NCBI RefSeq assembly: GCF_000429465.1
Contig: NZ_AUBX01000010.1
Span: 620,001-684,000, forward strand
Source: Algoriphagus vanfongensis DSM 17529
GTDB lineage: Bacteria > Bacteroidota > Bacteroidia > Cytophagales > Cyclobacteriaceae
Length of the DNA stretch: 64,000 nt
Direction: 5' to 3'
Numbering within the stretch: position 1 is the stretch's first letter; each line of letters starts with the position of its first letter. The notes under the pieces are model-generated. The model was not told the origin of the DNA. It made no database searches and saw nothing but the letters and a program-made list of their open reading frames with translations. Shown one piece after another: positions 1 to 64,000 of this stretch. A program made the position numbers and the translations under genes.

Positions 1-1651
1 CCGCATTTTGAAGATAAATCAAAGTAGGGTTAGGGAATCCTCTACCAGTAGCAGACTGCAAGTCTTCGTTACCTACTTTGTATTCAAAACCCAAGATACC
101 TGTTACAGTATGTACTTCATTGAAGGTTTTGTTGAAGTTGAAGTTATGGTTGGTATTGAAGTTGGTTTTTCTCCTTCCAGTAAATACTGAAGAACCACCA
201 TAAGAAGAAAATGCAGGGATCGTAGACGGTCTGTTGTTGACGTCAGCATTGTCTGAGAAATCCAAACCGAAATAAGAAGTCCAGCTCAACCAAGGAACTA
301 TCTGATAGTTCAAGGACAAGTTGGATACTGTTTGCACGGTTTTAGCATTTCTAGTCTCCTCATTCACACCCTGAACGATATTATATCCGAAAAGGTGATT
401 GGAAGGATAAGCTGCATAAGTACCGTCTTCATTGTATATAGGCACATTAGGACGAGCCGAATAACCCGCGACAAAAGGACCATTTACAAAGTTACCACGA
501 TCAATGGTACCGTTTGAGTTCTGATACGCCAAAGATAGGGATGCAGAAACTGTAAACCTCTGATTTGGTCTGTGGGTCAAGTTCAAGCGACCAGTCGCTC
601 TTTGATAATCAGACATGATGATCTGCGCTTCCTGATCTGTATAAGACCCTGATAGATAGAAGGTAGTTTTCTCATCACCACCAGAAACAGAAAGATCATA
701 GACACTTAATCTTGCATCTCTATAAAGTGCATCCACCCAATCATACGACTGCAAATTAGGATCTTCAGGATTTCCAAAAGTAGCTGCGGCGTTTGCAGGA
801 TTCAATCCAGCATTGATATACGCATCACGCTTGATGGTAGCTAGCTGAGTAGCGTTCATCACTTCATATAGCTCCAAAGGTTTCACGATCCCTTCCTGAA
901 CAGAAAGACGAACGTTGGTTTTTCCTTTTTTACCTCTTTTGGTAGTGATCAATACTACCCCATTGGCAGCCTGAGCACCATAGATTGCTGCCGCTGCAGC
1001 ATCTTTCAATACCTCGATAGATTCGATGTCATTAGGATTGATAGATGCCAATGCATTTTGGGAACCTTGTCCAGAGAGTCCGCCATTTTGCACTTGCACA
1101 CCATCTACGATATACAATGGTTCATTACTCGCATTGATTGAGCCCTCACCACGGATTCGCACGTTCAAAGCACCACCGGGCTGTCCGGTAGACGAAGTCA
1201 CTTGCACACCCGCGATACGTCCTTGCATCGCTCTGTCAAATGACTGCACAGGCAAGTCCTGGAAAACTTCCCCTTTGACTGATGCGATCGCACCCGTCAC
1301 TTCTCTTTTGGACTGATCACCATAAGATGTGATCACAAACTCTGATAGAGACTGAACATCCGGTTCCAAAGCGACATCGATAGTCGACCTGTTTCCGATT
1401 GTGACCTCTTGGGGACTCAAGCCTACAAAGCTAAAGACCAAGACATTGCTTCCAGCAGGGACATTGATTGAATACTTACCATCAAGATCTGTGGCAGTAC
1501 CAACTGTTGTTCCCTTCACCAGAACTGTTGCGCCCGGTACACCTAAGTTATCCTCAGTGGAGGTAACGGTACCTGAGACCACGCGACTTTGAGCAAATGC
1601 AACCGCACTTGCCAAAAACAACGTGAGTCCTAGAAGTAAAACTTTCCTCAT
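1..1651 (-). CDS. SusC/RagA-family TonB-linked outer membrane receptor, N-terminal part
   Basis: Importer of large or bound nutrients across the outer membrane, normally paired with a SusD lipoprotein. The 550 codons seen are open to the window edge; family members are about 1000 residues, so the barrel end and any susD lie outside. The start ATG is followed by a signal peptide ending VAFAQ, then a carboxypeptidase-regulatory-like domain (about residues 20-100, with GVPGATVLVKGT and DGKYSINVP), then a plug domain with the hallmark LYIVDGVQV. The gene reads away from the upstream ompA gene after a 480-bp AT-rich gap, so it probably has its own promoter. Substrate cannot be told. Confidence 0.93.
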   Translation of the reverse strand, partial: MRKVLLLGLTLFLASAVAFAQSRVVSGTVTSTEDNLGVPGATVLVKGTTVGTATDLDGKYSINVPAGSNVLVFSFVGLSPQEVTIGNRSTIDVALEPDVQSLSEFVITSYGDQSKREVTGAIASVKGEVFQDLPVQSFDRAMQGRIAGVQVTSSTGQPGGALNVRIRGEGSINASNEPLYIVDGVQVQNGGLSGQGSQNALASINPNDIESIEVLKDAAAAAIYGAQAANGVVLITTKRGKKGKTNVRLSVQEGIVKPLELYEVMNATQLATIKRDAYINAGLNPANAAATFGNPEDPNLQSYDWVDALYRDARLSVYDLSVSGGDEKTTFYLSGSYTDQEAQIIMSDYQRATGRLNLTHRPNQRFTVSASLSLAYQNSNGTIDRGNFVNGPFVAGYSARPNVPIYNEDGTYAAYPSNHLFGYNIVQGVNEETRNAKTVQTVSNLSLNYQIVPWLSWTSYFGLDFSDNADVNNRPSTIPAFSSYGGSSVFTGRRKTNFNTNHNFNFNKTFNEVHTVTGILGFEYKVGNEDLQSATGRGFPNPTLIYLQNA

Positions 1652-2131
1652 ATTTGGTTAGATTATGGTTTAAATTACCTTCAATGATATCTTATTCCTT
1701 TGTATATACAAAGAGTTTTATCTTAAAATTAATTTTCCATTAAACACAATAAACTTCCTTGTAAATAAGAGATTTGATTTATTTCAAAATATTATTTTTC
1801 AGCGCAATAAAATAAATCGCGCAGCAAAATAATTATCTGCTAAAACAATGTTAACAAAAGTTAATTTTTAAATGAGGATTGAAAAATTAATTACTCCTGC
1901 GAAGCCCAATTTCGACCAAATACTTTTTTATTTTCAAAAACGAACACTTTTCAGAATTTTATTATTGCATTTTTACACCTGACAATTATATAATATCAAG
2001 AATATTAAGATCTAAAAAATCTAAAAAAATACACATACTTATTATGACAATAAGCCTTGAGTTTTTATATGTTTTACGAAATTTTATTTTGAATTAATAG
2101 CCTACTACATAATTAATTCACCCACTACAAA
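1652..2131. other. AT-rich intergenic region upstream of susC
   Basis: About 480 bp without a credible gene. It should hold the susC promoter and leader, and the 3' end of the ompA-like transcript. No exact minus-strand TAnnTTTG was found; the nearest candidates match 6-7 of 8 positions. The only clear structure is the 16-bp palindrome listed separately. Confidence 0.6.
1698..1713. promoter_or_regulatory. 16-bp perfect palindrome in the susC leader/promoter
   Basis: CTTTGTATATACAAAG is self-complementary over all 16 bases and ends 47 bp before the susC ATG. It could be a dimeric repressor or activator site, or a short hairpin in the leader. No regulator gene is adjacent. Confidence 0.4.
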
Positions 2132-4054
2132 TCAAAGTACACGGATGGTAATTCTTCTGTTTAAAGCCTGATTTTGAGGCGTAGAATTAGGCAACATCGG
2201 CATTGTATCCCCCTTTCCCTCCACTAAAACCCTGCCTGGAAGCATGCCGTTTTCAAGCAGGTATTGCTGCACACTCTCAGCTCTTCGCAAGCTCAATGTC
2301 TGATTATAACTAGAAGAGCCGACATTGTCTGTATGACCGGTAACCAAAATATTGACATTGGGATTTTCTATCAAAAACTTGACCAGTCGTTTTAGTGAAG
2401 ACAATGACTCTGGCTTAAGGTCATATTTATCAAAATCAAAAAATATGTTTTCAAATACAAATTCTTCACCTGATGCCACAGGAGTCAACTCTACTTCCAA
2501 GTCTTTGACATTTTGAATTTTGTCACGCTCTACATTGAATATTTTAGGCAAAAAACCCTTCTTCTCCACATACAATCCGGAGACTGTTTTCTCAGGATAC
2601 AACATCATAAACTCCCCACTTTTGCCATCCGCCTGAAACTCATAAAGAGTACTATCATTGGTCAAAGAAACCAAAGAAAGGGTCGCATCTATTGGCTCTC
2701 CTGTCTTCGAATTAAATACCTTTCCTCCTGTGACAGTAAGGTTTTCGCCAAGGTAAATTTCCTGCGGGAACCTAAACCTATATAGCAATGATCTATCCTG
2801 CTCCGACTCATGAGAAGTCAATTCGGTAAAATAGGCATAGTCCTTTTGAGCTGTAATGAATAAAGCTACTTGATCCAATTGGTCATTGATTGGCAGCCCT
2901 AGGTTTTCGGGCTCCTGAAAATCCCCTCCCTTTACTCTCGACAGAAAAATATCCATCCCCCCAAATCCTTGATGACCATCAGAAGCAAAGAAAAGAATTT
3001 CGTTATTGAAAAACATAAAGGGTGAGATCTCATCCTTCGGGGTATTCACTGTTTCTCCTAGATTTTTGGCATCAGACCAGGATCCATCCTGCATGCGGAT
3101 CGAATACCAAATATCATTGCCACCAAAACCTCCTTTTCGATTAGAGGAAAAAAACAAAATCCTCCCATCAGCAGACAAGGAGGGCTGAGAATCCCATGAT
3201 CTGGAATTGACATTTTTCCCCATATTCTTGGGCCTTTGCCACCTTCCATTGACTTTGTAGGCCACATAGAGATCACAGCTACCCTGTGAGTCAGGCGCAT
3301 CACAGGAAGTATAGATTAGGATTTTCCCATCTGCCGTGACAGAACAGGTACCTTCATTGTATTGGGAATTGATGGTTTCGGCAATACTGCTAGGTCCTGA
3401 CCAGTCTCCATCCGGACTCAAAAATGAGGTAAAAATATCTTCTTTGTCGAAATTACCCGTTCCATCTCTTTTGGTAAACAAAATTTGCTCTCCATCTGCA
3501 GTCAAAACGGGGAAATATTGCAATTGAAATGTATTCAGAGGCTCCGCCAATTTTTCTTTTTCGATAGACATGACTTTGCCTAGCTGACTCTCAAGAAAAT
3601 CCATTTGAGACTGCATCTCTTTGTAATACATATGATTGCGAAAAGACTCATCCAACATAGGATCCACTTCCTGAAACTGCCGATAAGCTCTCTCGAATTC
3701 CCCCTTTTTCAGATAAATAGTAGTGAAAATCCAGCCAAGGTCTGCACGATGTTTTTGTTGTGCATTTTTACCTGAGAGCCTAGCCCTCCCTTTCTCAGCG
3801 ACAGATTCTGCCTCTTCAAGTTCATCCATGGTGATGAGCAGCTGGGATTTTTTGACATAGGCTTCCAAAAAAGACCCCTCCCTATCTATCGCATCCTGAA
3901 ATTTGTCCAAGGCTTCCGGGTATCTTCTCTCCGAAATCAGCTTTTCTCCCTCCTTGTAAAACTTGATTGCTCTACCGTCAATGATGGAAAACTCCTGTGC
4001 AAAAGCCACAGAATGACATAAAATCAAGAAAAAAAAGACTAAAACAGGGCGCAT
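2132..4054 (-). CDS. PD40 beta-propeller / OmpA-domain envelope protein
   Basis: Peptidoglycan-anchoring envelope protein of about 640 residues. The chosen ATG gives a signal peptide (VFFFLILCHSVAFAQ) and lies 4 bp after the queE stop; an upstream in-frame extension would overlap queE and hide the signal peptide. In order: TPR-like helices (about 30-150), WD40-like PD40 repeats (about 190-400, with SADGRILFFSS and similar strands), a carboxypeptidase-regulatory-like domain, and a C-terminal OmpA domain with FFDFDKYDL and GHTDNVGSS. Similar proteins occur with type IX secretion/gliding functions, but no partner gene lies here, so the exact role is open. Likely cotranscribed with queE. Confidence 0.88.
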   Translation of the reverse strand: MRPVLVFFFLILCHSVAFAQEFSIIDGRAIKFYKEGEKLISERRYPEALDKFQDAIDREGSFLEAYVKKSQLLITMDELEEAESVAEKGRARLSGKNAQQKHRADLGWIFTTIYLKKGEFERAYRQFQEVDPMLDESFRNHMYYKEMQSQMDFLESQLGKVMSIEKEKLAEPLNTFQLQYFPVLTADGEQILFTKRDGTGNFDKEDIFTSFLSPDGDWSGPSSIAETINSQYNEGTCSVTADGKILIYTSCDAPDSQGSCDLYVAYKVNGRWQRPKNMGKNVNSRSWDSQPSLSADGRILFFSSNRKGGFGGNDIWYSIRMQDGSWSDAKNLGETVNTPKDEISPFMFFNNEILFFASDGHQGFGGMDIFLSRVKGGDFQEPENLGLPINDQLDQVALFITAQKDYAYFTELTSHESEQDRSLLYRFRFPQEIYLGENLTVTGGKVFNSKTGEPIDATLSLVSLTNDSTLYEFQADGKSGEFMMLYPEKTVSGLYVEKKGFLPKIFNVERDKIQNVKDLEVELTPVASGEEFVFENIFFDFDKYDLKPESLSSLKRLVKFLIENPNVNILVTGHTDNVGSSSYNQTLSLRRAESVQQYLLENGMLPGRVLVEGKGDTMPMLPNSTPQNQALNRRITIRVL

Positions 4055-4058
4055 GGAC

Positions 4059-4685
4059 TTAAGGTATGTCCATAAATTTATGTGTTTGTAGGGAAATTTT
4101 CCAATTCGGATGATTTTTCGAGTATTCGATGATGTTCGGCAAAAACCTATTAGCCTTGCTCCACTCAGGTTGCAGACGCAGTTCACAGCTCTCATTGACA
4201 AGAGCCGCATGCTCCTCGGCAAAGTCAAAATCGCTCTTGTGAAAGACAACCACTTTCAACTCATTCGCCACTTCATAAATGGACGGATGAGGTTTTTTGA
4301 ATTTCTTGGGAGAAAAACAAACCCAATCAAAATCTCCAGAGAAGGGATGAGCGCCTGAAGTTTCGATATTGGTTGTAAAGCCTTTTTCTTTCAAAAGCCG
4401 AGTCAAAGGCCCCAAATCATACATCAAAGGTTCACCTCCTGTAATCACCACTAATCTCCCCGGATGACTCAAGGCTTCTTCGACGATTTGCTCGATAGAT
4501 AAAACGGGCCATTTGGCAGCTTCCCAGGATTCTTTGACATCACACCAGACACAACCCACATCACAGCCTCCCAGCCGGATAAAATATGCAGGATGCCCGG
4601 TATATTTCCCTTCTCCCTGGATGGTATAAAAAGCCTCCATGACAGGAAGCATCAGTCCTTTTGCTACTTGATCTTTGGTATTCAT
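4059..4685 (-). CDS. queE: 7-carboxy-7-deazaguanine synthase (QueE)
   Basis: Radical-SAM enzyme that turns 6-carboxytetrahydropterin into 7-carboxy-7-deazaguanine on the route to preQ0 and queuosine. The 208-residue length fits. The [4Fe-4S] cysteines are C41, C45 and C48 (CDVGCVWC), preceded by the substrate motif FYTIQGEG and followed by TGGEP for SAM binding. Other que genes are not in the window. The stop lies 4 bp from the start of the OmpA-like gene, suggesting coupled translation; the GNAT gene upstream is 137 bp away. Confidence 0.95.
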   Translation of the reverse strand: MNTKDQVAKGLMLPVMEAFYTIQGEGKYTGHPAYFIRLGGCDVGCVWCDVKESWEAAKWPVLSIEQIVEEALSHPGRLVVITGGEPLMYDLGPLTRLLKEKGFTTNIETSGAHPFSGDFDWVCFSPKKFKKPHPSIYEVANELKVVVFHKSDFDFAEEHAALVNESCELRLQPEWSKANRFLPNIIEYSKNHPNWKISLQTHKFMDIP

Positions 4686-4757
4686 GAATTTTTGATAAAG
4701 CGGGCGATTGAACCGCTGGTGAATTTTGAAGCTGCAAAGGTAGGAGTAAAGTTGGAA

Positions 4758-4830
4758 GGTTGCAAAGTGGAAAAGATTTTAGGTCTAGCAACGATCCTTT
4801 TGAACTATTGAACCTTGCCACTTTACAACC
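4758..4830. repeat. Imperfect inverted repeat between GNAT and queE
   Basis: GGTTGCAAAGTGG at the left and CCACTTTACAACC at the right are complementary at 12 of 13 positions, separated by 47 bp. The right arm enters the last codons of the GNAT gene. It may be a weak transcript-end structure or an interspersed repeat. Confidence 0.4.
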
Positions 4831-5272
4831 CCTTTCCCATCACTATCCTGTAATCCTCCACTCCACCTTTGGGGATCACTTCCAAAATCTTGAATCCTCT
4901 CTTCAAACCAAAAGAAATCATGGCGGGAAATCTATTTCTGGTTTTGAAAAATATTGAAGTGAAACCATGTTCTACAGCCCAGTTTTCCTGAAAATCTGCT
5001 AAAGCATCTGCAACACCTAGTTTTCGAAATTCAGGCCTCACCCCTCCCATCCAAGAATAAAACCGATCTGGTGTATCGCTTTGATAACCGACCTTGAATC
5101 CGATCAGCTCTCCTTCCTTTTCAGCCACCAAAGCCAAATACAAGCGATGCTTTAATCGATCCTCATAAAAATCATGAGAAGCTTTTCCAGGGAACTCCGG
5201 GATATGCTGATGCATCCACAAGAGTTCGTCTAGAGAAGCTAATCTGATTTTAAAAGCAAATTTGGCATCCAT
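4823..5272 (-). CDS. GNAT-family N-acetyltransferase
   Basis: Acetyl-CoA-dependent acyltransferase of 149 residues, substrate unknown. The fold signature is visible: a beta-strand ALVAEKEGELIGFKVGY, then the acetyl-CoA pyrophosphate-binding region RPEFRKLGVADAL (a variant of R/Q-x-x-G-x-G/A), then FFKTRNRFPAMISFGLKRGF near the end. It precedes queE on the same strand. Its ATG is about 10 bp from the inverted-repeat unit upstream, so its leader lies inside that repeat. Confidence 0.8.
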   Translation of the reverse strand: MDAKFAFKIRLASLDELLWMHQHIPEFPGKASHDFYEDRLKHRLYLALVAEKEGELIGFKVGYQSDTPDRFYSWMGGVRPEFRKLGVADALADFQENWAVEHGFTSIFFKTRNRFPAMISFGLKRGFKILEVIPKGGVEDYRIVMGKGL

Positions 5273-5282
5273 AGCATTTTTG

Positions 5283-5405
5283 ATTTACGAAGTACGATTT
5301 ACGAGGCTGTATTAAACTCCAAACCTCAATTAGATAGACTTTCCTCTTGTATATAGTTCTAAAGTTCAAAATGACATCGTAAATCAAAAATCGTAATTCG
5401 TAAAT
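5283..5405. repeat. Inverted-repeat-bounded intergenic element
   Basis: Two outward copies of a motif close to ATTTACGAAKTACGATTT bound about 70 bp: the left arm is 5283-5304 and the right arm, complementary, 5377-5405. Seventeen of 18 core bases agree. The element fills the gap between the M20 hydrolase stop (3 bp away) and the GNAT start, and has the look of a small non-autonomous or REP-like repeat. Confidence 0.5.
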
Positions 5406-5407
5406 TT

Positions 5408-6997
5408 CTAGTCTTTGCGAATAGTAGGGTACGTCACTCCCAACTGCTCCAAATAAGTGTCATACTTGGTTTCATCGTAATAGAACTTCTCCAACTCTGG
5501 TCTGAACTTCTTCATGATTTCTTCATTGAGATAGATTGGCGGCGGATCTTGCGCAGTGATCATCGGCTTGTATTGCTCTTCTTTGGTTTGCACATTGGTA
5601 AAATAATCCCAGGCCTGATCTACCAATTCTGGTTTTAACAAGAAATCCAAAATCGTCATCGCCTCAGCCTTAGCACCTGCGGTCACTCCCTTGTGCGCAA
5701 TTGGTGTCGCCATTGCAATGGCATTGGCCCAATGGTGTCCGGGCAGCCCGGGAATATTGGAAGGAAAACCCAGCGTCACTGTAGGCAAAACCCAGGACAC
5801 ATCTCCAATATCATCTGACCCTCCACTTCTGGGCTCAGTCACAGGCAATCCCAACTCAGACAACTCTGTTGGAAGTCCTTTTTCCTCACTGCCCATTTCT
5901 TTCTGCACTGCCTTAGCTAGTGTTTGATCGTTCTCATCCCAAGCCGGTAAACCTACTTTCGAAATGTTGGCGTACATCGTCTCCGCTATCACCTTATTGA
6001 AGTGTCTAGGCCAAGCTGTTCCCAGCACTTTATAGTCCATTTCCGTTTCAGTCATCAATGCGGCACCTTTGGCAATATTTGTTGCCTGCTCGTACATTTC
6101 CATGATTCCATCGTATTTCACATCCCGGAAATAATACCAAATAGAGGCTTTGGAAGGAACCACGTTTGGCTGATCGCCACCGTCGGTGATGACAGAGTGG
6201 GATCTTTTCAAATAGTGAAGATGCTCTCGCTTGTAGTTCCAACCAATATTCATCAGTTCTACCGCGTCAGCCGCCGACTTTCCTCTCCAGGGTGCACCGG
6301 CTCCATGAGCTGCTTCCCCGGTAAAAGTATATTCCACAGAAATCAACCCTGTGCCGGAAGCCTGACCATAGCTGACACCTAGATTGCTACTGACATGGGT
6401 GAAAATACAGATATCAATCCCTTCAAATAGTCCATCTCTAGCAAACCACGCTTTGGAAGCCACCAGTTCTTCTGCTATTCCAGGCCACAAAATCAATGTT
6501 CCACCGATATTTTCCCGCTCCATGATTTCCTTCACCGCCAGTGCCGCAGTGATATTCAAAGGAATGCCGGCATTGTGTCCTTCTCCATGACCTGGAGCTC
6601 CTTCTACGATAGGTTTGTGATAGGCCACGCCCGGATATTGAGATGCTTTGGGAATATTGTCCACATCGGATCCTAGGGCTATGACAGGCCCGTCTCCATT
6701 GCTCCAGCGAGCAAACCAAGCCGTGGGAATTCCGGACACTCCCTGCTCGATCTCAAATCCATTTTCAGCCAAAATTCCCGTCAAATACTTGGAGGACTCC
6801 ACTTCCTGAAAGCCCAGTTCAGCAAAACTGAAAATCTTATCGACCATGACCTGACTTTGCTTTTCACGATTTTGGACGAGCTGCGACACTTCCTCTTTTA
6901 GGGCTTCTAGTTTTTTGGGTGAAAATTTCTGTCGACCCACAAGAGGTCCACTTAGCCCTATCAAAAGAGCCAAGCCTAGTAGTTTGATGTTTTTCAT
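5408..6997 (-). CDS. Secreted M20-family amidohydrolase (AbgB-like)
   Basis: Metal-dependent hydrolase of amide bonds, related to the p-aminobenzoyl-glutamate hydrolase subunit B group; 529 residues. An N-terminal signal (LLGLALLIGLSGPLVG) predicts export. Metal and catalytic residues of the M20 family are visible in GSDVDNIP, GHGEGHNAG, the EE pair of IAEELVASKAW and the later GGSDDIGDVSW. The dimerisation (lid) domain falls in the middle (GAAHGAGAPWRGKSAADAVELM region). The true substrate may be a peptide or aminoacyl conjugate; the AbgB name is by family only. Probably transcribed alone or with GNAT. Confidence 0.87.
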   Translation of the reverse strand: MKNIKLLGLALLIGLSGPLVGRQKFSPKKLEALKEEVSQLVQNREKQSQVMVDKIFSFAELGFQEVESSKYLTGILAENGFEIEQGVSGIPTAWFARWSNGDGPVIALGSDVDNIPKASQYPGVAYHKPIVEGAPGHGEGHNAGIPLNITAALAVKEIMERENIGGTLILWPGIAEELVASKAWFARDGLFEGIDICIFTHVSSNLGVSYGQASGTGLISVEYTFTGEAAHGAGAPWRGKSAADAVELMNIGWNYKREHLHYLKRSHSVITDGGDQPNVVPSKASIWYYFRDVKYDGIMEMYEQATNIAKGAALMTETEMDYKVLGTAWPRHFNKVIAETMYANISKVGLPAWDENDQTLAKAVQKEMGSEEKGLPTELSELGLPVTEPRSGGSDDIGDVSWVLPTVTLGFPSNIPGLPGHHWANAIAMATPIAHKGVTAGAKAEAMTILDFLLKPELVDQAWDYFTNVQTKEEQYKPMITAQDPPPIYLNEEIMKKFRPELEKFYYDETKYDTYLEQLGVTYPTIRKD

Positions 6998-7124
6998 AAA
7001 TGTTGGTGGTTGTATATCTGGAATTTAGCAAAAAGCTGAAAGGATTAGAGATAAAAATGATCAGTGGAAAAATACAGGAGTAAGAGGAATTGAAAATTTG
7101 CCTACCAAACCCGCCTGATTTTTC

Positions 7125-7132
7125 TATTTTTG
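7125..7132 (+). promoter_or_regulatory. Bacteroidota -7 element (TATTTTTG) for leuS
   Basis: Exact match to TAnnTTTG. A TTTG 24 bp upstream could be the -33 element, slightly far. A transcription start near 7137 leaves about a 30-nt leader before the chosen leuS ATG and rules out starting translation at 7130. Confidence 0.5.
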
Positions 7133-7168
7133 CAGGCATTCAGTAAAAAAATAAAGAATCTAGTAATC

Positions 7169-9943
7169 ATGGCGGAGTACAACTTCAGAGAGATAGAGAA
7201 GAAGTGGCAAAACTTCTGGAAGGAAAATGAGACTTTTCATGCGAAAGTTGACCAGGACAAACCCAAATTTTATTCCTTGGACATGTTTCCTTATCCATCT
7301 GGAGCCGGACTGCACGTAGGCCACCCGCTTGGATACATCGCCTCTGATATTATTTCCCGCTATAAAATGTTGCAAGGATTCAATGTCCTTCATCCGATGG
7401 GCTACGATTCCTTTGGACTTCCTGCAGAGCAATACGCTATTCAGACGGGCCAGCATCCAGCAATTACTACTGAGCAAAACATTGCTAGATATACCGAGCA
7501 GCTAAAAAATATCGGTTTCGCTTTTGATTGGGACAGAGAAGTGAGAACCTCTGATCCTGCCTATTACAAATGGACTCAGTGGATCTTCATGCAGCTTTTC
7601 AATAGCTATTATGATCAGGATGCCGACAAAGCACTTTCCATCGAATCTTTGATTTCCAGATTTGAAAAAGAAGGAAACAAAGCTATCAAGGCTGTTTGTG
7701 ATGATGAAACTCCAGTTTTCACCGCCGAAGATTGGGCTGCTTTTTCTGAGAAGGAAAAAGAAGAAATGCTCTTGAAATACCGCTTGACCTATTTAGCTGA
7801 AACGACTGTCAACTGGTGTGCTGCTTTGGGAACTGTGCTTTCCAATGATGAAGTAAAAGACGGTTTCTCTGAAAGAGGCGGACATCCGGTAGAAAGAAAG
7901 AAAATGATGCAGTGGTCCATGAGAATCACTGCTTATGCAGATCGCTTGTTGAAAGGATTGGATACCATCGATTGGTCCGAACCTGTCAAAGAAATGCAGC
8001 GAAATTGGATCGGAAAATCCATTGGAGCGGAAGTTCTTTTTGACGTCAAGGGATCTGATAAAAAGATTAAAGTGTTTACAACCCGTGTAGATACGATCTA
8101 TGGAGTAACTTATTTGGCCTTGGCCCCTGAGTCTGACTTAGCTGCTGAATTGATCACAGAGGATCAAAGAGAAACAGCAGAAGCCTACATCCAAGTGGCA
8201 AAAAACCGCTCCGAAAGAGAGCGGATGAGTGATGTTAAAACCATTTCTGGTGCTTTCACAGGTGCTTATGCCGTTAACCCATTCAATGGTGAAGAAATCC
8301 AAATTTGGGTTGCTGACTATGTTTTGGCGGGTTATGGAACTGGGGCTGTAATGGCTGTACCGGCTCATGATGAGCGTGATTACAACTTTGCGAAGCATTT
8401 TGGATTAGAAATCCGCCAAGTAATCGAAGGGTCCATGGAGGAAGGATCTTTCCCAGGAAAGGGTGGCTTGATCATTAATTCAGGTTTTATTTCTGGGTTA
8501 TACATGAAAGAAGCCATGGAAAAAGCAATTGAATTTTTGGAAGAAAAAGGCATCGGAAAAGGAAAAATTCAATTCCGAATGAGAGATGCGATTTTTACGC
8601 GCCAACGCTATTGGGGAGAGCCACTTCCAGTTTATTTCAAAGACGGACTTCCAAAATTGGTAGATGTAAAAGACTTGCCTTTGGTATTACCAGAGGTGGA
8701 CAAATACCTTCCTACAGAAGATGGAGAACCACCTTTGGGCCGGGCTAAAGACTGGACTTATAAAACTGAAGACGGAGAATATCCTTTGGAACTTTCCACC
8801 ATGCCAGGTTGGGCGGGTTCTAGCTGGTATTTCTTCCGCTACATGGATCCTAAAAACGAGGAAGTTTTTGCTGACAAAGCCATTACTGATTACTGGGGTT
8901 CGGTAGATCTCTATATTGGAGGATCTGAGCATGCGACAGGGCACTTGTTGTATTCAAGATTCTGGACCAAGTTTTTGCATGATATCGGAGCGGTGAAAAT
9001 CGACGAGCCTTTCCAAAAAATGATCAACCAAGGGATGATCCAAGGGAGATCCAACTTTGTCTATCGTCAAAAAGGAACTAACACCTTTGTTTCCTACGGA
9101 TTGAAAGATCAATATGACACCGCTGCCATGCACGTGGATGTCAATATCGTCTATAACGACCAATTGAACTTGGAAAAATTCAAGGCATGGAGACCGGATC
9201 TGGCTGATGCAGAATTCATCTTGGAAGACGGCAAATACGTCTGCGGAGCAGAGGTAGAAAAGATGTCCAAGTCCAAATACAATGTGGTTAATCCGGATGA
9301 TATCATCGAGAAATATGGTGCTGACACATTGAGGTTGTACGAAATGTTCTTGGGGCCTTTGGAGCAATTCAAGCCTTGGAATACCAACGGGATCGACGGG
9401 GTTTACAAGTTCTTGAGAAAGCTTTGGAACCTATACCACAATGCCAAAGGAGAATTTGAAATATCTGATGCAAAAGCATCTAAGGAGGAATTGAAGACCC
9501 TACACAAAACCATTAAAAAGATGGACGATGACATGGCGAATTTCTCATTCAATACTTCGGTTTCCAGCTTCATGATCTGTGTGAATGAATTGACCGCTTT
9601 GAAATCCAACAAGCGTGAAATTTTGGAACCGATGGCTATTTTGGTTTCACCTTATGCGCCACATATCGCAGAAGAACTTTGGGCTTTGCTGGGCCATTCA
9701 GACTCTGTCACTAAAGCTAACTTCCCAGAATTCAAGGAAGAACACTTGGTAGAAAGCAGCTTTGAATACCCAGTAATGATCAATGGTAAAATGCGTGCTA
9801 AATTGACCTTGAGTCTTGATTTGAGCAAGGAAGACATCGAAAAGGCAGCTTTAGCGGATGAAACTGTCCAGAAATGGATGGAAGGAAAAACGCCTAAAAA
9901 AGTGATCGTGGTACCAGGAAAGATTGTCAACTTGGTGGTATAA
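7169..9943 (+). CDS. leuS: Leucyl-tRNA synthetase
   Basis: Class I synthetase charging tRNA-Leu; 924 residues, with an insertion-rich catalytic region usual in Bacteroidota. The HIGH-type motif is HVGH in [15 protein letters not shown], the CP1 editing domain includes [18 protein letters not shown] and [10 protein letters not shown], and the KMSKS loop is intact (EKMSKSKYN). The ATG at [13 protein letters not shown] is the family-like start. An insertion around residues 140-210 ([12 protein letters not shown]) and one before KMSKS ([16 protein letters not shown]) look Bacteroidota-specific. Confidence 0.98.
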
Positions 9944-9964
9944 TCTGAATCAAAAAATTCTAAA

Positions 9965-10022
9965 AAGGGGTGACATACTAAGACTTTGACCATGAAAAAA
10001 AGGCTTTTGTACGTCACCCCTT
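9965..10022 (+). promoter_or_regulatory. Inverted repeat enclosing the glycosyltransferase start codon
   Basis: AAGGGGTGAC and GTCACCCCTT are perfectly complementary over 10 bp; the 38-nt loop contains the ATG at 9992. The left arm is 22 bp after the leuS stop, and the right arm lies in codons 8-11 of the next gene. If it forms in mRNA it could hide the start or act as a leader switch; it lacks a T-run, so it is not a standard terminator. Confidence 0.4.
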
Positions 10023-11041
10023 CTTTTCAGTCCTTTGTCAAGGCTGATCTCCAGATCTTGGAGAAGCATTTCCAAGTTAGAGTCAACCAGTACCCTTGGA
10101 AAAATAAGCAATACGCTCCCTTATACTTCTTTTTGCAGTTTTTCGCTATGATTCCAGCTACCATCTGGGCGGATCTGATAGTGGTGAATTTTGGAGGGTA
10201 TTGGGCTTATTGGCCGACCTTTTTCGCCAAGCTTTTAGGAAAGAAATCCGTTGTCATCATTCACGGAACTGACTCAGCGGCGATCCCAGAAATCAACTAT
10301 GGGAGTTTGCGGATTCCGATTCTGAAAAAGATCTGCGGAGCTGCCTATTCCAAAACTGACTTGATCCTTCCTGTCAGCGATTCCTTGATCGAAACGGCTT
10401 TGACTTTTGATCCGAAAATCAGGAATCAAAGCCAGGGAATCAAAATTCTTTACCCTAATTTGAATCCCAACTTCAAGGTGATTTACAATGGGTTGGATGA
10501 AGAGTTTTGGTCCATTTCGCCAGATATTCAAAAAGAAGAAAACAGCTTTCTGACAGTGATGTCTCCCAGTCAGTTAACTTTAAAAGGTGGAGATTTGATT
10601 GTGGAATTGGCCAAAGAATTTCCTACATGCAAATTCTATTTTGCGGGAGTAGGTCCTGAAGATTTGGAAATTGAAATTCCAGAGAATGTTCAATTTCTGG
10701 GAAGACTCAGTCCAGAAACACTTCGAGAAACCTACCAAAAAGCCCAATTCTATTTCCAACTTTCAAGCTTTGAGGGATTTGGATGCGCTTTGGCCGAAGC
10801 CATGCTTTGCGACTGTATCCCGATTGGATCCAATACAAACCATATCCCTCAAATAATTGGTGAAAGTGGTTTTATTTTAACCAAAAAAGACCTGACCTTA
10901 GCGATAGATTTGGTTCAAAATACCCTTTACATAGAAAACAAAGAGTTTTTAGCGCAAGCAGCCCGAGAGCAAATCATTCAAAATTTCACATTGAAAAAAA
11001 GGGAAAAAGAACTCATTTCCACTTTGAACACCCTCCTCTAA
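9992..11041 (+). CDS. Glycosyltransferase family 4
   Basis: GT-B retaining glycosyltransferase of 349 residues, probably acting on an envelope or secreted glycan at the inner membrane. The C-terminal Rossmann domain has SPSQLTLKGGDLIVELAKEF, FAGVGPEDLEIE and the nucleotide-sugar binding signature SSFEGFGCALAEAMLCDCIP with the EX7E glutamates. The ATG after a possible TTG two codons earlier is preferred. FkbM methyltransferase follows 2 bp after its stop, so the two probably form a sugar-modification pair. Substrate unknown. Confidence 0.85.
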   Translation: MKKRLLYVTPSFQSFVKADLQILEKHFQVRVNQYPWKNKQYAPLYFFLQFFAMIPATIWADLIVVNFGGYWAYWPTFFAKLLGKKSVVIIHGTDSAAIPEINYGSLRIPILKKICGAAYSKTDLILPVSDSLIETALTFDPKIRNQSQGIKILYPNLNPNFKVIYNGLDEEFWSISPDIQKEENSFLTVMSPSQLTLKGGDLIVELAKEFPTCKFYFAGVGPEDLEIEIPENVQFLGRLSPETLRETYQKAQFYFQLSSFEGFGCALAEAMLCDCIPIGSNTNHIPQIIGESGFILTKKDLTLAIDLVQNTLYIENKEFLAQAAREQIIQNFTLKKREKELISTLNTLL

Positions 11042-11043
11042 AA

Positions 11044-11892
11044 ATGGAAAAACTCTTCAGCCAACTTTCTAGAAATCTGTACATTATTCCCGGAGGATAC
11101 TTTGTTTCGAAGTTTTTGAGAGGCTTATTTTCCAAAGATTCTCAAAGCTCCAATTGGAAAGAATTTTCCTTTCGCGGGATTTCTATGAAAGTGGATCTTT
11201 CCAAACACATGGGAAAAGCCATCTATTGGAGAGGAGCGCATGATTGGTCGCCCATTTTCACCTTGGAAAGTCAGCTAAAAAAAGGCGATACTTTTATCGA
11301 TGTGGGAGCAAACCAAGGAGAATATACCCTTTGGGCAGCTCGTAAAGTAGGAACTACTGGAAAAGTTTATTCCTTCGAGCCGATGGCAGGACTTTTTGCC
11401 CAGCTCAAAGAAAACATCCAGCTCAACCCGAAATACAATTCTGTCTTCCACCCGATTCAATTGGGCTTGAGTAATGAACCGGGCGAACTGGAACTATTCA
11501 CCCAGCCTGGCGAAAACGAAGGAACCAATACCATCTTCAGTTCGGATCAGTTCAATATTTCCCTGGGAAAAATTCAGTTGGACACCCTAGACAATCAAGT
11601 TGAAAAACTAGGGATAACTCGCATCGATGTGATGAAAGTCGATGTAGAAGGTGCCGAGCTTCAGGTATTGCAAGGAGGAGAAAAATCCATTGAGAAATTC
11701 CGACCCAAGTTACTTTTAGAAATCAATCGTGAGGCCTGCAAATCCGGTGGATACGAAGCAGAGGATATTTTGGAATTGCTTCAAAAATACGACTACAAAT
11801 TCTTTCAATTGGGACTGAGAGGCAAGCTCACTCCTATCAAAACGCTGCCTGAGTTTTGTAATATTTTGGCTCTACCTAGACAAAACCCATAA
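11044..11892 (+). CDS. FkbM-family methyltransferase
   Basis: SAM-dependent O-methyltransferase of 282 residues. Motif I is FIDVGANQGEYTLWAARKVG, the following acidic motif SFEP, and the FkbM hallmark KVDVEGAELQVLQGGE is near residue 205. These enzymes often methylate sugars of glycolipids or capsules, which fits the directly preceding glycosyltransferase. Transcription probably ends before the copper/diheme operon, which has its own promoter. Confidence 0.88.
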   Translation: MEKLFSQLSRNLYIIPGGYFVSKFLRGLFSKDSQSSNWKEFSFRGISMKVDLSKHMGKAIYWRGAHDWSPIFTLESQLKKGDTFIDVGANQGEYTLWAARKVGTTGKVYSFEPMAGLFAQLKENIQLNPKYNSVFHPIQLGLSNEPGELELFTQPGENEGTNTIFSSDQFNISLGKIQLDTLDNQVEKLGITRIDVMKVDVEGAELQVLQGGEKSIEKFRPKLLLEINREACKSGGYEAEDILELLQKYDYKFFQLGLRGKLTPIKTLPEFCNILALPRQNP

Positions 11893-11924
11893 TTCATGGT
11901 ACTATCAAGATTTAAGGAAGTTTT

Positions 11925-11969
11925 TTAGACAAAAGTCAACTAAACTTTATGAACTCGGTCATATATTTG
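11925..11969 (+). promoter_or_regulatory. Promoter of the MbnP/diheme operon with CRP-like dyad
   Basis: TATATTTG (11962-11969) is an exact TAnnTTTG -7 element. A dyad GAC-AAAA-GTC is centred at 11932.5, 36.5 bp before the final G. The same spacing is found at four sulfur-gene promoters in this window, and the core GACAAAAGTCA is identical to the reverse of the dyad before the CstB-like gene. Predicted RNA start is about 11974, only three bases before the first ATG of the operon. Confidence 0.55.
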
Positions 11970-11976
11970 CCGTCAA

Positions 11977-12351
11977 ATGCTAAAAAGCCTCACTTATATT
12001 ACCCTTGCGATGATGATGATTCTCAATAGCATGGTGTATTCGGTGATCAAGGTCAACTTCACGATCAACCAAAAATACATCATTGAGAATTTTTGTATCA
12101 ATCAGGACAAACCTGAGCTAAAGTGTGATGGAAAGTGTTTTTTGGCGGAAAAAATCCAGGCAGAGAAAGAGCGTCAAGAGTCTCTTCCTGCATTTTCCTT
12201 CAATAAAGACTTTGGCGTTTTTGTTCCCACAGAAGCTTCTCAAGATTCCTTAGAATTGACATTTAAGGCTTTTTTGGAGCATCAGGAAACGTATCACATT
12301 GCGTTTAGCCAAGCTGCAACTTGTTCAATCGACCACCCTCCCAAGAGTTAA
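11977..12351 (+). CDS. Small membrane-anchored cysteine protein, function unknown
   Basis: 124 residues: a hydrophobic N-terminal segment (about 5-25) that would anchor or export the protein, then C40, C50 and C54 in CINQDKPELKCDGKC, then a charged helix. The C-x9-C-x3-C pattern suggests metal or disulfide chemistry outside the membrane. It is first in an operon with two diheme lipoproteins, MbnP and a beta-barrel, so a copper or electron-transfer role is an inference. The promoter leaves practically no leader before this ATG; methionines 12-14 or 19 are alternative starts, but would remove part of the anchor. Confidence 0.7.
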   Translation: MLKSLTYITLAMMMILNSMVYSVIKVNFTINQKYIIENFCINQDKPELKCDGKCFLAEKIQAEKERQESLPAFSFNKDFGVFVPTEASQDSLELTFKAFLEHQETYHIAFSQAATCSIDHPPKS

Positions 12352-12396
12352 TTCCCTTTCTGAATTAATTCAATTTCCCTATTACAAAAATAGATT

Positions 12397-13515
12397 ATGC
12401 GATCTCTTATCCGCTACGCGGGTTGGATGATGGCTGGTGCATTGTTGTATTCCTGTGGTGAGAGTGAATCCCCTGTTGCGCAAGGGCCCACTCCTATTTC
12501 CTTGGAAAAACCCGACTATTTCTCGGATCAGCAAGCCATGCCATCAGACAACCCCCTGACGGAGGAAGGAGTGCGTCTGGGCCGTATGCTTTTTTATGAG
12601 AAAAAGCTATCCCAAGACGGCACCATTTCCTGCTCCTCTTGTCATCAGCAAGAAAAAGGATTCAGTGATGGTCTTCAAGTCAGCCCTGGAGTCAATGGAA
12701 CTCTTGGGACAATGAACGCCATGGCTTTGTCCAATCTTCACTGGCAAACCCGTTTCTTTTGGAATGGTAGAGCTGTATCCTTAGAAGAACAGGCACTGCT
12801 TCCTATTGAAGACTCGCTGGAGATGAATCTCCCTTTAGATGAGGCTATCTCCAGACTTCAGGATGATCCGGACTATCCGGAGTTATTTCAGGCTGCCTTC
12901 GGATCTGACCAAGTGACTTCAGAAACTATCGGCAAGGCACTGGCACAGTTTGAAAGGACACTTATTTCGGCCAATTCCAAATTTGACAAGTGGATTCGTG
13001 GCGAGGTAGAACTTAGTCCCGAGGAAGAATTGGGACTAGAACTGTTCTTCACCCATCCAGAACCCTCCATTCAGCTCAGAGGCGGCAACTGCGGAGATTG
13101 CCACTTAGGTTTTCTGACCTCAGGAGACCCCAATGGTATCGCTGGCTTTCACAACAATGGCTTGGACTCAGATGAAAAGTTAAAGTCCGGGCTGGAGTTT
13201 GTCACAGGCAATCCATTTGACAAGGGAAAATTCAAAGCACCGGGACTTCGAAATATTGCGTTGACTGCACCCTATATGCATGACGGGCGATTCTCGACTC
13301 TCGATGAAGTGCTCGACCATTACAATGAGCATATCCAAAATAGCGAAACCTTAGATGTCCTCATTTTGGAAGCCAGTAACGAAGCACTAGATCCTTCCAA
13401 ACCAATCAAACTTTACCTATCAGCAGAAGAGAAGCAAGCAATCATCGCATTTCTTCATACGCTGACAGATGAAGAGTTTGTTTCCAATCCAAAATTTTCA
13501 AATCCATTTAATTAG
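12397..13515 (+). CDS. MauG/MbnH-type diheme lipoprotein (cytochrome-c peroxidase family), copy 1
   Basis: Periplasmic di-heme enzyme of 372 residues. A lipobox LLYSC puts the lipidated cysteine at residue 20. Heme sites are CSSCH (79-83) and CGDCH (232-236). The conserved C-terminal block LTAPYMHDGRFSTLDEVLDHY is present. Family members either reduce H2O2 or, like MauG and MbnH, use it to oxidise a partner protein. Immediately downstream is MbnP, the substrate of MbnH, which converts a tryptophan to kynurenine; by context the MbnH role is favoured, but a plain peroxidase cannot be excluded. Confidence 0.88.
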   Translation: MRSLIRYAGWMMAGALLYSCGESESPVAQGPTPISLEKPDYFSDQQAMPSDNPLTEEGVRLGRMLFYEKKLSQDGTISCSSCHQQEKGFSDGLQVSPGVNGTLGTMNAMALSNLHWQTRFFWNGRAVSLEEQALLPIEDSLEMNLPLDEAISRLQDDPDYPELFQAAFGSDQVTSETIGKALAQFERTLISANSKFDKWIRGEVELSPEEELGLELFFTHPEPSIQLRGGNCGDCHLGFLTSGDPNGIAGFHNNGLDSDEKLKSGLEFVTGNPFDKGKFKAPGLRNIALTAPYMHDGRFSTLDEVLDHYNEHIQNSETLDVLILEASNEALDPSKPIKLYLSAEEKQAIIAFLHTLTDEEFVSNPKFSNPFN

Positions 13516-13525
13516 AAAAATCACA

Positions 13526-14248
13526 ATGAAAAATATATCCTACCTATTCCTTGCAGTCCTTTTTGCCTTTGCTTCCTGTGACAAAGAAGACGAAACTCCC
13601 GCTCAAATGAATGTGGAAATCACATTTGAAAACACATTGAACGGGAACCCTCTTGAGCTCAATCAAGAAAACTTCACGTTGCCTTCTGGGGAGCCATTTA
13701 TGGTGAAAAAATTCAAATACTACATCTCCAACGTGGTATTGACCGATACGGAATCAGCTACTCAATACATAGAAAACGACAGCTACCACCTGTTGGGTCA
13801 GGATTTCAACTCCGTCATCGATTTGGGAATGATTCCATCTGCCAATTATGACCAGATCACTTTTTCGATCGGAGTGGATGAAGTGGCCAATTCTAGGACT
13901 GATCAGACCGGCGATCTAGATCCCAACAATGACATGGCCTGGAACTGGAATTCAGGCTATAAATTCGTCGTTTTGGAAGGTGAGTTTACGCATCAGTCAA
14001 CTCAGGAAAGAACTGGCTTGATATTCCATATCGGAACGAACTCAAATTATGCTACTGTCACCTTGCCGCTTTCGGGAGTGATGGCAGGCAAAGCAAGTTC
14101 TATCGCTCTGGAAACGGCCATTGATGAGCTTTTCTCCAACCCCAACATCCTTGCTCCAAGCAACATGGCCAGCACGACGGTCATGGGAGGCCCAGTGGCA
14201 GACCAGATTGGTCAAAACTATGCGGAAGGATTCATAAAGGCTAACTAA
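13526..14248 (+). CDS. MbnP-family copper-binding lipoprotein
   Basis: 240 residues, start chosen at the ATG that gives a signal peptide with lipobox FAFASC (C18); an upstream extension would overlap the diheme gene. Family features: N-terminal NVEITFENTLNG, KKFKYYISN, YHLLG (H88), SIGVDE, and WNWNSGYKF with W139 and W141, followed by EGEF and FHIG (H168). In MbnP and the related MopE/CorA proteins, a tryptophan oxidised to kynurenine together with histidines binds Cu(I). Two MbnH-like diheme genes flank it. Which tryptophan is modified here is not known. Confidence 0.82.
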   Translation: MKNISYLFLAVLFAFASCDKEDETPAQMNVEITFENTLNGNPLELNQENFTLPSGEPFMVKKFKYYISNVVLTDTESATQYIENDSYHLLGQDFNSVIDLGMIPSANYDQITFSIGVDEVANSRTDQTGDLDPNNDMAWNWNSGYKFVVLEGEFTHQSTQERTGLIFHIGTNSNYATVTLPLSGVMAGKASSIALETAIDELFSNPNILAPSNMASTTVMGGPVADQIGQNYAEGFIKAN

Positions 14249-14254
14249 TTCAAT

Positions 14255-14280
14255 TTCCCCGAGGAAATCTCCTCGGGGAA
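14255..14280 (+). other. GC-rich hairpin between mbnP and second diheme gene
   Basis: TTCCCCGAGG and CCTCGGGGAA form a perfect 10-bp stem with loop AAATCT, in the 40-nt gap between the two coding regions. No long T-run follows (only TCTTT), so it is more likely an RNA-stability or partial-attenuation element than a full terminator. Confidence 0.65.
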
Positions 14281-14288
14281 TCTTTCCA

Positions 14289-15359
14289 ATGAAAAAGCAG
14301 GCCTTTACATTATCTGTTTTCATCACCTTGTTTTGGGCATGTACGGACCTGAGTCAGCAAGAGACTAGAGTAGAAACAGCTCCTGAGCTCTATGTACCGC
14401 CTATTTCCACAACACTGAATGTCGGAAGCTTTCCTCAACCGGAAAGGAATCCCATGTCCCAAGAAGGGGTTTTGTTGGGGAAAAAGCTCTTCTTTGACCC
14501 TAATCTGTCTGGCAATGGCAAAGTCTCCTGCGCCACATGCCATCAGCCTCAATTGGCCTTTACGGATGGGGTAGCCTTGGGAGATCATGGAGTGACTGGG
14601 GCAAAATTGGACAGACATGCTCCTCCCCTTTTCAATTTAGCCTGGAACACCAACGGTCTATTCTGGGATGGTGGAGCCCATGATTTGGAATCTCTGAATT
14701 TTGGACCACTTACCCATCCAGATGAAATGGGTGCTGATCTAAATGCATTATTGACCTATTTGAATCAGGAGGATGAATACCTGGATTTGTTTGAAAAAGC
14801 CTTTCCAAAATCCCCCATTCAAAGTGCTTCCATTAGCCAGGCAATCGCGCAGTATACCCGCACCCTGATTTCACAGACTTCCCGCTATGATCTCTGGAAG
14901 AATGGAAAAACAGAGCTCAGCTCACTAGAAATCAAAGGCTATAAAATCTATCAAGCTGCTTGCGCAAGTTGTCATGAGGAGGGCCTTTTTACAGATCAGG
15001 AGTATCACAATAATGGACTGGATGAAAGCTATCCCGACCCTATTGATAAAGAGGGGATATTTCTGGGAAGATTCCGGATCACTCAAGACTCCTTGGACCT
15101 GGGAGCTTACAAAACTCCCAGCCTTCGAAATGTCACCTTGACAGCGCCTTACATGCACGATGGTCGATTCGCTACTTTGGAAGAAGTGCTGGACCACTAT
15201 TCTTCAGGAATCCAGCAAAACAGCTCTCTTGCTCCCCAATTAAAGGGTGGAATTCCTTTGAATGCAGAGGAGAAACAAGCCTTGATCACTTTTCTCCAAA
15301 CACTCCAAGACGATCAGTTTATTCAACATCACCAGCAGGACAACCCTGATTTACCATGA
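14289..15359 (+). CDS. MauG/MbnH-type diheme lipoprotein (cytochrome-c peroxidase family), copy 2
   Basis: 356 residues with lipobox LFWAC (C18), heme motifs CATCH (81-85) and CASCH (225-229) and the block LTAPYMHDGRFATLEEVLDHY. It is a clear but diverged paralogue of the diheme gene on the other side of mbnP. The two could act on different residues or partners, or one may be a true H2O2 peroxidase. Its stop overlaps the next start by four bases (ATGA), so translation of the barrel protein is coupled to it. Confidence 0.88.
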   Translation: MKKQAFTLSVFITLFWACTDLSQQETRVETAPELYVPPISTTLNVGSFPQPERNPMSQEGVLLGKKLFFDPNLSGNGKVSCATCHQPQLAFTDGVALGDHGVTGAKLDRHAPPLFNLAWNTNGLFWDGGAHDLESLNFGPLTHPDEMGADLNALLTYLNQEDEYLDLFEKAFPKSPIQSASISQAIAQYTRTLISQTSRYDLWKNGKTELSSLEIKGYKIYQAACASCHEEGLFTDQEYHNNGLDESYPDPIDKEGIFLGRFRITQDSLDLGAYKTPSLRNVTLTAPYMHDGRFATLEEVLDHYSSGIQQNSSLAPQLKGGIPLNAEEKQALITFLQTLQDDQFIQHHQQDNPDLP

Positions 15360-16393
15360 AAAAACACATACTTACCCTCCTATTTCTTGGACTCTTATCC
15401 CAATCCAATCCTTCATTTGCATGCGATAGCTGCAACTTCTTTGAATATAGCCTCTTAGAAAATAAGAGTTATTTCGGTCTATTCTATAGATTCAGGGATT
15501 TTCAGGATTACAAAAACATAGCTCCAGCTACAACGACTACAATACAAAGTTACCCTTCCCAACTTAGTACCCAACTGATGCCTTGGGTTGACAACGAAAT
15601 CATGCATGAACCGGAGGGAAACAACTTATATGTCCAGAAGACAAAGCAGGACTTTGAAACCTATCAAACCATAGAGGCGAGAGGAAACGTCACTCTGAAT
15701 TACAAATGGAATTTGACTTTCCTATTGCCTTATGAATTCAACAAAGTTTATTATGAAAAATACCTAGACCTTCCCAACCCAGTATCCGATACCACACTTT
15801 ATGTACAGGGATGGGGAGATTTAACCACTGCAGTAGAATATATCCATTTGATATACAACACTAAATCCAGACATACTTTTCGGCCAGGACTCGCGCTCAC
15901 AGCACCTACCGGTCAAGCCCAAATCCAATCCAATAATGAAAACAAAGATTTGTTTGATCCAATTATCCAACCTGGAAAAGGCGCATTTTCCTTTATCCCC
16001 CGGATAAATTACCAGTGGTTTTTGGAAGATCATGGCATCAATGCAGGCATCAGCTACCAATGGAGCACAGAAGGAAAGCAATCCTATCAATTCGGCAATT
16101 CCTTAAATGCCTACCTGCTTTACTTCCATCAGTTTGCTCTTGGTGAAAGCATTCTCCTAGCTCCCAACGTGGGGATCTACCATGAAAGTGCTCAAATGGA
16201 TCGGTATAGCGGAGAAAAACAGGAACTGACCGGAGGGCAAGTGGATTTTGCGCAGCTTGGACTAGATATCAACCTCGCTCAAACGACACTTTCTCTGATT
16301 TACCAATCTCCCATCAATCAAAATCTAAATGGAAACCAGATTCTCAATCAACATAGAATTAATATAGGACTCATCCGAAATTTCAAATTGTAG
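15356..16393 (+). CDS. Outer-membrane beta-barrel protein of the MbnP operon
   Basis: 345 residues: signal peptide ending PSFA, then an early CDSC motif at the mature N-terminus, then alternating polar/aromatic strands ending in a typical outer-membrane C-terminal segment (INIGLIRNFKL). It resembles the MetA-pathway/transporter barrel families in layout. Position at the end of the diheme-MbnP operon suggests metal or ligand passage across the outer membrane, with the CDSC pair possibly binding metal. This is inference; a structural barrel of unknown role is the safe description. Confidence 0.7.
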   Translation: MKKHILTLLFLGLLSQSNPSFACDSCNFFEYSLLENKSYFGLFYRFRDFQDYKNIAPATTTTIQSYPSQLSTQLMPWVDNEIMHEPEGNNLYVQKTKQDFETYQTIEARGNVTLNYKWNLTFLLPYEFNKVYYEKYLDLPNPVSDTTLYVQGWGDLTTAVEYIHLIYNTKSRHTFRPGLALTAPTGQAQIQSNNENKDLFDPIIQPGKGAFSFIPRINYQWFLEDHGINAGISYQWSTEGKQSYQFGNSLNAYLLYFHQFALGESILLAPNVGIYHESAQMDRYSGEKQELTGGQVDFAQLGLDINLAQTTLSLIYQSPINQNLNGNQILNQHRINIGLIRNFKL

Positions 16394-16549
16394 TATTTGA
16401 TCCTCATTATTCGCCGATAGAATAGCTACAATCAAAAATCTTCATTGGGCAAATGCCCCAAAAATGCAAGTTCCCGAAATTTTCAAGAAGGTTTTTCTGA
16501 TAAACCCTAGAAAAACAAAACTTTATAATTTCTTAACAAGACTTCATCA

Positions 16550-16631
16550 TTTAAACCGGTTTTTTGACTTTTAACAAAAAATGAAGAACAATCACATATT
16601 TTTTAAACCAGTTTTTTGTTTTTCAACAAAA
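16550..16631. repeat. Pair of 30-bp direct repeats
   Basis: Copies at 16550-16579 and 16602-16631 begin TTTAAACC(G/A)GTTTTTTG and end AACAAAA; 26 of 30 positions agree. Repeat period is 52 bp. Purpose unknown. Confidence 0.6.
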
Positions 16632-16649
16632 TGCTTTTTTGAACAAGGC

Positions 16650-16683
16650 AAAAAAAAGAGAGCTTGTTGGAAAACAAGCTCTC
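16650..16683 (-). terminator. Intrinsic terminator of the AraC-family gene
   Basis: An 11-bp perfect stem (GAGAGCTTGTT with AACAAGCTCTC) with a four-base loop is followed, on the minus strand, by a run of at least eight T. It lies about 150 bp after the regulator stop. Confidence 0.85.
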
Positions 16684-16694
16684 AGTCAGGGTCT

Positions 16695-16757
16695 ATTGTT
16701 AATCAAGTAAAACCAAATAAACTTTGGTAAAGCGATAGGTTGATATCTTTTTTTGCC
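16695..16757 (+). repeat. Duplicated segment, copy A (flanks araC-aldehyde dehydrogenase)
   Basis: Begins ATTGTTAATC, two bases, GTAAAACCAAAT, and continues with GTAAAG and a GATAT-containing tail. The same order occurs in copy B at 19468-19520, in the same orientation, with small indels. The two copies enclose the regulator and dehydrogenase genes exactly. Confidence 0.55.
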
Positions 16758-16831
16758 TACCAAAATTTATTAAACTTAATAAAATTTAAGACAACCACAC
16801 AAATTCAGTAAAAAATTTTTTGATTTTTTTT

Positions 16832-17764
16832 TCATGAATGTCTGCTCTGGCGATTTTGATAGGACTTGGGAGTGCATCCACATTCCTTCTTAAACGCCCG
16901 AATAAAATAGCTGATATTGTTGAAGCCAGACATCATCGCCACTTCTTGGATCTGAAGCCCACCCATCTGCAGGAGGTTTCTCGCTAGCTTGAGTTTTTCG
17001 TTCAACACATACTCCATGGGCGTCTGTCCAAGTTCTTGCTTGAACGTTCTGACAAAATGTGCCTTACTCATGCATGCTTTGGAGGCCAGTTCTTCCAGGG
17101 TTAACTGCTCGCGAATATTAGATTTGACATAAGCCACCACATGAGCTAAGCGATTTCCTGAAGCCAATTCCTTGTAGGTCTTCTCCAGCATGTCTCTAGC
17201 TTGGGTTTGACTCAATCTTATCAACAGCTCCTTTAAAGCCAAAGAGGCAATCAGATCTTTCTCTTTGGAGCGCTCTTTCACCCCAATTTTAATAAATCGA
17301 TTGATGATTTCAGATAAATCCTGAGTATTGATCAAGTGAAAATAAGACAGATCCAGTCCCCACTCCTGGGTCAATACCTTGTCTGAAAATCGCTCATTGA
17401 GCATATTGAAGGTAGTCGAAATCATTTCCTTGGAAATAGAAAGTGCAATGCACTGAGTAGGATTGTTCCATTGAGCTTCTGGGAAATCAATTTTCATCAG
17501 CTCATTGGGAGGGACGATAACTGACTCACCTGGCAAATAGTCAAAACCAGGCTTATCAAAGAGGTGCATGACTTTTTTCCCTTTGAGCATAGTCGTGAGC
17601 ACCAAATCACCAAAAACCAAATTGACATCGGCTGCTTCTTGGTGAGTTTCAAAAATATTGAGCTCGCAATTATCTAAGGTATAGGTCGTCCTGTTCTCCA
17701 CTAGAGTTTTCAAATCCTTTGGAGATCTCCAAGTCACCTGTGCGGGAAAGTTATTTTGGGTCAT
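16832..17764 (-). CDS. AraC-family transcriptional regulator
   Basis: 310 residues. The first two thirds look like an AraC-type sensor domain (cupin-like N-terminus of the AraC_N class). The C-terminal DNA-binding domain (about 205-305) has two helix-turn-helix units: LTLEELASKACMSKAHFVRTF and IQEVAMMSGFNNISYFIRAF, followed by GCTPKSY. It is divergent from the aldehyde dehydrogenase gene with 177 bp between, where two direct repeats suit its binding. It most likely activates that gene in response to an aldehyde or alcohol-related signal. Confidence 0.92.
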   Translation of the reverse strand: MTQNNFPAQVTWRSPKDLKTLVENRTTYTLDNCELNIFETHQEAADVNLVFGDLVLTTMLKGKKVMHLFDKPGFDYLPGESVIVPPNELMKIDFPEAQWNNPTQCIALSISKEMISTTFNMLNERFSDKVLTQEWGLDLSYFHLINTQDLSEIINRFIKIGVKERSKEKDLIASLALKELLIRLSQTQARDMLEKTYKELASGNRLAHVVAYVKSNIREQLTLEELASKACMSKAHFVRTFKQELGQTPMEYVLNEKLKLARNLLQMGGLQIQEVAMMSGFNNISYFIRAFKKECGCTPKSYQNRQSRHS

Positions 17765-17788
17765 AAGGTAATGTATTAACTAGCACAG

Positions 17789-17827
17789 CTTTAGAATAGT
17801 TAAGTTATTTAATAATTCTTTAGAATA
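17789..17827. promoter_or_regulatory. Candidate AraC-type operator: two direct repeats
   Basis: CTTTAGAATA occurs at 17789-17798 and again at 17818-17827, 29 bp apart, close to three helical turns, in the divergent gap. A related CTTTCTAAA follows at 17828. Direct half-sites on one DNA face are the usual AraC binding layout. Confidence 0.5.
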
Positions 17828-17941
17828 CTTTCTAAAAACGGAAAAAATAGCAATGAGAGTACATGAGATGATCGTCTGGTGCAATTTTTTTGAATGAAAT
17901 CTAGGGAGCTTTGATCAATACCAAAATAACCAGTAATACAT

Positions 17942-19468
17942 ATGGAAACTTTAACACTCTCTCAGGCCAAGCCTGTGGATAGACCAGAGATCAAATCCAA
18001 ATACGATCATTTTATAGGAGGCAAGTGGGTAGCGCCTGATTCAGGCGAATATTTTGACAACATCTCACCAATAGACGGAAAAGTATTTTCGAAAGCTGCA
18101 AGAGGAAATAAAGTCGATATAGAAAAGGCCCTAGATGCTGCCCATGAGGTATTTCCTTCTTGGTCCAAGACTTCTCCTGCCGAGCGATCCAAAATTCTAA
18201 ATAAAATCGCTGACGTCATCGAAGAAAACTTAGAGCTCCTTGCCAGAATTGAGACCATAGACAATGGAAAAGCACTGAGAGAAACTCGAGCAGCTGATTT
18301 ACCTCTTTGCGTAGATCATTTCAGATATTTTGCCGGAGTTATTCGAGCCGATGAAAGTACCATTTCTGAGCATGATGAAAACACCGTAAGCATTGCTCTA
18401 CATGAGCCACTGGGAGTGGTAGGGCAAATCATTCCTTGGAACTTCCCACTTTTAATGGCAACATGGAAAATTGCTCCTGCCTTAGCTGCTGGATGTTGTA
18501 CAGTTGTAAAACCAGCGGAACAAACACCAACTAGCATTATGGTACTGATGGAGCTCATCGCAGATATTCTACCTGCTGGCGTTCTTAACGTAGTAACGGG
18601 CTTTGGTCCTGAGGCAGGCAAACCTTTGGCTACTTCGTCTCGAATTGCCAAAGTGGCATTTACAGGCGAAACGACCACAGGCCGATTGATCATGCAATAT
18701 GCATCCGAAAACCTGATTCCGGTCACTATGGAATTGGGTGGAAAATCTCCCAATATCTTCATGAAGTCCGTGGCAGATGCAGATGATGAATTTTTCGATA
18801 AGGCAATAGAAGGTGCCGTAATGTTTGCTCTGAACCAAGGAGAGGTCTGTACCTGTCCTTCCAGAATTCTTGTTCACGAAGATATCTATGATGTCTTTAT
18901 GGAAAGAGTGATAGCCCAAACCAAAGCGATCAAACTAGGTCACCCATTGGCAGAGGACACTATGATGGGAGCTCAAGCCTCCAATGATCAATACGAAAAA
19001 ATCCTTTCCTACATTGAAATTGGAAAGCAAGAGGGGGCTCAAGTACTTACCGGCGGAGCAAAAAGTGGGTTGAATTCAGGACTGGAAGATGGCTACTACA
19101 TTCAGCCGACCATCTTCAAAGGCAACAATCAAATGAGAATCTTCCAAGAGGAGATTTTTGGACCAGTCACTTGCGTCACTACGTTCAAAACGACCGAGGA
19201 AGCCATCCAGATTGCTAACGACACCATGTATGGATTGGGAGCAGGCCTATGGTCAAGAGATGCACATGAATTATACCAAGTGCCCAGAGCGATCCAAGCA
19301 GGTCGAGTGTGGGTCAACTGCTATCACGCCTATCCAGCTCATGCGCCATTTGGCGGATATAAAAAATCAGGTTTTGGACGGGAAAATCACGCGATGATGC
19401 TGAATCATTACCGCCAGACCAAAAACATGCTAATTTCTTACAGCAAAGAGAAATTAGGCTTCTTTTAA
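17942..19468 (+). CDS. NAD(P)-dependent aldehyde dehydrogenase
   Basis: Oxidises an aldehyde to the acid; 508 residues, close to the acetaldehyde/ExaC-AdhB group. NAD-binding PWNFPL and [10 protein letters not shown], the catalytic glutamate E264 (MELGGKSP) and the nucleophile C303 in [10 protein letters not shown] (with C305 beside it) are present. The next gene on this strand is DUF779, a frequent companion of this enzyme class. Divergent AraC-type regulator with candidate operator upstream; a strong terminator follows. Confidence 0.94.
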
Positions 19469-19520
19469 TTGTTAATCCGAGTAAAACCAAATCCGTAAAG
19501 ACAGGTGATATTTGCCTGTC
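19468..19520 (+). repeat. Duplicated segment, copy B
   Basis: ATTGTTAATC, three bases, GTAAAACCAAAT, then GTAAAG and GATATTTGCC. It starts at the last base of the aldehyde dehydrogenase stop and runs into its terminator. Partner of copy A at 16695-16757. Confidence 0.55.
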
Positions 19521-19530
19521 TTTATTTTCT
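19497..19530 (+). terminator. Intrinsic terminator after aldehyde dehydrogenase
   Basis: AAAGACAGG and CCTGTCTTT make a 9-bp stem with a 9-nt loop, followed by a T-rich stretch (ATTTTCTTT). It separates the dehydrogenase from DUF779, so the latter may be read by leak-through or its own promoter. Confidence 0.8.
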
Positions 19531-19551
19531 TTACCCTAAACCAATAAACCC

Positions 19552-19938
19552 ATGACACCTAGAATCACCATCACCGATGAGGCAAAGGAAGTTGTTGACA
19601 AATTGAGAGATCAAACAGGAACTGAATTGATGTTTCACCAGAGCGGCGGATGCTGTGACGGTTCCTCTCCCATGTGTTTTGAAAAAGGAGATTTCAAAGT
19701 GGGAGGAAGTGATATCTGGCTAGGCAATATTTATGGTTGCGACTTCTTCATGAGTTCGGACCAGTTCGAATACTGGAAGCACACCCAACTCACTCTGGAT
19801 GTCACGCCCGGACGAGGGAGTAGTTTTTCTCTGGAGATACCCATGGGAATTCGATTTATCATCCGATCCAGACTATTCACAATAGATGAATTAAATGAGC
19901 TAGAACCGACAAAAAGTGCCGAGGAAGTAATCAGCTAA
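19552..19938 (+). CDS. DUF779 family protein
   Basis: 128 residues of the DUF779 family, whose members sit next to acetaldehyde-type dehydrogenase genes. The signature HQSGGCCDGSSPMC is present near residue 30, together with GCDFFMSSDQFEYW. The cysteine cluster suggests metal or iron-sulfur binding, but function is not established. Placement right after the dehydrogenase supports a shared aldehyde pathway. Confidence 0.9.
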   Translation: MTPRITITDEAKEVVDKLRDQTGTELMFHQSGGCCDGSSPMCFEKGDFKVGGSDIWLGNIYGCDFFMSSDQFEYWKHTQLTLDVTPGRGSSFSLEIPMGIRFIIRSRLFTIDELNELEPTKSAEEVIS

Positions 19939-19996
19939 GACTCCCCTTTCACTTATATTTTTTAGTATCTTCATCGGATTAACCCAGCCCATTACG

Positions 19997-21160
19997 ATGA
20001 AAAAACTTCTGATTGGATTATTGGTCTTCTTTCTACTATATGTGATCGCCATCGCATTGGTACCATCCTACATCGAGTCAGACCGGAATCAAACCAAAAT
20101 TCTCCCTCCCTACACTGTTTCTGCTGAGGCACAAGCGATTTATGATGATTTGGAGTTTATCGCAGACTTGCACTGTGATGCCTTGCTGTGGGGAAGAGAC
20201 TTGACGAAAAAAGGAGATCGGGGGCATGTGGATTTCCCGAGGATGAGAGAGGCAAATGTGGCTTTGGAGATGTTTACCATCGTATCCAAATCACCCACCG
20301 GCCAAAATATGCAAAAGAATAGTGCCGAATCTATGGACATGATCACTCCACTGACAATCGTCAAGGGAGAAAGCCCATTCAATTGGTTTAGCTTGGTCAA
20401 TCGAACTCTCTCCCAATCCGGAGATTTGGAAGAATTCATGGAGGAAGAGAATGGAAAGGCAATTTTGGTGAAGTCAAAAAACGACTTGCAGATGCTGATC
20501 GACGCCCGAAAATCCGACAAAAGTGTGATTGGAGGAATGCTGGGTATCGAAGGAGCTCATGCTTTGGAAGGTGATATTCTCAATGTAGACCGAGTGTATG
20601 AGGCTGGCGTGAGAATGATCGGCCCAACTCACTTTTTTGACAATAAACTAGGTGGATCCGCTCATGGGGAATCGGGAGAAGGGCTGACTGAATTCGGCAA
20701 ATCGGTCATCAAAAGAATGAACGATCTAGGGATTTTCGTAGATCTAGCACATTCATCCCCAGCTATCATTGAGGATGTATTGGACATGACCACTCAGCCG
20801 GTCATCGTCTCTCACACTGGAGTGAGAGCTATATTGGATTCACCTCGAAATCTCAGCGACCAGCAGATCAAGCGGATCGCAGACAAAGGTGGCATAATAG
20901 GGATCGCTTTTTTCGATGCGGCTGTCGGAGAGCCGGAAATCCCCAATATCATCGCTTCAATAAAACATGTTAGAGATCTGGTAGGAATCAGACACGTGGC
21001 TTTGGGTTCGGACTATGACGGAGCAGTGGTGGTTCCATTTGATATCACTGGGCTACCGATAGTAGTAGAAGGTTTGCTTCAGGAGGGCTTTAGCCTAGAT
21101 GAAATCAAGGCTGTCATGGGAGAAAATGTCAAAGAATTTTTGCTGGAAAATTTAAAATAA
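19997..21160 (+). CDS. Membrane dipeptidase (M19 family)
   Basis: Zinc dipeptidase of 387 residues, renal-dipeptidase type. One N-terminal membrane helix (about 3-22) tethers it on the periplasmic side. Metal-site motifs: DLHCD (H59, D61), GIEGAHALEGD with the bridging glutamate, the histidines of DLAHSS and VSHTGVRA, and GSDYDGAV near the end. VIT-family and DUF5995 genes follow with 0-3 bp gaps, so the three are probably one operon. Confidence 0.93.
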   Translation: MKKLLIGLLVFFLLYVIAIALVPSYIESDRNQTKILPPYTVSAEAQAIYDDLEFIADLHCDALLWGRDLTKKGDRGHVDFPRMREANVALEMFTIVSKSPTGQNMQKNSAESMDMITPLTIVKGESPFNWFSLVNRTLSQSGDLEEFMEEENGKAILVKSKNDLQMLIDARKSDKSVIGGMLGIEGAHALEGDILNVDRVYEAGVRMIGPTHFFDNKLGGSAHGESGEGLTEFGKSVIKRMNDLGIFVDLAHSSPAIIEDVLDMTTQPVIVSHTGVRAILDSPRNLSDQQIKRIADKGGIIGIAFFDAAVGEPEIPNIIASIKHVRDLVGIRHVALGSDYDGAVVVPFDITGLPIVVEGLLQEGFSLDEIKAVMGENVKEFLLENLK

Positions 21161-21883
21161 ATGGAAGCAGCTCTCCATCATCAAAGCAATGAATTCGGCA
21201 AACTTCAGGAATATCTGAGGGAATTCGTGTATGGAGGGATCGATGGTGCCGTGACTACATTTGCCGTAGTAGCCGGAGGCTATGGAGCCAATCTGGAACC
21301 GGGAATATTGATTATTCTGGGCTTTGCAAACCTACTAGCTGATGGATTTTCAATGTCTGTCGGAGCATATCTATCTGCAAAAAGTGAAAATGACAACTTT
21401 GATAAACACGAGAAAATAGAACAATGGGAAGTAGAAAATCTACCCGACTCAGAACGGTCAGAAATAGAAGACATATATAAGGCAAAAGGGTTCAAAGGGC
21501 ATTTATTAGCCCAAATCGTAGATCATATCTGCTCAGACAAAGAGCTTTGGGTATCAGAAATGATGAAAGATGAACTGGGAATGATGAAGGATAGTAAAAG
21601 TCCATTCAAAATCGGACTGGCCACACTGATCTCATTTATTCTCGTAGGTTTTATTCCTTTACTGATATACCTCTGGGATTTCTTTTTCCCGACAAATGTC
21701 AACACCTTTCTCTGGACCAGCATCTTGACTGCAATCGCATTCCTGATCGTGGGCTGGCTCAAAGGCATAGTCAATCAAACATCCACCTTAAGAAGTATAT
21801 TGGAAACGGTTGGATTGGGACTTTTGGCAGCAATAGTTGCCTTTTATGTCGGAGATCTTTTAGAAAGTTTTTTTATGAAATAA
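21161..21883 (+). CDS. VIT1/CCC1-family transporter
   Basis: 240-residue integral membrane protein of the VIT (iron/manganese) family. The first segment carries [23 protein letters not shown] and the next [23 protein letters not shown], both hallmarks; a hydrophilic metal-binding region (about 85-140) precedes three further helices. It starts directly after the dipeptidase stop. Export of Fe2+ or Mn2+ is the family function; specificity cannot be read. Confidence 0.9.
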
Positions 21884-21886
21884 GCA

Positions 21887-22645
21887 ATGAAAACCATTGA
21901 CGAAGTACTAGCCCGCATGGATATGATCGTCGCAGATTGTACTGCCAGCGAGAGTAGATTGGGATATTTTGCCATCCTGTATAGACAGGTAACTCGGAGG
22001 ATCAAGCAGGGAATTGAGGATGGAGAATTTGAGGACAACCCAAGAATGGAGATTCTGGACATAATTTTTGCCGGTAGATTTATAGACGCCTATGATCAGT
22101 GGAAAGCTGGCCAAACTCCGACCACAAGCTGGTCCATCGCCTTTGAAGCCAGCCAAAGTTCATCTTACCTTGTTCTACAACATCTCTTCTTGGGAATCAA
22201 TGCCCATATCAACCTCGACCTAGGTATAGCTGCTTCAGAAACGATGCAAAGCCTACCGATGGCTGGGATCAAAAATGACTTTGACAAAATCAATCTGATA
22301 TTAGCTGAATTGGTCGATGGGGTCAAAGCCAATATCAGCAAAGTGTCCCCAATTTTTGGATGGTTGATTCCGCTTGCCAAAGGAAGAGATGAGATGCTAC
22401 TGAACTTCTCCATCCAATTGGCAAGAAATGGGGCTTGGAAATATGCAGGTGAATACCACGCAGATCCAGACAAGGCCTTCCAAATCTCAGACCGAGATAA
22501 AAATATCTCCAGCCTAGCTCGGAAACTTATTCAGCCTGGCAAATTTTTAGGTTTTTTGATCAAAATAATTGGCTTTGCCGAATGGAAATCAGTCAAAAAC
22601 ACCATGACTCAATTGGACGAGGTAGCGGCCAATGCAATATCTTAG
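21887..22645 (+). CDS. DUF5995 family protein
   Basis: 252 residues, helical and soluble, matching DUF5995 by MDMIVADCTASESRLGYFAILY, the block SSYLVLQHLFLGINAHINLDLG and the conserved H of NAHINLD. Function of the family is unknown. Starts 3 bp after the VIT gene and ends convergently 3 bp from the DUF4407 gene. Confidence 0.85.
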   Translation: MKTIDEVLARMDMIVADCTASESRLGYFAILYRQVTRRIKQGIEDGEFEDNPRMEILDIIFAGRFIDAYDQWKAGQTPTTSWSIAFEASQSSSYLVLQHLFLGINAHINLDLGIAASETMQSLPMAGIKNDFDKINLILAELVDGVKANISKVSPIFGWLIPLAKGRDEMLLNFSIQLARNGAWKYAGEYHADPDKAFQISDRDKNISSLARKLIQPGKFLGFLIKIIGFAEWKSVKNTMTQLDEVAANAIS

Positions 22646-22648
22646 CCC

Positions 22649-23770
22649 TCACTCTCCTCTTCCCCATTTCTCTTCCATACCGGCTATTTCAGCTTCAGTC
22701 TTCACCTTATTTTTCCGATTGGTCTTTTCCTTCTGAAGATTTGTCGCATAAAAGTGCGTTCCTTGAAAATAGTCTACCCGAGCTTTGGATTCACCTTTGG
22801 CAAAGGTCCATTTCTCACCCTTGAATAATTTCACTTTTTCCTCATGAAGCTCCAGTAGCTCATCATAAGGACCACGGTTGGAAATCAATTTGACGAAAAT
22901 AGGAGCAGTTTCTATTGCGATAAAAAGGAGCATAATAAATGAGTTAGCAAGTGCCATTGCTGCACTTTCCTCGGTCAAAGCCGCCAACCCATCCATTCTC
23001 GCTGCCAAACCGTCAAACCCCTCGATGCCAGGCTGCTGCTTTTCAAATTCCGCTTGACGCAAAGCCATAAACTCGCGAATCTGCGCTTCAAGTGTATCTA
23101 CCCGGACCTGGTTTCTTACTTTCAATTCGTCCAAAGCGACTTGAGCAGCATCTAGCTGCTGTTCTTTCTTTTTAGCATTGGTTCCGAGCCCTACGATCCC
23201 GCTTGTTCCAGACGTTTTCTCTCCAAATCTCTCCGCATCATACTCCCGCTGCAGCTGATCTCGAAAAGCCTCAGCATCATACACCTCAGCCTTCAATGTA
23301 TCTATCCTTCCTTCCAACTCCTGTATTTCAGGAAACCCTTTGGCCAAATTAAGCTTGGACTGCGCTATAAACTCAGTCTTTTTCTCATCCAGTTTACGAT
23401 TGATTTCTCTTTCAAACATCTTCAATTCCAAAGGCTTGGAAATCACCAAAGCAAGCAGCACCGCCAGCACCAACCTTGGAATAGCTAATTTCCATTCCGC
23501 CCAAGAGTTTTCTTTTTTCCGCATACTGGACACGATAAATCGATCCAAATTGAAAATCATCAGACCCCAAAGAAGACCAAACCCTACCGCAGGCCAGACA
23601 GATTGGAAAACAGTATAAATCGCATAGCCAGCAGCTAAGGCCGCCAAGACTCCTGTAAAAAAAACTGTCGCACCTATTCCGATATATTTATTTGATTCCG
23701 TGGGCGTTCTCTTCAGAATTGAAAAATTGGCACCACTACAAAACCAGAAAAACTGAGTGAGTCGTTGCAT
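22649..23770 (-). CDS. DUF4407 membrane protein
   Basis: 373 residues: helices near 30-50 and 55-75 (TGVLAALAAGYAIYTVF, GFGLLWGLMIFNLDRF), another near 85-105, a long coiled-coil (about 115-270) and a last membrane helix (ANSFIMLLFIAIETAPIFVKL). This is the DUF4407 layout. Role unknown; a membrane-tethered coiled-coil sensor or scaffold is a guess. Single gene on its strand. Confidence 0.87.
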   Translation of the reverse strand: MQRLTQFFWFCSGANFSILKRTPTESNKYIGIGATVFFTGVLAALAAGYAIYTVFQSVWPAVGFGLLWGLMIFNLDRFIVSSMRKKENSWAEWKLAIPRLVLAVLLALVISKPLELKMFEREINRKLDEKKTEFIAQSKLNLAKGFPEIQELEGRIDTLKAEVYDAEAFRDQLQREYDAERFGEKTSGTSGIVGLGTNAKKKEQQLDAAQVALDELKVRNQVRVDTLEAQIREFMALRQAEFEKQQPGIEGFDGLAARMDGLAALTEESAAMALANSFIMLLFIAIETAPIFVKLISNRGPYDELLELHEEKVKLFKGEKWTFAKGESKARVDYFQGTHFYATNLQKEKTNRKNKVKTEAEIAGMEEKWGRGE

Positions 23771-24016
23771 AAGTAAGGATGATTGAATAGCTCTAATCTT
23801 GAAACGCTAAAATCCTTCCAAAAGTGATACGTGTATTCCAAATGGGACACATAGCGAGTTTTCAGGGACAAAAACAGCCGTTTTGGGGATATGTCGTGTG
23901 TTTTTAGAAATGACAGTACAGACTTGGGACAATTCCATGCTTTGTTCGTCCTGTACGGTTTCGATCAATTTGTGAACGGTTTTGAAGATGTATTTTTTGG
24001 ATGTATGTTTAGGTAT

Positions 24017-24679
24017 ATGAAAAAGCCCTTTAACCTCCTCTTGCTTGCAGTTTGCCTGTTTTTTGGAAGCCAGACCAGCTATGCACAGACTGTACCTTTT
24101 GAAAATGAAGTCAAAGAAATCTCTGCCAGAATCGACAGTCTCGGATGGCAAGCCGGAGAGACTATTTTTACAGGAAGCTCTAGCGTGAGAATGTGGAAAA
24201 GTCTGGAATCAGAATTCCCAGACCAGGTAGTCTACAATACTGGGTTTGGAGGCTCTAAAGCTTCAGATCTTGAAAAACATCTATTCCCTTTAGTATTGAG
24301 ATTTGAGCCTAAAAAAGTATTTATCTATGAGGGAGACAATGACCTATGGGCGGATGTAGAGGTCTCATCAATCATGGAATCATTGGACAATATTGTCACC
24401 CGAATACTCCTTGCTAATCCACATACGGAAGTCAACTTGATCAGTGCCAAACCCAGCCCAAGCAGATGGAGCAAAAAGAAAAATTACCTTATCCTCAATG
24501 ATCTGATGCGCCAATACGCACAAACACATGAAGGAGTAGGTTATGTATCCGTCTGGGAAGCACTACTGGACTCCAATGGAAGTCCTCGCCCAGAATTGTA
24601 CATCGAGGATCAACTGCATCTAAATGAGGCAGGCTACAAGCTTTGGTCGGCCCAGTTTAAGGAATTTATGGAAGATTAA
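24017..24679 (+). CDS. SGNH/GDSL-type secreted esterase
   Basis: 220 residues; the start gives a signal peptide (LLLLAVCLFFGSQTSYAQ), while an earlier in-frame start would hide it. SGNH blocks: FTGSSSVRMW (nucleophile serine), NTGFGGSKASD (glycine), YEGDNDLW (asparagine) and DQLHLNEAGY (Asp-x-x-His). Family members deacetylate or de-esterify glycans and lipids; the substrate is unknown. Its TAA stop shares three of four TTAA bases with the opposing stop of the next gene. Confidence 0.88.
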   Translation: MKKPFNLLLLAVCLFFGSQTSYAQTVPFENEVKEISARIDSLGWQAGETIFTGSSSVRMWKSLESEFPDQVVYNTGFGGSKASDLEKHLFPLVLRFEPKKVFIYEGDNDLWADVEVSSIMESLDNIVTRILLANPHTEVNLISAKPSPSRWSKKKNYLILNDLMRQYAQTHEGVGYVSVWEALLDSNGSPRPELYIEDQLHLNEAGYKLWSAQFKEFMED

Positions 24680-25266
24680 GGTCCAAAAACTCTCAGAGAA
24701 AGAGCCAGTAAAATCTGCTGGTGCCGGAAGTCTTGATTTCCTCCAAATACTTTGTCAAAATTGAATTTTTGATCATTAAATTCCCGTTCGTAGCGAAGGT
24801 CCAATCCCACTGGACCAATGGAAACTCCCATTCCAAACTGGTAGCCCATCCTCAGTTTTTTGTTGGCTTCATCGATCATTTCAGGAAGATAATTATCCTT
24901 CAATGTGTAGTGAAAAGAGGGGCCTGCGAAAACATTGACTACTTGAAACAATTTCAATCCTACAAGAATGGGAGCATCGATGCGCTGAGCCTCTGCTTCT
25001 AACTGGCCGGTCTGAAACCTGGTCTCAGTGAAGACCAACTCAGGCCGTAGATAGATATCATAGGAACTCATCTTATAAAAAAGCCCAGCATGATAGCCCA
25101 TTCCTCCCATTGGGTCCTTCCAGACAGACTCCGCATCTTTAAAGTATTTCCCAGAAGTATTATAATTCATCCCTACTTTCAAGCCCAAGCCTGACCCCTG
25201 CTGGGAAAAGGACGCAAAAGAGATCGCTGAAAACAAGAGAAAGAAGCTTAGCAGTTTTATTTTCAT
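24676..25266 (-). CDS. Outer-membrane beta-barrel (porin family)
   Basis: 196 residues with signal peptide (FFLLFSAISFASFSQ), then eight or so amphipathic strands typical of the PF13568-type small barrels: GLGLKVGMNYN, YHAGLFYK, RPELVFTE, YQFGMGVSIGPVGLDLRYERE and a final LALSLRVFG. No substrate indication. Ends convergently with the SGNH gene, sharing stop bases. Confidence 0.82.
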   Translation of the reverse strand: MKIKLLSFFLLFSAISFASFSQQGSGLGLKVGMNYNTSGKYFKDAESVWKDPMGGMGYHAGLFYKMSSYDIYLRPELVFTETRFQTGQLEAEAQRIDAPILVGLKLFQVVNVFAGPSFHYTLKDNYLPEMIDEANKKLRMGYQFGMGVSIGPVGLDLRYEREFNDQKFNFDKVFGGNQDFRHQQILLALSLRVFGP

Positions 25267-25437
25267 AGCTAGGACTTTAGGGCAAATGCCTGTTTGTTTA
25301 GTTTATTTTCACAAATCCAATCATCCATTCTTCCCGTATCTAAGTCAGGAAATCAAACAGTTCTCGGACTGATGGGTTATATTGTCAGTTTCAAATACGA
25401 GACCAAAATTCACTTTCGATTTATATTTCTTTAAATC

Positions 25438-26547
25438 ATGCTTTTATCACCAAAATCAAACGCAATGATATTGAGTCTATTCTTCACTCTATTGATGGCT
25501 TGTAGCTCTCCTTCAGACCAAAATTCAGAAATCGAGTTAAGTCCAAGTGATGCTGAAAAAATCGCTTCATTTTCCGGCAAAATCGAGAAGGCGACTTTCG
25601 CAGGGGGGTGCTTTTGGTGCGTGGAAACTCCCTTTGAAGATATCGACGGAGTGATTACGGTCATTTCCGGATATGCGGGTGGCAAAGAAAAGAACCCAAC
25701 CTATGGCGAGGTGAGTTCGGGGAAGACTTCCCATCGTGAGTCCGTTCAGATCACCTACGATCCAGAAGTGATCAGCTATTCAGAGCTTGTGGATGTATTT
25801 TGGCAGACCTATGACCCTACAGATGTGGGAGGTTCCTTTTACGATAGAGGTTCGCAATACGAATCCGCAATATTTTACCATGATGCTCAGCAGAAAAAAG
25901 TAGCAGAAGAGTCCAAAAAGAGACTGGATAAATCCGGAAAATTTGATAAGCCCATCGCTACTCCTATCATCAAGTTCACCAATTTTTACGCTGCAGAAGA
26001 ATATCATCAGGATTATTACAAGAAAAGTCCAGCAGATTATTATTCGTATAGAAAAGGAAGTGGACGTGATGATTTCATCAAAAAACATTGGTCTGAACTA
26101 TCAGAAAAAGCGTACCCTGCGAAATCAAAATCCGAATTGAAAAGTGAATTGACTGATCTGCAGTGGGAAGTCACCATGGAAGACGCAACAGAATTTGCTT
26201 TCCAAAATGAATACAATGGAAATAAAGAAGACGGCATCTATGTCTGCATCGTATCGGGAGCACCACTTTTCAGTTCCAAAGACAAATACGAATCCGGCTC
26301 TGGGTGGCCTAGTTTTACCAAACCCATAGATCCGAGAGTCTTAGACAAGCCAGTGGACAATTCGCTCGGCATGCTCCGAGTGGAGGTCCGTAGCAAATTT
26401 GGGAACAGTCACGTAGGGCATGTATTCTACGATGGACCAGAACCTACTGGTTTGAGATATTGCATGAATTCAGCAGCGATGAAATTCATCCCAAAAAATG
26501 AAATGGAAGCTGAGGGTTATGGAGACTTTATCTGGTTGGTCGATTGA
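25438..26547 (+). CDS. msrAB: Exported bifunctional methionine sulfoxide reductase MsrA-MsrB
   Basis: Repairs both S- and R-methionine sulfoxide in one 369-residue protein. A lipobox LLMAC (C22) predicts an envelope lipoprotein. MsrA: catalytic C58 in GGCFWC, then YDPTDVGGSFYDRGSQY. MsrB (from about 230): GSGWPSFTKP, catalytic C342 in RYCMNS. Where zinc MsrBs have CxxC this one has CIVSG, so it lacks that zinc pair. Monocistronic with a terminator after it. Suits oxidative stress in the periplasm. Confidence 0.95.
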   Translation: MLLSPKSNAMILSLFFTLLMACSSPSDQNSEIELSPSDAEKIASFSGKIEKATFAGGCFWCVETPFEDIDGVITVISGYAGGKEKNPTYGEVSSGKTSHRESVQITYDPEVISYSELVDVFWQTYDPTDVGGSFYDRGSQYESAIFYHDAQQKKVAEESKKRLDKSGKFDKPIATPIIKFTNFYAAEEYHQDYYKKSPADYYSYRKGSGRDDFIKKHWSELSEKAYPAKSKSELKSELTDLQWEVTMEDATEFAFQNEYNGNKEDGIYVCIVSGAPLFSSKDKYESGSGWPSFTKPIDPRVLDKPVDNSLGMLRVEVRSKFGNSHVGHVFYDGPEPTGLRYCMNSAAMKFIPKNEMEAEGYGDFIWLVD

Positions 26548-26568
26548 AGGTATTAATTGACCAAAGGC

Positions 26569-26606
26569 AAAAAGGGAGTACGCTGAGGCACACTCCCTTT
26601 TTTTTA
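26569..26606 (+). terminator. Intrinsic terminator of msrAB
   Basis: AAAAAGGGAGT and ACTCCCTTTTT form an 11-bp stem with a 12-nt loop, running into a T-run of ten bases. Confidence 0.85.
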
Positions 26607-26689
26607 TTTTGAATGGGATTATAGTTTAGCCAAATAATTATATTTTACCTTCCTATTTCAATTAGCTTAACTTTTACAACACTCTTGTA

Positions 26690-27073
26690 ATGCCCAATTT
26701 CGACCTGTTGATCGTGGATGATGATCCGAGTTTCTTGTTTTTGCATGAGGTCTTAGCCAAAAAATCAGGTTTTCACGAGCAGCCTCGCAAATTTGAAGAT
26801 GGAGAAGAAGTCATTCAGTTTTTGGAAGAAAATGAAGGTAAGAACTATCTCCTTTTTCTGGATATATACATGAAAAAACTGGATGGCTGGGGAGTATTGG
26901 AGATTTTGGATCGCAAAAACTGTCCCTCCAAAATCAAGGTCATCCTCATCACTTCTTCGATCAATAGCGAAGATAAAAACAGGGCCATTGACTATGCCAA
27001 TGTCATCGAATACATAGAAAAACCGCTACTTCTGGAGTATTTGCAGCACCTCAAAGATCAGGTTATTTTTTAG
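26690..27073 (+). CDS. Stand-alone response regulator receiver protein
   Basis: 127 residues, receiver domain only. Acidic pocket DDD near residue 10 (IVDDDPSF), phospho-acceptor aspartate in LFLDIYMKKLDGW near 55, switch serine/threonine in LITSS near 85, and lysine in YIEKPL near 110. No histidine kinase is nearby. The 3' end overlaps the opposing alkB gene by 11 bp. Confidence 0.9.
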   Translation: MPNFDLLIVDDDPSFLFLHEVLAKKSGFHEQPRKFEDGEEVIQFLEENEGKNYLLFLDIYMKKLDGWGVLEILDRKNCPSKIKVILITSSINSEDKNRAIDYANVIEYIEKPLLLEYLQHLKDQVIF

Positions 27074-27674
27074 AAACAAGGATTTTCCGAAAGGTCAAAT
27101 TGATCCTACCTCCTTCTATTTTCTTACGCTTGGGAAGCTGATGCTCCCAGTGATGCTGACTTTCACCACCCATCACGAGAAGACTTCCAGACTCCAAGAC
27201 TACAGCTAGCTTCTCCCCCTTTTCATGGATGGATCTCATCTGAAACTCCCTGGAAGCCCCCAAACTAATGGAAGCAATGGTTGGGTTTTGCCCCAAACTA
27301 GACTCATTGTCCCGATGCCACCCCATGCTGTCCTGACCATCGCGATAGTAGTTGAGCAATACGTGAGTGAATTTTTCTCCCAAAAACTCCTCGATCGAGT
27401 GCCGTAACTCACTCAGAGAAGTAAGCCACGGCAAAGGCTTCATAGTAATACCCGAATAGGCATAGGACACTTCGGGATCTCCATATAATGCTGTCCACCT
27501 CGGCTGCAAAACGGACCTCCCAAACATCTTAATTGACTCGTGCTTCCAAGTAACTTGATTTTTCAAGATTTCATACAAATCCTGACTTTGTCCGGGCTCT
27601 AGAAATGAAGGAATGTAAACCGTAGAGCCTCGTTCCGGCAACAAATTTTCACATGCTTTTCCTTTCCAGTTCAT
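27063..27674 (-). CDS. alkB: AlkB-like 2-oxoglutarate/Fe(II) dioxygenase
   Basis: Oxidative demethylase of alkylated nucleic acid bases; 203 residues, AlkB/ALKBH2-like. Iron ligands H120 and D122 (WHRDNE) and probably H178 (HHWEHQ), with the 2-oxoglutarate arginines R190 and R196 in GGRINLTFR. LNYYRDGQDSMGWH is typical. Divergent from the next gene; overlaps the response regulator at its end. Confidence 0.93.
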   Translation of the reverse strand: MNWKGKACENLLPERGSTVYIPSFLEPGQSQDLYEILKNQVTWKHESIKMFGRSVLQPRWTALYGDPEVSYAYSGITMKPLPWLTSLSELRHSIEEFLGEKFTHVLLNYYRDGQDSMGWHRDNESSLGQNPTIASISLGASREFQMRSIHEKGEKLAVVLESGSLLVMGGESQHHWEHQLPKRKKIEGGRINLTFRKILVSKK

Positions 27675-27750
27675 TTCCTGATCAAAATAATTTCTTCAGA
27701 CCACTTTTCACACGGACTGACTCCTTATATTTAAAAGAAAAACATCCACT

Positions 27751-28155
27751 ATGAAAAAATTCGCCTGGATCATCGGCATTGTTCTGTCTGTTCTTCTCAT
27801 TGGGATTTTTTGGTACAAGTTCTACTTCGTCTTTGGAGAAGGCGTCAAGGCCGGTTCGCTCAATTATTTTGTAAAAAAAGGAGTGGTCTTCAAAACCTAC
27901 GAGGGAAGAGTGGTGCAGGAAGGATTCCAAAGCCCGACAGCGGGTGGACTACAAAGCAATGAATTCCGATTCAGTGTCGTGGATGACGATGTCGCTACTC
28001 AGTTGGAAAGAGCATCTGGCAAGTTTGTCGAACTGCGCTACAAAGAATATAACGGCATGCTACCTTGGAGAGGCACCAGCAACTTTGTGGTCACAGAAGT
28101 ACTCACAGTGAAAGACGGAACCGCTTCCGGCTCCGCCCTTCCCTATGATCAATAA
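27751..28155 (+). CDS. Conserved Bacteroidota membrane-anchored protein
   Basis: 134 residues with one N-terminal membrane helix (about 5-23) and an outside domain containing GEGVKAGSLNYFVKKGVVFKTYEG and a small beta fold. Relatives often carry the name 6-phosphogluconate dehydrogenase in databases, but no NADP-binding or catalytic region is present, so that label is not supported. Stop codon directly abuts the opposing Dabb gene. Confidence 0.75.
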   Translation: MKKFAWIIGIVLSVLLIGIFWYKFYFVFGEGVKAGSLNYFVKKGVVFKTYEGRVVQEGFQSPTAGGLQSNEFRFSVVDDDVATQLERASGKFVELRYKEYNGMLPWRGTSNFVVTEVLTVKDGTASGSALPYDQ

Positions 28156-28587
28156 TTAGTCGTGAGTCCAATAGTCTACCACCGTGGCATCTTGGAAATA
28201 AGGCCCTAAGATTTCGCCAAAAGCCTTGTGCGCCGGATGGGGAAGGTAGGCATCCCGATCAGCTTCAGAGTGAAAGGTCAAGGTGAAAGCATGTGTCAGG
28301 CCTTTATTGAGCCCTTCGGGACTGTTGTTGGTTCCCCATTCAAATCCTTTGATTTCGGAAATCTCATTTTGAAGATTGCGAAATGCGTCGACTACTTTAT
28401 CGATATCTGCTTGAGTAGCGCTTTCCTTGAATTGAAATAGGACTACATGACGTAGTACAGAGTCTTGTTTTTCTACCATGATTTCTTTTTCGATGATCTT
28501 TTCAGTGTGTATTTCTTTTTCTTCCTGATTACCAGAGCAAGAAAAAAGCAGCAGAGCTGCAAAATAAAAAGGTATTTTCTTCATCAT
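28156..28587 (-). CDS. Dabb (stress-responsive A/B barrel) lipoprotein
   Basis: 143 residues: lipobox LLLFSC at residues 12-17, a charged linker (EKEIHTEKIIEKEIMVEKQ), then a dimeric alpha/beta-barrel domain beginning LRHVVLFQFKESATQADID and ending DATVVDYW. Dabb domains are ferredoxin-like folds of mostly unknown function, some with cyclase activity. Attachment to the membrane as a lipoprotein is common in Bacteroidota. Confidence 0.85.
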   Translation of the reverse strand: MMKKIPFYFAALLLFSCSGNQEEKEIHTEKIIEKEIMVEKQDSVLRHVVLFQFKESATQADIDKVVDAFRNLQNEISEIKGFEWGTNNSPEGLNKGLTHAFTLTFHSEADRDAYLPHPAHKAFGEILGPYFQDATVVDYWTHD

Positions 28588-28708
28588 TCCAATAGGTTTG
28601 TACTGATTTGAAGGTACGGATTCCAGATAAATTAAGAAAAAGAAAAACTTCTCTTAGACCAGAAAAATTGAAATCGTATATTCAACGAATTATTCGTAGA
28701 TCACCTAA

Positions 28709-29899
28709 ATGATAATCATGAAAGATTCTTTCCTCTCCAGATCTATTGGTCAAGTCATAGTATTGGTATTCGTAGTCCTCACTGCTTGTCAATCTCCCTC
28801 AGATACTAATTCAGAAACACCTGTATCATCTTTTAAAGCTGTAAAAATAGACTCCTTCGAAGTCAATAATTTGACACGAGTGATCATCCGAGACTATAGC
28901 CCAGAGGAGAAAATATACCTTGGCTATTCCATAGTGGATGATGAGCTGCTCGAAATCTCCGAAGAGGGGCAAATCCTCAAGCGTGTCAGCAAAAAAGGAG
29001 AAGGTCCTGGCCTCTATGGCAACTGGAACCCTATCGGAATGGGCTTTGGTCCCAATGGCCTGAGAATAGCTGAATTGCCATTTTCGATTTTTGCCTATGA
29101 CTCGACCTATGAGATCGCGTATCAACAGCGCATCCAGTCCCCACTTCCGATTCGAGGATTTGGCCCCATGGGCAGAACTGAGTATTTCAACTCTGGCGAT
29201 AGCACCTTTTTCCTAGTAGGTCCTAGCAATTACTTATCTGCTCACTATCTCATCCATAATGAAGAAGGAAGAGACACTCTGAAAAACTTCTATCAGCTTC
29301 ATCTTCAGTCAGGGGATATGAAATCGGTGGTCCCTTACCGCAGTGAATCGATTTACAAACAGACTCAGGATATCTATCCCGAATTGATGACCAAGACTTT
29401 CGTGGTTAATCATGAAAAAAATGAATTGATGGTCCTCCACGGACTGGAGGATGAGATAGAAGTTTACAGCCTCCCCTCCTTGCAACTGGCGAGGACTATC
29501 CCGATCGAGCATTCTGAGTTTTTGCTCTATAGCCCTGTGCCTATCGGAACAGCTTCCAATGACGAGCGACTAGCCAGTTTGCGTCTCATGTCTGCCCGAA
29601 ATCAGAGTTTGATTCAGCTCGATGAGAGTGAGTTTCTTATCAAATATTTTACCGGAGTGAGTGAAGGGCAATTTGCCGCGAGAAGAGCAGATGACGCCAT
29701 CTATTCTCCCCCAAGTGATCCTTCCGAACAGAGACTTTTGTTGGTAGATGATAAAAATGGCAGTACACATGAAATGGAATCTATTCCCGGAACGGTTTTA
29801 TTTGGTTTAGGAGAAAGGAAATTTCTGGTAATCGAGCCAGAAAACTCCGAAATTGAGGAGGAAGTAACTCGTTTTTCAATTTATCAAATCCAACCTTAA
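28709..29899 (+). CDS. Lipoprotein, probable six-bladed beta-propeller (DUF4221-like)
   Basis: 396 residues with lipobox VVLTAC (about residue 27), then repeating strands such as ISEEGQILKRVSKKGEGPG and FGPNGLRIAELP that resemble the 6-bladed propeller lipoproteins of Bacteroidota. The ATG three codons in (MKDSFLSR) is an equally good start. Family assignment is tentative. Located 5 bp before the D-lactate dehydrogenase gene, so perhaps cotranscribed. Confidence 0.65.
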   Translation: MIIMKDSFLSRSIGQVIVLVFVVLTACQSPSDTNSETPVSSFKAVKIDSFEVNNLTRVIIRDYSPEEKIYLGYSIVDDELLEISEEGQILKRVSKKGEGPGLYGNWNPIGMGFGPNGLRIAELPFSIFAYDSTYEIAYQQRIQSPLPIRGFGPMGRTEYFNSGDSTFFLVGPSNYLSAHYLIHNEEGRDTLKNFYQLHLQSGDMKSVVPYRSESIYKQTQDIYPELMTKTFVVNHEKNELMVLHGLEDEIEVYSLPSLQLARTIPIEHSEFLLYSPVPIGTASNDERLASLRLMSARNQSLIQLDESEFLIKYFTGVSEGQFAARRADDAIYSPPSDPSEQRLLLVDDKNGSTHEMESIPGTVLFGLGERKFLVIEPENSEIEEEVTRFSIYQIQP

Positions 29900-29904
29900 G
29901 CCTT

Positions 29905-30894
29905 ATGAAAATCGCTTTTTACAGTGCCAAATCTTATGACAAGGAGAGTTTTGATCATTTTGCACAAGATTTTGGACATGAGATCACCTATTTTGAAGCA
30001 AAACTTGACAAGCACTCTACTTCGCTAGCCGCAGATCATGAGGTAGTATGCGCTTTTGTCAATGATATTTTGGACAAAAGTGTCCTCAAAAAACTAAAAG
30101 ACACCGGAGTCAAACTCATTGCTTTGAGATGCGCAGGCTACAATCAGGTCGACTTGGAAGCTGCTAAAGATCTAGAAATCCCTCTGGTGAGGGTTCCGGT
30201 CTACAGTCCTGAGGCTGTTGCGGAACATGGCTTTGCACTGATCCTGACGCTCAGCCGAAAAACCCATAAAGCTTATAACAGAGTCAGAGAATCAAATTTC
30301 TCGCTAGAAGGCCTAACTGGCTTCAATCTTCACGGCAAGACTATCGGAGTCATCGGCACTGGAGCCATCGGGCAGGCATTTTGCAACATTGCATTGGGCT
30401 TTGGGACACAGGTCCTAGCCTATGATCTGTATGAAAATGAAGAATTGAAATCGAAAGGTATCCGCTATGCAGATTTGAATGAGCTATTTGCACAATCAGA
30501 TATCATCTCACTTCATTGCCCACTGACACCTGAGACCAAACATCTGATAAACGCAAAAACTATCAAGCAGATGAAAGATGGGGTCGTACTGATCAACACC
30601 TCCAGAGGTGCTCTCATAGAGACAAAGTCTGTCATCAAAGCTCTCAAATCAAAAAAAATCGGCTATTTGGGGATAGATGTATATGAGCAGGAGGAGGATC
30701 TATTTTTCAAAAATCTATCTGAGGAAATCATTCCGGATGATCAGATTTCCAGACTGATGACTTTCCCAAATGTACTCATCACCGGTCATCAGGCATTTTT
30801 GACACGAGAAGCACTGGCGCAGATCGCTCAGACTACCTTGAGAAACATTTCGGAATTTGAAGCCGGCGACCCTTTGACCAATGCCATAGCATAA
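29905..30894 (+). CDS. ldhA: D-lactate dehydrogenase / 2-hydroxyacid dehydrogenase
   Basis: NADH-dependent D-2-hydroxyacid dehydrogenase, 329 residues, close to LdhA. NAD-binding GVIGTGAIGQAF near 150, and the catalytic arginine (NTSRGALIE), glutamate (DVYEQEEDLFF) and histidine (LITGHQAFLT) are all in place. The FFKNLSEEIIPDD segment is typical of LdhA. Followed at once by a two-way terminator. Confidence 0.93.
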   Translation: MKIAFYSAKSYDKESFDHFAQDFGHEITYFEAKLDKHSTSLAADHEVVCAFVNDILDKSVLKKLKDTGVKLIALRCAGYNQVDLEAAKDLEIPLVRVPVYSPEAVAEHGFALILTLSRKTHKAYNRVRESNFSLEGLTGFNLHGKTIGVIGTGAIGQAFCNIALGFGTQVLAYDLYENEELKSKGIRYADLNELFAQSDIISLHCPLTPETKHLINAKTIKQMKDGVVLINTSRGALIETKSVIKALKSKKIGYLGIDVYEQEEDLFFKNLSEEIIPDDQISRLMTFPNVLITGHQAFLTREALAQIAQTTLRNISEFEAGDPLTNAIA

Positions 30895-30933
30895 AAAAAT
30901 CCCTGAACTCTAGAGCTCAGGGATTCTATTTTT
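30893..30933. terminator. Bidirectional intrinsic terminator (ldhA / cspA)
   Basis: AATCCCTGA pairs with TCAGGGATT, and an inner CTCTAGAG can fold further. An A-run lies on the left and CTATTTTT on the right, so the hairpin serves transcripts coming from both sides. Confidence 0.85.
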
Positions 30934-30946
30934 AGCAGTTTGGCGA

Positions 30947-31141
30947 TTAACCTACTACTTTTACTTTCACAGCGTTGACACCTTTTTTACCTTGAACTAC
31001 GTCATAGGTTACTTTGTCATTTTCACGCACCTCGTCTACTAGACCAGAGATATGTACAAATACGTCTTCTGTGCCATCCGCAGGAGTGATGAATCCAAAG
31101 CCTTTGGTGGTGTTAAAGAATTTTACTGTTCCTTCATTCAT
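30947..31141 (-). CDS. cspA: Cold-shock protein (CspA family)
   Basis: 64-residue single-stranded nucleic acid-binding protein. RNP1 (KGFGFI) and RNP2 (VFVHI) are intact. It is last in the desaturase-helicase-small protein-csp series, 15 bp after the preceding gene, consistent with one cold-adaptation transcript that ends at the two-way terminator. Confidence 0.95.
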
Positions 31142-31156
31142 GATTTCTAATTGATA

Positions 31157-31390
31157 CTATTGTTTATTATTAAAATGTTGATTTTTTGATTTCTTCTCTT
31201 GAGGGAGCTCTTCTTCGGGAGGGGTCTCGCTTATATTACCAAATCTATCTACATAAGCCATCATATCCTCCAAGTCCCCACTTTTTGGCTGTTCTTTCCT
31301 AGCCAGTTTTTTTTCTAACTTTTCTTTTTGTTTTCTTTTCTTGAGTTCTGCTTTTTGTTTTTTGATGAATGCGTTTTGATTTTTTGACAT
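31157..31390 (-). CDS. Small basic coiled-coil protein linked to cspA
   Basis: 77 residues. The first 45 are Lys/Glu-rich helix (KKQKAELKKRKQKEKLEKKL), then a conserved-looking DMMAYVDRFGNISETPPEEE tail. Proteins of this make-up recur beside csp genes in Bacteroidota; function unknown, possibly RNA- or ribosome-associated. 9 bp after the helicase stop and 15 bp before cspA. Confidence 0.75.
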   Translation of the reverse strand: MSKNQNAFIKKQKAELKKRKQKEKLEKKLARKEQPKSGDLEDMMAYVDRFGNISETPPEEELPQEKKSKNQHFNNKQ

Positions 31391-31399
31391 ATATTAATT

Positions 31400-32605
31400 T
31401 TAGTTTGCAAATGTAATGGCATGCCCTGTCTTGCCGGCTCTGCCAGTTCTTCCTATTCTGTGGATATAACTATCCATAGACATCGGCAACTGATAGTTGA
31501 TCACATGAGTCACATCAGCTACGTCTATTCCCCTGGCAGCGACATCTGTGGCCACCAGTACTCTGGTCTTCCCTTCTTTAAACTCCCCGATCATTCGATT
31601 TCGGAAGTTTTGGGATTTATTTCCATGAATCAAGCCTGAAGCTATTCCTGATTGATTCAATTTTTTGCATACACGATCTGCCAGTCGCTTTGTTTCTGTG
31701 AAAAGAATCACTTTTTCCAGATCCGGATTTTGAAACAAACCCTGCAACACAGCAAATTTATCTTCCCCATCCTTGAGGTAGATCACCTCTTGGTTGACAT
31801 TGTCACTGGCATGTCCTCCACTGTTTACTTTGACCTCTACCGGATTCTTGAGAAGCGACTTGATCAATGTCTCCTGATCGGGATCCAAAGTGGCACTGAA
31901 GAGCATCGTTTGTCGGCGCTGCTTCATCGGAGCCACCAGCTTCTTGACATCATTGACAAAACCCATGTCCAGCATTCTGTCAAACTCATCCAGCACGAGG
32001 ACCTTCATCCACTGCAGCTTGAGAAGTCTACGTGAATATAAGTCCAATAAGCGCCCGGGAGTTCCCACCACGATCTGAGGATGCCTATGTAGCTTCTTTT
32101 CATCCGTATTGATATTGGTACCACCGATGAAAGTGGCAGAGGTCAATCTCAGCCCTTTGGTAAGGCTTTGAAACTCCTCTTCAATCTGTAAAGCTAGTTC
32201 TCTCGTCGGAGCCACTATCAATGCTTTGAAGTCTTTCGGCTCAGCCAATGCCTGCTCAATGATCGGGATCAAAAACGCACAGGTTTTTCCTGAGCCGGTA
32301 TTTGAGATCCCCATCAGGTCCCTTCCTTGCAAAAGAGGCTCGATCGACTGCTCCTGTATTTTGGTCATCGTGGTATAGCCTTTTGCCTCCACGTTCTTTT
32401 TGAGCACTCCGGAGATATCCAACGTAGAAAACAAGGTCGTAGACTTGAGCTCTACAACTCCAGATCCAGAAGCTTCTTTTACCAGCAACTCAGGGTTTAA
32501 CTTGGAAACCTTAGGAGCTTTTTTGGCAGAAGACCTTCTGTCTTTAGCAGGCCTAGAGGAATTAGACTTTCCTCTATTGGACCTTTTTTTAGGAGGAAAA
32601 CTCAT
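31400..32605 (-). CDS. DEAD-box-type RNA helicase (RhlE-like), motif II DEFD
   Basis: 401 residues with a basic Lys/Ser-rich N-terminal tail (about 1-40). Q-motif region (GYTTMTKIQEQSI), motif I SNTGSGKT, Ia PTRELALQ, II DEFD in place of the usual DEAD, III SAT, V ATDVAARGIDV and VI HRIGRTGRAGK. The protein ends shortly after motif VI, so it has no C-terminal accessory region. Unwinds RNA, probably cold-stabilised structures. Start overlaps the desaturase stop (ATGA), so it is translationally coupled. Confidence 0.92.
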   Translation of the reverse strand: MSFPPKKRSNRGKSNSSRPAKDRRSSAKKAPKVSKLNPELLVKEASGSGVVELKSTTLFSTLDISGVLKKNVEAKGYTTMTKIQEQSIEPLLQGRDLMGISNTGSGKTCAFLIPIIEQALAEPKDFKALIVAPTRELALQIEEEFQSLTKGLRLTSATFIGGTNINTDEKKLHRHPQIVVGTPGRLLDLYSRRLLKLQWMKVLVLDEFDRMLDMGFVNDVKKLVAPMKQRRQTMLFSATLDPDQETLIKSLLKNPVEVKVNSGGHASDNVNQEVIYLKDGEDKFAVLQGLFQNPDLEKVILFTETKRLADRVCKKLNQSGIASGLIHGNKSQNFRNRMIGEFKEGKTRVLVATDVAARGIDVADVTHVINYQLPMSMDSYIHRIGRTGRAGKTGHAITFAN

Positions 32606-33600
32606 TTGGCAAAGCTCTTTACAGGCTCCATTTTAGGGGAATTTCCCAAGAGATAAAGCATTTTGAAGTGATCGAATACAGCCCGAATAAAATTAGGCTT
32701 GGAATAATATGGAATTTGGTACTCCTCAGCCGTAGCTTTTACAATTTTTGAAATCTCCCGATAATGTACGTGACAAATATCCGGGAATAAATGATGTTCA
32801 ATCTGATAATTTAGCCCACCGATGTACCAAGCCAAAAACCTGGATTTCGGGGCAAAATTGCAGGTAGTAGCTAGCTGATGGAGCATTCTCTCCCCTTCGA
32901 CTATCCCCTCTTCATCTGGCAAAGGAAAATCAGCCTCAGGGACTACATGGGCTGTTTGAAATATCAGTGTGATGACAAAACCTGTCACTGCATGCATTGC
33001 TACATAAGCCAATAAAATTTTCCAAGCAGGAAATGGTGCAAAAATCAAGGGCAAACCTAAGGCAACCATAAAATACCCCAGTTTCCAGCCAATCAGCTTC
33101 CATACGGTATTTCTGTAGGCATTTTTCCCTTTGACCAGTCCCATCTTATGATATTTTGACAGTCTCATAAAATCTTTGACCGTAATCCAGGAAAGTGTAC
33201 TGAGGGAGTAGAAAAACCACGCATAGAAGTGTTGAAACTTATGCAAGTTGTTTTTCTCAGCATTAGGAGAGAATCTCAAAAAGAACGGAGCATTGATATC
33301 ATCATCATGCTCATCAATATTGGTAAAACTGTGATGAAGGACATTGTGCTGAATCTTCCAGACTGTGGCATTGGCACCGACTAGATTCAGCGTATAGCCC
33401 AGCCATTTATTGACTTTCGGGTTTTTGGAATAAGACCCATGATTGGCATCATGCATTACGCCCATCCCTACTCCAGCCATTCCCAATCCTGCAAGTATAA
33501 AACAAGCAAACAACTGGAAGGTCGTCTCAGCTACCCCAAAAATCACAAGAGAGTAAGGCACCAAATACAATGAAAGCAAAACGATCGTTTTCAGGATCAT
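32602..33600 (-). CDS. Fatty-acid (acyl-lipid/acyl-CoA) desaturase
   Basis: 332-residue membrane diiron desaturase that raises membrane unsaturation. The three histidine boxes are visible: HDANH (residues 50-54), HNVLHH and QIEHH, along with several membrane helices (e.g. TIVLLSLYLVPYSLVIFG). No cytochrome b5 domain. First in a four-gene operon with RNA helicase, small basic protein and CspA; its 377-bp upstream gap may hold a long leader. Confidence 0.92.
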   Translation of the reverse strand: MILKTIVLLSLYLVPYSLVIFGVAETTFQLFACFILAGLGMAGVGMGVMHDANHGSYSKNPKVNKWLGYTLNLVGANATVWKIQHNVLHHSFTNIDEHDDDINAPFFLRFSPNAEKNNLHKFQHFYAWFFYSLSTLSWITVKDFMRLSKYHKMGLVKGKNAYRNTVWKLIGWKLGYFMVALGLPLIFAPFPAWKILLAYVAMHAVTGFVITLIFQTAHVVPEADFPLPDEEGIVEGERMLHQLATTCNFAPKSRFLAWYIGGLNYQIEHHLFPDICHVHYREISKIVKATAEEYQIPYYSKPNFIRAVFDHFKMLYLLGNSPKMEPVKSFAK

Positions 33601-33977
33601 TTTCCAATTACCATATTTGGATTGTCCTGTGCTTTCAAAATAGTGATAGACTCTACTCTTGAGAGTTTTAGAGAAATCTGAAAGTACTGAATGGGAAAAT
33701 CTAACTGGCTTAATACGTGAGGTGCTTTAGAAGTGATGACTTTTTTGAAGGCTTTAATTCCGAATATATGAACTCTGAATTAAAAAATAGAAAGGAACGA
33801 ATCAAAACCTTGGCGGGAGTATGACTCCCTATAATGCTACTGGAGGATATTTATTACTTAACTAATTTTGCAACGAAGGTGAGAATAAGAATCGATCTTT
33901 CCTAATTTTAAAGCAAAGAACATTTAAAAACTTTTTGATTAACTTCTTGATACCCAAGTTTTTTCTATCTATTTCAT
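33601..33977. other. Intergenic region upstream of the desaturase operon
   Basis: 377 bp without a gene. It should hold the promoter and, perhaps, a long cold-responsive leader of the desaturase operon as well as the end of the porin transcript. A small perfect hairpin GGGAGT-ATG-ACTCCC lies at 33815-33829. No exact TAnnTTTG was found on the minus strand. Confidence 0.5.
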
Positions 33978-35318
33978 TTAATTAATCTTCCAGTTGAGAA
34001 TTCCATTCACTTGAATCATCTCTACTTTATTGTAGCGCTGCACAGGACTTAGACTTTCCTCCCCCAATGCTTCTTTATTCATCACCAACAAATGGAAATC
34101 CAATCCTTTAATCTTTTTGAATTGATGTTTCACTCCAAGATTTACCTGTCTATACGAGGGGAAAGCATATTTATTAGCGGCCGCATCCGAGAGATCAGGT
34201 AAAAAGTGGACGCCTGAGTGCACATAAAAACTCCAAGCATCGTCTGGGCTGAAAGCCAGATAAGTCGTCAAGGCCTCCACACTCTGATACCCTTCGTTTC
34301 TTTCCCTGGAAATAAATGTAAACCATGCATCCCTCCCCCATTCACGAGGACTCAGCCACCTTCCATTTCCTCCAAGCTTTGTCAAGTTCAACTGAGCTTC
34401 CACCTTTTTCGTTTTCATACCTATGCGAGCAGAGATCACCCAGTTTTGGTCCTCGGGATTCTTATAGCGCAAAAGAGAGTCAGGATTTCCGCCATCCCCC
34501 ATTCCATGCTGATAGCCCAATTGAACTCCCCCGCTCCATGTCATTTGGGATTTATGTTCCCAAGATTTGACCCACTGCCCCCAATATGTGACGAATAGAT
34601 TGTCTGCCCATGTTTGAGAAAAACTCAGATCGCCACCCCCTGTCTTCTTGCCTGCTTCTAAAACAGTCACTCGATCGCTACTTGTATGAGAATAATATTG
34701 AGAAGGCTGACCATAACTATCCCTTCCAGTAGGAAAGATGCCGAGTGTTTCTCCTGGACGAAACCAATCCTTGGTCCCCCTGATGCGAAATCGATGCACA
34801 TACATAGCTGACAATTCCCACGATCTATCCGGTTTCCAACTAGCCTTTGCACCTTCAAAGAAGGTTGGAGAAAGTCTTCCGTCTTGAGGGTTGATCCAAG
34901 TCGAGTTGGCTTCCATCCTCCCAAGCGCCACTGACCATTTTGCATCGCTGTACTGCACATTCAAATTTTCCCAGCTTCCAAACGCATCTTTCCCGGGGTG
35001 AACCAAATCATACAAGCCTGTTTCATATCGATTTCTCCGGTTGGCTAATGGATCATAAGTCCAAATATCAGAACTGAAGACATTCCAAAAGCCACGATAA
35101 GAAACCTGGGCAGACCAGTTTGGTCCCAATGTCATTTTTGCTCCCAGAGAAAGGGAAGTTCCCAGCGAGTAGTCGCTTTTGAAATCTTCCGGATATGTCG
35201 TACTCATCCAAAAAGTCCTCCAATGGACTGCCGGTTTTACATCAAATCTCTTGGATTTTTCCTGAGCTTGTATCTGGATCGACCAGCACATCAATAGCCC
35301 CACAAGTAGTCTTCTCAT
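33978..35318 (-). CDS. Outer-membrane porin (OprD/alginate-export-like)
   Basis: 446 residues: signal peptide ending QIQAQ, then aromatic-rich amphipathic strands. NSTWINPQDGRLSPTFFEG is reminiscent of OprD porins; the overall layout also resembles the alginate-export barrel family. ATGA overlap with the TsdA-like gene ties it to that gene's promoter, so it may admit thiosulfate or another anion. Substrate is an inference. Confidence 0.7.
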   Translation of the reverse strand: MRRLLVGLLMCWSIQIQAQEKSKRFDVKPAVHWRTFWMSTTYPEDFKSDYSLGTSLSLGAKMTLGPNWSAQVSYRGFWNVFSSDIWTYDPLANRRNRYETGLYDLVHPGKDAFGSWENLNVQYSDAKWSVALGRMEANSTWINPQDGRLSPTFFEGAKASWKPDRSWELSAMYVHRFRIRGTKDWFRPGETLGIFPTGRDSYGQPSQYYSHTSSDRVTVLEAGKKTGGGDLSFSQTWADNLFVTYWGQWVKSWEHKSQMTWSGGVQLGYQHGMGDGGNPDSLLRYKNPEDQNWVISARIGMKTKKVEAQLNLTKLGGNGRWLSPREWGRDAWFTFISRERNEGYQSVEALTTYLAFSPDDAWSFYVHSGVHFLPDLSDAAANKYAFPSYRQVNLGVKHQFKKIKGLDFHLLVMNKEALGEESLSPVQRYNKVEMIQVNGILNWKIN

Positions 35319-36376
35319 TTTACTTCAGACTTGGCTTTTTGAATCGCTTGATAAGGACCAAACTTGTGTTGGTTCTCAGAAAAATCGTCGCTATACGGGC
35401 CGAAGGGATGATCTAGTGGCTTTTTGGAGATATCCGGCCAGTCATTGGGAAAGTCCCTATCTGGACGGGGTAAACTATTGACATAAGCTGCTACATCCCA
35501 TGCTTCCTCATCTGAAAGAACGGGGTTTTCGAAAGTCGTACCAAAAGGCATGTTTGCTTTGACGTATCCCGCAAAACGTGACATTCTGTACAAGCCTGCG
35601 CGCTGGTTGTAGCTATGCTCTCCCCAAAGTGGTGGATAAAGATAGCCACTGCCATCCTGCTTGGCTATCCCCTGACCATCTGCTCTATGACAGGACTGAC
35701 AAAATTGCTCATAAACTGTTTTTCCGTGGATCGGATCAGCAGCCCGATCCAAAAAAGGAACTTCGTGAAGTCCAGCACCTAGTGGCTTGATTCCTGTAGG
35801 CACTTCCTTACCCAACCACGTCATGTAAGCCACCATCGCTTTCATCTCTTTGCTTTCAGGATCCAAGGCTGTTCCGTTGAGACTTCTTTCAAAGCATCCA
35901 TTGATCCTCATGACCACATCTTCCGAAGTTCCTGATCTCCCTCTTATTTTGGGATAGGTCGATGCCACTGCGGAATAATTATTTCCCAGAGGAAGTGTTC
36001 CCGCTTGAAGATGGCAGTTTTGACAATTCAATCCATTGGAGATTTGTTTGACTTTCCCATTTGGTCCCAGATACAGAGCAGTATTGGCAATCAAATCTTT
36101 GCCATAGCGAATGGCGTCCGCATTGGGTTCTTGATCGACCAGAGACCAGTCAGGTGCTTGCCAGACACTCTCGGGGTCTAGCAATGCATTTTTGCTTTGA
36201 TAGGCTAGATCAGAAGTTTCTTGCAATGTATTCAACGTACTGAGTGTAGGAAGATGACTACTCATATATGGCCATACAATCAAGACTCCTAGCCCGACAA
36301 GCAAGCCAACTACCAAAGAGAGAAGCCCTATCAGCAGCGAAATCAACTGTAGAAAAGGTTTGCGAAATTCACTCAT
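35315..36376 (-). CDS. TsdA-like diheme c-type cytochrome (thiosulfate dehydrogenase family)
   Basis: 353 residues with an N-terminal membrane anchor (about 10-37) and a periplasmic part holding two heme sites: C118-x-x-C121-H122 (CQNCH) and C226-x-x-C229-H230 (CQSCH). C161 in NGCFERSLNG matches the cysteine that ligates the active-site heme of TsdA, and the following block MKAMVAYMTWLGK fits. TsdA joins two thiosulfates to tetrathionate, or works in reverse. Promoter carries a perfect TGTGA-N6-TCACA dyad. Confidence 0.82.
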   Translation of the reverse strand: MSEFRKPFLQLISLLIGLLSLVVGLLVGLGVLIVWPYMSSHLPTLSTLNTLQETSDLAYQSKNALLDPESVWQAPDWSLVDQEPNADAIRYGKDLIANTALYLGPNGKVKQISNGLNCQNCHLQAGTLPLGNNYSAVASTYPKIRGRSGTSEDVVMRINGCFERSLNGTALDPESKEMKAMVAYMTWLGKEVPTGIKPLGAGLHEVPFLDRAADPIHGKTVYEQFCQSCHRADGQGIAKQDGSGYLYPPLWGEHSYNQRAGLYRMSRFAGYVKANMPFGTTFENPVLSDEEAWDVAAYVNSLPRPDRDFPNDWPDISKKPLDHPFGPYSDDFSENQHKFGPYQAIQKAKSEVK

Positions 36377-36396
36377 GAGATCAATTTTATCCTATG

Positions 36397-36441
36397 CAAA
36401 ATTGCCCTTCTCCCGGACCAAAAGCTGTGACTTGCATCACA
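36397..36441 (-). promoter_or_regulatory. CRP-like dyad and -7 element for the tsdA-like gene
   Basis: TGTGA-CTTGCA-TCACA (36426-36441) is a full 10/10 match to the CRP consensus. The minus-strand -7 box CAATTTTG (36404-36397) is 36.5 bp from the dyad centre to its last base, 7 of 8 positions of TAnnTTTG. The gene start follows 20 bp later. Confidence 0.7.
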
Positions 36442-36495
36442 TGATTTACCTCTTAAATGGCAGATCGAAAATTACAGAAAATACTGGGTAGAAAA

Positions 36496-37209
36496 TTAAA
36501 CCCGAGCGGAAAAACAATTTCTGTCTCCAACCTTTCCTAAGACAAAAAAACAGGTTTCCGATTCATAAAGCTCCAATTTGACCTGATCTCCCTTATGGCA
36601 TTCTGAAATGTAATTGAGTGTCAGGCTAGAAATATCAGCTGTCTCCCCCTCTATCAAATCTTCGACCCATCGCACATAGCTGGCATTGTTTACATGATTG
36701 TACAAATCCAAATCTGAAGCACGGACCATGACGGTCTCTGTAGCTTTCAACCGCCCCTTTACAAGAAGTTTCTCTGGTTGCCACTCAGGCTTCATAGAAG
36801 TGTCAAACAACTCCTGCGGCAACACCGATTCAGGCTTGAGCATTCTCTTAGATTCTGTATCCAGAAGCAGCCATGAACTCATCCCTCTCACCAGCACTTT
36901 GCCAAATATATCCTGCATCAAAAATTCGCGGAAAGCAAAAATCCGGTCTACTCCTCGCCCTCCTGTAGCCAGCCGAACTTCCTGACCCCAACTCGGCATT
37001 TCGATGACTTTGACTTCCATTCTGGACAGCACCCACATTTGATTGGATGCAGCCAGATTTCTTCCAAAATCCTGCGAATCGGCATGCCTCCACGCTATTT
37101 CCTGCAATAAATCAAACAGACCTTTGATTCTAAGTTTCCCGCTGGGATCTACCAAAAAAGAATTGATCTCGTAGTTCTTCTGATATTGTAGGCCTTCCGG
37201 GATACTCAC
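36496..37209 (-). CDS. Acyl-ACP thioesterase
   Basis: 237-residue double hot-dog enzyme releasing fatty acids from acyl carrier protein. N-terminal domain has LRIKGLFDLLQEIAWRHADSQDFG and MWVLSRMEVKV; the C-terminal domain has RASDLDLYNHVNNASYVRWVED with the catalytic asparagine/histidine region. The start overlaps the MFS stop (ATGA), so both are one transcript. No obvious tie to the sulfur genes on either side. Confidence 0.9.
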   Translation of the reverse strand: MSIPEGLQYQKNYEINSFLVDPSGKLRIKGLFDLLQEIAWRHADSQDFGRNLAASNQMWVLSRMEVKVIEMPSWGQEVRLATGGRGVDRIFAFREFLMQDIFGKVLVRGMSSWLLLDTESKRMLKPESVLPQELFDTSMKPEWQPEKLLVKGRLKATETVMVRASDLDLYNHVNNASYVRWVEDLIEGETADISSLTLNYISECHKGDQVKLELYESETCFFVLGKVGDRNCFSARV

Positions 37210-38369
37210 TTGATTAGATTTTCTTGATTGGGAAAAAACACCTGCTTGCGGTATGTTGCCAAGATAGCTATTCCCACACCATTCAGGGCAATCAGTGCAA
37301 AGGAAGTCTTGAGACTAAATAAATCTGCAATGAACCCTATCAAGGGAGGTCCGAGCAAAAAACCAAAAAAGGAAATCGTCGACACCAAAGCCAAGGCTAT
37401 ACTTGGGGAATACAATTTGGATCTGCCTGCGATACTGTAAGAAAGTGGGATAATCGACGCCACTCCCAGTCCTACTAATAGAAATCCGAAAGTCGCGGTA
37501 TAAATAGTCGCAAAGACCACACTCAGAGTCATCCCTACAAAAATCAGCAAACCACTGTATCTGATCACGGCCACCTTGGTATATTTCGCAGCTATTTTAT
37601 CCGTGATAAATCTCCCGGAAGCCATCGCTCCCATAAACGCCACATAGCCCAAAGCAATCAAGCTGGGATCAGTCTGCACTACTTTTTTGAAATAAACTCC
37701 ACTCCAATCAAACAGGCAACCTTCAGTCATCATTCCTAAAAAAGAAATAACCCCTACCCGAAGCAACAAATCATCTGGACGCTTCAAAACCAGCCCTCCA
37801 GCCTCTGAATTATTTTTTTCTTTCACAATATACCGATGGGCGGTAGAGATGATCACAAGGGAAATCGCCATGACCACCAAATAATGCTGGCCTGGATTGA
37901 AATCCAGAAAAATCATTCCGGCACCGATGCCCGCTCCAGCAAAACCTGCCATGGACCACAATCCATGAAAGGACGCTAGGATACTTTTTCCCATCTGATC
38001 TTCCAGATCAAGAGCTTGCGTATTGAGTGAGATATTCATGATATTTCCCAGCATCCCATAGACCACTAGGACCGGCACCAATATCCAAATCTGTGGACTA
38101 AAACCGATCAAAGGCAATGTCAGTGCATATGCTACACTTCCCATCAGGATCACACGCCTGCTTCCATAGTGATGGACAGACCAGCCTGCTATCGGCAGAC
38201 CTAGCATAGATCCGACAGGTAGGAATAAAAGCAATGTCCCCAATTGCCCCTCAGAAAGATCAAACTTTGCCTGGATATCGGGAATCCTTGCTGCCCAGCT
38301 GGCAAAGCAAAGCCCCAAGAAAAAAAACATGCTCCCGAGAGCGACTCTTCTTTTGGTATTGGTAATCAT
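37206..38369 (-). CDS. MFS transporter (YbjJ-like)
   Basis: 387 residues, about 12 membrane helices; start chosen at the ATG before TNTKRRVALGSMFFFLGLCFASWAARIPD, typical of this family, rather than 11 codons earlier. Loop motif EGQLGTLLLFLPVGSMLGLPIAG is present. Substrate unknown. Overlaps the acyl-ACP thioesterase gene by four bases, which may hint at export of a fatty acid-related compound (inference). Confidence 0.87.
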   Translation of the reverse strand: MITNTKRRVALGSMFFFLGLCFASWAARIPDIQAKFDLSEGQLGTLLLFLPVGSMLGLPIAGWSVHHYGSRRVILMGSVAYALTLPLIGFSPQIWILVPVLVVYGMLGNIMNISLNTQALDLEDQMGKSILASFHGLWSMAGFAGAGIGAGMIFLDFNPGQHYLVVMAISLVIISTAHRYIVKEKNNSEAGGLVLKRPDDLLLRVGVISFLGMMTEGCLFDWSGVYFKKVVQTDPSLIALGYVAFMGAMASGRFITDKIAAKYTKVAVIRYSGLLIFVGMTLSVVFATIYTATFGFLLVGLGVASIIPLSYSIAGRSKLYSPSIALALVSTISFFGFLLGPPLIGFIADLFSLKTSFALIALNGVGIAILATYRKQVFFPNQENLIK

Positions 38370-38496
38370 CAACAAGTAGGTTAGGTAGAATAGGCAGCTC
38401 AAAATAAAGAAGATTCAAGCAAAAACTCCGCTTTTCTTTTTGCAGTTTCGACAAAAGAGGCTCAGATTGCAGCCCTCATCCCAAATCATTCAGTCT

Positions 38497-38577
38497 ATGG
38501 AATTTGTCATCGTCGGCGTGATCATTATTTCCGCCATCCTTCTGATCCGGTTTATTATCAAAAAGGTTTTTGACTAA
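38497..38577 (+). CDS. Possible 26-residue single-helix membrane peptide
   Basis: ATG to TAA encoding one hydrophobic helix with a positively charged end (IISAILLIRFIIKKVFD). It lies between a divergent MFS gene and a terminator whose left arm begins 9 bp after the stop. No Shine-Dalgarno and no clear promoter, so it could be chance. Confidence 0.3.
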   Translation: MEFVIVGVIIISAILLIRFIIKKVFD

Positions 38578-38582
38578 AAAAT

Positions 38583-38614
38583 AAAAAAGTCGCAAACCCA
38601 TGGGCTGCGACTTT
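38583..38614. terminator. Intrinsic terminator after yedE genes
   Basis: AAAGTCGCA and TGCGACTTT, 9-bp stem, loop AACCCATGGGC that can itself pair. On the minus strand the stem runs into TTTTTATTTTTTAG, so it chiefly ends the YeeE/YedE transcript. Confidence 0.8.
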
Positions 38615-38637
38615 CTGTACAAATCCTTGTTCTGCGC

Positions 38638-39123
38638 TTAATTTGGCAATTTGTCGGCAAACCTGCCATACACCCATGTTCCTGCTATTGCAGATAGCAA
38701 TGTCACGATGATGACTGTAAATCCACTCCCGATCTGAGCAAATAGAGGGCCCGGACAAGCTCCCGTCAAAGCCCAACCCAAACCGAAGGTCAAACCTCCG
38801 ATTATCTGTCCTTTTCTGAATTCTTTTTTAGGAATGTGAATAGCTTCTCCATGCATAGAGCGGATTCCGAATCGCTTGATCAGCTGTATGGAAATGATCC
38901 CGGTGACAATCGCCGAACCAATCACCCCATACATATGAAACGACTGCAGTCGAAACATCTCCTGAATTCTAAACCAGGAAATGATTTCCGCTTTGACAAA
39001 AACGATCCCAAAAAGAACTCCCAATATCAAATACTTCAACAACTCCAGGCCCGACTCTTTCTTTTTCGTCAGGTTCGGTGCCACACAGTTGGCATCATCT
39101 TTTTCTTTTATCAATACACTCAT
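38638..39123 (-). CDS. YeeE/YedE-family transporter, C-terminal half (PmpB-like)
   Basis: 161 residues, four helices, DUF6691/YeeE-YedE family. TGACPGPLFAQIGSG is the signature with the conserved cysteine that passes sulfur anions in thiosulfate importers of this family. It follows its N-terminal-half partner by 13 bp; together they equal one full YeeE/TsuA. Ends at a strong terminator. Confidence 0.85.
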   Translation of the reverse strand: MSVLIKEKDDANCVAPNLTKKKESGLELLKYLILGVLFGIVFVKAEIISWFRIQEMFRLQSFHMYGVIGSAIVTGIISIQLIKRFGIRSMHGEAIHIPKKEFRKGQIIGGLTFGLGWALTGACPGPLFAQIGSGFTVIIVTLLSAIAGTWVYGRFADKLPN

Positions 39124-39136
39124 TTTATCACTTCAG

Positions 39137-39706
39137 TTAAAATCCCACAATTTTCATCAAAGGCTCCAGAAAGACATGAGTCATCAGAAATCCCCCTAGC
39201 ATAAATGCCATAGTCGCTACCAGCGATGGCCACTGCAAAGCACTGATACCCATAATGGCATGACCGGAAGTACAGCCACCCGCATAGCGAGTCCCAAAGC
39301 CTACCAAGAAGCCTCCTATCACAAAGAACAATAGCCCTTTGGCGGTGAAGAGGTTTTCCCAAGAGAAAATATCTGATGGCATCAGATGGGTGTAATCTAT
39401 GATTCCCAAAGCTGCCAAGTCCGCTTGAGTTACTTCAGAAATGACGATTGCATCTGGATTTGCCAGGAAATTGGTAGCGATAAATCCACCAATCAAAACT
39501 CCCATGACAAATAGGAGATTCCAACTTTCTTTTTTCCAGTTATATTGGAAAAAAGGGATTTTGGCGGGCATACATGCCGCACAGATATGTCTGAGGGAGG
39601 ATGAGATCCCAAAAGTCTTATTTCCTAAGATCAGCAGAGCAGGTACTGTCAGACCAATAAGAGGCCCGGCCACGTACCAGGGCCATGGTTGAGTTATCCA
39701 ATTCAT
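39137..39706 (-). CDS. YeeE/YedE-family transporter, N-terminal half (PmpA-like)
   Basis: 189 residues. The ATG at [18 protein letters not shown] is used because the promoter element at 39768-39775 places RNA initiation near 39764, after a possible earlier start. Conserved features: [10 protein letters not shown] (CxxC) and [17 protein letters not shown]. Split YeeE pairs import or export thiosulfate or sulfide. The promoter has the shared CRP-like dyad. Confidence 0.88.
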
Positions 39707-39767
39707 TCGAAAATCTTGTTTTAAGTTTTTATATACGCAGGAGCGGGGTGATCGAGCTTTGCGTTGG

Positions 39768-39812
39768 CAAAGATCCAAGTAGCCAAGCTAGTCCTCAGTG
39801 ACTTCTATCACA
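39768..39812 (-). promoter_or_regulatory. CRP-like dyad and -7 element for the yedE pair
   Basis: AGTGA-CTTCTA-TCACA (39797-39812), 9/10 to the consensus, with minus-strand -7 box GATCTTTG (39775-39768), 7/8 positions. Centre-to-last-base distance is 36.5 bp, the same as at the tsdA-like promoter. Confidence 0.65.
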
Positions 39813-39825
39813 TAGAGTATTCGGA

Positions 39826-39859
39826 TAGTAAAAATGGCAAGCCTATTGGCCTGCCATTT
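39826..39859 (-). terminator. Terminator after the CstB-like gene
   Basis: On the minus strand AAATGGCAGG pairs with CTTGCCATTT (one G-T pair), loop of 8, then TTTTTAC. It separates the CstB-like transcript from the yedE pair, whose dyad lies just beyond. Confidence 0.7.
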
Positions 39860-39897
39860 GGTACAGCTTTTCAACTCTATTTAATGATACATTTAGA

Positions 39898-41319
39898 TCA
39901 AAGAAGAGTAGTAGGACATACGTAGTCTGTCACCTCGAATTCTCCTGAGTCTTTGATCGCTTTGAATCCTCCGTGCACATCGATGAGATTGTCATAGCCT
40001 CTTGCGCGCAAAATAGAATTGAACACCATAGAGCGATATCCACCGGCGCAGTGCACGTAGTAGGTTTTGTTTTTGTCCACTTTTAGCATGCTTTCGTTGA
40101 TGTAGTCGAGCGGGGCATTTTCTGCATCCTTGACATGCTCAGAGAGGAATTCTGAATTTTTTCTGACATCCAAAATCGCTACATTTGGATCATTTTTCTT
40201 GATTTTCGCAAGCTCCTCGGCAGAAATGGAAGTGATGGAATCGACTTCATTCCCTGCATCTTTCCAAGAATTAAAACCACCTTTGAGATAACCCAGAGAG
40301 TAATCATAGCCAACTCTGGCAAGTCTTGTGATCACTTCCTCCTCTCTTCCTTCCTCAGCGACCACGAGGATTTCTTGCTTCACATCTGGAATCATTGCCC
40401 CTACCCATACCGCGAAGGATCCATCTATTCCGATATTGACAGAATTGGGAATAAAGCCTTTGGCAAAGGTCTGAGGAGCTCGGGTGTCCAGGATCAAAGC
40501 TCCTGTTTCATTGGCTACTGCCTCAAATTCTGATGGAGTCAATGGCTTCACTCCTCTTTCCAACACCTCGTCTATGCTATCATACCCCTGGATATTCATC
40601 ATGACATTTTGCGGGAAATAGGCTGGAGGCGGAGTCAATCCTGTAATGACTTCTTTGATAAATGCCTCTTTGCTCATCTCCTGCAGCGCATAATTGGTTT
40701 TTTTCTGGTTGCCCAAAGTATCAGAAGTTTCCTTGCTCATATTTTTGCCACATGCCGAACCCGCTCCGTGAGCAGGATAGACGATCAAATCATCAGACAA
40801 AGGCATGATTTTATTTCTTAGCGAATCATACAGATGGCCGGCCAGCTTTTCCTGAGTCAGATCTGAAGCTACTTTTTGAGCCAAATCAGGTCTTCCTACG
40901 TCTCCGATAAACAGCGTATCTCCTGTGAAGATCGCTTCCTCTTTGCCTTCTTCATTATAGAGCAAATAGCAAGATGACTCCATCGTATGTCCAGGAGTAT
41001 GGATCACTTTGACTTTGGCTTTGCCTAACTGAAACTCCTGCCCATCCTGAGCTATGACAGCGTCAAAACCCATTTTCATATCGGTAGGGCCATAGACGAT
41101 TTGTGCTCCAGTCTTAGCTGCCAGATCTTGGTGCCCAGAGACAAAATCCGCATGGAAATGTGTCTCAAACACATATTTGATCTTGGCATTTCTACGTTCA
41201 GCTTTTTCTATATAAGGCTGTACCTCTCTCAGTGGATCGATCACTGCCGCTTCTCCATCCGACTCGATGTAATAGGCTCCCTGAGCCAGACATCCGGTAT
41301 AGATTTGTTCGATTTTCAT
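39898..41319 (-). CDS. CstB-like persulfide dioxygenase with pseudo-rhodanese and rhodanese domains
   Basis: 473 residues. N-terminal metallo-beta-lactamase-fold dioxygenase: H54, H56 and D58 (THFHADFVSGH), PGHTMES and GDTLFIGDVGRPDL. Then a rhodanese-like domain (about 265-360) whose active-site loop VVAEEGREE has no cysteine, then an active rhodanese with C424 in CAGGYRS. This order is that of CstB, which oxidises persulfides and passes sulfane sulfur to sulfite to give thiosulfate. Product thiosulfate would feed TsdA/YeeE nearby. Own promoter with shared dyad. Confidence 0.9.
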   Translation of the reverse strand: MKIEQIYTGCLAQGAYYIESDGEAAVIDPLREVQPYIEKAERRNAKIKYVFETHFHADFVSGHQDLAAKTGAQIVYGPTDMKMGFDAVIAQDGQEFQLGKAKVKVIHTPGHTMESSCYLLYNEEGKEEAIFTGDTLFIGDVGRPDLAQKVASDLTQEKLAGHLYDSLRNKIMPLSDDLIVYPAHGAGSACGKNMSKETSDTLGNQKKTNYALQEMSKEAFIKEVITGLTPPPAYFPQNVMMNIQGYDSIDEVLERGVKPLTPSEFEAVANETGALILDTRAPQTFAKGFIPNSVNIGIDGSFAVWVGAMIPDVKQEILVVAEEGREEEVITRLARVGYDYSLGYLKGGFNSWKDAGNEVDSITSISAEELAKIKKNDPNVAILDVRKNSEFLSEHVKDAENAPLDYINESMLKVDKNKTYYVHCAGGYRSMVFNSILRARGYDNLIDVHGGFKAIKDSGEFEVTDYVCPTTLL

Positions 41320-41357
41320 AAGTATGTTCTTTTATTGTTTTCTGTTAATTTCTGAAT

Positions 41358-41402
41358 CAAAATTAGTGAGGAGTCGCTTAGGACACCATGACTTTTGTCA
41401 CA
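41358..41402 (-). promoter_or_regulatory. CRP-like dyad and -7 element for the CstB-like gene
   Basis: CATGA-CTTTTG-TCACA (41387-41402), 8/10 to the consensus, symmetric as TGAC-TTTT-GTCA. The minus-strand -7 box TAATTTTG (41365-41358) is an exact TAnnTTTG. Centre to last base is 36.5 bp; an RNA start near 41353 leaves a 33-nt leader. Confidence 0.7.
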
Positions 41403-41408
41403 GTAGGA

Positions 41409-41729
41409 TCAAGCTTTCTCAGCCAAGTTTGACTCGAGGATCTTGACCAGCTGATGAGCAGGCACGACTCCAGATTCTCTCCAGAGGATTTTTCCCCTCT
41501 TAAAAAGGATCAAAGTAGGTACTCCCCTCACCTGAAATGAACTCGCAGCCAGAGGATTCTTATCTACATCTACTTTGAGGATTTTCACTTTAGAACCGAC
41601 TTGTTTCGCGGTTTCTTCCAATACAGGTTGCATCATTTTGCAGGGGCCACACCAAGTCGCATAGAAATCCACCAAGACCGGAGTCGGTCCATTGATCAGT
41701 TCCTGAAATGATTTAGCTGGAGCACTCAT
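41409..41729 (-). CDS. trxA: Thioredoxin
   Basis: 106 residues, single thioredoxin fold with active site WCGPC and the cis-proline of GVPTLILF. The ATG at MSAPAKSFQELI is chosen: the promoter box at 41756-41763 would place RNA initiation after the earlier in-frame ATG. Cytoplasmic; likely hands electrons to or regenerates persulfide/rhodanese intermediates of the neighbouring CstB-like protein (inference). Confidence 0.92.
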   Translation of the reverse strand: MSAPAKSFQELINGPTPVLVDFYATWCGPCKMMQPVLEETAKQVGSKVKILKVDVDKNPLAASSFQVRGVPTLILFKRGKILWRESGVVPAHQLVKILESNLAEKA

Positions 41730-41755
41730 TTTGATTTGGGTTTTTAAATTCATGA

Positions 41756-41800
41756 CAAAGATAAAAAGTCAAGCCGATCCTGTCGGTAATATTTGTCACA
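41756..41800 (-). promoter_or_regulatory. CRP-like dyad and -7 element for trx
   Basis: GGTAA-TATTTG-TCACA (41785-41800), 8/10 to the consensus. The minus-strand -7 box TATCTTTG (41763-41756) is an exact TAnnTTTG. Centre to last base 36.5 bp, identical to the other three. Confidence 0.6.
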
Positions 41801-41891
41801 AGGGGTTAACAGTGCTGCTTTTTAAAAAGTGCTAAAAAACCAAGACTTGGGAATAAATTTTATATTTTCGTCCGTCAAAATTACCTCATTA

Positions 41892-44879
41892 ATGCTCAAT
41901 TTCAAGCAAATCAATAATATCACCGCTTGGGTGGTATTTGCCGTAGCTACTTTGGTTTATATCATGACCGTCGAACAAACGGCGAGTTTTTGGGATCCGG
42001 GAGAGTTTATCGCCTCCTCGTACAAGCTACAGGTACCTCACCCTCCAGGAGCACCATTTTTCCTTTTGGTTTATCGGATGTTTAGCTTCATGGCCTTCGG
42101 CGACGGACTACAAGTGGCCTATTGGATGAACATAGGATCTGCCTTATTCTCAGGATTTACCATTCTTTTCCTTTTCTGGTCTATTACGCTTTTTGGGAGA
42201 AAACTCTTCAAAATTGAAGCTGGGAAAGAAACCAAAGGTCAGACCATCAGCTTAATGGGGGCCGGTATCGTCGGTTCGTTGATTTACACTTTCTCTGATA
42301 GTTTTTGGTTTTCAGCGGTAGAGGCAGAGGTATATTCCATGTCTTCGTTCTTCACCGCAATCGTGATTTGGGCTGTATTGAAATGGGACGTGATCAAAGA
42401 TCCAAGAGAGGAAAACAAATGGATGATCTTGATCGCTTATCTGGTCGGTTTGTCCATCGGAGTTCACTTGCTCAACTTGGTGACATTGCCTGCTTTGGCC
42501 TTAATTTATTACTTCAAAAAATATGAAAAGCCAAGTCTCAAAGGAGCCATCATTGCGATGTTTTTGGGTGGAGTTGCGCTGATCGTCATCAATAATTTTA
42601 TCATTCCTGGATTGCCAAGTTTGGCTGGTTCGACCGAGATTTTCTTTGTAAACAGTCTAGGATTGCCATTTGGGTCTGGTATTATATTCTTTATGCTGGT
42701 GTTTTTCACGGCGCTTTATTTTGCCTATCGTTACTCCAGACAAAAAGAAATGGCAGGTTTGAATACCATTTTGCTTTCCTTGATTTTCATCCTGATCGGG
42801 TATAGTTCCTATTCTCTGATCGTGGTCCGATCCAATCAGGATCCTGTCATCAATCAAAATGCGCCAAAGGATGTGCTTTCTTTCGTTTCCTATCTGAAAA
42901 GAGAGCAGTATGGCTACAGACCTTTGCTACACGGCCAGTATTTCACCGCTGAGTTGATCGACCAGGAAGAAGGTGCGCCTATTTATAGAAAAGGAAAAGA
43001 CAAGTACGAAATCGCAGATTATGAGTTGAAAAACACCTACAATCCTGAGAAGACCACGATCCTTCCAAGGATCTATTCTACTCAGGAAAATCACAAGCGA
43101 ATCTACCGGCAGAAGCTCGGACTGAGAGAAGGTCAACAGCCTACTTTCGGTGACAACCTCTATTTCATGTTTAGCCATCAGCTGGGACATATGTACTGGA
43201 GGTATTTTATGTGGAACTTCTCCGGCAGGGAATCAGACTTTGGTGATGCGCCTTGGATCGGGATTACCGATGCTTTTTCAGACAAATTCCCAGACTACAT
43301 CAAAGAAAACAAAGGGCATAATAATTATCTAATGTTGCCTTTGCTTTTGGGAATCATAGGCCTCTTTTTCCAAGCCAAAGCCGACCCGAAATCATTCTAT
43401 GTGAATCTAATGCTCTTCCTGATGATGGGTGTGGTGTTGGTTTTATACCTCAATTCCCCGCCTGTGGAACCGAGAGAGCGGGATTATATCTATGTGGGTA
43501 GTTTTTATGCTTTTGCTATTTGGGCTGGAATGGGCGTTTTGGCTTTGGCACATATGCTGGGCAAAGCCACCAAAAATCTCGCTACCGCAGGCATCATCGC
43601 TACACTGATCACCTTGCCTATCGCAGGGCTGATGGGTGCCCAAAACTGGAATGATCACAATAGACAAGGACGTTATTTCTCCGTGGATTCTGCCAGGAAC
43701 TTCTTGGCCTCTTGTGCGCCAAATGCCATTTTATTTACCGGCGGTGACAATGACACCTTCCCACTTTGGTATGTACAGGAAGTGGAAGGATTCCGGACAG
43801 ACGTTCGGGTGATCGTATTGAGCTACTTCGATACAGACTGGTACGTGGAGCAAATGACCTCTCCGACACATGAGTCCGAGGCATTGCCATTCTCCCTAGC
43901 TCCTGAGCGCTATCAAAAAGGTACCAATGATGTGCTTTTCGTGATGGAAAGAGACGGATTGGACGCTATTTCTGCAAGAGAATATCTGAAACTTTTGAAT
44001 TCCGGATCTGAGCTTTTACGCATGCAGACTGGAGGCAAAAGCCAAGTGAATATGGTTCCATCCAGAAATCTAATCATGGAAGTGGATAGTGCCGCTGTAT
44101 TCAACCAAGACATCATCCCGGAGGAGTTTTCACCGCTATTTAGCCCGCAGATGAACCTGCAGATCAAAGGAAACTATGTCACCAAAGGTACCATGATGCT
44201 GATCGATCTGATCGTATCGAATAATTGGGAAAGACCGATCTACTTCAATAATACTTCTTTGGCGACCATCGGTGTCAATATCCAAGATCACGTGGTCATG
44301 GAAGGGTTGACTTACCGTTTGCTGCCAGTGAGAAAGCCAAATTACCTTCGTGAGGAGCTGGTCAATGCTGACCTAGCCTACGAAAATTACATGACCAAAT
44401 TTGCTTTCCGTGGCATGGACAATCCGGACAACTATCTGGATGAGGAATATCGCAGGTTTGCATCCAACCATCGCAGCGCAATCAACAGCATAGCCATGGC
44501 TCTACTGGATCAGGATCAGATGGAAAAAGCCGCCACCTTGCTCAACTATGGGCTGGAAGTAATGCCTAATGAAGCCATGCCGTACGACCTCTCTAGCGGA
44601 CAGTCTGTTCCACTTTTCTTCGAAGTTGGAGAAGAAGAGAAAGGTCTGGAAATCATCGATGTGATCTCTAAAAAATCGCTGGACATGATCGAGTTTTATA
44701 CAAACGAAAACAGAGATTATGATCGGGAAATGATGATCTCAATCGAGATGATCAAATACTTTATCCCGCTACTTGAAGAGCGGGGCTATCAGGAAAAAGC
44801 CCAAGAGCTCAAGCTCCGGCTGGAATCCCTGATCGGCCAGGAAAGTAGAGCTCCGGGAGTGCTGGACCGAATGGATTAA
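41892..44879 (+). CDS. DUF2723 membrane protein (putative protein O-mannosyltransferase type)
   Basis: 995 residues with many membrane helices in the first half and a TPR-like soluble tail. The DUF2723 hallmark is the N-terminal TASFWDPGEFIASSYKLQVPHPPGAPFF; SPPVEPRERDYIYVGSFYAFAIWAGMG and FTGGDNDTFPLWYVQEVEG follow later. The family is GT-C-like, thought to transfer sugars to secreted proteins. The ATG used follows a -7-like TATTTTCG at 41863. Ends in a good terminator. Confidence 0.9.
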   Translation: MLNFKQINNITAWVVFAVATLVYIMTVEQTASFWDPGEFIASSYKLQVPHPPGAPFFLLVYRMFSFMAFGDGLQVAYWMNIGSALFSGFTILFLFWSITLFGRKLFKIEAGKETKGQTISLMGAGIVGSLIYTFSDSFWFSAVEAEVYSMSSFFTAIVIWAVLKWDVIKDPREENKWMILIAYLVGLSIGVHLLNLVTLPALALIYYFKKYEKPSLKGAIIAMFLGGVALIVINNFIIPGLPSLAGSTEIFFVNSLGLPFGSGIIFFMLVFFTALYFAYRYSRQKEMAGLNTILLSLIFILIGYSSYSLIVVRSNQDPVINQNAPKDVLSFVSYLKREQYGYRPLLHGQYFTAELIDQEEGAPIYRKGKDKYEIADYELKNTYNPEKTTILPRIYSTQENHKRIYRQKLGLREGQQPTFGDNLYFMFSHQLGHMYWRYFMWNFSGRESDFGDAPWIGITDAFSDKFPDYIKENKGHNNYLMLPLLLGIIGLFFQAKADPKSFYVNLMLFLMMGVVLVLYLNSPPVEPRERDYIYVGSFYAFAIWAGMGVLALAHMLGKATKNLATAGIIATLITLPIAGLMGAQNWNDHNRQGRYFSVDSARNFLASCAPNAILFTGGDNDTFPLWYVQEVEGFRTDVRVIVLSYFDTDWYVEQMTSPTHESEALPFSLAPERYQKGTNDVLFVMERDGLDAISAREYLKLLNSGSELLRMQTGGKSQVNMVPSRNLIMEVDSAAVFNQDIIPEEFSPLFSPQMNLQIKGNYVTKGTMMLIDLIVSNNWERPIYFNNTSLATIGVNIQDHVVMEGLTYRLLPVRKPNYLREELVNADLAYENYMTKFAFRGMDNPDNYLDEEYRRFASNHRSAINSIAMALLDQDQMEKAATLLNYGLEVMPNEAMPYDLSSGQSVPLFFEVGEEEKGLEIIDVISKKSLDMIEFYTNENRDYDREMMISIEMIKYFIPLLEERGYQEKAQELKLRLESLIGQESRAPGVLDRMD

Positions 44880-44886
44880 AATCAAT

Positions 44887-44915
44887 AAAAAAGTCAGGGT
44901 AATTCCTGACTTTTT
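44887..44915 (+). terminator. Intrinsic terminator of the DUF2723 gene
   Basis: AAAAAGTCAGG and CCTGACTTTTT, 11-bp stem, loop GTAATT, with the T-run in the stem. Works for the plus strand and possibly the opposing methyltransferase. Confidence 0.85.
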
Positions 44916-44987
44916 CGTTTAAAGGCTATTTAAAGGCAATTCTTTAAGCTTGAAATTAATAGATGACAATTAACTAAAAAAACCAGA

Positions 44988-45764
44988 TTACTTCTTCCAA
45001 AGCACATAAAACAAATCCAACCCCTCTTCAGGATCCTCCACTAACGGAAAATCTTCATGGGTAATCTGAGTCACCGAATCCCCTTCCTGCTGATGAAGTT
45101 TGTTTCTATTCATCCGATTGAGGATCTCATAAGGCATTCTCAGGATCCAATTGGGTAGCTTATGCTGCAAGTCGAAGATGTCAAAACGCATGATCTTCTG
45201 AACAGACTTGCGGTTGGCTTCGTGGTAGTCCCATACTTTTTGATTTCCTCCGATTCCTTTGGCCTCCACCTGATCAAAAATCCCGGCAGCCAAGTCTATT
45301 AATTGCTGAGGAATATACTCTCTGATATGCCAAGGATTGCGGGAAAGTGTATGCGTATTATTCGGAGTAGAAATGATCGCTTTCCCACCCGGCTTGAGCA
45401 TGCGGTATATTTCCTCGAGAAAAAGTCGGTCATTCTCGATATGCTCGATCACCTGAAAACTGACTATTGTATCATAGCTATTATCCGCAAAACCCGTAAA
45501 CGGAGGTATCACGGCCTGACGAAAATCTACTTTTGGAAATTTAGCTTGCAAGCTGGCTATCACCTCCCCGATCTTATCTATCCCGACATAGCTGTCAGCC
45601 AGAGGTAACAGTGTTTCCACTCCTCTTCCCTCTCCACAGCCGATTTCGAGCAAATCTCCCTGAATCCAAGGCTTGGCTGCAATGTATGCTTTGAGTAGTC
45701 GTTGATGAATAGGATTGTCGCTGACCAACTTGTCCGAGGCGATTTCCGTTGTATAGGTAGCCAT
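44988..45764 (-). CDS. Class I SAM-dependent methyltransferase
   Basis: 258 residues. Motif I LLEIGCGEGRGVETLL, acidic residue in YVGIDKIGE, motif II SYDTIVSFQVIEHIEND and motif III LKPGGKAIISTPN identify the UbiE/COQ5-like fold. Substrate unknown; small molecule or glycan. Divergent from the GWxTD gene with about 60 bp between. Confidence 0.85.
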   Translation of the reverse strand: MATYTTEIASDKLVSDNPIHQRLLKAYIAAKPWIQGDLLEIGCGEGRGVETLLPLADSYVGIDKIGEVIASLQAKFPKVDFRQAVIPPFTGFADNSYDTIVSFQVIEHIENDRLFLEEIYRMLKPGGKAIISTPNNTHTLSRNPWHIREYIPQQLIDLAAGIFDQVEAKGIGGNQKVWDYHEANRKSVQKIMRFDIFDLQHKLPNWILRMPYEILNRMNRNKLHQQEGDSVTQITHEDFPLVEDPEEGLDLFYVLWKK

Positions 45765-45825
45765 GTAAAATTTTACTATTTTGGCAAAAGTAAGGTTAAT
45801 TTTTAAAACCAGAGATCAACACCCG

Positions 45826-47061
45826 ATGAAGCTTAAACCAATTCAGATTTTCTCATTTTTCACCCTTCTATTAATCACCACTTTTAGCTCGTTTGGGCAA
45901 ACTCAACTGCAAGACCTCAACCAGGCCTTACGCTATTCGCGCTACTCACGCTTGGCACTGAAAGTAATTCCAGTGAAAAAATCTGACAATCAATTTCTCG
46001 TCCAGCTCGTCGTGGAGAAAATTGAAGAACAGCCCAGTTTTGATACCTATAGTTTTTCTTACAATTTACTGAATAGCTATCAGGACGAAATCAATTCAGA
46101 CAACTCTGTACTTCTGACCGAAAACGACCTCAAAATAGACTCTGAGCGTCATTGGGTTTTCGAAAAAGAAATCAATCTTCCGGAAGGTCAAGAGCAAGCT
46201 ATTTTGCTTTTCTCTGCAATGGATACTCGCCAGGGCGACCCCTACTATTATCATGTAGATCTCAAAAGCCCGTTTGTATTTGATCTGCCGAGCTTTGGAG
46301 CCTATTATGCCAATAGTGTTCCTTTTGATCAAACTTACCTGACTACCGGAGAGGCCTTGCTATTCAAGTCTTCCAAAGGACCCAATTTGCATGGCTTCTA
46401 CTACCCCATCAATTTTGATGTTCCATACCCACCCATGGAAACAAAACCTGCCCCAGTGCCCAAGGAGGTCGAGGTACAGGACATAGGAGACTTTCTAGCC
46501 AATGTACCCAAAGAACTGGACCAGCAAGGCTATTACTTCTTTCAGCAAGATACCAGCGAGAGCACCGGACTACTGATCAAAACCACGCATGAGGCTTTTC
46601 CTAAAGTAAAAGACTGGGAAGAAATGGTCCAGATGGTGACGTACATTTCTACCAGAAAGGAGCACGAAGCACTCTTGATGGCTGAGAACAAAAAGAAAGC
46701 ACTAGATAACTATTGGATCAATCTGACCAGAAATCCAGATACGGCCCAAGACTTGATTCGAGAATATTTCCGGCAGGTAGAGTTTGCCAACCTACTCTTC
46801 ACAGATTTCAAAGAAGGCTGGAAAACTGACAAAGGCATGGTCTATATCGTCATGGGACCACCTCAGGAAGTTCACTTTTATTTGGATCGTGAGGTATGGA
46901 CTTATCAGGGATTGGATCAGAGTTCAAAAATTCGCTTTACCTTTGCACGGGTTAAGAATATACTCAACCCACATTATTATACACTGAACCGATCTCGGGC
47001 TTATCAGCCTGTCTGGTTTAAAAACATTTCCCAATGGAGAAGCGGAAGGATGGCTTTCTGA
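45826..47061 (+). CDS. GWxTD domain protein
   Basis: 411 residues; start gives a signal peptide (IFSFFTLLLITTFSSFGQ). The defining motif is FKEGWKTDKGMVYIVMGPP near residue 340, followed by WTYQGL and IRFTF. Bacteroidota GWxTD proteins are periplasmic and of unclear role, often near secretion/gliding genes. Overlaps the rlmB start by 28 bp, so both share one mRNA. Confidence 0.9.
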   Translation: MKLKPIQIFSFFTLLLITTFSSFGQTQLQDLNQALRYSRYSRLALKVIPVKKSDNQFLVQLVVEKIEEQPSFDTYSFSYNLLNSYQDEINSDNSVLLTENDLKIDSERHWVFEKEINLPEGQEQAILLFSAMDTRQGDPYYYHVDLKSPFVFDLPSFGAYYANSVPFDQTYLTTGEALLFKSSKGPNLHGFYYPINFDVPYPPMETKPAPVPKEVEVQDIGDFLANVPKELDQQGYYFFQQDTSESTGLLIKTTHEAFPKVKDWEEMVQMVTYISTRKEHEALLMAENKKKALDNYWINLTRNPDTAQDLIREYFRQVEFANLLFTDFKEGWKTDKGMVYIVMGPPQEVHFYLDREVWTYQGLDQSSKIRFTFARVKNILNPHYYTLNRSRAYQPVWFKNISQWRSGRMAF

Positions 47062-47810
47062 TCGAGCGCGGAGCTCAAGACAAAGATTTTATTTTCGGTA
47101 CCAGAGCTGTGATGGAGGCAATCCATGCTGGCAAAGAGATCGACAAAGTATTGGTACAAAAAGAACTGAACAATGACCTGATCAAGGAATTGCTCCAGCT
47201 TTGCAAATCCTCAGGCTTGCCCGTGGTACGCGTACCAGATGCCAAGCTCAACCGTATCACCCGTAAAAACCATCAAGGTGTCATAGCTCAAATGTCCTCC
47301 ATTGCCTATGCATCGCTGGACAACGTGATTGACAATTGCTTTGCTGTCGGCAAATCTCCCTTGATTTTGATTTTGGATCATATCACTGATGTGAGAAATT
47401 TCGGAGCGATCGCCAGAACAGCAGAGTGTGCCGGAGTAGATGCCATTGTAATCCCAGAGAAAGGAAGCGCCCAGATCAATTCGGATGCAATCAAAACCTC
47501 TGCCGGGGCATTGAATTTTCTCCCGGTAGTCCGTGTCAAAAATCTCTTTTACACCTGTCGGGATATCCAAAAAATGGGATTGACTCTTGTAGCAATTACG
47601 GAAAAAACCGAAAAAAGCATGTACGAGGCAGATTTTGGCAATCCGGTAGCTATGGTGATGGGATCAGAGGAAGATGGAATTTCTCAGGAAATCATGGGTA
47701 TCGTCGATGATAAAGTCAAAATCCCGATGTCAGGAAATATAGAAAGTCTCAATGTCTCCGTATCGGCCGGGGTGGCCATCTACGAAGCCATCAGACAGAG
47801 AAAAGCATAA
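47034..47810 (+). CDS. rlmB: 23S rRNA (guanosine-2'-O)-methyltransferase RlmB
   Basis: 258-residue SPOUT enzyme methylating a G in the peptidyl-transferase region of 23S rRNA. An N-terminal RNA-binding domain (FIFGTRAVMEAIHAG) precedes the TrmH-like domain: DHITDVRNFGAIARTAE, VMGSEEDGIS and IPMSGNIESLNVSVSAGVA, the knotted SAM site. The 28-bp overlap with the GWxTD gene is unusual between such unrelated functions. Confidence 0.95.
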   Translation: MEKRKDGFLIERGAQDKDFIFGTRAVMEAIHAGKEIDKVLVQKELNNDLIKELLQLCKSSGLPVVRVPDAKLNRITRKNHQGVIAQMSSIAYASLDNVIDNCFAVGKSPLILILDHITDVRNFGAIARTAECAGVDAIVIPEKGSAQINSDAIKTSAGALNFLPVVRVKNLFYTCRDIQKMGLTLVAITEKTEKSMYEADFGNPVAMVMGSEEDGISQEIMGIVDDKVKIPMSGNIESLNVSVSAGVAIYEAIRQRKA

Positions 47811-47816
47811 AACAAA

Positions 47817-47848
47817 AGAGGACTTCAAACGAAGTCCTCTCCTTTTTT
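47817..47848. terminator. Intrinsic terminator of rlmB, overlapping the manC end
   Basis: AGAGGACTTC pairs perfectly with GAAGTCCTCT around loop AAAC, followed by CCTTTTTT. The right arm is also codons of the manC tail on the other strand. Confidence 0.88.
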
Positions 47849-48898
47849 ACGGGCATTTGAGACAAAGTCTCTAAATTTCTTTTCCCCATCGATGGGACAG
47901 ATGAGTAGCACATTCTCGTTTTCATTGACTAGGTAGCCTTTGAGTCCTTCTACCACCACGAGTTTGTCACTATCCGTACGGATAAAACTATCCTCCGTAT
48001 CATATAGGATTGCGTTAGCCTCCACCACGTTATTGTCTTTGTCTTTGGATCGCAACTCGTGGAGACTATTCCAGGAGCCCAAATCAGACCAGCCAAACTC
48101 ACCTAATATCACAAATACATCATTGGATTTTTCCATCAATCCATAATCTATAGAGATACTTTTGACTTGCAGATAGGCTTTGGCCACAAAATCTGTCTCC
48201 GTCTCTTGTCCAAAGGCATCACGTCCCTCATCAAAAATCTCGGCAATATCTGACATATGAAGGCGAAGTGCGCTGAGAAGACTGCTACATTTCCAGACAA
48301 ACATCCCTGAGTTCCAAACAAAATCTCCGCTTTCCAAAAAGGTCTTTGCAAGCTTGATATTGGGTTTTTCGGTAAATGTCTTCACTTTCAAGGCATCATC
48401 TCGATCTCCTTCAAGGTATTGGATATAGCCGTAGCCTGTCTCAGGTCTATTGGGCTGAATCCCCAAAGTGATCAGACGCTTGTCCACCTGTGCCGCGACG
48501 ACCGCCTTCTGGATCGTCTGCAAAAATTTCTTTTCCTGCAAAATCAGATGATCTGCAGGTGTCACGATCATGGTTGCATCAGGATCGATGGACTGGATTT
48601 TATAGCCAGCATAGGCGATGCAGGTGGCGGTGTTTTTCCTGTTGGGTTCGGATAGGATCTGATGGTCCTCCAATTCGGGAAGTTGCTCTTTGACGATATC
48701 TACATATTTTTTATATGTGATCACAAAAAACTGATCTACCTCAGCGATTTCTCTAAACCTGTCATAGGTCATTTGAAGAAGAGATCTTCCCGTCCCCAAA
48801 ATATCCAAAAACTGCTTAGGCTTTTTCCTCCTGCTATAGGGCCAAAATCGGGATCCAATCCCTCCGGCCATGATGATGATATAGGGTTTATTGGGCAT
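47825..48898 (-). CDS. manC: Mannose-1-phosphate guanylyltransferase
   Basis: 357 residues forming GDP-mannose. Nucleotidyltransferase signature MAGGIGSRFWPYSRRKKPKQFLDI at the start, VTPADHL and FTEKPN later; no isomerase domain. GDP-mannose would supply glycan and fucose pathways. Located 6 bp after the kdsD gene on the same strand, so they are likely cotranscribed. Its last codons form one arm of the rlmB terminator. Confidence 0.94.
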   Translation of the reverse strand: MPNKPYIIIMAGGIGSRFWPYSRRKKPKQFLDILGTGRSLLQMTYDRFREIAEVDQFFVITYKKYVDIVKEQLPELEDHQILSEPNRKNTATCIAYAGYKIQSIDPDATMIVTPADHLILQEKKFLQTIQKAVVAAQVDKRLITLGIQPNRPETGYGYIQYLEGDRDDALKVKTFTEKPNIKLAKTFLESGDFVWNSGMFVWKCSSLLSALRLHMSDIAEIFDEGRDAFGQETETDFVAKAYLQVKSISIDYGLMEKSNDVFVILGEFGWSDLGSWNSLHELRSKDKDNNVVEANAILYDTEDSFIRTDSDKLVVVEGLKGYLVNENENVLLICPIDGEKKFRDFVSNARKKGEDFV

Positions 48899-48904
48899 AA
48901 AAAA

Positions 48905-49870
48905 TCAAACGATTCCTTCTTTCATTAATTCATGAATATGGATAAAACCTGCGATTTTTTCTCCATCCATCGCCACCAGCTGTGTTATATTGTGATTGCG
49001 CATCATATTCAGGGCACGAATGGCAAATTCATCCTTAGAAATCGTCTTCGGATGACGTGTCATGATCTCTCCTGCAGTGATGTGAGCGATATTGAGAGAC
49101 TTTTGAAGCATCCTTCGCAAATCCCCATCGGTAATGATTCCTACCAGATTCTCATCTTCATTGATGACTGAGGTAGCTCCTAGCCTTTTCCCCGAAATCT
49201 CCAAAATCACTTCTGCTAGTCCTGCTCCAGATGATACTACCGGAATATCTCCACTGAGCAGGTCCGACACCCGGAGATAAAGTTGCTTACCTAACGATCC
49301 CCCTGGATGGTACATGGCAAAATCATCCGGCGTAAATCCCCTGGCTTCCAAAAGGCAAACTGCCAGAGCATCTCCAAGCGCCAGATGTGCAGTAGTACTG
49401 GTGGTAGGAGCAAGATTGTTGGGGCAGGCTTCTTCTCCTATAGTCGCATTGAGGACAAAATCCGCCTGCTCGGCCAGATAGCTTTGCGTATTGCTGACCA
49501 AAGCGACTAGCGAGGATCCTCTTTTCTTCAAGAGAGGTACCAATACCTTAATTTCAGGCGTATTGCCGCTTTTGGAGATACAAATTACCACATCCTCATC
49601 CTGAATCATCCCAAGATCACCGTGAATCGCATCTGCAGCATGCATGAATAATGCCGGCGTCCCAGTAGAGTTCAGCGTGGCCACGATCTTACTGGCGATC
49701 AGTCCACTTTTGCCTACTCCCGTGATGACCACCCGTCCTTTGGAGGCCAAAATCCGCTCCACACAGGCCTCAAAATCTCCGTCCAAATAATCAATCAGCT
49801 GAATAATTGCATCTGCTTCATTTTGCAATACACGAGCCGCTGTATTCTTAATATTTTTAGCTAAATTCAA
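48905..49870 (-). CDS. kdsD: Arabinose-5-phosphate isomerase (KdsD/KpsF family)
   Basis: 321 residues interconverting ribulose- and arabinose-5-phosphate for Kdo synthesis. SIS domain (GVGKSGLIASKIVATLNSTG, SKSGNTPE) in the first 200 residues, then two CBS domains (TSVINEDENLVGIITDGDLRR and TISKDEFAIRALNMM). Pairs with manC downstream. Divergent from recQ with two overlapping-face promoters. Confidence 0.92.
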   Translation of the reverse strand: MNLAKNIKNTAARVLQNEADAIIQLIDYLDGDFEACVERILASKGRVVITGVGKSGLIASKIVATLNSTGTPALFMHAADAIHGDLGMIQDEDVVICISKSGNTPEIKVLVPLLKKRGSSLVALVSNTQSYLAEQADFVLNATIGEEACPNNLAPTTSTTAHLALGDALAVCLLEARGFTPDDFAMYHPGGSLGKQLYLRVSDLLSGDIPVVSSGAGLAEVILEISGKRLGATSVINEDENLVGIITDGDLRRMLQKSLNIAHITAGEIMTRHPKTISKDEFAIRALNMMRNHNITQLVAMDGEKIAGFIHIHELMKEGIV

Positions 49871-49889
49871 TTTTACCTGCGTTAATCAC

Positions 49890-49907
49890 TAATTTTGTAC
49901 AAAGGTA
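49890..49907. promoter_or_regulatory. Divergent -7 elements for recQ and kdsD
   Basis: TAATTTTG on the plus strand (49890-49897, recQ) and TACCTTTG on the minus strand (49907-49900, kdsD) are both exact TAnnTTTG matches only two bases apart. The two polymerases would compete for the same DNA. Neither has an obvious -33 TTTG. Confidence 0.45.
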
Positions 49908-49964
49908 TAAAAGTAATCAATCATTCCTGTACGCAGCTTTACATACCCTTAAAGCCTTGTCCAA

Positions 49965-52145
49965 GTGGAAGAAAAAGTAAAAGCAGACCTCAAGCAAATT
50001 TTCGGTTTTAGTCAGTTTAGGGGAAATCAAGAACCTATAGTCGACAACCTGCTCAACCAGCGCAACACCTTTGTGATCATGCCCACCGGAGCAGGCAAAT
50101 CGCTTTGCTACCAGCTTCCAGCCGTGGTCAAAGAGGGAACCGCCATCGTCATATCGCCTTTGATCGCTCTGATGAAAAATCAGGTAGATCAACTCAAAGC
50201 TATCGGAATCAATGCACATTTTCTGAACTCTACCCTTTCCAAATCGGAATCCAATCGGGTCAAATCAGAAGTGCTCAAGAAAAAAACCAAGCTCCTCTAT
50301 GTGGCTCCAGAGTCACTGACCAAAGAGGAAAACATTACCTTTCTCAAAGAAGCTCAGCTCAGTTTTGTAGCTATAGATGAAGCCCATTGTATCTCTGAAT
50401 GGGGACATGATTTCAGACCTGAGTATCGGAAAATCAAAACCATCGTGGCCCAGATAGCGCCCAACTTGCCTATCATCGCCCTTACGGCTACTGCCACGCC
50501 CAAGGTCCAGCAGGACATTCAGCGCAACTTACAGATGGAGGAAGCGGACTTATTCAAGTCTTCTTTCAACCGCACCAATCTATTCTATGAGGTTCGGCCC
50601 AAAGTCAAGAACGAGTCCAAAAAACATCTTATCAAGTTTATCAAGGCTCATAAAGGTAAATCCGGGATCATCTACTGTCTTAGCAGAAAAAAAGTAGAGG
50701 AAATCGCCGATCTGCTTAAGGTCAATCAAATCAATGCGGCTCCCTACCATGCAGGCTTGGAATCAGCCACCCGGATCAAAAATCAGGACGATTTTCTGAA
50801 TGAAGAAGTCGATGTGATTGTTGCCACTATTGCATTTGGGATGGGGATAGACAAGCCAGATGTTCGGTATGTCATTCACTATGATGTACCTAAATCTCTG
50901 GAAGGATACTACCAAGAGACAGGCCGGGCGGGAAGAGACGGTCTCGAAGGCCACTGTCTGATGTTTTACAAGTACGAAGACATCATCAAACTCGATAAAT
51001 TTAACAAAGACAAAGCCGTCACAGAGCGGGAAAATGCCAAAATCCTGCTTCAGGAAATGGCCGCCTACTCAGAGACCGGTGTTTGCCGAAGAAAATTTAT
51101 CCTGAATTATTTTGGTGAAACTCTGGATGAAGACTGTGGCTTCTGTGACAACTGCAAGCGGCAACGGGAGACCTACGAAGGGATGGACTTGCTCACTTTG
51201 GCACTGAAAACCACCAAGCTGACCAATGAACGCTTTGGGCTGGAGCATCTAGTCAAAGTGCTGATAGGAGAAGTCACTGATTATGTTTCCAGCTATAAAC
51301 ATGACGAACTTGAAGTATTTGCCCGTGGCAATGAGCATCCGGAAAAGCTGTGGACTTCGGTTTTCCGTCAGGCCCTGGTCATGCACCTGCTGGAGAAAGA
51401 CATCGAAAACTATGGAGTTTTAAAAATCACTCCTAAAGGGCACTCCTTTTTGGAACAGCCCTATTCTGTGGATTTGTATGCAGATCATGATTTTGAAAAG
51501 GAACTGCTGAATGAGCAGCCTGAAGTAGAGGTCAATTCCGGCGGAGTGGCATATGATGAAAAGCTCTTTGAACTGCTCAAGGCAGAAAGGAAAAAGGTAG
51601 CCAGATCCAAGGGACTTCCCCCCTATGTCATATTCCAAGATCCTTCTTTGGAAGAAATGGCGACTGTCTACCCTACTACTCGGGATGAATTAGCGCAGAT
51701 TAACGGCGTGGGAATGGGAAAAGTGGCTAAATTTGGCTCTCCATTCCTCAAACTGATCGCTAACTATGTCGAGGAAAACGAAATAGAAACGGCTTCGGAT
51801 GTGGTCGTCAAGACTGCGGGGGCACGCTCCAAGGTCAAAATATCCATCATCCAGCAGATTGACCGCAAAATCGACCTGGATGAAATAGCCGAAAATTTGA
51901 ATATCAGTATGGCTGAGCTGCTTCAGGAAATTGAGCAGATCACCTACAGCGGAACAAAACTAAACATCGATTACTACATTCAGCATATCATGGATGAGGA
52001 GCGTGAGGATATACTCCATGATTATTTTATGACTGCAGAAAGCGATAATATCAAGCTAGCTCTTGATGAACTCGAAGATGAGGACTTTGCGGAGGATGAA
52101 CTCAGAGTCTATCGAATCAAGTTTATCTCCGAGCATGCCAATTAA
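49965..52145 (+). CDS. recQ: ATP-dependent DNA helicase RecQ
   Basis: 726 residues starting at GTG. Helicase core: GAGKSLCYQLP (Walker A), DEAHCISEWGHDFRPEY, QETGRAGRDG. RecQ zinc site with CRRKFILNYFGE and CGFCDNCK, winged-helix region (about 400-520), HRDC domain (YPTTRDELAQINGVGMGK) and an acidic C-terminal tail usual in Bacteroidota. Maintains recombination and fork stability. Confidence 0.96.
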   Translation: MEEKVKADLKQIFGFSQFRGNQEPIVDNLLNQRNTFVIMPTGAGKSLCYQLPAVVKEGTAIVISPLIALMKNQVDQLKAIGINAHFLNSTLSKSESNRVKSEVLKKKTKLLYVAPESLTKEENITFLKEAQLSFVAIDEAHCISEWGHDFRPEYRKIKTIVAQIAPNLPIIALTATATPKVQQDIQRNLQMEEADLFKSSFNRTNLFYEVRPKVKNESKKHLIKFIKAHKGKSGIIYCLSRKKVEEIADLLKVNQINAAPYHAGLESATRIKNQDDFLNEEVDVIVATIAFGMGIDKPDVRYVIHYDVPKSLEGYYQETGRAGRDGLEGHCLMFYKYEDIIKLDKFNKDKAVTERENAKILLQEMAAYSETGVCRRKFILNYFGETLDEDCGFCDNCKRQRETYEGMDLLTLALKTTKLTNERFGLEHLVKVLIGEVTDYVSSYKHDELEVFARGNEHPEKLWTSVFRQALVMHLLEKDIENYGVLKITPKGHSFLEQPYSVDLYADHDFEKELLNEQPEVEVNSGGVAYDEKLFELLKAERKKVARSKGLPPYVIFQDPSLEEMATVYPTTRDELAQINGVGMGKVAKFGSPFLKLIANYVEENEIETASDVVVKTAGARSKVKISIIQQIDRKIDLDEIAENLNISMAELLQEIEQITYSGTKLNIDYYIQHIMDEEREDILHDYFMTAESDNIKLALDELEDEDFAEDELRVYRIKFISEHAN

Positions 52146-52160
52146 AAAAGACTTAATTCA

Positions 52161-53450
52161 ATGAATATACTCTTATTGGGAAGCGGAGGCCGCGAGCACG
52201 CCTTTGCATGGAAAATCGTACAAAGCCCAAAATGTGACAATCTCTACGTAGCGCCTGGTAATGCGGGTACCGCTACTATAGCTACCAATCTACCTATCGC
52301 AGTCACCGATTTTGCAGCTATCAAAACTTGCATTCTTGAGAAACACATCGACTTGGTCGTAGTAGGACCTGAAGAGCCTTTGGTCAAAGGTTTGGTAGAT
52401 TTCCTAGGCACAGAAGAAGAGACTAAAAACACTCCGATCGTGGGCCCATCTCAATTGGGAGCCACGCTGGAAGGTAGCAAGGACTTTTCCAAGCGCTTTA
52501 TGCAGCGCAATGAAGTTCCTACAGCTGCCTACGAAACTTTTGATGCCAATCAACTTGAAGAAGGTCTTGCCTATCTGGAAAAGCAATCCTTGCCCATCGT
52601 ACTCAAAGCAGATGGATTGGCAGCCGGAAAAGGTGTTTTGATCTGTGAAACGCTAGAAGATGCTAAAGCTTCTCTTAAAGAAATGCTTTTAGATCAAAAA
52701 TTTGGAGACGCTTCCTCCAAGGTGGTCATCGAGGAATTTTTGACAGGAATCGAGCTATCGGTTTTTGTAGCCACAGATGGCAAAAGCTATAAAATCCTTC
52801 CAGAAGCCAAAGATTACAAGCGAATCGGAGAAGGTGACACCGGGCTGAATACTGGAGGGATGGGAGCAGTGACACCTGTCATTTTTGCGGATGAATCTTT
52901 CATGCAAAAAGTGGAAGAGAAAATCGTCCAACCTACGGTAGCGGGATTGGCTGCTGAGGACATTCCTTACAAAGGATTTCTATTCATCGGACTGATGAAT
53001 AAAAATGGTGAGCCCTACGTCATCGAATACAATGTGCGTATGGGAGATCCTGAGACCGAAGCTGTTTTACCACGAATTGAAAGTGACTTCCTAGACCTTC
53101 TTTGGGCCATTGCCACAGGATCATTGAAGGATTACGAGCTCACACTCTCTTCGGATTATGCCACCACAGTGGTGATGGTCAGTGGCGGCTATCCCGGTTC
53201 CTATGAGAAGGGATTTGAGATTTCTCTCCCTGAATCTGTGAAAAACGCCACCATCTTTCATGCCGGGACCGCTTTCAATGAGACTGGAACCGTAGTCAAT
53301 CAGGGAGGCCGGGTCATCGCTGTGACTGGTCGTGGCAAGGATTTGGAGACCTCTCTCAAAAACACTTTTGAAGTGGTCGAGCAGATCCATTGGGACAAGT
53401 CCTACTATCGAAAAGATATAGGGCAGGATATCTTGAAATTGATCAAATAA
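52161..53450 (+). CDS. purD: Phosphoribosylamine-glycine ligase
   Basis: 429-residue ATP-grasp enzyme making GAR in purine synthesis. GSGGREHAFAWK at the N-terminus, ATP-grasp KADGLAAGKGVLI near 150, GLNTGGMGA and YNVRMGDPETEAVLPR for metal binding. Follows recQ by 15 bp, so it is likely read through from it. Confidence 0.96.
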   Translation: MNILLLGSGGREHAFAWKIVQSPKCDNLYVAPGNAGTATIATNLPIAVTDFAAIKTCILEKHIDLVVVGPEEPLVKGLVDFLGTEEETKNTPIVGPSQLGATLEGSKDFSKRFMQRNEVPTAAYETFDANQLEEGLAYLEKQSLPIVLKADGLAAGKGVLICETLEDAKASLKEMLLDQKFGDASSKVVIEEFLTGIELSVFVATDGKSYKILPEAKDYKRIGEGDTGLNTGGMGAVTPVIFADESFMQKVEEKIVQPTVAGLAAEDIPYKGFLFIGLMNKNGEPYVIEYNVRMGDPETEAVLPRIESDFLDLLWAIATGSLKDYELTLSSDYATTVVMVSGGYPGSYEKGFEISLPESVKNATIFHAGTAFNETGTVVNQGGRVIAVTGRGKDLETSLKNTFEVVEQIHWDKSYYRKDIGQDILKLIK

Positions 53451-53487
53451 ACCCAAAACTAATCAGGGTCATGCCCTGTCGATATAT

Positions 53488-54930
53488 ATGTCTGGATGTA
53501 GTAGCTGCTCCACCTCCACAGGAGGTACCGGAGGCTGCCAAAATAATGGCACTTGCGGCACGAGCGATTGTAATAAAATGAATTCATTTGATTGGTTGAC
53601 CCACATGGGCATACCACAGGTGGATAACTTTGACATTGTCGAAGTGAAATTCAAAGGAGGAAGAAAGGAATATTATCGCAATGTAGATTACCTTTCCCTC
53701 ACCACAGGAGACCCAGTCGTAGTCGATGTGCCAAGCGGCCATCACCTTGGCTATGTCTCACTGCAAGGCGAGCTAGTGAGGCTCCAAATGCAAAAAAGGA
53801 AAATCAGAGATGATGACAACATCCTGAGAATATACCGGATCGCCAATCAGAAAGATCTCGAAAAATGGGAAGAAGCCCGAAATCGCGAGATTCCGACGCT
53901 TTATAGATGCCGTCAGATCATCGATGAATTGGGACTGAAAATGAAACTTTCCGATATCGAGTTTCAGGCCGACAACTCCAAAGCCACATTTTTCTATTCC
54001 GCTGATGAGCGGGTGGATTTTCGTGAACTCATCAAGCTTTTGGCTGGAGAATTCCGAATTCGAGTAGAAATGCGTCAGATTTCACTTCGCCAAGAAGCTG
54101 GAAGACTGGGAGGTATCGGAGTCTGTGGACGGGAACTTTGCTGCTCCACTTGGCTCGTAGATTTCAAAAACGTAAGTACCTCAGCTGCCCGCTATCAAAA
54201 TCTTTCTCTGAATCCGGGGAAATTGAGTGGACAATGCGGCAGACTCAAGTGCTGTCTCAATTATGAGCTGGATACTTACATGGATGCCATCAAGGATATC
54301 CCGAGTATAGATCGACCGCTTCAGACTGAAGCCGGCAATGCCAAACTCCAGAAAACTGACATTTTTCGTAAGCTGATGTGGTTTAGCTACAACAATGACA
54401 ATGACTGGCATAGCATCTCCTGCGAGCGTGTCAAAGAAATCCAGCAGCTTAACTCCAAAGGAGTCAAAGTATTCAATCTCCAAGTGAATGAAGCATCAGA
54501 ATTGGAGGATTTGGCGGCACAATCCACAAGAGAATTGGAGCTTTTGGACCAAAAATTTGCTAAAAAGAAAAGAAAGAAAAAGCCGAGAAATAAACCTCGT
54601 GGCAATCAGCCAGCTGGCAACTCCCAACCTGCTTCCAATCAGGCAGCTCCTACCCAGGAGAGAAAGCCTAGACCAGAGAGAAGAAATGGGCCAGGAAAAC
54701 CATCTGGAGGACCTGCCAAAAGCGAAGGCAATCCGCAAGAAAATCGGAATCCTAGAAATAAGCGTAGGAAACCTAGAAATCCTCAGCAAGGCAAACCCAA
54801 CAATCCTCAGCAGCCCCAGTCTAAGGGAGGAAATGAGCAAAAACCAGCTCAACCGAAAAGAGAAGGAGGAAAGAAGAGATTTCCACCACGCAAAAATCAA
54901 AACTCCAACGACAAGCCTAACAATGAATAG
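53488..54930 (+). CDS. ricT: PSP1/RicT-type protein with Cys-rich head and basic tail
   Basis: 480 residues. The PSP1 domain (about 30-310) includes RVEMRQISLRQEAGRLGG, GVCGRELCCSTWL and GQCGRLKCCLNYEL, where the cysteines bind iron-sulfur in the RicAFT/YaaT family. A short N-terminal head has many Cys/Gly (GCSSCSTSTGG). The last 120 residues are Lys/Arg/Asn/Pro-rich, disordered, and probably bind RNA. Overlaps the gldH start by 8 bp. Confidence 0.87.
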   Translation: MSGCSSCSTSTGGTGGCQNNGTCGTSDCNKMNSFDWLTHMGIPQVDNFDIVEVKFKGGRKEYYRNVDYLSLTTGDPVVVDVPSGHHLGYVSLQGELVRLQMQKRKIRDDDNILRIYRIANQKDLEKWEEARNREIPTLYRCRQIIDELGLKMKLSDIEFQADNSKATFFYSADERVDFRELIKLLAGEFRIRVEMRQISLRQEAGRLGGIGVCGRELCCSTWLVDFKNVSTSAARYQNLSLNPGKLSGQCGRLKCCLNYELDTYMDAIKDIPSIDRPLQTEAGNAKLQKTDIFRKLMWFSYNNDNDWHSISCERVKEIQQLNSKGVKVFNLQVNEASELEDLAAQSTRELELLDQKFAKKKRKKKPRNKPRGNQPAGNSQPASNQAAPTQERKPRPERRNGPGKPSGGPAKSEGNPQENRNPRNKRRKPRNPQQGKPNNPQQPQSKGGNEQKPAQPKREGGKKRFPPRKNQNSNDKPNNE

Positions 54931-55378
54931 ATTAGGAATAATTGGGATTCTGTGTGTTTGGATGCTTAGTTCCTGCTCAGGAGATAGGCTATACGAAGAC
55001 TTTATTGCGCTGGATGAATCTCGAGGTTGGCAGCAGGCAGATAGCCTTGAGTTTCAGCTGGGGGATGTGGATCATGAAGGAAAAGCCACTTTGATCGCGG
55101 TCAAGTTTACAGAGACGTATCCATTTTCCAACTTCTACGTGCGGGTGATCGCCAAGGACTCGAGTTCGCAGATCATCGAAAACAAGCTTGTCAATGTCCC
55201 TCTGTTTGACTCCAAAACAGGACAGCCGCTCGGCAAAGGTTTTGGAAGTAGCTATACAAAATATGACACGCTACCATTTGGACTTCCAGCTCAAACAAAA
55301 AGTATCACCTTGCTCCAATACATGAGGCAGGAAAGCTTACCCGGCATAGAGGCTGCCGGTCTCAAAATAGTCCCCTAA
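54923..55378 (+). CDS. gldH: Gliding motility lipoprotein GldH
   Basis: 151 residues; lipobox WMLSSC (C18) supports the chosen ATG, since a longer in-frame extension is only the shadow of the ricT tail. GldH is a lipoprotein needed for gliding in Bacteroidota. Motifs visible: QLGDVDHEGKATLIAVKFTETYPFSN and LPFGLPAQTKSITLLQYMR. Ends at a very strong terminator. Confidence 0.88.
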   Translation: MNRLGIIGILCVWMLSSCSGDRLYEDFIALDESRGWQQADSLEFQLGDVDHEGKATLIAVKFTETYPFSNFYVRVIAKDSSSQIIENKLVNVPLFDSKTGQPLGKGFGSSYTKYDTLPFGLPAQTKSITLLQYMRQESLPGIEAAGLKIVP

Positions 55379-55412
55379 AAAAAATGGCTCCTAATTCTTA
55401 GGAGCCATTTTT
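55379..55412. terminator. Bidirectional terminator (gldH / pgi)
   Basis: AAAATGGCTCCTAA pairs with TTAGGAGCCATTTT around a TTC loop, with A-run left and T-run right. About 14 bp of perfect stem. Confidence 0.9.
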
Positions 55413-55428
55413 ACTTTGTAGCTGATTT

Positions 55429-57075
55429 TTATTTCCTCATTTTCTTATAGGCATTGATCAGTCCATTTGTAGAGCCATCGTGAGAATTGATCTCCTCATC
55501 TCCAGATAGCTCAGGTAGGATCCCATTGGCAAGAACTTTCCCCAATTCCACTCCCCACTGATCAAAACTGAAAATATTCCAGATAGCACCTTGTACAAAA
55601 ATCTTATGCTCGTACATAGCGATCAGCATTCCAAGCGTATATGGAGTGATCTTTTGTACCAAAATGGAATTGGTAGGACGGTTTCCTTCAAATACGCGAT
55701 GCGGAGCGACCTGATCGATTTGCTCCAGCGATTTGCCCGCTGCATTCATTTCTTGTCGCACTTCGTCCAGGCTTTTTCCTTTCATCAAAGCTTCAGTCTG
55801 AGCAAAGAAATTGGAAAGTAGCTTTTGATGATGGTCTCCCAAAGGATTATGGGATATGGCCGGAGCTATAAAATCACAAGGGATGAGATGAGTACCTTGG
55901 TGGATCAACTGATAAAATGCATGCTGTCCATTGGTACCTGGCTCACCCCAGATAATCGGGCCGGTAGTATAGTCGACTTTGCCCCCATCACGGCTCACAT
56001 ATTTTCCATTGCTCTCCATATTACCCTGCTGAAAATAGGCAGCGAATCGATGCAGATATTGGTCATAAGGCAAAATAGCTTCTGAAGATGCTCCGAGGAA
56101 ATTGCAGTTCCAAATACCGATCAAAGCCAAAAGAACTGGGATATTTCGGTCAAACTGCGAATGTCTGAAATGCTCATCCATGCTATGCGCTCCGGCTAGC
56201 AATTGCTCGAAATTATCAAAACCAACTGCACAGGCAATCGGTAATCCGATCGCGGACCATAGCGAATAACGGCCTCCAACCCAATCCCAAAACTCAAACA
56301 TATTGGCTGGATCTATTCCAAAAGCCTCTACACCTTTGAGATTGGTAGAAAGAGCCACAAAATGCTTGGCTACAGCAGCTTCGTCCTTTGCATGATCCAT
56401 AAACCAATTTCTTGCAGAATGCGCATTGGTCATCGTCTCTTGCGTCGTAAAGGTCTTGGAAGCAATGAAAAATAGTGTTGTTTCTGGATCTACCTTCTTC
56501 AGAGTCTCTGCGATATGTGTGCCGTCCACATTGGATACGAAGAATATCTCTAGATTTTCCGCCTGATAAGGCTTAAGTGCTTCGGTGACCATCACTGGAC
56601 CTAGATCAGATCCGCCAATCCCAATATTGACCAGACTTTTGATCGGCTTTCCTGTATATCCAAGCCACTTGCCTTCATTGACTTTAGTGGCGAAGACCTT
56701 CATTTTTTCCAAAACCGCAGACACATCTTCCATCACATTGTGCCCGTCCACATAGACTGCTCTATCACTTCTGTTTCTCAAGGCCGTATGCAACACTGCA
56801 CGATCTTCAGTCGCATTGATATGCTTGCCTTCAAACATCGATTCGATAGCCACGTGGAGCTCAGTCTCCCGAGCCAAATCCAATAAAGCTTTGAGAATAG
56901 GGTCGTTGATGCGATTTTTTGAATAGTCTACCAAGATATCTTCCAGCTGAATGCTGTAGCGATCAAATCGCTCTCGTTCATCAAAAAGTGAAAGAATCTG
57001 TAAATCTTTGTTTTTCTCTGCCAAATCTTGAAGTCTGGACCAAGCAGGAGTTTGCGTAGGATTAATAGCGTTCAT
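55429..57075 (-). CDS. pgi: Glucose-6-phosphate isomerase
   Basis: 548-residue glycolytic isomerase. Signatures: [40 protein letters not shown], the catalytic block [19 protein letters not shown] and GQVLANG-like [16 protein letters not shown]. Single gene; promoter box lies 26-33 bp before the ATG. Confidence 0.97.
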
Positions 57076-57100
57076 GAATAGGTTATGATAGGATTTTAGG

Positions 57101-57108
57101 CAAAATTA
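57101..57108 (-). promoter_or_regulatory. -7 element for pgi
   Basis: TAATTTTG on the minus strand matches TAnnTTTG exactly, 26 bp before the pgi ATG. No -33 TTTG at the right distance. Confidence 0.45.
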
Positions 57109-57156
57109 GAATTTATCGGCAAGGGGAAAAGAAGAGATTGATTTTTGAATCCTCCT

Positions 57157-57957
57157 ATGAATAAATTAATCTTGAGTTCATTTTATTTTGAAAAGGAAAA
57201 ATTGAAGATACGACTTTTAGCATTTCTCTGCCTAGGCATGACGACCTTGATCATCTGTCACTCAGCTTTTGGTCAAACTAGAAAATTAATCCCCACCAAC
57301 AAACACTTTTATCGTGTCGCCGATAATGACCTAGCCAATCAGGTATACACGCTTGTGTCGACCCACGTCAATGACAGTCTCCATTTTTACAGATATCATG
57401 ATCATGAGAATAAAATCATCCAAAACGTGACGGCTCGCTACAAAGAAAATGGACATTTTAAGGAAAAAATCACGCAGAATTTTGACCATGCGGGCAACCT
57501 CCTTCAAGTCAAGATGGAAAATCTATTGACAAAAACTTACATCACTACCTATTACTTTGATGAGCAGCAGGTCGCTCAAGCTATTCACTTTGGAAATGGG
57601 GAGTTTCACATCCTAAGACAGGGAGACAGCATTCCTCAGGTCAAAGAGAAGGATGACTTTTCCCCTCAATTAAATGCGAGCAAAGAAGAATGGGATGCAT
57701 TTTTCAACAAAAATTTCAAAATCAATGGCATGAGGGTAAAGAAAGATTCCCAAACGGCTATGATCGCAGTTTTGGTGGGCGCAGATGGCAAGCGAAAAGA
57801 AATCGAAGTTGCAAACTCCTTCTTTGTGGAAGACTATTTTGCGATGAAAGCCCTGGAATTGATGCTGAAATGGGGGGATAATTATGTCCCGGCTTTGGAT
57901 GCCTTTGGCAAGCCTGTCGAAAAATGGATGTATGTTCCGATACATTTTTTCAGGTGA
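57157..57957 (+). CDS. Secreted protein with TonB-C-like end
   Basis: 266 residues, start at the ATG of MNKLILSS; the export signal (LLAFLCLGMTTLIICHSAFGQ) is 20 residues in, so a later start is possible. The middle has beta-rich repeats like toxin-antitoxin YwqK variants (KMENLLTKTYITTYYFDEQ). The last 60 residues (VLVGADGKRKEIEV, ALELMLKWGDNYVPALDAFGKPVEKWMYVPIHFF) match the pattern of TonB C-terminal domains but without an attached TonB membrane helix. Function unknown. Confidence 0.65.
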   Translation: MNKLILSSFYFEKEKLKIRLLAFLCLGMTTLIICHSAFGQTRKLIPTNKHFYRVADNDLANQVYTLVSTHVNDSLHFYRYHDHENKIIQNVTARYKENGHFKEKITQNFDHAGNLLQVKMENLLTKTYITTYYFDEQQVAQAIHFGNGEFHILRQGDSIPQVKEKDDFSPQLNASKEEWDAFFNKNFKINGMRVKKDSQTAMIAVLVGADGKRKEIEVANSFFVEDYFAMKALELMLKWGDNYVPALDAFGKPVEKWMYVPIHFFR

Positions 57958-57993
57958 ATCAAACGATTCCTTATCCCCATTAAAAAATAAAAA

Positions 57994-58063
57994 GCCTGAT
58001 TACTGATGTGCCCCCAAAAAGTTAGATACTTATTGGGGGCACATCATACTCAGGCATTTTTTT
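57994..58063. terminator. Terminator split by a palindromic insertion
   Basis: GCCTGA (57994-57999) and TCAGGC (58050-58055) with A-run left and T-run right form the stem; taking out the inserted element and one TAC leaves a loop of only TTAC. It would end both the TonB-C-like gene and acnA. Confidence 0.7.
58004..58046. mobile_element. 43-bp palindromic IS3-like end remnant
   Basis: TGATGTGCCCCCAA and TTGGGGGCACATCA are perfect 14-bp inverted repeats around a 15-nt spacer that contains AAAGTTAGATAC. The sequence CCCCAAAAAGTTAGA resembles the ends of IS3-family (IS150-group) elements. TAC is duplicated on both sides (58001-58003, 58047-58049), as expected for a 3-bp target-site duplication. 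No transposase is left. Confidence 0.6.
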
Positions 58064-58068
58064 ATCAG

Positions 58069-60849
58069 TTAATCTTTCAGAAAATCTCTGAGGACGTAGT
58101 TCAAAATTCCACCGTGCTTATAGTAGGCGATTTCCACTTCTGAATCCAATCGGGACTTGACGTGAAACCTAAGTTCCTGACCCTGCTTTGATACAGCCAC
58201 TACTTCAAATACCTGACCCGGGGTCAATCCTGATTCTATCCCTGAAATAGTGTAAGATTCCTGACCGGTCAATCCAAGAGAAGCGGCATTTTCTCCCGGC
58301 TCAAATTGAAGAGGCAATACCCCCATCCCCACTAGGTTGGATCGGTGAATTCGCTCGTAGCTCTCCGCAATGACTGCTTTTACTCCCAAGAGGTTGGTTC
58401 CTTTGGCTGCCCAGTCACGGGAGGAACCTGACCCATATTCTTTCCCCGCCAATACAATCAGAGGGGTCTGGGTAGCCTGATATTTTTGCGAAGCATCAAA
58501 TATACTCATCTCTTCACCAGTAGGAATGTGGGTGGTAAAGCCCCCTTCCTGTTCTGCCAATTGATTTTTAATCCTAACGTTGGCAAAGGTACCTCGCACC
58601 ATTACTTCATCATTTCCTCTTCGGGAACCGTAGGAGTTGAAGTCCGGTCGCTGAACTCCTCTCCCATTCAAATATTTCCCAGCTGGTGTATTTTCACGGA
58701 AAGATCCTGCAGGAGAAATGTGGTCCGTCGTGATCGAATCTCCCAGTTTCAACAAGACATTCGCGCCATTGATATCACCCGGCTCAGGAACATCAACTGA
58801 AATCCCCTTGAAAAATGGAGCTTCCTTGATGTAAGTAGAACTATCATCCCAAGGATAAATTTCCCCCTCACCTGATTCCAACTTTTTCCAGATTTCATTG
58901 CCCTCGAAGATCTCACCGTAACTTTTCTGATAATCTCCCGGAGACAGTACCTGACGGGAAATCTCATCGATCTCCTCTTGACTCGGCCATATATCTTTGA
59001 GATAAACAGGCTCCAAATTCGGGTCATAGCCGATAGGCTCATTATATAAGTCTACATCTACACGACCTGCAAGTGCATACACTACCACCAGCATCGGAGA
59101 CATGAGATAGTTCATTTTGACTTGAGGATGGACCCGAGCTTCGAAATTTCGGTTACCTGAGAGTACGGAAGCCACCACCAAATCATTCTCTTCAACAGCA
59201 GCTGCGATATGTCTAGGAAGAGGCCCAGAATTACCAATACAAGATGTGCAGCCATAGCCAACAGTATGGAATTTCAAAGCTTCCAAGTCATCCATCAAAT
59301 TCGCTTTTTCCAAATAGTCAGTGACGACTTTGGAACCAGGAGCCAAAGAAGTTTTAACCCAAGGCTTCACATCAAGTCCTTTCTCGCGCGCTTTTCTGGC
59401 TACCAAACCAGCTCCGAGCATGACCGAAGGATTTGAGGTATTCGTACAGCTAGTGATGGCTGCTATGACGATAGATCCGTCGTAAAGATCAAATTTCTCA
59501 TTGTGAAGCTTGACCGACACAGTTTTCAAGCCATTTTTTATTTTGGTCTTGATCTCTGTATCTGCAGGAGCTGAAGTACCAGATTGATCTTCGGTTTGTC
59601 CTCCACCCTCTTCCAAAAAGCGGGAAACTTCCTCTCTTTTATCGATAGGTATGTAATCTCTCCCATGGACTGACTTCAGGAGTTCTTCAAATTTAGGCTT
59701 GAAGTCCCGAACCAAAATCTTATCCTGAGGACGTTTGGGACCGGAAACAGTGGCTTCTACTAACCCAAGGTCAAGTTCTACTACGGAGCTGTATTGGATC
59801 AAGTCTTCCTCTTGTCTCCAAAGCAAATTTGCTTTGCAATAATCTTCTACTAGCTGGATTTGCGATTCGCTTCGATTGGTTTTTCGCATGTAGTCCAGCG
59901 TGCGGTCATCAATAGGGAAATATGAAACCGTACATCCAAATTCAGGTGACATATTAGAAATGGTGGCTCGATCCGGCACGGACAAGTGATCTAGCCCAGG
60001 GCCAAACACTTCTACAAATTTACCAACTACTCCATGCTTACGGAGGAGTTCGGTAATTGTCAGCACCATATCGGTAGCGGTGGTCCCTGCAGGCAATTTT
60101 CCTGTCAGTTTCAGCCCCACTACCTCTGGCATAATAAAATAGATAGGTTGACCTAAAAGTGCCGCTTCTGCTTCTATACCTCCAACACCCCAACCTACAA
60201 CACCGATTCCATTGACCATTGGTGTATGCGAATCCGTACCAACCAATGTGTCAGGGAAAGCCATACCATCTCGGGTAATGACCCCTTGCGCCAAATATTC
60301 CAGATTTACCTGATGGCAAATCCCCATCCCTGGGGGTACCACAGAAAAATTATCAAATGACTTTTGAGCCCATTTCAGAAATTGGTATCGCTCCTTATTT
60401 CTTTCATATTCTACTTCTACATTTTTCTGGTAACTGTAGTTGGTCCCAAAATAATCCACCTGCACCGAGTGGTCGATGACCAAATCTACTGGAATCAATG
60501 GATTGATCTGAGCAGGATTTTTTCCTTTTCTTTTAGCTTCTGACCTCAAAGAAGCAATGTCCACCACAGCAGGTACTCCCGTAAAATCCTGCATAAGGAC
60601 TCTCGCCGGCTTGTATGGAATGTCTTTGTCAGATGCTTGAGGTGACCATTGGATCAAGGTGTCCAAATGCTCTTGGGTAATTGCAAAATCGTCAAAATTA
60701 CGCAGTGCGTTTTCGAGCAAAATCCGAATAGAAAAAGGCAAGTGTTTTACTTTCTTTCCGGAATCATGAAGCTTCTCCAAGCTCCAATAGGTAAACTCTC
60801 CGCTACTGGTTTTAAGACTGGATTTGATTGAATAAGGGTCAAGTTTCAT
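58069..60849 (-). CDS. acnA: Aconitate hydratase, AcnA type
   Basis: 926-residue [4Fe-4S] enzyme of the TCA cycle, in the large AcnA/IRP1 size class. Cluster cysteines appear in ITSCTNTSN and YGCTSCIGNSGP; DSHTPMVNGIGVVGWGVGGIEAE and AGKEYGSGSSRDWAAKG are family signatures. The mostly helical N-terminal segment PFSIRILLENALRNFD is characteristic of AcnA. Transcribed alone; the start side faces the EEP gene. Confidence 0.97.
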   Translation of the reverse strand: MKLDPYSIKSSLKTSSGEFTYWSLEKLHDSGKKVKHLPFSIRILLENALRNFDDFAITQEHLDTLIQWSPQASDKDIPYKPARVLMQDFTGVPAVVDIASLRSEAKRKGKNPAQINPLIPVDLVIDHSVQVDYFGTNYSYQKNVEVEYERNKERYQFLKWAQKSFDNFSVVPPGMGICHQVNLEYLAQGVITRDGMAFPDTLVGTDSHTPMVNGIGVVGWGVGGIEAEAALLGQPIYFIMPEVVGLKLTGKLPAGTTATDMVLTITELLRKHGVVGKFVEVFGPGLDHLSVPDRATISNMSPEFGCTVSYFPIDDRTLDYMRKTNRSESQIQLVEDYCKANLLWRQEEDLIQYSSVVELDLGLVEATVSGPKRPQDKILVRDFKPKFEELLKSVHGRDYIPIDKREEVSRFLEEGGGQTEDQSGTSAPADTEIKTKIKNGLKTVSVKLHNEKFDLYDGSIVIAAITSCTNTSNPSVMLGAGLVARKAREKGLDVKPWVKTSLAPGSKVVTDYLEKANLMDDLEALKFHTVGYGCTSCIGNSGPLPRHIAAAVEENDLVVASVLSGNRNFEARVHPQVKMNYLMSPMLVVVYALAGRVDVDLYNEPIGYDPNLEPVYLKDIWPSQEEIDEISRQVLSPGDYQKSYGEIFEGNEIWKKLESGEGEIYPWDDSSTYIKEAPFFKGISVDVPEPGDINGANVLLKLGDSITTDHISPAGSFRENTPAGKYLNGRGVQRPDFNSYGSRRGNDEVMVRGTFANVRIKNQLAEQEGGFTTHIPTGEEMSIFDASQKYQATQTPLIVLAGKEYGSGSSRDWAAKGTNLLGVKAVIAESYERIHRSNLVGMGVLPLQFEPGENAASLGLTGQESYTISGIESGLTPGQVFEVVAVSKQGQELRFHVKSRLDSEVEIAYYKHGGILNYVLRDFLKD

Positions 60850-60922
60850 GTTAAAAAAGGTTTTGTCTATGAATAGTTATATTATTCAACTCAATTAAAG
60901 CAATTTGGATTCCCAAGGTGTC

Positions 60923-60938
60923 AAAAAGGTACCTTTTT
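60923..60938. promoter_or_regulatory. 16-bp palindrome between acnA and EEP gene
   Basis: AAAAAGGTACCTTTTT is self-complementary, located in the divergent 146-bp gap. A dimeric regulator site is possible; a chance A/T palindrome cannot be excluded. Confidence 0.35.
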
Positions 60939-60995
60939 TGGAGAAATTTTGCCACAACCTAGTATAAACTTTCACTTTTGATCAGCCTTAGATCT

Positions 60996-62042
60996 ATGCT
61001 ATTTCTCAGAGTCTGCAGTGCCTTTTTCCTTCTAGCTACCTTCATACCCCTCCTCAAATGGGAATACTGGTGGATTAGAATCTTTGATTACCCCCGATTG
61101 CAAAAGCTCATCATCATCTTGATATTATTCGGAGCGTGGTTTTTCTTGGGGTCATATGAGCATTGGGAAAAGTATGCGTGGCTGGGCTCACTAGGATTCG
61201 CTGTGGCATTTTTGACACACAAAGTGGTCCCTTTTACCCCATTAGGTTCCAAGATGATTGATTCAGCTCCTTTCCAGCAAGAAAATGGCATTCATCTTTT
61301 AGTAGCCAATGTTTACCAATACAATCAGAATTACAACGCCGCTTTGAATTTGATTCAAAAAGAAGATCCGGATTTGGTATTCTTAGTCGAAACAGATAAA
61401 AATTGGGAAACAGGACTTGCGCAGCTTGAGGACCAGTTTGAGTCTAGCATCAAGATTCCCAAAGACAATACCTATGGACTCTTACTGTACACACATCTGA
61501 AAATCGTGCGTCAGGAGATCAACTATCTGATTGACGAGGAAATCCCCTCGTTGGAACTGGACATCGAGTTAAGAAACGGGAAACTGATCACCATCTACGC
61601 AATCCATCCAACTCCACCAGTGCCTGGCGAAAATACCGAGAGCACAGAAAGAGACGCAGAGATCTTGATGGTAGGGAAAAAATCCAAGGAAAACCCACTG
61701 CCATCTCTCGTCATCGGTGACCTCAATGATGTCGCCTGGAGCTATACTACTCAATTGTTTTTGAAAATATCAGAAATGGCCGATCCTAGAAGAGGAAGAG
61801 GACTTTTCAGTACTTTTCATGCTAAAGTTCCCCTATTTAGATGGCCATTGGACCATATATTTCTCAGCAAGCATTTTGGATTGGGAGATCTAAAAGTCCA
61901 GTCTAGCATAGGTTCTGATCACTTCCCAATCAGTCTAAAGGCTGTATTGACCGCAGAAAACACCACCGAAACCCTAGAGGCAAATGGGGAGGAAAAAAAA
62001 GAAGCCCATCAGAAAATTTCCGATGGGCTTGAATCAGATTAA
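60996..62042 (+). CDS. Membrane-anchored endonuclease/exonuclease/phosphatase protein
   Basis: 348 residues; three N-terminal helices (about 5-25, 38-58, 65-82) then a EEP domain with VANVYQYNQNYNAALN, FLVETDKNWE, VIGDLNDVAWS and IGSDHFPIS. The ATG six codons after a possible TTG is used. This family may act on phospholipids or other phosphodiesters. The end of its coding region contains the terminator of the opposing mla operon. Confidence 0.85.
   Translation: MLFLRVCSAFFLLATFIPLLKWEYWWIRIFDYPRLQKLIIILILFGAWFFLGSYEHWEKYAWLGSLGFAVAFLTHKVVPFTPLGSKMIDSAPFQQENGIHLLVANVYQYNQNYNAALNLIQKEDPDLVFLVETDKNWETGLAQLEDQFESSIKIPKDNTYGLLLYTHLKIVRQEINYLIDEEIPSLELDIELRNGKLITIYAIHPTPPVPGENTESTERDAEILMVGKKSKENPLPSLVIGDLNDVAWSYTTQLFLKISEMADPRRGRGLFSTFHAKVPLFRWPLDHIFLSKHFGLGDLKVQSSIGSDHFPISLKAVLTAENTTETLEANGEEKKEAHQKISDGLESD
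61993..62030 (-). terminator. mlaD terminator inside the EEP coding end
   Basis: On the minus strand AAGCCCATC pairs with GATGGGCTT, loop GGAAATTTTCT, and continues into a run of eight T. It lies within the last 17 codons of the opposing EEP gene, which accounts for a run of charged residues there. Confidence 0.75.
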
Positions 62043-62049
62043 GTGGTTT

Positions 62050-63027
62050 TTAATTGCCTTCTTTCTCCTCAGCTTTGGCTTTTCTCTTGAAGCCTTTTCT
62101 AAAAGGCCAAGTGTATTCCAAAGCTTCCAAACCTCTATTGAGATTGTAAGTGGCTGAATCTGTATTTTCCATGGTGCTCTTCAACATCTCAGCAAATTCA
62201 GGGTCATTCAGAAGCATTCCCAAGGAATTGTCTGGATCATCCAGTTTTGCAGAGATTTCGCTCAATTTAGCGGTCAACTCTTCGGTATTGCTCGCAGAAG
62301 ATCGGAAGCTGGTGATGGTCGCTTTCAGCTCTGAGGCCATCGTAGTATCAGTGACCAAGTCATTGAATAGATTGCCTTCTGTATTCAATTTCGTCGTGAA
62401 ACGATTAAGGTCTGTCAGCATCTGATTGCTATTGATACTGGCTCGGTTTAGATTGGAAATGATAGAGCGGAAGTTTTCTGCCAAAAGTGAATCGGTCATT
62501 ACAGCTCCTACGATTCCTTCTCCGGCTGCCAATTTCCCGGTTAAAACTTTGAGGTCATTGGTGATCTCGACCAAGTTTTTATTGTTCTCTTGGAGTGTTT
62601 CCATCATCGCATCAGTATCCAGAGGCATGACCGACTCCAGTCTATCGCCATCTTCTACCGGTGGAGCCAAGGTAGTCCCTCCATAGATCACGATGATTTT
62701 GTTACCGATCAGTCCATCGGAGCTCAATGTCGCTTTGGAATCCTTTCTGATAAACTCCACTACTTCTTCTTCCACGTTCATTTCGATTTCTACCTGGGAA
62801 TCACCGTAGAAGTTGATTTTGCGGACTGTACCGATTTTCACACCAGAAAACCACACGTTATTGCCTGGCTGCAACCCGCCGATATCATCGAACACGGCTT
62901 TCAGCTGGATAGCCTTCACAAACTTTTTCTGTTGCCCGCCTAGGGTCATCACCCCGGCTACCAAAATGGCGATCCCTAAAAAGACAAATATGCCTACAAT
63001 GACGGATCGTTTGTTTTCACCTCTCAT
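62050..63027 (-). CDS. mlaD: MlaD-family lipid-transfer protein
   Basis: 325 residues: one N-terminal helix (about 8-27), then an MCE domain (KAVFDDIGGLQPGNNVWFSGVKIGTVRKI) and a long helical, coiled tail. MlaD hexamers bind phospholipids between the membranes, driven by MlaF/MlaE. It overlaps the mlaF stop by 4 bp (ATGA). Confidence 0.92.
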   Translation of the reverse strand: MRGENKRSVIVGIFVFLGIAILVAGVMTLGGQQKKFVKAIQLKAVFDDIGGLQPGNNVWFSGVKIGTVRKINFYGDSQVEIEMNVEEEVVEFIRKDSKATLSSDGLIGNKIIVIYGGTTLAPPVEDGDRLESVMPLDTDAMMETLQENNKNLVEITNDLKVLTGKLAAGEGIVGAVMTDSLLAENFRSIISNLNRASINSNQMLTDLNRFTTKLNTEGNLFNDLVTDTTMASELKATITSFRSSASNTEELTAKLSEISAKLDDPDNSLGMLLNDPEFAEMLKSTMENTDSATYNLNRGLEALEYTWPFRKGFKRKAKAEEKEGN

Positions 63028-63776
63028 GATTCTATAAAATTATAATCGTAGAATGATTTCACTCGTTGATCTTCCGCATGAGGGAAGACCTCTTCAAATG
63101 TTCCGATGGAACTAAACTGACCATCCAACAGTACCGCCATCCGGTCTCCCGTCATCTTGGCACAAGTCAGGTCATGGGTAATAACTATTGATGTGGTTTT
63201 GTAGCGCTCTCTGACCTCGTTGATCAGATTATTGATATCTACACAGGTAATCGGGTCCAATCCTGCCGTAGGCTCATCATACAGCATGATTTCTGGATTC
63301 AACACCAATGTTCGCGCTACGCCTATTCGCTTTTTCTGCCCTCCTGATAGTTCGGATGGCATCTGATTGATCGTCTGAGGTAGTCCCACAGCATCCAGCA
63401 AATCCTCGATCCGATGGTTAATTTCTTTCCGGGTAAGGTTCTTAATGTTTCTCACGAGAGGAAATTCCATATTCTCCCTTACTGTCATGGAATCGTATAG
63501 GGCCGAATTCTGGAAAGAAAACCCAATTTTCAACCTCAACTCATTGAGCTCACGAGTAGGAAGCTTTGAGACTTCTTTGCCCAAAACCTGCATCTGTCCG
63601 CGATCCTGCTTCAACAGGCCTACCATGATCTTGATGAGTACAGACTTACCTGTACCAGATCTCCCTAGGATGACCAAGTTTTCTTCTCTGAACAAGTCCA
63701 AATCGACTCCTTTCAAGACATGAAGGTCTCCAAAACTTTTATACAGGTTCTTTATTTCTACTACCTTTTCAGCCAT
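63024..63776 (-). CDS. mlaF: MlaF-type ABC ATPase
   Basis: 250 residues. Walker A GRSGTGKS, Q-loop, signature LSGGQKKR, Walker B MLYDEPTAGLDP and H-loop VITHDL. Powers phospholipid transport with MlaE and MlaD. Starts 3 bp after the mlaE stop. Confidence 0.95.
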   Translation of the reverse strand: MAEKVVEIKNLYKSFGDLHVLKGVDLDLFREENLVILGRSGTGKSVLIKIMVGLLKQDRGQMQVLGKEVSKLPTRELNELRLKIGFSFQNSALYDSMTVRENMEFPLVRNIKNLTRKEINHRIEDLLDAVGLPQTINQMPSELSGGQKKRIGVARTLVLNPEIMLYDEPTAGLDPITCVDINNLINEVRERYKTTSIVITHDLTCAKMTGDRMAVLLDGQFSSIGTFEEVFPHAEDQRVKSFYDYNFIES

Positions 63777-63779
63777 GAT

Positions 63780-64000
63780 CTAGAATGTTCTGATTGCATT
63801 GACGATCTGAAGAACCAATAGCTCTTCGATAAAGATCAAAAACATGGAAATCACCACGGCAGAATTTGCCGCTCGACCTACCCCTTCAGTTCCTTTGGAG
63901 GAATTATAGCCCTTATAGCACCCCACTATCCCGATGGTAAAGCCAAAGAGGAGAGATTTTAGGACTGAAGACCAAATATCAAGAAATGAAATCGACTCAA
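63780..64000 (-). CDS. mlaE: MlaE-type permease, C-terminal part
   Basis: The visible 73 codons are open to the window edge. GYNSSKGTEGVGRAANSAVV is the recognisable MlaE signature, followed by a hydrophobic helix and the C-terminal VNAIRTF. The 5' two thirds of the gene lie outside. First gene of mlaEFD. Confidence 0.9.
   Translation of the reverse strand, partial: ESISFLDIWSSVLKSLLFGFTIGIVGCYKGYNSSKGTEGVGRAANSAVVISMFLIFIEELLVLQIVNAIRTF

Follow-up and report, generated by a model that had tools for sequence, protein, structure and literature searches.

Why should a single MbnP be encoded between two different diheme enzymes? The window analyzed here, a 64,000-nucleotide stretch from Algoriphagus vanfongensis DSM 17529, raises this question through five intact open reading frames on the + strand (positions 11977-16393), called C, H1, P, H2, and B in their order; the gene calls come from our own ORF script rather than from a trained gene finder. 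A first-pass annotation had described an MbnP between two different diheme lipoproteins, accompanied by a Cys-containing protein and an outer-membrane barrel, and all five of these genes were indeed present and open. While the types of component are known, it is unusual for one such protein to be paired with two enzymes; the literature searched, which left out most subscription journals, contained no report of two MbnH-type enzymes encoded with a single MbnP. MauG-type enzymes that remodel a partner protein are few. On balance, we favor a copper-responsive MbnP/MbnH operon derived from two merged modules, in which H1 would modify P and H2 would most likely now act on P as well.

P (13526..14248, + strand) is a 240-residue protein with a lipobox, FASC, recognized by eye; the ORF tool puts its start at 13469, and 13526 was adopted. 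The protein matched the MbnP family PF20243 with an E-value of 3.7e-45 (154.6 bits, above the gathering cut-off of 27). In a Foldseek search, the best six chains all belonged to the MbnP structure 7l6g (E = 4.6e-8 to 9.3e-7; next match, 0.042), and VIA-align of the model of P with this Methylosinus trichosporium MbnP gave a Z of 16.0 over 204 residues, the next entry reaching 5.7. A phmmer search of P against the PDB returned one chance match only. The segment M137-A-W139-N-W141-N-S-G-Y was aligned to GMAWNWQAG of 7l6g (E = 0.18), and H168 was aligned with the His in MVHVGS; the respective codons lie at 13934..13948 (M137-A-W139-N-W141) and 14027..14029 (H168), both on the + strand. From the MbnP structure, we take W139 to be the kynurenine site and M137 and H168 to be the Cu(I) ligands. 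M137, W139, W141, and H168 are conserved among the relatives of P: in the four locus groups tabulated, W139 was found in 117/117 MbnPs and the position of H168 was His in 39/42, 20/20, 17/17, and 36/38, all five exceptions being Glu. Twelve MbnPs stand outside this table (five from Hc loci, five with diheme fragments, and two from H2-only loci), and those from Hc loci retain the first Trp only. Profile, fold, and motif alignment thus support the earlier assignment of P as an MbnP with W139/W141, and P is likely to be a copper-binding surface protein. It has no Cys except that of the lipobox, whereas the PDB name of 7l6g cites a four-Cys motif.

H1 (12397..13515, + strand; CSSCH and CGDCH) and H2 (14289..15359, + strand; CATCH and CASCH) are diheme proteins of the MauG/MbnH type, each with a lipobox seen by eye (LYSC and FWAC, respectively). 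Both matched PF03150 (E = 2.2e-59 for H1 and 2.7e-54 for H2), and the best PDB match of H1 was 6e1c (E = 4.9e-62), which we take to be the MbnH of M. trichosporium OB3b. The NCBIfam cut-offs were reached by neither enzyme (TIGR04039, MbnH, a hypothetical equivalog: 279.7 bits for H1 and 224.3 for H2 against 362.85) nor by P (TIGR04052, MbnP: 57.2 bits against 140; relatives from Cognaticolwellia and Ruegeria scored 33.1 and 53.4 bits), so that the three proteins are regarded as diverged members of a wider family. The heme residues of MauG/MbnH-type enzymes, namely the two CxxCH motifs, the inter-heme Trp, the distal Glu, and the axial Tyr, were kept in all or all but one of the sequences in each clade (56 for H1 and 40 for H2); in one H2 sequence, a Cys of the second CxxCH is missing. 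The axial Tyr of both enzymes stands where CcpA of Pseudomonas aeruginosa has Met275.

In phylogenetic trees, H1 and H2 fell into separate clades (H1: 56 sequences, SH-aLRT 99; H2: 40 sequences, SH-aLRT 98 and 99 in two trees), and the nearest relative of H2 was H0, the single enzyme found across the phylum. Together with the intact catalytic residues, this upholds the initial view of two diverged paralogues. The trees exclude diheme ORFs shorter than 290 residues (H?), including possible copies of H2 in the loci L138, L139, and L143, and any count of H1 without H2 is hence an upper figure. 6e1c was placed outside H1, H2, and H0 in two trees and beside the small Hc group in one; the trees thus single out neither of the two enzymes, H1 or H2, as its particular counterpart. 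A recent tandem duplication was rejected, given that the clades are separate and well supported and that the order H2-H1-P in two Pontibacter loci keeps the identities of the enzymes.

The first-pass annotation had also called for a survey of operon conservation. Among 123 distinct loci compared, 36 carry P with one enzyme from each of the clades H1 and H2 (Algoriphagus, Echinicola, Cyclobacterium, Pontibacter, Marivirga, and others), and the arrangement is thus not due to chance. The most frequent orders in these 36 loci were C-H1-P-H2-B (15) and H1-P-H2 (12), followed by C-H1-P-P'-H2-B, C-H1-P-H2-B-C-P', and H2-H1-P (two each) and three others found once each, where P' denotes a second MbnP. 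The distribution is patchy, with no MbnP match in the three congeners sampled (G082, G130, and G336).

P' offers a clue to the origin of the locus. It was present in six of the 36 two-enzyme loci and also accompanies H2 in two genomes that have no H1 at the locus. The P' sequences were initially chosen by hand as the second MbnPs of loci and then tested in trees. In a tree of 129 MbnPs, all eight formed one clade, every member coming from a locus with an H2-clade enzyme, and this clade joined, weakly (79), the side away from the canonical MbnP clade. In a further tree, six of the eight grouped together (SH-aLRT 97) next to the canonical MbnPs (88 for the join), and the two from Marivirga joined a sequence of L199, a locus without an H2-clade enzyme; a topology forcing the eight into one clade could not be rejected (p-AU 0.708). 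The placement of P' is therefore moderately supported. Since H1 and H2 belong to separate clades and P' accompanies H2, the locus looks like two merged MbnP-MbnH modules: H1 would go with P and H2 with P', and the two enzymes would not stem from a recent duplication. Judging from gene orders and trees, H2 and B would derive from a second module, P'-H2-B. A pairing of H1 with P also fits the 14 Pseudomonadota loci described below, and where P is unlinked, the genomes examined have an H1-clade enzyme elsewhere in 8/8 cases and an H2-clade enzyme also in at least 5/8. Gene-distance correlations are compatible with both enzymes tracking P, but they would look alike if P were simply the least noisy clock, and they do not discriminate this from co-evolution.

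The genome of A. vanfongensis itself lacks such a partner for H2, in that only one MbnP was detected with PF20243 and the P' profile. A search of 21 named two-enzyme genomes (L114, L116, L119, and L121 lay outside it) gave a single MbnP, and no P', in 17. In nine genomes of the Algoriphagus type, P' is absent and H2 is nevertheless retained under purifying selection (dN/dS of 0.07-0.09 in Algoriphagus, computable in five of nine pairs). With P' missing yet H2 intact and under selection, P is the likeliest protein on which H2 acts.

How the two enzymes might work can be sketched by analogy with MbnH and MbnP of Methylosinus, from which the action of H1 on W139 is drawn: H1 with H2O2 would oxidize W139 of P to kynurenine, which would complete the Cu(I) site formed together with residues M137 and H168. 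H2 would now also work on P in a second or backup oxidation step, which is the likeliest role for this enzyme but the least certain step of the mechanism. More specifically, and only as a tentative possibility, H1 and then H2 may introduce two different oxidative modifications in the same MbnP, W139 being modified by H1 and, for example, W141 or a nearby aromatic residue by H2, which would have been re-aimed from P' after its loss. If H1 and H2 modified P in turn, the product would be a doubly modified copper site unlike that of any MbnP known to us. No residue of P clearly distinguished two-enzyme from H1-only loci, and no second modification site was found in this comparison; D126 and Y108 occur more often where H2 is present, yet they follow phylogeny.

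A rather unlikely alternative is that H2 leaves P unmodified and serves either as a conventional peroxidase using H2O2 or as an electron partner, so as to guard the envelope or to feed or drain H1. Diheme peroxidases are indeed the parent family (PF03150), and at 14 Pseudomonadota loci an H1-clade enzyme is the only diheme gene beside P within the stretch fetched, which suggests that H2 may be dispensable for the site in P. Also, H2 is not restricted to MbnP loci: in five genomes it has no MbnP within the 3.4-3.7 kb fetched; given that H2 was sought at MbnP loci, its apparent tie to MbnP is partly a matter of ascertainment. The residues of H2 nonetheless speak against a plain peroxidase: the axial ligand is Tyr, not Met, in 40/40 sequences, and the second Trp of 6e1c, mostly absent from H0 enzymes, is kept in 39/40.

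The proposal that the operon responds to copper leans on its first gene. C (11977..12351, + strand; 124 residues) has a hydrophobic N-terminus (by eye), the motif C40-x9-C50-x3-C54, and the C-terminal sequence IDHPPKS, and H1 begins 45 nt downstream. Among 103 distinct relatives, the Cys motif was matched in 97 and PP occurs within the last 14 residues in 101, the latter count being perhaps slightly inflated because the family was collected by a profile covering the C-terminal end; the Cys-to-PP spacing is 62-70 residues in the relatives with both measured. No Pfam or NCBIfam model, DUF2946 included, matched C at E-values up to 1. Just upstream, TATATTTG (11962..11969, + strand) fits TAnnTTTG, which we take to be the Bacteroidota -7 promoter consensus, and this box lies only 7 nt before the ATG, so that the transcript would be nearly leaderless. 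TAnnTTTG was found within 60 nt upstream of 45/103 C genes, as compared with 159/1730 other genes (at least 150 aa), and its distance to the ATG is 4-9 nt in 32 of those 45; the closest relatives (L091 and L092) have TATATTTA in place of TATATTTG.

With its Cys motif followed by Pro-Pro, C resembles the copper-sensing leaders CutF of Rhodobacter and CruR/DUF2946 of Bordetella, likewise shorter than 150 residues, with a hydrophobic N-terminus and first in a copper operon, and this likeness ties the operon to copper. C differs from them by the lack of a DUF2946 match, by an I-F-H-P-P consensus instead of RAPP, and, in some members of the family, by the near-leaderless start. Accordingly, the Cys motif noticed earlier is real (C40/C50/C54), but C, once thought to be an anchored part of a copper capture machinery, reads better as a regulatory, copper-sensing leader ORF, which it probably is. 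A structural copper protein was rejected, as conservation hardly extends beyond the Cys motif and the PP near the C-terminus. By analogy with CutF and CruR, C would be translated from the 5' end of the transcript, and its nascent chain would sense copper and set downstream expression. CruR operons include MbnPH-like genes according to PMC9426467, and CutF-like proteins are counted in Bacteroidota in PMC9973294; RAPP/RGPP leaders of copper-related genes are described as missing in this phylum in PMC12992588. The C gene would offer a copper-sensing switch that can be put to the test in such a phylum.

The metal might instead be one other than copper, or the operon might confer resistance in place of capture, although we regard this as unlikely. 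CutF-like leaders are reported to serve several metals and to precede efflux genes most often, followed by TonB-type and PCuAC genes (PMC9973294), and the operon contains no uptake receptor. Against this, M-x-W-x-W and the His match the copper protein 7l6g, and leaders with Cys motifs are mostly copper-linked in that survey (PMC9973294). Of the copper capture system proposed in the first-pass annotation, the MbnP, the two intact enzymes, and a link to copper are thus supported; the division of labour between the enzymes stays conjectural, and the system may serve uptake, storage, or resistance.

It is improbable, more so than the two preceding alternatives, that H2 survives as a relic of the P'-H2-B module, on its way out now that P' has gone. 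The frequent absence of P' and a protein change about twice that of H1 would fit such a decay, but the low dN/dS, the intact catalytic residues (in 40 or 39 of 40 sequences), and the retention of H2 at 30 distinct two-enzyme loci without P' argue otherwise; a degenerate H2 was rejected on the same residues and dN/dS.

B (15356..16393, + strand) overlaps H2 by 4 nt and carries CDSC (C23-D-S-C26) behind a signal-like N-terminus. No Pfam or NCBIfam model matched it at E-values up to 1, but its model consists mostly of strands (pLDDT 75.6), the best structural match was the COG4313 channel 4rl8 (E = 4.9e-11), and the CDxC cysteines are invariant in 15/15 sequences, in agreement with the barrel with a CDSC start read at first sight. 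The barrel fold is like that of 4rl8, from which B differs by the CDxC start, with an identity of 14%. B may be a COG4313-type channel with an N-terminal thiol pair, perhaps a route for copper or a ligand through the outer membrane. It was found in 21/36 two-enzyme loci, 33/34 H0 loci, and 1/20 loci with H1 but no H2-clade enzyme, that one having a diheme fragment; most of the Pontibacter sampled lack it. That H2 modifies B or another envelope protein rather than P is hardly probable: despite the overlap and the frequent company of B, H2 occurs without B in 12 H1-P-H2, two H2-H1-P, and one H1-P-P'-H2 loci, and the H2-B correlation drops to 0.164 after accounting for P (a weak test).

The operon resembles several known systems in part. 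It shares with the M. trichosporium OB3b pair the MbnP fold, MAWNW plus His, and enzymes of the MauG type with axial Tyr but differs in having two enzymes per MbnP, lipoproteins, a CutF-like leader, and a barrel; no MbnB/MbnC methanobactin biosynthesis gene was detected with Pfam among the ten window proteins scanned. The Bacteroidota cassette C-P-H0-B consists of the same four kinds of gene, including the leader (C in 29/34 H0 loci) and the CDxC barrel, with P directly followed by the enzyme in 40/40 phylum-level loci; it has only one enzyme, from the separate clade H0, and part of the family has the motif W-F-W-N-W without Met. In CorA/CorB and MopE/SACCP of methanotrophs, a copper protein likewise adjoins a diheme peroxidase, but there is one enzyme; MopE undergoes a tryptophan-to-kynurenine change, and the sequence of CorA/MopE-type copper proteins is described as not markedly similar to MbnP, both in PMC3621798. 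As genomes with one or two enzymes, linked or unlinked, and with one or two MbnPs exist, the pairing of enzyme and substrate is testable in Algoriphagus, Echinicola, and Pontibacter.

Lastly, a GC-rich hairpin of 11 bp (14255..14280, + strand; -21.0 kcal/mol) occupies the gap between P and H2; the structure in the C-H1 gap of the window is weak (-2.1 kcal/mol). Leaving aside L096 and its 17-nt gap, the folding energies of the P-H2 gap range from -13.1 to -21.0 kcal/mol across seven Algoriphagus-type loci and reach -43.1 kcal/mol in L093, whose gap is longer.

The five genes named by the first-pass annotation are all present, on the same (+) strand and closely packed: namely, the open reading frames (ORFs) for a small Cys protein (C; 11977-12351, +), a diheme lipoprotein (H1; 12397-13515, +), the MbnP lipoprotein (P; 13526-14248, +), a second diheme lipoprotein (H2; 14289-15359, +), and an outer-membrane barrel (B; 15356-16393, +). 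H1 and H2 both matched PF03150 and P matched PF20243; no Pfam or NCBIfam model matched C or B. Glycosyltransferase and FkbM methyltransferase genes lie 5' of the operon, and an AraC regulator lies 3' on the opposite strand. Between P and H2, a GC-rich hairpin was noticed at window 14255-14280; its structure but not its sequence is kept in eight of nine Algoriphagus-type gaps (the eight folded), and it could set the ratio of P to H2-B. The operon is real and recurrent, with parts of known kinds; as far as the literature was searched, the variant with two enzymes, the history of its modules and the assignment of C as a leader are new. Copper binding, kynurenine formation and the task of H2 are predictions for the operon.

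Sequence and model together identify P as an MbnP. P scored 154.6 bits against PF20243 (cut-off 27), and its closest match among named records was in Algoriphagus zhangzhouensis (88%). In a fold search with the AlphaFold2 model of P (pLDDT 82.4), the first six hits were the six chains of 7l6g (E 4.6e-8 to 9.3e-7), the MbnP structure of Methylosinus trichosporium, and the seventh had E 0.042; VIA-align superposed 204 residues at 3.5 A with Z 16.0, against Z 5.7 for the next entry. A profile of P relatives placed D-M-A-W-N-W-N-x-G-Y-K-F...H-I-G on G-M-A-W-N-W-Q-A-G-R-R-F...H-V-G of 7l6g, which is weak by sequence alone (E 0.18). The copper site of 7l6g comprises a Met, a His and the kynurenine into which the leading Trp of WxW is converted. 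Four locus types together provided 117 MbnPs (42 two-enzyme, including six of the second paralogue P'; 20 H1-only; 17 enzyme-less; 38 from loci of H0, the phylum-wide single enzyme; twelve rows of smaller groups left out), of which 117, 116 and 112 conserve W139, W141 and H168, respectively. M137 was conserved in 40/42, 19/20, 17/17 and 12/38 of these types in the same order. In the MbnP rows of the small Hc group, the second Trp is absent.

The two diheme proteins are both MauG/MbnH-type, judging from their residues. Across 56 H1, 40 H2 and 34 H0 rows, the conserved heme-site residues are both CxxCH motifs, the inter-heme Trp, the distal Glu and, where P. aeruginosa CcpA has Met275, a Tyr; the exceptions are one Cys missing from one H2 row and the inter-heme Trp missing from one H0 row. 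Another Trp, common to the MbnH-like reference structure 6e1c, occurs in all H1 and 39 of 40 H2 rows and is Phe in nearly all H0. Neither H1 nor H2 reached the NCBIfam MbnH cut-off, and nor did relatives from Cognaticolwellia, Ruegeria and Echinicola. Because 6e1c fell outside H1, H2 and H0 in two trees and beside Hc in another, the tree marks neither enzyme as its counterpart. The two form separate supported clades: H1 (56 rows, SH-aLRT 99) and an H2 clade of Bacteroidota (40 rows, 98; 99 in a second tree), the latter sister (94) to H0 (53 rows, 100). The same genome also has a third MauG-like diheme gene (L167:7672-8799; C2 near 88 kb), which is long-branched and belongs to none of H1, H2 and H0; it lies near a DUF4876 protein, a TonB-receptor gene is also nearby by eye, and no MbnP was found within the 17 kb read.

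Of the family's 148 genomes, 65 had a PF20243 match, this one counted; none of the three congeners sampled did. We compared 60 stretches at the stronger matches (a subset) and 70 named loci, which gave 123 distinct loci after removal of repeats, three without an MbnP ORF in the ORF-script calls. H1- and H2-clade enzymes occur together at 36 of them. The gene order is C-H1-P-H2-B at 15, H1-P-H2 at 12, C-H1-P-H2-B-C-P', C-H1-P-P'-H2-B and H2-H1-P at two each, and H1-P-H2-B, H1-P-C-P'-H2-B and H1-P-P'-H2 at one each. A different kind of two-enzyme neighbourhood is seen at L169 and L177, where an H1-clade enzyme directly follows a canonical C-P-H0-B or P-H0-B locus. Also, two genomes have a DUF3050 gene between P and H2 (L043:7228-7923, PF11251 E 7.7e-95 plus a weaker haem-oxygenase match; L051:8673-9440, resembling the former).

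The simplest history would be that [H1-P] and [P'-H2-B] were joined and P' was lost afterwards. P' was found in 6 of the 36 two-enzyme loci, and in the tree of 129 MbnPs it forms a clade of eight rows (SH-aLRT 95), every one from a locus with an H2-clade enzyme and two from H1-less loci (L035, L071). B is present at 21/36 two-enzyme and 33/34 H0 loci, and at 1/20 loci with H1 but no H2-clade enzyme. In a larger tree, the canonical MbnP of H0 loci was the closest neighbour of P' (moderate support); in the 129-MbnP tree, P' weakly joined the other side (79). In the larger tree, the two Marivirga P' rows moved to a row of L199, an H2-less locus, though a constraint uniting the eight P' rows could not be rejected (p-AU 0.708). 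L199, from a distant Bacteroidota genome, carries tandem MbnP-enzyme pairs (P-H-P-H) with enzymes outside H2 and H0. A P' profile matched in 98 of 395 Bacteroidota genomes; at the 40 strongest places fetched, an enzyme gene directly follows P in all 40, in the exact order C-P-H-B in 19 (by eye). Five of the eight P' rows (L041_11, L115_10, L117_9, L035_6, L071_12) carry Glu (ETG or EIG) in place of the site His, so that P' may bind another metal or none.

H1 is likely the kynurenine former, since it is the sole diheme gene seen beside P in Pseudomonadota: its clade takes in the enzyme of 14 such loci (Ruegeria, Colwellia, Simiduia and others), with no second diheme gene in the stretches fetched. 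As for H2, decay is contradicted by a dN/dS of 0.07-0.09 in five of nine Algoriphagus pairs (the computable ones; dS near or beyond saturation); its protein change is about twice that of H1 in Algoriphagus pairs. The genome has one MbnP, as do 17 of 21 named two-enzyme genomes searched, including all eight named Algoriphagus; four further named ones lay outside the search. H2 is retained where P' is gone and B absent, leaving P as its likeliest partner. Over 36 loci, partial correlations of gene distances were 0.615 for P-H1 given H2, 0.526 for P-H2 given H1 and 0.183 for H1-H2 given P; in the 21 loci that have B, the value for H2-B given P was 0.164. These values agree with this partnership, but the same pattern would arise if P were the cleanest clock. 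Furthermore, in eight genomes sampled from the 17 MbnPs without a diheme gene at the locus, an H1-clade enzyme is encoded elsewhere in all eight (clade support 92) and an H2-clade enzyme in at least five (99; part of the diheme places fetched); P, H1 and often H2 are therefore retained together though scattered.

C bears the marks of CutF-like leaders and CruR, with arrest putative by that analogy. Pro-Pro occurs in the last 14 residues of 101 of 103 distinct C relatives, compared with 19/1346 larger genes, 11/393 small other genes, and 0/192 H, 1/171 P and 0/87 B genes; the Cys motif is present in 97 of 103, its distance to PP is 62-70 residues in the relatives measured for both, and the part in between shows little conservation. 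The next same-strand gene (n=103) is P in 58, H in 19, another C in 12, B in three and other in six, with none in five. The 60 nt upstream contain a TAnnTTTG box in 45/103 C genes vs 159/1730 controls, and in 32 of the 45 this box is 4-9 nt from ATG. C is present in 118 of 296 Bacteroidota genomes, and in phylum-level loci (28 of 30 read) it precedes P in 11, H in one, B in two and another gene in 14; of seven post-C genes scanned, three were starts of TonB receptors, two resembled YtkA and one resembled a porin. One survey counts many CutF-like leaders in Bacteroidota, which C resembles in its terminal PP, Cys motif and placement before other genes (PMC9973294). CruR shares these marks and has MbnPH-like genes in its operons (PMC9426467). 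RAPP/RGPP leaders of copper genes, which a 2025 survey describes as lacking in Bacteroidota, differ from the C-terminal consensus I-F-H-P-P (51, 57, 55, 98 and 100%) of the C family (PMC12992588).

In the model of B, strands predominate (pLDDT 75.6), and the best match was the COG4313 channel 4rl8 (E 4.9e-11), followed by FapF; the CDxC cysteines are invariant (15/15). Barrels rich in His and Met that follow a C leader, at L039:10004-10912 and L214:2051-3082, are possible copper channels. Small Met-rich proteins of common look (IHDEVMPxM...MMxWM) also adjoin MbnP or C genes (L043_9, L051_6, L039_11, L229_4).
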